A stretch of DNA of 20,587 bases from a virus: the IMG/VR virus record IMGVR_UViG_3300032132_000049, positions 1 through 20,587 of that record, one strand, 5' to 3'. Shown here piece by piece: positions 1 through 20,587 of this stretch. The notes under the pieces were generated by a model, which did not search any database, was not told the DNA's origin, and worked only from the letters and a program-made list of their open reading frames with translations. How positions within the stretch are numbered: the stretch's first letter is position 1; each line of letters begins with the position of its first letter. Both the position numbers and the translations under genes were made by a program.

Positions 1-2
1 TT

Positions 3-107
3 AACGAACTTAATAGCCATGACCTTATTTTTGTTATTGACCATGTAGGCAATCCTTCTGTAATAGTTCCTCCTGAAAGATATACGATTGAGTACTGGGT
101 AAATTGA
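3..107 (+). CDS. C-terminal end of an unknown phage protein (partial)
   Basis: The third frame is open from the window edge to a TGA at 105-107 and gives 34 residues ending in ERYTIEYWVN. The start lies outside the window. The fragment contains an IDHVGNPSVIVPPERYTIEY stretch of beta-rich, hydrophobic/polar alternation, as in many phage structural proteins, but no family is recognised. It is read in the same direction as the gene run that follows 38 bases later. Its existence is inferred only from the open frame and its protein-like composition. Confidence 0.5.
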   Translation, partial: NELNSHDLIFVIDHVGNPSVIVPPERYTIEYWVN

Positions 108-145
108 GCTAAGATACCTACATATACTAACAGAGGAATTATACC

Positions 146-1321
146 ATGATTACTACTTCAGACGGTCTTAAAATTGACAGAGATGAGAACAGTTACGAGC
201 TACATAACCCCACTGACCGCACCATTACCTTCAGGGGCCTCACGTTCCCCGCTGGTAGCCGCATGGTGCGATGGGTGAACCAAGTCCCGTATCGTCCTAG
301 CGCGTCTCCTGGGGACAGAGAGGACCTCACAGCGCAAATCAATCAAGGCTACTCTACTACTCCTGTGTATTTTGGTTGGTGTAGGCCCTGGGGCAACCAG
401 TACGGGGGTGTTACAGGAGGTGAGGACATTGACATGGTTGTAACAGCAGACAGCCCACAAGAGCTTACAGCACTGTACAAGAAGGCTGAGCGCATCCTTG
501 ATCGTATGCCTGACCTTGGGCATAAGATAGCAGGTTTCGCTAGGTTTGATTGGCAACACATACGCAGAGCCACAGGAACGCTCCAAGCTCTTGCTGATAG
601 AGGAGATGAGCGAGCACAAAAAACAATGCTTAGGTGGGGACATGAGTGGATTGAAGAGTTCACTGCTAACCTTGCTGCTAGAACTCAATTCGTTGAGGAC
701 TTCCCTAACCGTGGAGTTAAAGTAGGCAGAGCACATGGGTGGGGATTGCTACTAATGCTAAGCTGTTGGAAGTACAGCGGTGGCACTGAATTTAGGGATG
801 CAGCTTTGGCTTGGATGTCTGTATTTAACAAAGGCATAAGCCCTTGTGGCTTGGTTCAACGAAATACTAGCGACAAGCTTTACGGGTCTAAGCATGGTAA
901 AGTAGGCTTCTGGCAATGCTATGAGCACGCATTTATTATGAATGCTTTATGGGAATGGCGTGAGGAGCTTTGTAAGAGCAGAGAAGGCGTAGCCGTAGCC
1001 AGTAGAGTGAAGCTGGAAGAGATTTTATTCAAAGGTAGTGCAGAACTTATTAACACTGAGCTATGGGACGAGGACCGTGGAGGCATCCTAAAGAACTGTG
1101 CTCATGGTGGAGATGATCCTACAACTCCCTCATTGTGCAGAAACTTCCCCCTACACTCCAAGTACCTAGAAGGAAGGTACGCCATAAACCTCTTTGCAAT
1201 GGCATACTCACTGACAGGTGATACTGATTTTATTGACAAAGGAAACAGACTAGCCACCCCAGATTCACCTAACGCTTCATTGTGGCTATCTTTAGTACAA
1301 AATATTAATGACCTTAATTGA
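146..1321 (+). CDS. Unknown 391-residue protein, helical, possibly a carbohydrate-active alpha/alpha fold
   Basis: The ATG at 146 is preceded by an AGAGGAA ribosome site. The N-terminal 75 residues look beta-rich, with a GLTFPAGS segment. From about residue 105 the protein is mainly amphipathic helices rich in Trp, Glu and Arg. Clusters HGWGLLLMLSCWKYSGG (about 200-216) and GFWQCYEHAFIMNALWEW (about 256-273) resemble the helix-hairpin layout of alpha/alpha-toroid carbohydrate enzymes, but this is shape only and no catalytic motif is identified. The next gene, a sugar-isomerase-type cupin, overlaps its last 14 bases, which suggests translational coupling and a shared role in sugar metabolism or surface modification. 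Real gene: high confidence. Function: unknown. Confidence 0.8.
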   Translation: MITTSDGLKIDRDENSYELHNPTDRTITFRGLTFPAGSRMVRWVNQVPYRPSASPGDREDLTAQINQGYSTTPVYFGWCRPWGNQYGGVTGGEDIDMVVTADSPQELTALYKKAERILDRMPDLGHKIAGFARFDWQHIRRATGTLQALADRGDERAQKTMLRWGHEWIEEFTANLAARTQFVEDFPNRGVKVGRAHGWGLLLMLSCWKYSGGTEFRDAALAWMSVFNKGISPCGLVQRNTSDKLYGSKHGKVGFWQCYEHAFIMNALWEWREELCKSREGVAVASRVKLEEILFKGSAELINTELWDEDRGGILKNCAHGGDDPTTPSLCRNFPLHSKYLEGRYAINLFAMAYSLTGDTDFIDKGNRLATPDSPNASLWLSLVQNINDLN

Positions 1322-1646
1322 TAAACCCTGGGGAGTGGAAGAGATCCTTGTAACAACGGATCAGTATTGTATTAAGAAACTGTACATTGATGCAGGACAC
1401 AAAACATCTCTCCATTATCACAGTAAGAAGCTTGAGACTCTGATACTACAAGAAGGCTTGTGTGATATTATTTTGAACAATGAAGCTATGCTTATGTGTG
1501 TAGACGAACCTATCACAGTAGAGCCCATGCTTGTTCACAGATTATATGCACACAGGGATTCAGTGGTGCTGGAAGTGTGTACAATAGACGAAAAGAATAT
1601 AGTTAATTCCATAGAACGTGTCGAAGACGATTATAATAGACTATGA
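1308..1646 (+). CDS. Cupin protein, mannose-6-phosphate isomerase type II-like
   Basis: This 112-residue single-domain protein opens with KPWGVEEIL and continues with GHKTSLHYHSKKLETLILQEG (about residues 30-50). That is the usual cupin pattern of type II phosphomannose isomerases and of the C-terminal half of ManC (KPWG...E, then SLQxHxxRxExWxxxxG). The His pair in SLHYH and the Glu of KKLETL fit metal ligands. A second cupin motif lies around PITVEPMLVHRL. Expected role: isomerisation or binding of a hexose phosphate. It could instead be a non-enzymatic cupin, since the fused nucleotidyltransferase of ManC is absent. It starts inside the previous gene and its stop overlaps the next ATG (ATGA). 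Confidence 0.8.
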   Translation: MTLIDKPWGVEEILVTTDQYCIKKLYIDAGHKTSLHYHSKKLETLILQEGLCDIILNNEAMLMCVDEPITVEPMLVHRLYAHRDSVVLEVCTIDEKNIVNSIERVEDDYNRL

Positions 1647-1873
1647 AGAGAACAAAGGAAGCCTGTGGGTCTTGTGGGTATGAGTCCTACCAACTCTTCT
1701 CCCTTGACTGCCATTTTGGCAGTACTCTACTAGAACGATGGATGCACCCTAATAGCAACCTCCATGTCTGTCGTGCCTGCTTTGATGCTCTGTTGCTTTG
1801 CATGAAAAGTGTAGTGGAGGACTTCATTAGAGAGGCAGAGATAAGTGCTACATGGAGAGAGAATCATGACTAA
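1643..1873 (+). CDS. Small cysteine-rich protein, zinc-ribbon-like
   Basis: This 76-residue protein has CGSCG near the N-terminus (residues 8-12), Cys at about 24 and CRACF at about 43-47, an arrangement that could form a CxxC...CxxC zinc site. The second half (LLLCMKSVVEDFIREAE) is an amphipathic helix. Its ATG overlaps the stop of the cupin gene (ATGA), which indicates coupled translation. No family is assigned. A small nucleic-acid- or protein-binding role is possible but inferred. Confidence 0.7.
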   Translation: MKRTKEACGSCGYESYQLFSLDCHFGSTLLERWMHPNSNLHVCRACFDALLLCMKSVVEDFIREAEISATWRENHD

Positions 1874-2093
1874 GAAAAGAATAACACAAGAAGAAGCACT
1901 TGCCTTAGCATACTACACAGCACAGAAGGCTAAAGCTAACCTAGAGGAAGACCAAGAGGAGACTCAATTAAAAGTAACCTTTGAGCCTGCACCACCTAGA
2001 AATAAGTGGGACACAGCATTAGCAGTAGCAACCATTTGTCTTGCTTTCTTTGGCCTGTATATGATCTTTCATGCATTGATTAGTCTTCTGTAA
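1866..2093 (+). CDS. Small single-span membrane protein
   Basis: A longer frame opens at an ATG at 1845, but the ATG at 1866 follows GGAGAGA at good spacing and is preferred, giving 75 residues. The N-terminal part is charged and helical (MTKKRITQEEALALAYYTAQ). The C-terminal 25 residues, from about TALAVATICLAFFGLYM, form one transmembrane segment, so the protein is probably anchored with its N-terminus in the cytoplasm. It overlaps both neighbours: the previous stop at 1871-1873 and the next ATG at 2093. Family unknown; an accessory lysis or membrane role is possible but unsupported. Confidence 0.7.
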   Translation: MTKKRITQEEALALAYYTAQKAKANLEEDQEETQLKVTFEPAPPRNKWDTALAVATICLAFFGLYMIFHALISLL

Positions 2094-2566
2094 TGATTGA
2101 AGTAAAAAGAATAGAGACAGGAACAGAACACGATGATGCATTCATGCTCATGGTTGAACAGTTCCCAGAACTAGCAGGATCAACTTTAGAGTTCTATGAG
2201 TACCTACTAATAGCAAAGAAGTCAAACCAAGTAGCGGGTGTAATAGCAGTAAATAAGTACATCCCAAAGAAAGCTATGCTGTGTGCTATTGTGGTTAAGA
2301 AAGAACTTAGAAGCACAGGTATTGCACTTCACCTCTTAAAGCGTATGGGTATGCTATTACAGAGAAGAGGGTACACTCATCTATTAGGATTCACAACCAA
2401 GGACAACAAAGCAGCACTAAACACATTCAAGAGAGTGAACACCAATACAGATGAACAAGTAATCATCTCAAGTGAATTAGAGGTATCAGTACCTCATATT
2501 GAACAGATAGAACACAGAATCAGTATGATTAAACTAAAGAGAAACATACTAAGGAATGGGAAATGA
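2093..2566 (+). CDS. GNAT-family N-acetyltransferase
   Basis: This 157-residue protein has the GNAT core. A beta strand AMLCAIVVKKEL leads into motif A, RSTGIALHLLKRMG (about residues 73-86), where R-x-x-G-I-A is the acetyl-CoA pyrophosphate-binding loop, followed by the usual helix. GYTHLLGFTTKDNKAALNTFKRV (about 93-115) matches strand beta5 and the N/A-containing helix of motif B. Acceptor substrate unknown; phage GNAT proteins may act on host proteins or small molecules. It is packed between overlapping genes, with its stop overlapping the next ATG. Confidence 0.8.
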   Translation: MIEVKRIETGTEHDDAFMLMVEQFPELAGSTLEFYEYLLIAKKSNQVAGVIAVNKYIPKKAMLCAIVVKKELRSTGIALHLLKRMGMLLQRRGYTHLLGFTTKDNKAALNTFKRVNTNTDEQVIISSELEVSVPHIEQIEHRISMIKLKRNILRNGK

Positions 2567-2910
2567 AAGAACAAGATCAGTTCGCAATAGAGAAGAAAAG
2601 ATACAATCACATCAGAGTAGTACTTTGGTTAATACTTGCAATGGGTATCATTTCCCATTGTACTGGATGTAGAGGAACCAAGGAAGTCAAACCTACACCA
2701 CCTACATTCACATCAATAAAACAAGAAATCATAAATGAGTACAACAAAGCACTAAGAGGAGAGAGATTACTTTATTGCGTAAGCTGTAGTAGACAATACA
2801 CAGTATACTATAGTGAAGTATTCAAGAGAGTATTCCCTACAACACATAGAGTACCACATAGAAGAGATACATGCCCTGGTAGCTTTGAACAAGCAAGACT
2901 AACCAAATGA
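2563..2910 (+). CDS. Unknown protein with one N-terminal membrane segment and a Cys/His-rich tail
   Basis: This 115-residue protein has a charged first 18 residues and a hydrophobic helix VVLWLILAMGIISHCTGC (about 19-36). It then has a Pro/Thr linker and a soluble part with CVSC (about 72-75) and a late Cys. The CTGC after the helix recalls a lipoprotein cleavage site but lacks the usual Leu at -3, so lipidation is doubtful. A signal-anchor protein with an external or periplasmic tail is the simplest reading. The start overlaps the acetyltransferase stop by four bases. Confidence 0.65.
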   Translation: MKEQDQFAIEKKRYNHIRVVLWLILAMGIISHCTGCRGTKEVKPTPPTFTSIKQEIINEYNKALRGERLLYCVSCSRQYTVYYSEVFKRVFPTTHRVPHRRDTCPGSFEQARLTK

Positions 2911-3194
2911 ATAACGCCCAGGACAGTAGACAAGAGTTAACAGTATATAAGACTAAGGTAGGACTAGTCTATAGAACATTCAATCAATCTAGCTCATCAA
3001 TCCTAGGGGATGGATTACTAAGAAAAGGTAGTAATGTATGGCTAGATCATCAAGAAGATAATGGTGACTATGTTCTAAAGTGTTTCAATGAATACAAGGA
3101 TAAGTATATTCTAGTGAAAGAAAACTATTTTGATGAACAATTAGAAGAGGTTGGAGAGAGTATTCCTTGTAGCTGTTGTCATTGTAACAAATGA
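2907..3194 (+). CDS. Unknown 95-residue protein with CSCCHC tail
   Basis: The frame starts at an ATG overlapping the preceding stop (ATGA) and ends at TGA 3192-3194. The body is mixed alpha/beta, with paired aromatic strands (GDYVLKCFNEYKDKYILVKE). The last residues are CSCCHCNK, a compact Cys/His cluster that could bind metal together with the single Cys near residue 63. No family is recognised. It is the last rightward gene before the repeat-rich convergent gap. Confidence 0.65.
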   Translation: MNNAQDSRQELTVYKTKVGLVYRTFNQSSSSILGDGLLRKGSNVWLDHQEDNGDYVLKCFNEYKDKYILVKENYFDEQLEEVGESIPCSCCHCNK

Positions 3195-3225
3195 ACTGGT
3201 ACCCTGGTAACATGGTAAAAAGATA

Positions 3226-3392
3226 CCCAAAAAGTCAAACTTATAGTATAAAAAGTGAGAAGTATACTTCCCACCCCCAATAAGTCAAACTATATACAAG
3301 CACCCAAAAAGTCAAAGCTTATGCTGTTTTATGAATAATACTATACTGATACCCAAAAAGTCAACCAAGAAGTCAACCCCAAAAAGTCAAAA
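3226..3392 (+). repeat. Six iteron-like direct repeats, consensus CCCAAAAAGTCAAAC
   Basis: Copies begin near 3226, 3276 (one change, AATAAGTC), 3303, 3352, 3364 (AAGAAGTC) and 3378. The core AAAAAGTCAA is almost invariant. Spacing is irregular (50, 27, 49, about 12 and about 14 bases). Two copies share the longer flank GATACCC. No reading frame explains them. Such arrays are typical of replication-initiator or repressor binding sites. On the opposite strand each copy reads TTGACTTTTTGGG. Confidence 0.75.
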
Positions 3393-3394
3393 CA

Positions 3395-3438
3395 TAGTGT
3401 GAATTAGGTGTTTGCTTGACCCACACCAACTCACACTA
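3395..3438. repeat. Nested inverted repeat (dyad)
   Basis: TAGTGT at 3395-3400 pairs with ACACTA at 3433-3438, and inside it GGTGT at 3407-3411 pairs with ACACC at 3423-3427, leaving an 11-base loop. There is no T-run, so it is not a classical terminator. It lies directly after the last iteron. Confidence 0.5.
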
Positions 3439-3497
3439 ATTCGAACAAGTTCAAAAATACTTCAAGAAATGCTTTTCCATCCACACCCCAAAACACT

Positions 3498-3596
3498 AGT
3501 TTATTAGGAAATTGCATTTAAAACTACCCCACTTTAAAGTATCGTAAAGCCACTTTCCTCGTCGCACAAACTAAAAGTTTATTAGGAAGTCGCATT
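3498..3596 (+). repeat. Pair of 21-base direct repeats 78 bases apart
   Basis: AGTTTATTAGGAA is identical at 3498 and 3576 and is followed by ATTGCATT and GTCGCATT respectively, so 19 of 21 positions agree. The second copy leads into GTATACACTATAAA, which could be a weak -10 region. Function unknown. Confidence 0.6.
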
Positions 3597-3640
3597 GTAT
3601 ACACTATAAACCAGTCCAAAGCTGCGCCTCTTATGAGGTA

Positions 3641-3678
3641 AAACCCTCCCAAACTAATCAAAGTCTGGGAGGGTTTTT
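3641..3678. terminator. Bidirectional intrinsic terminator
   Basis: AAACCCTCCCA at 3641-3651 pairs perfectly with TGGGAGGGTTT at 3666-3676, and a T-run follows on the plus strand (TTTTT to 3678). Read on the minus strand the same 11-bp stem is followed by TTTT. It is well placed to end both the rightward 146-3194 run and the leftward 5069-3712 operon. A small CCTC/GAGG hairpin lies just before it. Confidence 0.85.
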
Positions 3679-3711
3679 CTGTTTCAATCACTTAGTATCT
3701 GATCAATCAAT

Positions 3712-3852
3712 TCAATCTTCTAGCTCATCTCTAACTGGTTCATCTTCAATTTCGGGATAGATAACAAAGTTACCATCAATATCATATCCAGAGTCCCACC
3801 AATCGAATATAGCGTCTAGAATCTTAGTCTGCGTATTGGTTAGTTTTTTCAT
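3712..3852 (-). CDS. Small acidic protein, 46 residues
   Basis: The ATG at 3852 overlaps the stop of the upstream gene (ATGA), so translation is probably coupled. The product begins MKKLTNTQTKILDAIFDWWD and ends in a very acidic tail (EIEDEPVRDELED). The pattern of a short helix, then a DGNFVIYPE strand, resembles its neighbour at 4024-4191 (DGQLIIYTGE), so both may belong to one family of small phage proteins. It is the last gene of the operon, and its stop lies 36 bases from the terminator stem. Confidence 0.65.
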   Translation of the reverse strand: MKKLTNTQTKILDAIFDWWDSGYDIDGNFVIYPEIEDEPVRDELED

Positions 3853-4031
3853 TCTTTATCTCTAAAGGGGCTGCATTCATCGTCACAATCTCTACACCAA
3901 AAAGAATCAACTGATTGAGCGTCCATCAATTCATTAGGGGTGAAAGGTCCATCCTCATTCATGTCCCCGTATATATGCCATAATTGTTCAATTTTGAATC
4001 CGTTACACTTATCACATTTCCATTTATTCAT
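3849..4031 (-). CDS. Small zinc-ribbon protein, 60 residues
   Basis: The frame is open to 4082, but the ATG at 4031 starts directly at the first zinc motif (MNKWKCDKCNGFKIEQLW) and overlaps the end of the upstream gene by eight bases, so it is preferred. CxxC at about residues 6-9 and CRDCDDEC at about 48-55 give a two-knuckle zinc-ribbon layout. Partner unknown; such proteins often bind nucleic acid or polymerase. The bases upstream of the ATG lie inside a 56-base segment that is duplicated at 5211-5266. Confidence 0.7.
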   Translation of the reverse strand: MNKWKCDKCNGFKIEQLWHIYGDMNEDGPFTPNELMDAQSVDSFWCRDCDDECSPFRDKE

Positions 4032-4191
4032 TAGATTTTCTCGTCCAATCATGTTCAGGATCAAAAGCCTCATCTGAATCATATTCCCCAGTGTATATAA
4101 TCAATTGACCGTCATTATCATACTCTAATGATGCATTAGGGAATAGGTTAGTAATGGTATCTAGAAGATGGTTATAGTCGTATTCTTTCAT
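4024..4191 (-). CDS. Small acidic protein with a duplicated C-terminal segment, 55 residues
   Basis: The ATG at 4191 follows TTAGGACTCACTA, the same ribosome-site block that precedes the gene at 4395. The product has a helix (EYDYNHLLDTITNLFPNASL), then a strand DNDGQLIIYTG. The final 17-18 residues (DSDEAFDPEHDWTRKSNE) are nearly identical to the end of the unrelated zinc-ribbon protein at 5192-5368. The DNA of that part (4028-4083) is a 55/56 match to 5211-5266. Function unknown. Confidence 0.7.
   Translation of the reverse strand: MKEYDYNHLLDTITNLFPNASLEYDNDGQLIIYTGEYDSDEAFDPEHDWTRKSNE
4028..4083. repeat. 56-base direct repeat, copy 1
   Basis: Matches 5211-5266 at 55 of 56 positions; the difference is A at 4077 against G at 5260. 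It encodes the shared EAFDPEHDWTRKSN tail in two otherwise different proteins. Such near-identity implies recent duplication or recombination. Confidence 0.9.
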
Positions 4192-4215
4192 TAGTGAGTC
4201 CTAAATCTAACGGTT

Positions 4216-4395
4216 TTATTTACACTTAGGGCAAGTTCCTTTTTTTGGATGCATCTTTTCCCATTCTTTTATACTGTAAGCACTTCTAATTAGAGGCTTC
4301 TTATTCTTATCGAGAAAGTATACTTCTTGACAAAAGATACAACGTACCCCGAAATCATGGTAAGAAGGATCGCATAAATCTCTAATATTAGTCAT
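4216..4395 (-). CDS. Small zinc-ribbon protein, 59 residues
   Basis: It starts at the ATG at 4395 after AGGACTCACTA and ends at TAA 4216-4218. CIFC at about residues 19-22 and CPKC at about 55-58 form a likely four-Cys zinc site, with a basic stretch between them (DKNKKPLIRSAYSIKEW). Read in the operon 5069-3712. No specific family is recognised. Confidence 0.7.
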   Translation of the reverse strand: MTNIRDLCDPSYHDFGVRCIFCQEVYFLDKNKKPLIRSAYSIKEWEKMHPKKGTCPKCK

Positions 4396-4418
4396 TAGTG
4401 AGTCCTATTCTTTATCGT

Positions 4419-5069
4419 CTAGTGTGAAAGGAATTTCACGGTTTTAGGGGTTGTCCAACACAAGCCACAATCAGCGCATGATTTTACCTTATTGGTTTGT
4501 TCGGGGCAGGTGAATGAGTTAGCATCCGATGACTCAATTACAGCATAGGACCAATTACTATCCAATTCAGGCTCACCACTCTTTCGAATAACGCAACGCT
4601 CATTGAATCGGTTATTCAGCAGGAAAAGAGCCTTACCAATTGAACTATCATGCTCGCGAGCAGTGTAGCCGAATAGAGCAAGCTTATCATACTTCAAAAG
4701 CATCTCTTGCCAGAATTCAACGTATGCTACACTATAAAAATCACCTAGAACGTGCAGCCTAATCACTATTCCCTCTTTATGCTTATTCAATAGCATAGGG
4801 ATCTCTTGTTCTAGCTTATCAATAAGGCCAACCGTATCAAAGCGATGAGCGAAAGGCATATTGTTACCATAACAATCCACCCAATGATGGCATGATGTAG
4901 GACAAGTTTCACGTTCTGTGAGAGTAAGCGCATATAAACGCTTTCCTTTCCATTTTTTAGAGGTTACTTTGAAACCTAGTTTTTTGTTAGTGGAGCCCTT
5001 TTTGAGGACTGAAAAATCATTCGGGGACTTGATCCCCTTTTGATAACGTGTAGAGATTAGGGTTTTCAT
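4419..5069 (-). CDS. Cysteine-rich Gp88-like phage protein
   Basis: This 216-residue protein carries ERETCPTSCHHWVDCYGNN (about 53-70) followed by MPFAHR. This resembles the TCP..C...CY(G/A) signature of the phage gene-product-88 family (mycobacteriophage Gp88 and relatives). It also has a strand-helix pattern VIRLHVLGDFYS, a late CPEQ, and a C-terminal CADCGLCW (about 198-205). The Cys clusters suggest a metal or iron-sulfur centre; the biochemical activity of the family is not known to me. It is the first gene of a leftward operon and its ATG is the predicted transcription start (TATACT ends six bases upstream), so it is probably translated from a leaderless mRNA. Confidence 0.75.
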   Translation of the reverse strand: MKTLISTRYQKGIKSPNDFSVLKKGSTNKKLGFKVTSKKWKGKRLYALTLTERETCPTSCHHWVDCYGNNMPFAHRFDTVGLIDKLEQEIPMLLNKHKEGIVIRLHVLGDFYSVAYVEFWQEMLLKYDKLALFGYTAREHDSSIGKALFLLNNRFNERCVIRKSGEPELDSNWSYAVIESSDANSFTCPEQTNKVKSCADCGLCWTTPKTVKFLSH

Positions 5070-5075
5070 GGGTAC

Positions 5076-5104
5076 AGTATACCACAGTTTATGGGCTAAG
5101 TCTA
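5076..5104 (-). promoter_or_regulatory. Leaderless promoter for 5069 gene
   Basis: On the minus strand TAGACT (5104-5099) is followed by a 17-base spacer ending in TGG, then TATACT (5081-5076), six bases (GTACCC) and the ATG at 5069. TGG directly before the hexamer is an extended -10. Initiation about seven bases downstream falls on the A of ATG. Confidence 0.75.
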
Positions 5105-5138
5105 GAATATTGTGCGAATTAGTTAGAGGGGGCTGTCA

Positions 5139-5185
5139 TAAGTGCTTACTGTTAAGGGACTTAGGGCGCTCGGCCCCGGCGGCCC
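5139..5185 (-). repeat. Intergenic cassette copy R1
   Basis: Plus-strand TAAGTGCTTACTGTTAAG, then GGACTTAGGG and a variant GC hairpin (GGGCGCTCGGCCCC), then GGCGGCCC. The left arm is degenerate (ATAAGT instead of CCTAAGT). It lies between the gene at 5192-5368 and the promoter of the 5069 gene; the TAAGTGC start is 58 bases from the -10 box. Confidence 0.85.
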
Positions 5186-5191
5186 TTTGCG

Positions 5192-5368
5192 TTATCCTAG
5201 CCAGTCTATATCATTAGATTTTCTCGTCCAATCATGTTCAGGATCAAAAGCCTCATCTGGATCATAAGGAGCTATCCCACACAACTCACAGACGCCGAGG
5301 ATATCGAGAGAGACGGTATGCCCAGCCGCATCACAATCAGGACAGATGAGATCTTTGTTGTTTTCCAT
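5192..5368 (-). CDS. Small zinc-ribbon protein with duplicated tail, 58 residues
   Basis: Starts MENNKDLICPDCDAAGH and has a second knuckle CELCG (about 27-31), giving a clear four-Cys zinc ribbon. Residues 36-52 repeat the EAFDPEHDWTRKSN tail of the protein at 4024-4191. The first five codons are shared with the unrelated protein at 8460-8645 (MENN). The ATG is six bases after TATAAT, so the mRNA is predicted leaderless. It is a single-gene unit between cassettes R1 and R2. Confidence 0.8.
   Translation of the reverse strand: MENNKDLICPDCDAAGHTVSLDILGVCELCGIAPYDPDEAFDPEHDWTRKSNDIDWLG
5211..5266. repeat. 56-base direct repeat, copy 2
   Basis: Partner of 4028-4083 with one mismatch; it encodes the shared C-terminal segment in the same reading frame. 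Confidence 0.9.
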
Positions 5369-5374
5369 GCCTGT

Positions 5375-5402
5375 ATTATACCATGCTCACAGAGGAATGC
5401 AA
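5375..5402 (-). promoter_or_regulatory. Leaderless promoter for 5368 gene
   Basis: TTGCAT (5402-5397), a 16-base spacer ending ATGG, TATAAT (5380-5375), ACAGGC, then ATG at 5368. This is an extended -10 with a fair -35, and the start codon is at the predicted +1. Confidence 0.85.
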
Positions 5403-5416
5403 GCACTATTTTATAT

Positions 5417-5465
5417 CCTAAGTGCTTACTGTTAAGGGACTTAGGATCGCCGCCCCGGCGGCCCG
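5417..5465 (-). repeat. Intergenic cassette copy R2 (variant GC hairpin)
   Basis: The palindrome CCTAAGT...ACTTAGG (5417-5445) is complete. The GC hairpin here is GCCGC-CCCG-GCGGC instead of GGGCC-TTC-GGCCC: a different sequence that keeps the fold. A GCCA/TGGC hairpin with a TTT loop follows at 5469-5479. Confidence 0.85.
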
Positions 5466-5554
5466 TATGCCATTTTGGCAGGAAGAACAGGCAGGCCCGT
5501 TTCAGGACCATTTACCCCCTTCCCATAGGGACGGCGACCTGTTCATAATTGTAT

Positions 5555-5637
5555 TGGTGGAGGTGCAGGGAATTGAACCCTGTTCCAAGAAAGTTCCCGT
5601 GTAGGGTATTCTAACCTGTCGAAACCAGATCACCCCC
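5555..5637 (-). ncRNA. tmRNA-like RNA lacking the tag-encoding domain
   Basis: Read on the minus strand this 83-base segment begins GGGGGTGATCTGGTTTCGAC and ends CACCTCCACCA. GGTTTCGAC (5626-5618) is the near-universal tmRNA D-loop signature. Bases 5637-5631 (GGGGGTG) pair with CACCTCC (5565-5559), seven base pairs including a G3-U70 wobble, the alanine identity element kept in tmRNA, with discriminator A and encoded CCA. The T-arm is CAGGG-TTCAATT-CCCTG (5582-5566). Between the D-like loop and the T-arm is only about 32 bases, foldable as AGAA/TTCT with an inner CCC-TACAC-GGG. A full tmRNA has over 250 bases here, with pseudoknots and a tag reading frame; these are absent. It does not fold as a normal tRNA (no standard anticodon stem or GG D-loop). 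It may be a minimal tmRNA, a decoy for SmpB or alanyl-tRNA synthetase, or a decayed tmRNA. Confidence 0.6.
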
Positions 5638-5713
5638 GAATGGTCTTGCTTCCCGAGGTTAGACCACCCTCGCTTTCTTTATACTCCGTTGGAATGACCT
5701 TCAGAGTTACCCT
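5638..5713 (-). other. 5' flank of the tmRNA-like RNA, with hairpin and weak -10
   Basis: Minus strand: GGAGTATAAAG, a possible -10 without a clear -35, lies about 28 bases upstream of a TGGTCT/AGACCA hairpin, which in turn directly precedes the RNA 5' end. An alternative CGAGG/CCTCG pairing overlaps this hairpin. The segment may be a precursor leader removed by processing, or the RNA may be read through from the 6007 promoter. No gene is seen here. Confidence 0.35.
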
Positions 5714-5974
5714 TTAGAATGTGAAAGGAATCCTGCCCATCTCAGCCGTGGGCTGAGTCGTGGGATGCGCCTCCGCTGCACCTTGATGTCGGCCCGTAGA
5801 CGGATCCACGGGAAGCTCACGACGTAGTTTGATGTAAAGGTCCAGAGCCTCGTGTACATTATCAGGGTGGGTATTGGTAAAGTAAAGCTCGCGGAATCGC
5901 TCGCCTGCCTCCATGCTACGCTGTTGAATGGTAGCCTCATGAGTGTCGGGTTGAAAAGTAGTTTGAGTAGTCAT
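5714..5974 (-). CDS. Unknown 86-residue protein with normal leader and ribosome site
   Basis: Starts MTTQTTFQPDTHEATIQQRS and ends EMGRIPFTF. The middle (MEAGERFRELYFTNTHPDNVHEALDLYIKLRREL) is helical, and the C-terminal third is Pro/Thr-rich and probably flexible. Unlike its neighbours it has AAAGGA at suitable spacing and a roughly 30-base leader after TATAAT, so it is the control case for the leaderless genes. Family unknown. The tmRNA-like RNA lies downstream on the same strand. Confidence 0.7.
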   Translation of the reverse strand: MTTQTTFQPDTHEATIQQRSMEAGERFRELYFTNTHPDNVHEALDLYIKLRRELPVDPSTGRHQGAAEAHPTTQPTAEMGRIPFTF

Positions 5975-6006
5975 AGTTGTCCTTTGTAAAGGGTTTCGAA
6001 GGGTGT

Positions 6007-6035
6007 ATTATACCACGCTAGGTGGCACTTGTCAA
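6007..6035 (-). promoter_or_regulatory. Consensus sigma-70 promoter with a 5' leader (5974 gene)
   Basis: TTGACA (6035-6030), exactly 17 bases, TATAAT (6012-6007) with TGG before it. Initiation leaves a leader of about 26-27 bases containing AAAGGA before the ATG at 5974. A CCACC/GGTGG-like partial dyad lies in the spacer. Confidence 0.9.
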
Positions 6036-6037
6036 GT

Positions 6038-6205
6038 TTATTCGCCGTAAAGATCCTCGATTTCATCGGGCTCAGAGCCTAGCTCATCTAGATCCTCACC
6101 ATGCCAGTAGTCCGTCTGGCGATCAAGTACTCCATCTTGGAATACCTCCTCGTTCTCCCAGTTGTCAACATCCGAACCCTCGTCGTAATCGTATTCATCC
6201 CACAT
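6038..6205 (-). CDS. Very acidic small protein, 55 residues
   Basis: Product MWDEYDYDEGSDVDNWENEE continuing to EIEDLYGE; roughly 40 percent Asp/Glu with many aromatics. This recalls DNA-mimic or host-inhibitor phage proteins, but that is inference. The ATG at 6205 is preceded by GAGAGGAAG at good spacing. Those bases lie within the five-codon leaderless frame 6225-6208, so ribosomes finishing that mini-frame could re-initiate here. Confidence 0.7.
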   Translation of the reverse strand: MWDEYDYDEGSDVDNWENEEVFQDGVLDRQTDYWHGEDLDELGSEPDEIEDLYGE

Positions 6206-6207
6206 GC

Positions 6208-6225
6208 TTACTTCCTCTCTTTCAT
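6208..6225 (-). CDS. Five-codon leaderless mini-frame MKERK
   Basis: The ATG at 6225 stands six bases after TATAAT, exactly where the leaderless genes of the other cassettes begin, but reads only MKERK then TAA. Its first ten bases match the start of the 9683 gene (ATGAAAGAGA). The real gene starts two bases after the stop. It may be a leader peptide, or the remnant of a cassette whose original gene was replaced. Confidence 0.5.
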   Translation of the reverse strand: MKERK

Positions 6226-6231
6226 GCCTGT

Positions 6232-6237
6232 ATTATA
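6232..6237 (-). promoter_or_regulatory. Extended -10 promoter, cassette R3
   Basis: TGTGGTATAAT then ACAGGC ATG. The best -35 at normal spacing is TAGCTT, which is poor; the TGG extension probably compensates. About 50 bases upstream are shared almost exactly with the 6954 promoter. Confidence 0.8.
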
Positions 6238-6285
6238 CCACACTGAGGGCCAAAAGCTACTACAAACCACAAAATACTTTCCGTC

Positions 6286-6330
6286 GTAAGTGCTTACTGT
6301 TAAGGGACTTAGGGCCTTCGGCCCCGGCCC
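6286..6330 (-). repeat. Intergenic cassette copy R3
   Basis: GTAAGTGCTTACTGTTAAG, GGACTTAGGG, then CCTTCGGCCCCGGCCC. The TAAGTGC start is 50 bases from the -10 box edge. The additional GCCA/TGGC hairpin found in other copies is missing here. Confidence 0.85.
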
Positions 6331-6334
6331 CTGC

Positions 6335-6580
6335 CTATTTCCTCTTTCCTAGCTTCTTATTGTAGTATGCTTTTATTTTCGGCTCTGTTATCTTGTTTAA
6401 CTTCCTATTGTAGTATGCTCTTATTTTCGGCTCTGTTATCTTGTTTAGCTGGCTATCATGTACCATTCTTAGTTGATAGGCTAATCCCTTTTCATCCATC
6501 TCGCAAAGTATTTCGATGGCTTTAAAAAGAGCGTCAAAAGGTGCCCTCTCTTCGTGCGTTAGCTTAAATTTATCGGTCAT
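6335..6580 (-). CDS. Unknown protein with a 16-residue tandem repeat, 81 residues
   Basis: A longer frame extends to 6625, but the ATG at 6580 (MTDKFKLTHEERAPFDALFK) overlaps the stop of the 26-residue gene upstream as TAATG and is preferred. The first half is a helical domain. The C-terminal part is a tandem duplication, LNKITEPKIRAYYNRK then LNKITEPKIKAYYNKK, ending LGKRK; the repeat is basic and may bind nucleic acid. At DNA level the unit is 48 bases (about 6350-6445) with few differences, so the duplication is recent. Family unknown. Confidence 0.7.
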   Translation of the reverse strand: MTDKFKLTHEERAPFDALFKAIEILCEMDEKGLAYQLRMVHDSQLNKITEPKIRAYYNRKLNKITEPKIKAYYNKKLGKRK

Positions 6581-6660
6581 TATAGCACCACCCAAACGAT
6601 TAGAGCCCACAGGGGGATAGAGCAAACGATTGCAATCATTGCACCTCTAAAGGCTTTCAT
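6580..6660 (-). CDS. 26-residue single-span membrane peptide
   Basis: MKAFRGAMIAIVCSIPLWAL followed by IVWVVL: a short basic N-terminus and one hydrophobic helix, so it should insert in the cytoplasmic membrane. AGGAAG lies just upstream of the ATG, and the stop overlaps the next ATG (TAATG). Such peptides are easily missed by gene callers; the tight overlaps on both sides support it as real. Confidence 0.55.
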   Translation of the reverse strand: MKAFRGAMIAIVCSIPLWALIVWVVL

Positions 6661-6736
6661 TTTTCTCTTCCTGTAGCTCTTGATCCTCGAAATATTCATC
6701 GAAGAAATTACTTAGAATCTCAATAAACTCATTCAT
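6647..6736 (-). CDS. 29-residue acidic peptide
   Basis: MNEFIEILSNFFDEYFEDQE then LQEEKNESL: a single amphipathic, highly acidic helix. The ATG at 6736 overlaps the stop of the upstream zinc-ribbon gene by eight bases, and its 3' end overlaps the membrane peptide gene by 14 bases. Evidence is composition and the overlapping arrangement only. Confidence 0.5.
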   Translation of the reverse strand: MNEFIEILSNFFDEYFEDQELQEEKNESL

Positions 6737-6947
6737 CGTCGCCACCGAATACGCTATCCTGGCATTTCTGGCACATGCCTGAAATGGTGTATTCTTTGAT
6801 TGAAAGCTCATCTCGGAACGAATCCGCAGTTATGCCAATCATATCACAGGTCATGCACTCACCGTTAGCGATGGTGCGAACACGGGACTTGCCCATCCAA
6901 CTATCCAGGGCAGCTTCAACTTGAAGACTTTTGTTTGTCGCTTTCAT
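6729..6947 (-). CDS. Zinc-ribbon-like small protein, 72 residues
   Basis: Residues 31-34 CMTC and 59-62 CQKC form a four-Cys zinc site. The segment ITADSFRDELSIKEYTISGM between them is well ordered (strand and helix) and of a kind I associate with conserved small phage proteins of unknown function. It is the first gene of a four-gene operon (6947 to 6335). The ATG is six bases after TATAAT, so the mRNA is predicted leaderless. Confidence 0.8.
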   Translation of the reverse strand: MKATNKSLQVEAALDSWMGKSRVRTIANGECMTCDMIGITADSFRDELSIKEYTISGMCQKCQDSVFGGDDE

Positions 6948-6953
6948 GCCTGT

Positions 6954-6959
6954 ATTATA
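6954..6959 (-). promoter_or_regulatory. Extended -10 promoter, cassette R4
   Basis: GAGTATGGTATAAT, ACAGGC, ATG at 6947. The -35 is weak (TAGCTT at 16 bases). The upstream block GCTTCTAGCCCT is shared with the 9690 promoter. Confidence 0.85.
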
Positions 6960-7006
6960 CCATACTCAGGGCTAGAAGCTACTACAAACCACAAAATACT
7001 TTCAGT

Positions 7007-7066
7007 CCTAAGTGCTTGCTATTAAGGGACTTAGGGCCTTCGGCCCCGGCGGCCCGCCAAAATGGC
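7007..7066 (-). repeat. Intergenic cassette copy R4
   Basis: Full palindrome CCTAAGT...ACTTAGG (7007-7035), GC hairpin GGGCC-TTC-GGCCC, GGCGGCCC, and a GCCA-AAA-TGGC hairpin at 7056-7066. It follows the structured RNA region in the direction of transcription and may close that transcript. Confidence 0.85.
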
Positions 7067-7069
7067 AGG

Positions 7070-7328
7070 TGACGAGGTAGGGCGTAGGCTTCAAAGCTGA
7101 TATTGCGCTCCACCTACCCCTACTAACGACCCGTCTAGCCGCGCCTTAAAGTACCGTAGACCTCAGGCGAGTAGTCTACCGTGGCGATTATTTAACGCAA
7201 TTCAGTGCGCTTCAATCATGGGCCTACCATGGCCCACTACCCGACGAATTACTTCGGGGTGGAATAGGAGGGGAGAGGATAGCCTTTGCAGTTTCAATGC
7301 CTTACGCCAGCTATTTATTCCTCTCCCC
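7070..7328 (-). ncRNA. Candidate structured RNA of about 260 bases, family unknown
   Basis: No reading frame on either strand. Read leftward it begins with GGGGAGAGG (7328-7320), which pairs perfectly with CCTCTCCCC (7278-7270), continued by ATAGC/GCTAT. Further local helices: CCCGA/TCGGG (7240-7258), GGGCC/GGCCC (7220-7235), CGCA/TGCG (7196-7209), GTAGAC/GTCTAC with a 12-base loop (7156-7179). A long-range GTAGGG...TAGG / CCTA...CCCTAC helix spans 7077-7123. A GATACT box with ACAGGG (7337-7326) echoes the cassette promoters (TATAATACAGGC) and would place the 5' end within the first stem. It does not show signature motifs of RNase P, tmRNA, 6S RNA, hammerhead or group I intron. It lies between gene 7340-7549 and cassette R4. 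Confidence 0.55.
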
Positions 7329-7331
7329 TGT

Positions 7332-7337
7332 AGTATC
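7332..7337 (-). promoter_or_regulatory. Possible -10 for the structured RNA
   Basis: GATACTACAGGGG on the minus strand aligns with TATAATACAGGC of the cassette promoters. It overlaps the last bases before the stop codon of the 7549 gene. No convincing -35. Confidence 0.35.
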
Positions 7338-7339
7338 AT

Positions 7340-7549
7340 CTAGCCCATATAGCGATGATTCACACCGTTAGGGGTCACGAATTGACGGCTGTTCTTATAG
7401 TGCGCATTCCACGCTGAACGGCATTCGTCACAAGTGCCCGTATAGGTGTATTCCTGCTGTTTAGTGTCAAAAATAGTATAAATAGAACCGAAACGGAACA
7501 TAACAGCGTTTTGGTTCGAACGAACCACAGACATGATATCAGAGAACAT
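7340..7549 (-). CDS. Unknown 69-residue protein with one CxxC
   Basis: Starts MFSDIMSVVRSNQNAVMFRF and has GTCDECRSAWNAHYKN (about 38-53), then a short basic tail. One CxxC only, so a full zinc site would need a dimer or the nearby His residues. The ATG at 7549 has TAAAGGA upstream at normal spacing, so unlike its neighbours it is translated with a ribosome site. It is the second gene after 7961, separated by a strong hairpin. Confidence 0.65.
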   Translation of the reverse strand: MFSDIMSVVRSNQNAVMFRFGSIYTIFDTKQQEYTYTGTCDECRSAWNAHYKNSRQFVTPNGVNHRYMG

Positions 7550-7571
7550 AAAAATCCTTTATAAAGAGATG

Positions 7572-7598
7572 TAGGGGAGGACCAATTGCCCTCCCCTA
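7572..7598. promoter_or_regulatory. Strong intergenic hairpin without a T-run
   Basis: TAGGGGAGG (7572-7580) pairs perfectly with CCTCCCCTA (7590-7598) across a nine-base loop. It sits between two genes of one leftward unit. Without a following T-tract it is more likely an mRNA stability or processing element, or an attenuator, than a terminator. Confidence 0.6.
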
Positions 7599-7607
7599 TA
7601 GGGTAGC

Positions 7608-7961
7608 CTAGTTGGCTGTAAGGCTGGCGACTACTTGAGCAATCTGCTCGTCAATTTCCGCCAGTCGGTCTTGTGTTTCAGTGACGGAGCTTTCAGCGTC
7701 CATCTTGAGACGGTTGATTTTGAAGATCCATTCCTCATGTGAGGCGAGGCGACTAGAAGCGGATTGGGGACCATCCCCTAGAATCTTCTTAGCCTCGCGG
7801 TATTGCTTCTGCACATCGTTGCGCTCGGTAACGAGCTTGGCGACTGCGGGGTTATCTTGAGCTTCTGCCTTGGCCTGTTTCACGCGCAGCTTTTCGAGGC
7901 GTGCCTCGGTTTCAGCGATGATCTGGGCAGGCGTGCGTTGCGTTCGTTTCTTGTTTTCCAT
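7608..7961 (-). CDS. Coiled-coil protein, 117 residues
   Basis: MENKKRTQRTPAQIIAETEA, then long heptad-like helices rich in Ala, Glu, Lys and Arg up to residue 60, and a second helical stretch from about 73 to the end (LASHEEWIFKINRL ... LAEIDEQIAQVV), with a Gly/Pro/Ser break at about 62-70. This predicts an antiparallel helical hairpin or coiled coil. No enzyme motif. The ATG is six bases after a perfect consensus promoter, so the mRNA is leaderless. The first three codons (MEN) agree with two other cassette genes. Confidence 0.75.
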   Translation of the reverse strand: MENKKRTQRTPAQIIAETEARLEKLRVKQAKAEAQDNPAVAKLVTERNDVQKQYREAKKILGDGPQSASSRLASHEEWIFKINRLKMDAESSVTETQDRLAEIDEQIAQVVASLTAN

Positions 7962-7967
7962 GTTGGT

Positions 7968-7996
7968 ATTATAACCTATTTAGGGGCTGCTGTCAA
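7968..7996 (-). promoter_or_regulatory. Perfect sigma-70 promoter placed directly before an ATG
   Basis: TTGACA (7996-7991), 17-base spacer, TATAAT (7973-7968), ACCAAC, ATG at 7961. The TGA stop of the upstream gene (7995-7993) lies inside the -35 hexamer. This is the best evidence that these are true promoters and that the transcript starts at the AUG. Confidence 0.92.
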
Positions 7997-8142
7997 CCTT
8001 TATCTTGTGAATTGAAGTCGGATTCTATCTGGACCGTACACTCGGGGCATAGCTTGGAGCCTACAAAGGGCTGGATTGAGTACCAGAACACGGTAGGATT
8101 GCCGCAGGAGTCGCATATCGTAGTCTTTTCTGTCGTTTCCAT
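7993..8142 (-). CDS. Small zinc-ribbon protein, 49 residues
   Basis: METTEKTTICDSCGNPTVFW and CPEC (about 32-35) form a classical zinc ribbon. The first nine codons closely match those of the unrelated protein at 9683 (MKETEKTTI). An upstream extension of the frame to 8313 would read through the cassette and is rejected. The ATG is six bases after TATAAT. Its stop codon is part of the next promoter's -35 box. Confidence 0.8.
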   Translation of the reverse strand: METTEKTTICDSCGNPTVFWYSIQPFVGSKLCPECTVQIESDFNSQDKG

Positions 8143-8148
8143 GCCTGT

Positions 8149-8176
8149 ATTATACCATACTGAGGGCCAATTGCAA
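8149..8176 (-). promoter_or_regulatory. Leaderless promoter, cassette R5
   Basis: TTGCAA (8176-8171), 16-base spacer ending ATGG, TATAAT (8154-8149), ACAGGC, ATG at 8142. Confidence 0.87.
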
Positions 8177-8201
8177 ATGTAAAATGGATTTATCTTTTGT
8201 C

Positions 8202-8278
8202 GTAAGTGCTTGCTGTTAAGGGACTTAGGGCCTTCGGCCCCGGCCCTCCTGCCAAAATGGCAGGGGCCTAAGCCCCTG
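8202..8278 (-). repeat. Intergenic cassette copy R5 with two overlapping hairpins
   Basis: GTAAGTGCTTGCTGTTAAG, GGACTTAGGG, CCTTCGGCCCCGGCC (to 8246). Then the perfect hairpin CCTGCCA-AAA-TGGCAGG (8248-8264), and CAGGGGC-CTAA-GCCCCTG (8261-8278). The last two share CAGG and cannot form fully at the same time. Confidence 0.85.
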
Positions 8279-8284
8279 CTCTGC

Positions 8285-8470
8285 TTATTCCACTGTCCTA
8301 GCCTTTTGCTCATCGGTCAAGTAATATACCATCTCCTCCAATTTAGGATCCCAAGTCATACTGAGTTGGTCCTTCTGAGCCATATCAAGAAGCATCTGGC
8401 TGAAGATATCATTATATTCTTCTTCAGTCCCACACATTTCGAGAAGACGTTCCCATACTTTATTCTGCAT
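8285..8470 (-). CDS. Unknown 61-residue acidic helical protein
   Basis: MQNKVWERLLEMCGTEEEYN onward; Glu/Asp/Met-rich, predicted mostly helical, no recognised motif. The ATG at 8470 lies 11 bases inside the upstream gene, with AAAGGCGG upstream serving as ribosome site, so it is the second gene of a two-gene unit. It ends just before the hairpins of cassette R5. Confidence 0.65.
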   Translation of the reverse strand: MQNKVWERLLEMCGTEEEYNDIFSQMLLDMAQKDQLSMTWDPKLEEMVYYLTDEQKARTVE

Positions 8471-8645
8471 TCAATGCCGCCTTTTCCATCTCGTAATCAA
8501 TAGCTTCTTGGATGTCGTAAAGGTCATGACCATCCCAAAACATATCATCGACCAGTTGGGCATAATCGGGGTAGTCTTCAAAGTGGGCCATGCAACCGTC
8601 AATGGTGAGGGAGTAGTGTGCGGGCAGTTCGTTGTTGTTTTCCAT
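8460..8645 (-). CDS. Unknown 61-residue acidic protein, leaderless
   Basis: MENNNELPAHYSLTIDGCMA then an Asp/Tyr-rich stretch (HFEDYPDYAQLVDDMFWDGHDLYDIQEAI). Net charge strongly negative. The first 15 bases of the gene match those of the zinc-ribbon gene at 5368. The ATG is six bases after TATAAT. No family recognised. Confidence 0.7.
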   Translation of the reverse strand: MENNNELPAHYSLTIDGCMAHFEDYPDYAQLVDDMFWDGHDLYDIQEAIDYEMEKAALNAE

Positions 8646-8651
8646 GCCTGT

Positions 8652-8657
8652 ATTATA
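8652..8657 (-). promoter_or_regulatory. Extended -10 promoter, cassette R6
   Basis: CAGTATGGTATAAT, ACAGGC, ATG at 8645. No good -35 at 16-18 bases; the TGG extension is present. Confidence 0.83.
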
Positions 8658-8703
8658 CCATACTGAGGGCTGAGATCCAGAACCATCTCGAAATACTTTC
8701 GAT

Positions 8704-8766
8704 CCTAAGTGCTTGCTGTTAAGGGACTTAGGGCCTTCGGCCCCGGCGGCCTGTCAATCTGGCAGG
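8704..8766 (-). repeat. Intergenic cassette copy R6
   Basis: Full palindrome CCTAAGT...ACTTAGG, GGGCC-TTC-GGCCC, GGCGGCC, and CCTGTCA-ATC-TGGCAGG (8750-8766), whose left arm contains the stop codon of the gene at 8754. The T in CCTGTCA keeps pairing as a wobble on the plus-sense RNA but gives a C-A mismatch on the minus-sense RNA. Confidence 0.85.
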
Positions 8767-9023
8767 TGGTCCGAGTGCCACCTACAGGAAATACATTTTA
8801 CGGGTATTGCGGCCTCGTTTACGTCGGTTGTTTCCCTCATAAACGTCCCGCACTCCTCGCAGCGGATAGCGAACAAAGGCTTAGCAGTTGATCCCATAAG
8901 TGAGTTTTCCGTCCTTGTGAAAGTGCAAAGCTGGCGAAGTGCCCCAAGGCGTCGCATCATGCTATCAATCTCTTTGAGGGCCTCATTCATTGAGTCCTCG
9001 ATGTATTCCTTAGAGGATCTCAT
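8754..9023 (-). CDS. Zinc-ribbon protein with N-terminal helix, 89 residues
   Basis: The ATG at 9023 overlaps the upstream stop (TGATG); a GTG at 9032 would add three residues. The N-terminal half (MRSSKEYIEDSMNEALKEID and on to about 35) is a charged helix. The C-terminal half has CEEC (about 56-59) and CISC (about 79-82), a zinc ribbon, and ends in WHSDHLPD. It is the third gene of the 9683 operon. A nucleic-acid-binding role is plausible but not shown. Confidence 0.72.
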   Translation of the reverse strand: MRSSKEYIEDSMNEALKEIDSMMRRLGALRQLCTFTRTENSLMGSTAKPLFAIRCEECGTFMRETTDVNEAAIPVKCISCRWHSDHLPD

Positions 9024-9334
9024 CACACGCACCCCATGATAGAAGCCTTGCCATAGTTGATATCCCGCTCTACCTTCATGCCCATAGGTCCCACAATAGC
9101 CTCAAGCTCGTTGAGCGTGAAGTAGCCAAGCTCACTCTCTAGACCCTCGACAAGACCGAAGAATGTCCAATCACCCCCAGGGGCCTCTTGAGGCGAACCC
9201 TCATAAACGTACCAAGTCCAGTTAGCATCTGGAGTAAAGAATTTCACAATAACCTCTTTGTGCTCTGCTATGATGGGCTCAGTAGCATACAAGGGGGGCA
9301 TGATTTCAGCGATTTGTTTAGTCATCAATTGCAT
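9023..9334 (-). CDS. DUF2958 family protein, 103 residues
   Basis: The core (PPLYATE; KFFTPDANWTWYVYEGS; DWTFFGLVEGLESELGYFTL; LNELEAIVGPMGMKVERDIN) matches the conserved order of DUF2958 (PF11171), a small domain found in phages, plasmids and mobile elements, with no established activity. The frame runs up to 9466, but the upstream gene ends at 9336, so the ATG at 9334 (MQLMTKQ) or the one at 9325 (MTKQ) is the likely start. Length agrees with the family. Second gene of the 9683 operon. Confidence 0.85.
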   Translation of the reverse strand: MQLMTKQIAEIMPPLYATEPIIAEHKEVIVKFFTPDANWTWYVYEGSPQEAPGGDWTFFGLVEGLESELGYFTLNELEAIVGPMGMKVERDINYGKASIMGCV

Positions 9335-9335
9335 G

Positions 9336-9683
9336 TTAGTAAGCGCTTTCACAGAGTTGAAGTACGGTATCCCAATCGTTATCCTGGACAGCCTCGATGA
9401 TAGCACCGAGACGATACACAGGAACGTAGGCAGCGACTTGATCGGGGAGGCAAACGAACTTGTCATCCTCGTTCATCACAGCCACTTCCATGGTGGCTGT
9501 GGGGCCGAGATCGTCGCGGTAGCTATCAGTCTCGCGTGCAGCCAGTTGGTAATTGTCACAGTAATGTCCATATCCAAAGCCTACGCTGAGAGTGTGGCCC
9601 CCGAGGTTCTCGATCTGAAAACCCCCAAAGCCAGGAAGGATGGAGCGCATGGGCTTGATCGTTGTCTTTTCTGTCTCTTTCAT
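9336..9683 (-). CDS. Unknown 115-residue protein, leaderless
   Basis: MKETEKTTIKPMRSILPGFG then a Gly/aromatic-rich beta-like region (GFQIENLGGHTLSVGFGYGHY, about 21-41). A mixed C-terminal half follows (AAYVPVYRLGAIIEAVQDND). No family is recognised. The first nine codons match the unrelated zinc-ribbon gene at 8142. First gene of a three-gene operon with DUF2958 and a zinc-ribbon protein. The ATG is six bases after TATAAT. Confidence 0.75.
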   Translation of the reverse strand: MKETEKTTIKPMRSILPGFGGFQIENLGGHTLSVGFGYGHYCDNYQLAARETDSYRDDLGPTATMEVAVMNEDDKFVCLPDQVAAYVPVYRLGAIIEAVQDNDWDTVLQLCESAY

Positions 9684-9689
9684 GCCTGT

Positions 9690-9695
9690 ATTATA
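9690..9695 (-). promoter_or_regulatory. Extended -10 promoter, cassette R7
   Basis: CAGTATGGTATAAT, ACAGGC, ATG at 9683. The upstream block is nearly the same as that of the 6954 promoter. Confidence 0.85.
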
Positions 9696-9742
9696 CCATA
9701 CTGAGGGCTAGAAGCTACTACAATCTCGAAATACTTTCAGTC

Positions 9743-9804
9743 GTAAGTGCTTGCTATTAAGGGACTTAGGGCCTTCGGCCCCGGCCCCGTCCCAAAAATG
9801 GGAC
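9743..9804 (-). repeat. Intergenic cassette copy R7
   Basis: GTAAGTGCTTGCTATTAAG, GGACTTAGGG, CCTTCGGCCCCGGCC, then GTCCCA-AAAA-TGGGAC (9789-9804). This hairpin replaces the GCCA/TGGC pairs of other copies with different pairs, so the fold and not the sequence is kept. The stop codon of the 9804 gene abuts it. Confidence 0.87.
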
Positions 9805-10160
9805 TAGAATTTATCATCCAGTTTTTCAAGTGCGCTTGGATCGTTGTATTCGAGGTAAGCCTCAGCAGCCTCAGCCATAAGCGAAAGGGTAGGCTCAGTA
9901 GCCCCAATGTACCCTTCCAAGTATGCAAAGAACTTACCTGTAGTCGACTCCCCATACTTGAGGGCTGCGATGAGTAGAGCAGCCATATACTTTTCAGATC
10001 GTCGCATCCTGGGACGAAGCTCAAGTTGTAGATCTTCAGTTCTCTGATTTTTGATAAACTCCACATCATCGAGGGCTTTATAGATATCACGCAAGCCATC
10101 GCGGAGGCTGGACTCGACTGCGTGAAGTGCGTTGGAAACGTCTTTCTTTGAATCTTTCAT
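9804..10160 (-). CDS. Unknown helical protein, 118 residues, leaderless
   Basis: Starts MKDSKKDVSNALHAVESSLR. It is almost entirely helical, with a central segment RMRRSEKYMAALLIAALKYG (about 51-70) and an acidic C-terminus (NDPSALEKLDDKF). No recognised motif. A frame extension to 10277 is rejected because the consensus promoter and ATG at 10160 fit better. The ATG is six bases after TATACT, so the mRNA is predicted leaderless. Confidence 0.75.
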   Translation of the reverse strand: MKDSKKDVSNALHAVESSLRDGLRDIYKALDDVEFIKNQRTEDLQLELRPRMRRSEKYMAALLIAALKYGESTTGKFFAYLEGYIGATEPTLSLMAEAAEAYLEYNDPSALEKLDDKF

Positions 10161-10166
10161 GTCTAT

Positions 10167-10195
10167 AGTATACCCTACTTTGAGCCCTTTGTCAA
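10167..10195 (-). promoter_or_regulatory. Consensus promoter embedded in the 3' end of the upstream gene
   Basis: TTGACA (10195-10190), 17 bases, TATACT (10172-10167), ATAGAC, ATG at 10160. The -35 box lies inside the last codons of the lysozyme-like gene (stop 10175-10177). No cassette palindrome is present here. Confidence 0.9.
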
Positions 10196-10594
10196 CTGTT
10201 TCTTCACTTTTGCCCAATATTTCAGGGTCGCCTTCTTCTTGTAGCCCGTAGGGCCACCGTTGTGGATACGAGCGCAATGCTCAGCGTCGAACTTCTTAGG
10301 GTCTGTCCACTTCTCCCTAGCGTACCGCTTCATGTAAGCGTCTGTAATGCGTTTGGCATACTTGCGAGTGTAACAGTCCTTATAGACCCCCTTGATACCA
10401 GACCGCTCTACAGCGTCCTTCCAGTAAGGCTCCCATATCTGTAGGCACCCGATAGCCTTACCCCCATCCCCCACAGCGTCATCCCTACCGCTAGACTCCA
10501 CTTGGATGAGGGCATTCAATAGGGCCTCCTGCTGAGGGGTGTACTGGGCATGGGCCATCCCACACACTAGCACCATAGCAGCTAGAACTCTCAT
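10175..10594 (-). CDS. Secreted lysozyme / lytic transglycosylase-like protein
   Basis: The ATG at 10594 follows AGAGAGGTAG and overlaps the upstream stop (ATGA); upstream in-frame codons are ignored. MRVLAAMVLVCGMAHA is a signal peptide with a likely cleavage before QYTP. The mature part begins with the transglycosylase signature ALIQVESSGRDDAVGD, with Glu at about residue 33 as the expected catalytic acid, and GKAIGCLQI matching the usual GAxGLMQI. HNGGPTGYKKKATLKYWAKV near the end fits the family's C-terminal helix. The mature protein is about 123 residues, short for an SLT domain. Expected to cleave peptidoglycan from the periplasmic side, as a secreted lysin or an entry/superinfection factor. 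It lies in the promoter-proximal leftward operon, probably expressed early, not next to a holin. Confidence 0.75.
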   Translation of the reverse strand: MRVLAAMVLVCGMAHAQYTPQQEALLNALIQVESSGRDDAVGDGGKAIGCLQIWEPYWKDAVERSGIKGVYKDCYTRKYAKRITDAYMKRYAREKWTDPKKFDAEHCARIHNGGPTGYKKKATLKYWAKVKKQLTKGSK

Positions 10595-10812
10595 CGTGCT
10601 ACCTCTCTCTTGAGAGCACGCATGGCACTGGACTTGTATCCAAAGCGCATGTACCAACGCTGCCACTTGTTGGCACCACGGCTAGTCTCAAGGCAGTAGG
10701 GAGCCCCCACATACTCACTCGTACCAATGGGTGTTCCTACTACTCGGTAGGTAACCAGCTTGTTATTCTCGTCAACCTTGCCAAGTCTCTTTATCTCTTT
10801 CATCTCTATCAT
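10591..10812 (-). CDS. Unknown 73-residue basic protein, leaderless
   Basis: MIEMKEIKRLGKVDENNKLV then a beta-rich middle (TYRVVGTPIGTSEYVGAPYCLE) and a basic aromatic end (NKWQRWYMRFGYKSSAMRALKREVAR). An ATG nine bases further upstream overlaps the -10 box and would not be in the transcript, so the start is at 10812. It is the first leftward gene beyond the divergent control region; its stop overlaps the lysozyme-like gene start. Confidence 0.7.
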   Translation of the reverse strand: MIEMKEIKRLGKVDENNKLVTYRVVGTPIGTSEYVGAPYCLETSRGANKWQRWYMRFGYKSSAMRALKREVAR

Positions 10813-10819
10813 GTTTCTC

Positions 10820-10848
10820 ATTATACTATATTATCGACCATATTGCAA
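10820..10848 (-). promoter_or_regulatory. Leaderless promoter at the left edge of the control region
   Basis: TTGCAA (10848-10843), 17 bases, TATAAT (10825-10820), GAGAAAC, ATG at 10812 (seven-base gap). The palindrome at 10875 lies 50 bases upstream of the -10 box, as in the cassettes. Confidence 0.87.
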
Positions 10849-10873
10849 GCATTACTTGAGGAAATATATTGTT

Positions 10874-10944
10874 GTAAGTGCCTATGGTATAAGCACTTAG
10901 GACGATTGATGTAAGTGCCTATGTTATAAGCACTTAGGACGATT
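10874..10944. promoter_or_regulatory. Two 34-base palindromic repeats in the divergent control region
   Basis: GTAAGTGCCTATGGTATAAG CACTTAG GACGATT at 10874-10907 recurs at 10911-10944 with one change (GG to GT). Each contains TAAGTGC...GCACTTA with an 11-base centre. The arms are the same as the left arm of the leftward cassettes. The 37-base period and location upstream of the leftmost leaderless promoter suggest operators for a regulator that also acts at the cassettes. Confidence 0.7.
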
Positions 10945-10974
10945 CTTCAGGAAAAGTTCGCGTTGGTGGGACTC

Positions 10975-11016
10975 CTATATGCAACTTCCTAACCCATAGA
11001 TACATCGTCTTATCAT
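10975..11016 (-). CDS. Possible 13-residue leader peptide
   Basis: On the minus strand AGGAGG stands six bases before an ATG (11016) reading MIRRCIYGLGSCI then stop; a TATATAAG-type box is 15-20 bases upstream. The ribosome site is the best in the window, yet the frame is very short. Alternative frames in the same place, from GTG 11023 or ATG 11005, read to 10934 (ending TRTFPEESS). Which is used, if any, is unclear. Confidence 0.3.
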   Translation of the reverse strand: MIRRCIYGLGSCI

Positions 11017-11172
11017 GTAACACCTCCTAAAAAAAACTTATATAAAATTTTCACATATCCAAGGAACCTTTAAACTAGCTCCGACTAAAAAAATACAATT
11101 CTAAAAAAAACCCCCTGACCCGTGTTATCGAGTCCTAACTAATTAAAAGAACTTCTAATTAGTTTTCCCAAC

Positions 11173-11304
11173 TTGGATAAAAAAAACAAAAGATATCGGA
11201 ACAAAGGACCTAGATACTTTGAGAAGTTAGCTCACATTAAAAAGAAGGTTAAGGCCTTTTTTAGAATTGAGTCTAAAAGAAAGCATGGGAAGAAGTTACT
11301 ATGA
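11173..11304 (+). CDS. Small basic protein, TTG start, 43 residues
   Basis: Reads (M)DKKNKRYRNKGPRYFEKLA, then HIKKKVKAFFRIESKRKHGKKLL. It is strongly basic and ends at a TGA that overlaps the ATG of the next gene (ATGA), which supports real, coupled translation. The TTG at 11173 is the only plausible start in frame; no strong ribosome site is seen. It may be a nucleic-acid-binding or internal head peptide; no family. Confidence 0.5.
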   Translation: MDKKNKRYRNKGPRYFEKLAHIKKKVKAFFRIESKRKHGKKLL

Positions 11305-11513
11305 GACGTAAAGATGTTATGAAAGCTAATCGAGAAGCCCGTCTTAAAGGAGGTCGGCGTGGAGGTAGTAAAACTACTAGACGTAACCTTGGTATTACAG
11401 AAGAAAGTACACCACTAGAAGTAGTTGAAGAACCCCCAATCGAAGAAAAGGTAGTCGTAAAAAAAGCAAAAGTAGCTAAGAAAAGCTCATTCTGGAAAGG
11501 TAAAGGCAAGTAA
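11301..11513 (+). CDS. Small basic protein, 70 residues
   Basis: MRRKDVMKANREARLKGGRR is highly basic, followed by an acidic middle (EESTPLEVVEEPPIEEK) and a Lys-rich end (VVVKKAKVAKKSSFWKGKGK). Low complexity and charge-segregated, as in some internal head or DNA-binding proteins. Its stop overlaps the ATG of the next gene (TAATG). Function unknown. Confidence 0.6.
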   Translation: MRRKDVMKANREARLKGGRRGGSKTTRRNLGITEESTPLEVVEEPPIEEKVVVKKAKVAKKSSFWKGKGK

Positions 11514-12382
11514 TGGCAAAAACAGTAAAAACAAGTTCTCTTCCCACAAGTAAAGCGGGTACTTCTACAGCACCGATGACAGTATCGGGCATGATACCTA
11601 CCTCTGGGGTCGTTACTGATAGTTCTGGTCCTTGGATGATTGAAGAACAAACTCTAACCATAGATTATACAAGAGTTCCTCATTACGCAGCTTCTTCTGT
11701 TACTCACAGTTTGGCTACCCCCTCTAGAGGATATCGAGTAGCAGCTACTATTCTAAATGTAAATGTAGAGGCAACGTATAGTAAACAGAAATCATATGAT
11801 CAGTTTACTACTTCAAGTTGGACTCAACCTCAAACGTTCATCTACGATACCCAGGACAATGATAACTACAATGCTAGCTATGGAGACACTGGTGCTTCTG
11901 CATTAGGTCCAAACGGAACGATCAATACTCTACAAAAGTGGTACCATAGGCGTGCTTGGGTTTCTAGTATTGATGTTGAAGAAACACAGAATTGCGTTGG
12001 AACACGCCACTACTTCGCAGGATTTAGTGGAATGAATACTTTTGGAGGGTTAGTAGCCACTCCTGCGGAAGATGGGTTGGCAAATTGGGGTGAGTTCGGT
12101 AGATTTACTCCTAAAAGAAACAAGGCTCATACCTTCATGCGAGGTAGTCAAACTGAGCAAAAAAATACCTTATACACTTTAGCTGGACCTTACTCTACTT
12201 CCTTAGAAACAGGTTCACGAATACAACAAACCATTGATCTTATTGGTACCATAATTAGACAATCATCTTTATACGGTATTGGACCTGCCCTAACAGCAGG
12301 TGTTACAACTTCAGAAGGTATTTTTGCACAAGCTGATGTAGGATGCTCTTCCTACTCTTCCTCCAGACATGAGTGGAACTAG
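11513..12382 (+). CDS. Structural-type protein, paralogue A, 289 residues
   Basis: AAAGG precedes the ATG. The protein is beta-rich and Ser/Thr/Tyr-rich. It shares with the next gene an ordered set of blocks: SGMIPxSG; SGPWMIEEQ-LTI-YTRVPxY; TTSSWTQPQ-F-Y; SYGxTGxSALGP-GTI; KWYHRRAW; GEFGRxxPK; GPY-TS-ET; and an end GC-SY-xRH-W. This suggests a duplicated virion protein (capsid decoration, neck or tail component), but no known family is recognised. It lies upstream of the terminase gene in the late-type rightward region. Confidence 0.75.
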   Translation: MAKTVKTSSLPTSKAGTSTAPMTVSGMIPTSGVVTDSSGPWMIEEQTLTIDYTRVPHYAASSVTHSLATPSRGYRVAATILNVNVEATYSKQKSYDQFTTSSWTQPQTFIYDTQDNDNYNASYGDTGASALGPNGTINTLQKWYHRRAWVSSIDVEETQNCVGTRHYFAGFSGMNTFGGLVATPAEDGLANWGEFGRFTPKRNKAHTFMRGSQTEQKNTLYTLAGPYSTSLETGSRIQQTIDLIGTIIRQSSLYGIGPALTAGVTTSEGIFAQADVGCSSYSSSRHEWN

Positions 12383-12401
12383 GACAAAGGAATAATTAAT
12401 T

Positions 12402-13256
12402 ATGGCTACCCCCCTTACAGGATTAAACAGTGTTAACGCTTCAGGTATGATTCCTGCGTCTGGAACTGCACAAGTAGGTGCTACTTCTGGTCCTTGGATG
12501 ATCGAAGAGCAAGAACTCACTATTTACTATACAAGAGTTCCCTCTTATAAAGTTTTTAATGATGTCTTTGGTCTGTCATCTGTCTCAAATACTACTAAAG
12601 TTGAATGGACTTACATTCAAAACAGAGTTGAAGCAGAGTACACAAAATCATACTCTACTGACCTTTACTCTACTTCAAGCTGGACTCAGCCACAAAAGTT
12701 TGAGTACCACCCAGTAAGCTCAGATGCTTATGGAAATTCTTATGGAAATACTGGTGTATCTGCTTTAGGTCCTGTAGGGACTATCACAACTAAAGACAAG
12801 TGGTACCATAGGCGTGCTTGGGATGCTGCTGTAGACTTTCAAGTAGCAGAAGATTGTGAAGCTACTACGCATTACTTTAGCCAGCTTCCTCAATTAACTA
12901 ATATTGGTGGTGTTACACAGATTCAGGTTAATCCCGCTATTGATGGAATGTCTTATTTTGGTGAGTTTGGTAGATTAGACCCTAAACCCTTCGCTAACCA
13001 CACCTTTGTAGACGGGGATTCTTATTACCACAGAGGGGATCAAGAATATATCATCTTTGGCCCATACAACACTAGTGCAGAAACTCCTTTAGCTATTCAG
13101 ACCTACGTAGATGGTATAGGTTCTAAGGTGGAACAACTTGATATGTTCGGTGTAGACGGAGGAGAAGGTATCCTACCAAATCCCGCACAACCTAACGTAG
13201 CTTTTAGAAATACAGGCTGCCAAAGTTATGACAATAACCGACACGATTGGACATAA
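12402..13256 (+). CDS. Structural-type protein, paralogue B, 284 residues
   Basis: AAAGGA lies 11 bases before the ATG at 12402. It has the same block order as the preceding gene; the WYHRRAW segment is also almost identical in DNA (AAGTGGTACCATAGGCGTGC, at 11935 and 12799). Differences concentrate in surface-like loops, for example at about 55-70 and 165-180. Likely a virion component that diverged after tandem duplication. Function unknown. Confidence 0.75.
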   Translation: MATPLTGLNSVNASGMIPASGTAQVGATSGPWMIEEQELTIYYTRVPSYKVFNDVFGLSSVSNTTKVEWTYIQNRVEAEYTKSYSTDLYSTSSWTQPQKFEYHPVSSDAYGNSYGNTGVSALGPVGTITTKDKWYHRRAWDAAVDFQVAEDCEATTHYFSQLPQLTNIGGVTQIQVNPAIDGMSYFGEFGRLDPKPFANHTFVDGDSYYHRGDQEYIIFGPYNTSAETPLAIQTYVDGIGSKVEQLDMFGVDGGEGILPNPAQPNVAFRNTGCQSYDNNRHDWT

Positions 13257-13299
13257 AAAATAAGGTAGGTTTACCTAAAACCTTTCTTTGGAGTATTAT

Positions 13300-13527
13300 A
13301 TGAAAAATTTAAATGTAAGAGATTTTGTTTTAGGGATTGCAGTTATTCTCACACTCTGTAATACCTACTTTATTTCCGGGGCTAAGAGAACTAAACCCAA
13401 AAGACATAACCAAAACTTCTCACGAAGTATGGAATGTAAGAAATCAGGTAGAGGTATGGAAAGAGGAAGAGAATTCAGCATCAAAAAAAGAGGCAAAAGA
13501 CCAACTCATAGATCGACGGCAGGGTAG
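13300..13527 (+). CDS. Membrane-anchored coiled-coil protein, probably frameshifted
   Basis: The ATG at 13300 has GGAG upstream and encodes MKNLNVRDFVLGIAVILTLC NTYFISG, a typical signal anchor. After about residue 27 this frame becomes an arginine-rich, unlikely sequence. The +1 frame (open 13337-13621) reads LRELNPKDITKTSHEVWNVR and then a charged coiled coil (VEVWKEEENSASKKEAKD). The natural product is therefore most likely the anchor joined to the +1-frame coiled coil. The shift point is near GGGGCTAAG (about 13379). It may be a sequencing or assembly indel in the G-run, a mutation, or programmed +1 slippage. A membrane anchor plus coiled coil fits an inner-membrane spanin or similar accessory, but this is unproven. 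The +1 frame runs through a terminator hairpin, which leaves its true end uncertain. Confidence 0.55.
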   Translation: MKNLNVRDFVLGIAVILTLCNTYFISGAKRTKPKRHNQNFSRSMECKKSGRGMERGREFSIKKRGKRPTHRSTAG

Positions 13528-13561
13528 GCAGTTTACGTCTTTCTGCGGTGGAACTTCGCAT

Positions 13562-13590
13562 AACTCCTCATGTAAAAAGTGGGGAGTTAT
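13562..13590. terminator. Hairpin terminator between convergent genes
   Basis: AACTCCTC (13562-13569) pairs with GGGGAGTT (13581-13588) over an 11-base loop and is followed by ATTTTA on the plus strand. It lies between the end of the rightward membrane-protein gene and the convergent glycosyltransferase gene. Confidence 0.6.
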
Positions 13591-13591
13591 T

Positions 13592-14311
13592 TTATGTCGC
13601 GTAAACATCGTTCCAAATTAGAGGAAGCTCAGTATTTGCGATAAAAGCTTCTCTGTTTTCATGCCAAGAGTCCCTACCAACTAGTTCTCCTCTTGAGTGG
13701 TGCAGGATATTAAAATCCATGACCTTATTCACAAAACCTAAGTCATGTGCTTTGGAAGTATAATGAATGTCATAGAAGTCCCACTCACCTGTAAAGTATT
13801 CAGGCTTTTCTAAGCCCACAGCTTCAATACATTTAGGAGTCGCCGCTAGAAACAATCCATCTAGGACTACAACCTCTCTGGTTGGACATTTATTAGGAGT
13901 GTAATCAGTCCAATACTCTACACCTTCAGGAGTTATATGAGACACACGCCCTCTGTGCTTGCGTGCTTCCCACAAAGTTCGCTCCCACCATACAGCAGTC
14001 TCCCCTAAATGCGTTGTCCCAGCCGCTCCTACAAAGCCTCTTGTGGTAGATTCTGTGAACATAGCCTCTAATTTAGCTACAAACTCCTCAGGCTCTTCCC
14101 TAATCTCAATATCATCATGGCAGAAGATAACAATGTCTTCTTCGGCAGGATTAGCGTAACCAAAGCCTCTCTGATAAGCTTTAAATATAGATTCTGCGCG
14201 GGAAATCAGAAAAACATTGATCTTGCACCTAGATAAGAAGGTTAGTAGTTTATCAGTTACCTCTGAAATGTCTTCTCTAGAGCGGGTACAGATGATTGCA
14301 TGTATAGCCAT
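13592..14311 (-). CDS. Glycosyltransferase family 2-like (StrF-type) protein
   Basis: This 239-residue protein starts MAIHAIICTRSREDISEVTD. A Rossmann-like first part leads to EEDIVIFCHDDIEI (about 57-70), where HDDIE is the DxD-type nucleotide-sugar/metal motif of GT-A folds. VVVLDGLFLAATPKCIEAVG and the later GEWDFYDIHYTSKAHDLGF with HHSRGEL match the acceptor and C-terminal portions of the StrF-type GT2 domain. Likely adds a sugar to a virion protein, DNA or the host surface; target unknown. It is the only leftward gene in the rightward late region. TATTAT stands five bases before the ATG, so it may also have a very short leader. Confidence 0.8.
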   Translation of the reverse strand: MAIHAIICTRSREDISEVTDKLLTFLSRCKINVFLISRAESIFKAYQRGFGYANPAEEDIVIFCHDDIEIREEPEEFVAKLEAMFTESTTRGFVGAAGTTHLGETAVWWERTLWEARKHRGRVSHITPEGVEYWTDYTPNKCPTREVVVLDGLFLAATPKCIEAVGLEKPEYFTGEWDFYDIHYTSKAHDLGFVNKVMDFNILHHSRGELVGRDSWHENREAFIANTELPLIWNDVYAT

Positions 14312-14345
14312 ACACTATAATACACTACAACCCTTATAATTTTAC
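14312..14345. promoter_or_regulatory. Divergent AT-rich promoter region, glycosyltransferase / terminase
   Basis: Plus strand TATAAT at 14335-14340 lies five bases before the terminase ATG; minus strand TATTAT (14322-14317) lies five bases before the glycosyltransferase ATG. Neither gene shows a ribosome site. Both could have near-leaderless transcripts, but no good -35 boxes are seen. Confidence 0.4.
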
Positions 14346-15899
14346 ATGGAAAACCAAGAAATAGTTGAGGAATTTAGAAAGTGTGCAGAGGATCCTGCTT
14401 ACTTCATCTCTAATTATATCAAAGTAATTCACCCCGTTAGAGGCTTGGTTCCTTTTAAGTTATATCCTTTCCAGCATAAGATTTTAGACGCCTTGGAGGG
14501 TAAAGATTCACATAGGTTTAATATCCTACGTAAGTTCAGGCAGGCTGGGTGTACTACTATTGCTTCTGCTTGGTCTTTGTGGAACATTATCTTCAAAGAA
14601 CACAAATCAGTTGTTATTTTGTCCAAAGGTGATGCGGAATCAACGGAAGTTCTTGATAGAATTAAGCTAATGTACGACGAGCTTCCTGAATTGTTTAAAC
14701 CAGGCATTGTAGAGGATAACAAGCACACTTTAAAGCTCACAACTCAGTCCGTAATCAAATCTAGGCCTTCTGGCAAGCAATCAGGTCGCTCCTTGGCTGG
14801 TTCTATCCTAATTATTGATGAAGCGGCCTTCATTGAGAACATTGATACCATTTGGGCTGCTGTTTATCCCATTATTTCAACGGGAGGTAGAGCATTCGTT
14901 CTATCTACGGTCAATGGTATTGGTAACTGGTACCATGATGTGTATCAGAATGCTGTAGAAGGCAATAACTCCTTCAACGCTATTGATATTAGATGGCAAG
15001 ATCACCCAGAGTACAGTTATAATTCCGACTATGATCACTTGTATAAGGTTATGTTGGAAAAAGGGTTGGATGTTCGTAATTGGGAAAAAACTACCAAAGC
15101 AAACCTTCCCACAAAACAGTGGCTCCAAGAGTATGAGTGCTCTTTTCTAGGCACAGGAGACACGTTTATTGAAGGAGAAGTTCTAAAAAATATCTCTCAA
15201 CAAACAAGCGATAGCTTCTATACGAAATACAACAATAGAATGCGTGTTTGGCAGGACCCACAACCACACTATTCCTACCTTTTAGCATGTGATACCTCTC
15301 TTGGACGGGATAGAGATTACTCAGCGGTTCAGATCATTAATATGTATAATGGACAGCAAGTAGCTGAGTTCTACTCCAATAGAACCCCTATAAATGAGTT
15401 TGCTAAGATTATATTCAACGAAGGTATGCTATATAACGTAGCTCCTATAATAGTGGAGAGAAACACCATTGGGAATAACCTAATTGACTGGCTCTATAAT
15501 ACTTTTGAATACGAGAACTTGTGGTCTGACGAAAAGGATGATCTAGGCTTTCAAGTTACTGCTAAAAACAGAGAGAGTATTCTTGCAGAATTAGAAGAGG
15601 CAATCAGAACTGATCTTATAAAAATTAACTCAAGTAGAACTTGCGACGAACTAATGACCTTTATCATTGGTACGGGAGGCAAGGCAGAGGCAGAAAAGAA
15701 TCATCATGATGATCTTGTAATGAGCCTAGCCTTAGCAGTCCATGCTTACAAGTTCTTAATGGACACTACACCTGTGGAGTTCCTCTCTAGTGATCGTACA
15801 GAGGAGAAACCACTAGAACCTAGTATGAACTACAAGCATAGCTTTAAAACATCCTACGGAGGCGTAAGCAAAGAAGACTTTACATGGCTGACGAAGTAA
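14346..15899 (+). CDS. terL: Terminase large subunit (T4 gp17 type)
   Basis: This 517-residue packaging motor ATPase and nuclease pumps DNA into the prohead through the portal. The N-terminal ATPase has a deviant Walker A, LRKFRQAGCTT (61-71), with C where the classical Lys would be and basic residues ahead of it, as tolerated in many terminases. Walker B is SILIIDEAAF (D158, E159) and motif III is LSTVNG (186-191). The C-terminal RNase H-like nuclease has ACDTSLGRDRDY (D316), IIVERNTIG (E371) and NHHDDLVMSLA (D455/D456). Motif spacing agrees with T4 gp17; somewhat shorter than T4's 610 residues. The portal gene overlaps its last 16 bases. No small terminase is recognised in the window. Confidence 0.93.
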   Translation: MENQEIVEEFRKCAEDPAYFISNYIKVIHPVRGLVPFKLYPFQHKILDALEGKDSHRFNILRKFRQAGCTTIASAWSLWNIIFKEHKSVVILSKGDAESTEVLDRIKLMYDELPELFKPGIVEDNKHTLKLTTQSVIKSRPSGKQSGRSLAGSILIIDEAAFIENIDTIWAAVYPIISTGGRAFVLSTVNGIGNWYHDVYQNAVEGNNSFNAIDIRWQDHPEYSYNSDYDHLYKVMLEKGLDVRNWEKTTKANLPTKQWLQEYECSFLGTGDTFIEGEVLKNISQQTSDSFYTKYNNRMRVWQDPQPHYSYLLACDTSLGRDRDYSAVQIINMYNGQQVAEFYSNRTPINEFAKIIFNEGMLYNVAPIIVERNTIGNNLIDWLYNTFEYENLWSDEKDDLGFQVTAKNRESILAELEEAIRTDLIKINSSRTCDELMTFIIGTGGKAEAEKNHHDDLVMSLALAVHAYKFLMDTTPVEFLSSDRTEEKPLEPSMNYKHSFKTSYGGVSKEDFTWLTK

Positions 15900-17674
15900 A
15901 AAAGGAAATAAACGAAAGCGGATACACCACCTTCGGGGGATCCGCAGGTAGATCAGGGACTATGTATATCCCTACTGGTCCTATGGGGAAGTTCTGGGCG
16001 AAGTTCTTTGCTACCCCCGCCCAGATTCCTGCCCAGAAAGCCATGGATCAAGGGCTAGTAACACCAGAGTCAGGTGACACAGTAATTAACACTGATGTTA
16101 TCAAAGATATAAACGTTAATAAAGGCCCCGCTCTTGGCGGGGTTGTTCGTAACCCTGTAATCCCCCAACTAGAGCTTAATAGAAGAAAACGATACAAAGA
16201 GTACGAAGAGATGGATGAGTATCCTGAGATTGGTGCTGCCTTTGATATCTACGCAGACGATTCCACACAAAAAGGACCAAGAGCAGAGAGATGGTCAATC
16301 AAGTCTGATAGTCCCATGGTAGTAGATGAGGTTACTGCTTTATTCGAAACCATCAATCTACAAAGATTCTTTTGGGATATTGTTAGAAACACAGTTAAGT
16401 ATGGTGATTGCTTTGTTGAGTTGATTGCTGACATCAAAAGACCTGAGAAGGGTATTAGGAAACTTAAGATTCTTAACCCTAACTGGATTCTAAGAGTAGA
16501 GAATGAGTTTGGGCACCTAAATAAGTTCCTACAAGAGATTCCAAATAGTGAAACAATGCAGTACTCTGAAACTGCTACTACCCAAGGGGAGCCCCTTAAG
16601 TATATTGAGTTAGATAAAAAACAAATTATACACTTCAGACTTCATACTTCTGATCCTGTCTTTTACCCTTACGGTAAATCTATTGCTGCTCTTAGCCATA
16701 GAGTCTTCCGCTCCCTTAAGATGATGGAGGAGGCTATGATGATTTACCGATTGTCGCGTGCTCCTGAGAGAAGGATCTTCTACGTTGATACTGGGAATCT
16801 TCCTACAAGTAAGGCTGAGTTGTTCATGGAGCGGCTCAAAGATAAATTCAAGAAGGAAAAATATTATAATAACGCCCAAGGGACGGTAGATTCACGCCAT
16901 AACCCAATGTCTATGGATGAGGACTTCTTCGTCCCCACCAAGAACGGAAGAGGTACTAAGATTGATACCCTTCCTGGCGCTACTAACCTAGGCGAGATCG
17001 AGGATGTTCGCTACTACAGGGACAAACTCCTAGCAGGCCTTAAAGTTCCTAAGGATTACCTAGTAGAGAAGGACAAGTCTCCTGAGCGCAAAGCTAACCT
17101 CTCCCAGCTAGATGTTAAGTTTGCTAGAACTATTCAACGAATTCAAGTAGATGTTATCGTTAGCCTTGAAAGCATAGCTAAACGTCACTTACAATTAAAA
17201 GGGTTCCCTACTTCCCAAATCAAAGATCTTAAGATCGCTCTCCCAGAGCCCTCTGATATGTCAGCAAAGCGTAAACTAGACATTGATGAGCAAAAAGCTA
17301 GAGTTATCCAAGCAGTACTAGGATTAGGTCTATTTTCTAAAACTTCTATCTATAAAGATTTCTATGACATGAATGACGAAGAGATAGAAAGAATGGAAAA
17401 AGAGCTTGAGAAAGATCAGGAGAAGGACTTGGCTCTACAAGAGAAACAGGCAGCTATTCAGCCAAACGCTGAAGCTAATGCAGAAGCAGGCGCACCAGAG
17501 GGCCTAGGGACTCCAGGGGCGGGACCAGAACCTGCGGAGAATACTCCTCCTACAGCAGAATCAAAGATTTCGGGTTTGGAGTCATTGAAAAACTTAGTTC
17601 TAGAAAGTGACAAGAAAGATGTTATTTCTAGAATAATCACAAAACAAAAAAGAAAAGTAGATAGCACAACCTAA
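15884..17674 (+). CDS. Portal vertex protein (T4 gp20 type)
   Basis: This 596-residue protein forms the expected dodecameric ring at the head vertex through which terminase packages DNA. Recognisable T4-like portal blocks are YEEMDEYPEIGAAFDIYADD (about 106-125), IVRNTVKYGDCFVELI (166 on), HFRLHTSDPVFYPYGKSIA with RSLKMMEEAMMIYRLSRAPE (270-295), and RRIFYVDTGNLP. RYYRDKLLAGLKVPKDYLVE follows around 380-400. The C-terminal 80 residues are a Glu/Gln helix and an Ala/Pro/Gly-rich tail not usual in T4 gp20. The start lies inside the terminase gene; GGAGG is about 20 bases upstream, so the ribosome site is poor. Confidence 0.92.
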   Translation: MADEVKKEINESGYTTFGGSAGRSGTMYIPTGPMGKFWAKFFATPAQIPAQKAMDQGLVTPESGDTVINTDVIKDINVNKGPALGGVVRNPVIPQLELNRRKRYKEYEEMDEYPEIGAAFDIYADDSTQKGPRAERWSIKSDSPMVVDEVTALFETINLQRFFWDIVRNTVKYGDCFVELIADIKRPEKGIRKLKILNPNWILRVENEFGHLNKFLQEIPNSETMQYSETATTQGEPLKYIELDKKQIIHFRLHTSDPVFYPYGKSIAALSHRVFRSLKMMEEAMMIYRLSRAPERRIFYVDTGNLPTSKAELFMERLKDKFKKEKYYNNAQGTVDSRHNPMSMDEDFFVPTKNGRGTKIDTLPGATNLGEIEDVRYYRDKLLAGLKVPKDYLVEKDKSPERKANLSQLDVKFARTIQRIQVDVIVSLESIAKRHLQLKGFPTSQIKDLKIALPEPSDMSAKRKLDIDEQKARVIQAVLGLGLFSKTSIYKDFYDMNDEEIERMEKELEKDQEKDLALQEKQAAIQPNAEANAEAGAPEGLGTPGAGPEPAENTPPTAESKISGLESLKNLVLESDKKDVISRIITKQKRKVDSTT

Positions 17675-17683
17675 AGCTTGCAT

Positions 17684-17717
17684 ATATAAGTTTAGAGTTC
17701 GTAATTGGAGATAAACA
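17684..17717 (+). promoter_or_regulatory. Possible late-type promoter and ribosome site
   Basis: CATATATAAG at about 17681-17690 resembles the single-block TATAAATA late promoters of T4-like phages. TTGGAGATAAACA then provides GGAG before the ATG at 17718. No cognate sigma factor is in the window. Confidence 0.35.
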
Positions 17718-19352
17718 ATGTTTTCGAAATTATTTGAAGAAAGAGATAAAACTATTACTCACCTTGTTAAATTAGGTGATTGCGTAGCCAGATCTTTGAG
17801 AGAGAATGTGAGCCTTTTTGCTATTGATAGCAACAACTCACAAGTCTCTTATTTAACAGAGAGTGGTAAAGTTATTAGTGGAGAGTACTCCATGGGAAAA
17901 GATGTTGTCCTTAACAACATCAAGGTTCAGGATTCATCAGTTTTTGAAGATCCTGAAAAGCTTGATGTTTTTGTTTCTGACAAGATCCACTCCTTTGTTG
18001 AGAGTATCCACTACGGGGAGTATGCTTCGGCTGATGATTCCCTAGGTGGTATCCTTTCTTTATGGGAGAATCGCCTAAAGATCTCAAGTGTACAAAGTAA
18101 GCTACATGAGCAGAGCACCAAGCTTAAGAACATCGAGCAGATTATTGAATCTTCAGAGTTCCAAAAGCTTATGGAAGTTTCTCCTCAGCTTCATACTTTC
18201 CTCACAGAGAACTTTGACAAGATTATCTCCGTTCCTGAGATTCGTAACGCTGTGAACTTGTCGAACGCTGTCTCCAAGGCCTTCGATTTCCCAAAGCTTA
18301 CTCTAGAGGACATCCAAGAAAACAAAACATACACTCTTAAGGATGGAGTTAGCCCTTCAATCTACGATATGGTATGTCGCCAGGAACTCGTAAAGAGAGA
18401 GCTTATTGAGTCTAAGAGAAGCTTCGATACCATCTGGGCAGACAATGATTCTATCCAAAAGCTCGCAGGACTTATCTTTGAGAGCGATGAAGAGGTTGTA
18501 GCCTCTTTATCAGAAGCCCTTAAGGAAGTTCCTTACTTGTCTCTAGCCTCTAAGAAGAGCCTTTTCAATACCTTCTCCAACTGTCTAGCACAAGTAGACG
18601 GTATTGGTGTTTCTGATAAGGATATCCAAGGTTACGCATCTCGTATCTTTGAGTACAAGAAAGAAGTAAAGGAAATCTTCATTCAGAACATTAACGAGAA
18701 GTACGGTGTTAATATCCAAAACCTCCAAAGCCCAGCTTCCTTTAAAAGCTTAGCCAACACTCAAGTAGTAATCTTTGAAGCCCTTTCCCGTTTAGCTCCA
18801 AAGGGATCCCTTCTTAAAGAAGTACTATCTGAGATGGCAACAAGCCTTAAAACCAAGTGTGGGGTAGAGTGCATCGACGTTAACGACTATCTCCTAGAGA
18901 TGTTCGTTGAGGTAGGCTTTACTTCTGTACTTGTGGAGGGTGCTTCTACGCCTTCTAAAGTAAATTTCCGTAGGGTAACTAAAGACATTAGTGACATCCA
19001 AGATCTTGTCAAAACCCTTCAAAGTAAGGTAGATCATGAGTACGCAAGTGACGAGAGCCTGGATAATGAAGCTCTTGCTTCTGAACCTGAGTCTCCTGCC
19101 GCTGAGAAGCCCGAACCTGCTCCTGAAGAGGAAGCTCCTGAAGAACTACCTCCTGAAGAGGAAGCTCCTGAAGAACTACCTCCCGCCCCAGAAGGTGAAT
19201 ATGCCCCTGCTGGCTCAAGTGAGGAAGAAGCTCCTGGGAAGCCACCTGTAAAATCTCAAAAAGACGTAGTTGGAGATCTTGCTGGTTTAGAGAAGATGAT
19301 GACTGACATGATTGATGATTTTGATTTTGGTAACGAAAAGGAGACTAAGTAA
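17718..19352 (+). CDS. Unknown head-region protein with acidic Pro-rich tail, 544 residues
   Basis: Starts MFSKLFEERDKTITHLVKLG. Residues 1-95 are mixed alpha/beta. A coiled-coil-like stretch (VQSKLHEQSTKLKNIEQIIE, about 122-141) is followed by a long helical body to about 440. The tail (about 450-510) is built of E-E-E-A-P-E-E-L-P-P units, two of them encoded by a perfect 30-base tandem repeat, and the protein ends in LEKMMTDMIDDFDFGNE. In T4 the place after the portal gene holds prohead core, protease and scaffold genes. The length, helicity and acidic tail would suit a scaffold or core component, but no protease motif or sequence family is recognised, so this is a positional inference. Confidence 0.75.
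   Translation: MFSKLFEERDKTITHLVKLGDCVARSLRENVSLFAIDSNNSQVSYLTESGKVISGEYSMGKDVVLNNIKVQDSSVFEDPEKLDVFVSDKIHSFVESIHYGEYASADDSLGGILSLWENRLKISSVQSKLHEQSTKLKNIEQIIESSEFQKLMEVSPQLHTFLTENFDKIISVPEIRNAVNLSNAVSKAFDFPKLTLEDIQENKTYTLKDGVSPSIYDMVCRQELVKRELIESKRSFDTIWADNDSIQKLAGLIFESDEEVVASLSEALKEVPYLSLASKKSLFNTFSNCLAQVDGIGVSDKDIQGYASRIFEYKKEVKEIFIQNINEKYGVNIQNLQSPASFKSLANTQVVIFEALSRLAPKGSLLKEVLSEMATSLKTKCGVECIDVNDYLLEMFVEVGFTSVLVEGASTPSKVNFRRVTKDISDIQDLVKTLQSKVDHEYASDESLDNEALASEPESPAAEKPEPAPEEEAPEELPPEEEAPEELPPAPEGEYAPAGSSEEEAPGKPPVKSQKDVVGDLAGLEKMMTDMIDDFDFGNEKETK
19121..19180 (+). repeat. Perfect 30-base tandem repeat, two copies
   Basis: The unit TCCTGAAGAGGAAGCTCCTG plus AAGAACTACC occurs at 19121-19150 and 19151-19180 without change. 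It encodes repeats of the acidic Pro-rich tail. Confidence 0.95.
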
Positions 19353-19825
19353 TGGATCTTACAACAGGACAAAGAACTTTTTGTTTAAACCTTTCTGGTC
19401 TAAGCATACCAGACGAGACTACGGTAACTCATGTTCCTTTTAGAGATTCTTCTGGTAACCTTATTAAGTGTAATTATGTTAGAGTTTCTGCTTCAAAAGG
19501 GGGAGGTTCGAATCCTCCTAATGGAGTTTTAGTTGAACTAAGTGGAGTATCTCATATAGGAAATGCTGTTCTAAATGAGTTATCTGGTATGCAAGCGTCT
19601 TCTGCAAATATTAATCCTAGTGGAGTATGTGGTTTTGGCCTTCTTTGTTCTTACCTCGCTGTTGACTCAGGAGAATGGCATGGATCTAATGGAGAAGTAG
19701 CAACTGCAATTAACTTAGTTATTGGTGGGGCGCCTTCGGTGTGCGACTCTTATTCTATCACCTACGGAAACCTTTTCCAACTGAATCCTCTTAGGCTATC
19801 CCAAGGTTACGATAAAGGCGTATAA
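19352..19825 (+). CDS. Unknown structural-type protein, 157 residues
   Basis: MDLTTGQRTFCLNLSGLSIP. It is beta-rich with many Ser, Gly and Asn, as in small virion proteins (head decoration, head-tail connector or tail). SASKGGGSNPPNG (about 47-59) is a flexible loop. It contains several Cys. The ATG overlaps the preceding stop by one base (TAATG), so it is cotranslated with the 544-residue protein. No family recognised. Confidence 0.7.
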   Translation: MDLTTGQRTFCLNLSGLSIPDETTVTHVPFRDSSGNLIKCNYVRVSASKGGGSNPPNGVLVELSGVSHIGNAVLNELSGMQASSANINPSGVCGFGLLCSYLAVDSGEWHGSNGEVATAINLVIGGAPSVCDSYSITYGNLFQLNPLRLSQGYDKGV

Positions 19826-19839
19826 AGGGTAGATAACTA

Positions 19840-20587
19840 GTGGCTGATTTTTCCTCATTTGTATCCGTAGAAATTGACGAGGCGGGAAGACCTTTATACT
19901 TAAAAAGTACGGTCGAAGGGGATACTATTGCTAGTGGTTTATTTCCTTATAATGTTAATCATGCTGCTAGTGCTTTTCCTACAGCAGATGCTCAGTTAGC
20001 TGCTTTAACTGTTAGTTCTTCTGAGTTATCTACTGCTATTGATGGTATTGTCCTAACAGGAGGAGCTAGTGCTGAGGGGTATGCTGATTGGAACCAAGCA
20101 GTAATAGATGTAGCCACTAATACTACTGATATAGGTAATAATGATACTGATATAGCCGCTAATCTTGCTTCTATAGGTAATATGGTTGTTAGTGCAAGTG
20201 AACTATCTGCTGCTATTGACGGTATTTCGGTAGGTAGTTATGATGATTCCTTATTACAAGCAGCGTCAGGCAATTGGGATAATACATATTCTGTTGTTGA
20301 TAGTGCTTCAGGCAATTGGAACAATGTATTTTCTGACGTTGATAGCACTTCAGCTACTTGGGATCTAGCAGTAGTAAATGTAGCTAATATGGTTGTTAGT
20401 GCAAGTGAACTATCTGCTGCTATTACTGCTAGTGCATTAGCTATAGTCGCTAATACTGCTTCTATAGTTAATAATGATAATGATATAGCCGCTAATCTTG
20501 CTTCTATAGGTAATATGGTTGTTAGTGCAAGTGAACTATCTGCTGCTATTACTGCTAGTGCATTAGCTATAGTCGCTAATACTGCTT
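19840..20587 (+). CDS. Repetitive fibre- or adhesin-like protein (5' part, GTG start)
   Basis: The GTG at 19840, after AAAGGG, opens a frame that runs off the window end (249 codons seen). The N-terminus MADFSSFVSVEIDEAGRPLY and the following 45 residues are unique. From there the chain is repeats built of VVSASELSAAI, (D/N)IAANLASIGNM and SGNW(D/N)N modules, very rich in Ala, Ser, Asn and Thr. Such short heptad-like repeats occur in trimeric fibre shafts and passenger-type adhesins. It probably forms a fibrous virion appendage or structural shaft. The tip or attachment domain lies beyond the window. Confidence 0.8.
   Translation, partial: MADFSSFVSVEIDEAGRPLYLKSTVEGDTIASGLFPYNVNHAASAFPTADAQLAALTVSSSELSTAIDGIVLTGGASAEGYADWNQAVIDVATNTTDIGNNDTDIAANLASIGNMVVSASELSAAIDGISVGSYDDSLLQAASGNWDNTYSVVDSASGNWNNVFSDVDSTSATWDLAVVNVANMVVSASELSAAITASALAIVANTASIVNNDNDIAANLASIGNMVVSASELSAAITASALAIVANTA
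20149..20550 (+). repeat. Coding repeats of the fibre-like gene
   Basis: A 69-base block at 20149-20217 returns without change at 20482-20550 (333 bases, 111 codons later). A 77-base block at 20385-20461 returns at 20511-20587 (period 126 bases, 42 codons). All periods are multiples of three. Confidence 0.9.

Follow-up and report, generated by a model that had tools for sequence, protein, structure and literature searches.

A tagless tmRNA-like RNA of a T4-like phage and its relatives in many unrelated phages

Trans-translation is near-universal among bacteria, and the locus studied here raises the question of what a phage-encoded RNA with the tRNA-like half of tmRNA and no tag reading frame is, and what it might do to this pathway. 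The analysed stretch of 20,587 nt (IMG/VR record IMGVR_UViG_3300032132_000049, below called the window) represents part of the genome of a T4-like myovirus, with a portal gene (E 1.8e-84) and a T4-type terminase. A reading made before from the letters of the window (the sequence-only reading) had placed at 5555-5637 a tmRNA-like RNA with a 7-bp acceptor stem containing G3:U70, a T arm and an encoded CCA, in which one arm of about 32 bases replaced the mRNA-like part. The coordinates proved exact, the strand is minus, and all of these elements are present in the sequence GGGGGUGAUCUGGUUUCGACAGGUUAGAAUACCCUACACGGGAACUUUCUUGGAACAGGGUUCAAUUCCCUGCACCUCCACCA, which is the minus-strand reading of 5637-5555 (Table 1). 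The acceptor stem has seven of seven pairs including G3:U70, and the T stem of 5 bp closes a loop of 7 bases. An arm does take the place of the mRNA-like part, but about 35 bases, counting the GGAA linker, rather than 32 separate GGUUUCGAC from the T stem; these bases fold into a weak P2-like stem with about four pairs and a 3-bp hairpin, CCC-UACAC-GGG.

Table 1. Features at and around the tagless RNA (positions are those of the window)
Feature	Position	Strand	Basis or remark
Tagless tmRNA-like RNA, tRNA-like domain (TLD) only, 83 nt	5555..5637	-	RF00023 71.5 bits; custom model R1 59.7 bits, E 2.4e-12
Acceptor stem 5′ strand GGGGGUG, with G3 of the alanine identity pair	5631..5637	-	7/7 pairs with 5559-5565
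GGUUUCGAC, D-arm analogue of tmRNA	5618..5626	-	Sequence; alignment to tmRNA consensus
P2-like arm, about 35 nt including GGAA linker, in place of the mRNA-like domain	5583..5617	-	Sequence, folding, R1; covaries in relatives
T arm CAGGG-UUCAAUU-CCCUG	5566..5582	-	Sequence and RF00023 alignment
Acceptor 3′ strand CACCUCC (U70), A73, encoded CCA	5555..5565	-	Sequence and RF00023 alignment
86-aa ORF (ORF86), directly upstream of the RNA	5714..5974	-	L066 and L127 have homologues at this place
Sigma-70-like promoter, TTGACA-17-TGnTATAAT	6007..6035	-	12/12, consensus match only
gp88-like gene, downstream of the RNA	4419..5069	-	PF17338, E 2.9e-7; L066 and L127 have homologues on the downstream side of the RNA

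The comparison with the Rfam tmRNA model RF00023 gave 71.5 bits (E 2.6e-26; curated cut-off 47 bits), and the alignment ran end to end over model positions 1-374, skipping about 300 consensus positions that make up the tag domain. The covariance model R1, which was built without the window RNA, also matched it, as its sole match in the window; a custom model had been suggested as a check, and R1 finds both this RNA and the RNAs of cultured phages. The mRNA-like domain with a tag reading frame, which defines a functional tmRNA, is missing, and 35 nt stand in its place. An ordinary tRNA was rejected, as neither a tRNA nor a tmRNA was called by ARAGORN, no tRNA was called with Rfam, and a cloverleaf with an anticodon arm is lacking. 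Hence, the window RNA is confirmed as the tRNA-like domain of tmRNA without a tag.

Folded alone, the window RNA was only mildly more stable than its shuffled versions (z -1.7), and the case for its structure therefore rests on its relatives. In 83 viral RNAs less than 90% identical, found with a search pattern that left the acceptor stem and the arm unconstrained, acceptor pairs 4-6 were paired in 248 of 249 cases, where about 50% would be expected, T-stem pairs 1-2 in 164 of 166, and the first P2 pair in 72 of 72 versus 41% expected. In a gap-free subset of 14 sequences (A2), which was the basis of the covariation test and of R1, 98.3% of cells were paired, and the covariation was 0.597 versus 0.120 in shuffled alignments, with none of 500 shuffles as high, while sliding controls reached at most 0.098. 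In the consensus, the acceptor stem is followed by GGUUUCGAC and by P2, which encloses a AAAGCCGCAYGCGGA inner hairpin; GGAC, the T arm and ACC(A) come next. The loop of some members reads AAAGCCGAAGUGCA, which resembles the start of the tag domain of ordinary tmRNA, and this likeness suggests that the tagless RNAs may have arisen by internal deletion. Among the relatives in the matches listed, G3:U70 was kept in 132 of 135 and A73 in 133 of 135, while a G-U pair at 3:70 was present in only 10 of 248 tRNAs from the same loci; the conservation of this pair would fit alanylation of the RNA. The encoding of CCA agreed with that of local tRNAs in 219 cases (95 and 124) and disagreed in 29, as expected for tRNA-type maturation. 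The conservation of C74 was dropped as a special feature, because tRNAs at the same loci share it. In many pairs of related loci the RNA was mostly better conserved than its own 250-base flanks, which, together with the kept G3:U70 and A73 and the CCA concordance, makes it unlikely that the tagless RNA is a relic.

The distribution of such RNAs was surveyed in IMG/VR with two patterns (GG(U/A)UUCGAC-N15-45-GGGUUCRANUCCC), one of which gave at least 120 loci and the other 20. Among the matches listed, at least 135 IMG/VR RNAs, with the window RNA counted, had a sound acceptor stem and arm. Their spacer lengths showed a sharp peak at 56-60 and a minimal class at 40-47. Over the next 31 spacer lengths scanned, 7 of 33 matches were structurally sound, and the other 26, in which acceptor pairing was missing, were dropped as chance matches; in 85,000 bacterial and archaeal genomes the same pattern gave 8 sound matches out of 23, and 15 were dropped on the same ground. 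The 151 sound loci among the matches listed fall into 69 mutually unrelated groups by nucleotide similarity. These data show that tagless TLD RNAs form a large, overlooked family, which is common in many unrelated phages.

The RNA is present but unannotated in the cultured Streptomyces phages LuckySocke, BRock and pSt2308, in Stenotrophomonas phage Jojan60 and in a Pseudonocardia phage-plasmid. With R1, the tagless RNAs of the cultured carriers reach 76-100 bits, and the tested tagged tmRNAs or tRNAs 37 bits or less. The tagless genes are missed in annotation because ARAGORN calls few of them, although many exceed the Rfam tmRNA cut-off; its tmRNA calls at two loci (L061 and L118) were disbelieved, as they share only the 3′ end and ignore the well-paired 5′ half of the tagless RNA. 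The Pseudonocardia example, which contains GGCUUCGAC, lies at 6001-6082 of locus L335 on the 27-kb plasmid unnamed3 of Pseudonocardia broussonetiae, and it is under the Rfam cut-off yet scores 81 bits with R1. The plasmid is likely a phage-plasmid, since it carries integrase and HK97 gp10 genes.

A TLD-only phage tmRNA is not new in kind. The sequence-only reading knew of no described phage RNA like this one, but the tmRNA of Mycobacterium phage DS6A (tmID 11587) is given as "TLD only" (PMC4131195), and the window RNA, which is phage-encoded and consists of the TLD with little else, corresponds to that definition. Both are tRNA-like domains of tmRNA without a tag reading frame; DS6A, compared here by its description, is a singleton, while the window RNA, from a T4-like myovirus, is 83 nt long and has a P2-like arm, and the tagless family spans about 69 unrelated groups instead of one phage. 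Among 97,179 standard tmRNAs only nine were without a CDS (PMC11915505), and the breadth of the kind among phages is, as far as we found, undescribed in the literature. The phage RNAs share with standard bacterial tmRNA (RF00023) the acceptor stem with G3:U70, GG(A/U)UUCGAC, the T arm and the GGA(C/A) that precedes it, but are without the mRNA-like domain, tag, resume codon and pseudoknots, and are about 300 positions shorter. The tag was also lost from the mitochondrial and plastid tmRNAs of jakobids, oomycetes and Mallomonadaceae (RF02544); of these the mitochondrial ones are mostly permuted, in contrast to the viral RNAs, which are in one piece with a covarying closed arm. Other phages, including Bongo, phi38:1 and BE cluster Streptomyces phages, likewise carry ssrA, but with a tag domain, and the tagged tmRNAs of Moby, XacN1 and Melnitz are permuted. 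In TLD fragments engineered for structural work (PDB 2CZJ, 4ABR/4V8Q; PMC3929946, PMC8012679) the tmRNA ends are also joined by a closed stem-loop; those are laboratory-made and the phage RNAs natural, and the minimal class L010 has the same UUCG loop as 2CZJ. Such fragments bind SmpB, with which the TLD mimics a tRNA, and enter ribosomes together with EF-Tu (PMC3929946, PMC8012679).

A search for partner genes showed no SmpB in any of 49 carrier records, which are mostly IMG/VR fragments, or in the five cultured carriers, of which the four phages are complete, while the control detected it in 10 of 10 bacteria. No tagged tmRNA, standard or permuted, was above cut-off in the 49 records, by which a split or permuted tmRNA with its tag elsewhere was rejected, and in whole-genome searches of the cultured phage carriers the tagless RNA was the sole standard tmRNA match above cut-off.

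In the window, the promoter upstream of ORF86 (Table 1) is likely to drive both ORF86 and the RNA. The order of ORF86 homologue, RNA and gp88 homologue is conserved at loci L066 and L127; the portal and terminase of L066 are 73-75% identical to those of the window, and promoter-like stretches lie at matching places in the two. The contexts of the family vary widely, from tRNA arrays through early cassettes to structural operons; a tRNA lies within 1 kb at 28 of 151 loci, and the LuckySocke RNA is inside a tRNA array. The largest group consists of L003 and its relatives (45 loci); there the RNA is flanked by the genes for the head maturation protease and the major capsid protein, and in L003 it occupies 7631-7712, about 120 nt ahead of the capsid start. 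From this position, the RNA of the group may be produced very abundantly during late infection.

We consider it reasonably probable that the window RNA is a phage-encoded, tag-free TLD which interferes with host trans-translation; in this best reading it would be alanylated and bind SmpB, acting as a decoy or a dead-end substrate. A DS6A-like molecule strongly inhibits E. coli tmRNA whether or not it can be charged (Mao et al. 2009, as summarized in PMC4131195 and PMC11915505), perhaps by titrating SmpB (Mao et al. 2009, as summarized in PMC4131195), and the decoy or regulator of ribosome rescue proposed earlier agrees with these published accounts. The RNA would be transcribed together with early genes and undergo tRNA-type trimming, the host alanyl-tRNA synthetase would charge it via G3:U70, as the conservation of this pair suggests, and host SmpB and EF-Tu would bind it, given that no carrier record showed an SmpB of its own. 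It could then titrate SmpB, or enter stalled ribosomes and take the nascent chain onto its alanine; the ribosomes would then have no resume codon, so that host tmRNA could not tag and release them, for which the TLD-only RNA offers a published precedent. The near-absolute conservation of G3:U70 exceeds the needs of a pure SmpB sponge, since inhibition is reported also without charging, at least in the summaries of that work, and it thus favors a charged action on the ribosome. On the other side, other phages carry tagged tmRNAs, and the window copy has a weak P2.

The same invariance, by which charging appears selected, keeps as the main rival a productive rescue without a tag, in which the alanyl-TLD with SmpB would take the nascent chain and free the ribosome or append at least one alanine, so that phage proteins would escape the proteolytic tag. 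SmpB with a TLD fragment gave template-free polyalanine in vitro (Shimizu and Ueda 2006, as described in PMC3929946), and tag-free mitochondrial tmRNAs persist alongside SmpB and are thought to be still helpful (PMC11915505). However, a release step is not known, partners with peptidyl-hydrolase function are rare (1 of 49 records has an RF-1 domain), and TLD-only RNA is described as inhibitory in the account of PMC4131195, so that we regard such rescue as rather unlikely. Less specific to the window, there is about an even chance that dozens of unrelated phage lineages use an alanyl-TLD RNA acting via host SmpB on stalled ribosomes, either against rescue, as a counter-defence, or for a template-free, alanine-tailing rescue that bypasses the proteolytic tag.

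A processing mark, at which RNase P and 3′ trimming would split neighboring messages, could account for the tRNA-type 3′ ends and for the position between protease and capsid genes in the L003 group, but neither G3:U70 nor the tmRNA-specific UUCGAC is necessary for processing and the contexts differ widely, which leaves it very unlikely. A relic had also been considered by the sequence-only reading, and a related idea is an attachment site with which the phage would integrate into the tmRNA gene of its host, since cluster K1 mycobacteriophages, Adephagia among them, use the tmRNA 3′ part as attP (PMC10865867), and in 3 of 49 carriers (L128, L059 and L040) an integrase lies about 3.5 kb or less from the RNA. 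Such attP copies contain the 3′ half only, and that of Adephagia has no Rfam match, while here the two halves coevolve, the RNA mostly exceeds its flanks in identity between related loci, and 44 of 49 records are without a tyrosine integrase (present in five). An attP in ssrA explains the cluster K1 matches; the window RNA has both halves, and no integrase was found among the scanned window genes. For the whole family this reading is refuted by the covariation seen in the alignments, the conserved synteny also speaks against a relic, and we give either form very little credence. An RNA that draws off alanine or alanyl-tRNA synthetase, instead of SmpB, would agree with the near-invariant G3:U70 and A73, but a minimal acceptor helix would be sufficient for it, yet the UUCGAC D-arm analogue and the TLD layout are kept, and inhibition without charging is reported in the account of PMC4131195; it seems the least probable of all, and a regulator of the synthetase, beyond the role of substrate, found no support.

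Until now, a single phage was known with a TLD-only RNA, which was regarded as a curiosity. The present data add a new example and greatly enlarge the distribution of this barely known kind; if such RNAs are so common, interfering with ribosome rescue, or taking it over, would be a frequent phage strategy.

Several further observations were made at these loci. The contigs of L128, L059 and L040 look temperate, and there the tagless RNA, which is near a tyrosine integrase, could double as an attachment site. Apparently tagless BLAST matches in Moby, XacN1, DLP_6, QDWS359, Rb1, PaMx31, CcrSC and Tunturi_4 turned out to be permuted tagged tmRNAs, and those in Bongo and phi38:1 full tmRNAs. Of the permuted genes, those at loci L203, L206, L207, L208, L214, L145 and L205 belong to seven of these phages: no feature is annotated at the match in Moby, XacN1, DLP_6, Rb1, PaMx31 and CcrSC, and a hypothetical ORF is annotated across the permuted tmRNA of QDWS359. 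In Tunturiibacter phage Tunturi_4 (L210), a release-factor-like gene with an RF-1 domain (218-979) lies directly upstream of the permuted tmRNA, and the two possibly form a phage ribosome-rescue module. The window itself contains at 5135-9790 a small-gene array with seven copies of a hairpin element of about 51 nt and eight promoter-like stretches on the minus strand, with TGGTATAATAC just before ATG; these repeats resemble the mobile promoter and stem-loop cassettes of T4-type phages. Two 56-nt copies, 98% identical (4028-4083 and 5211-5266), lie on either side of the gp88-like gene and, as judged from their sequence, represent a recent local duplication. Two tandem ORFs of about 285 aa (11513-12382 and 12402-13256), the first of which had no match in Pfam or PHROG, are apparently paralogous.
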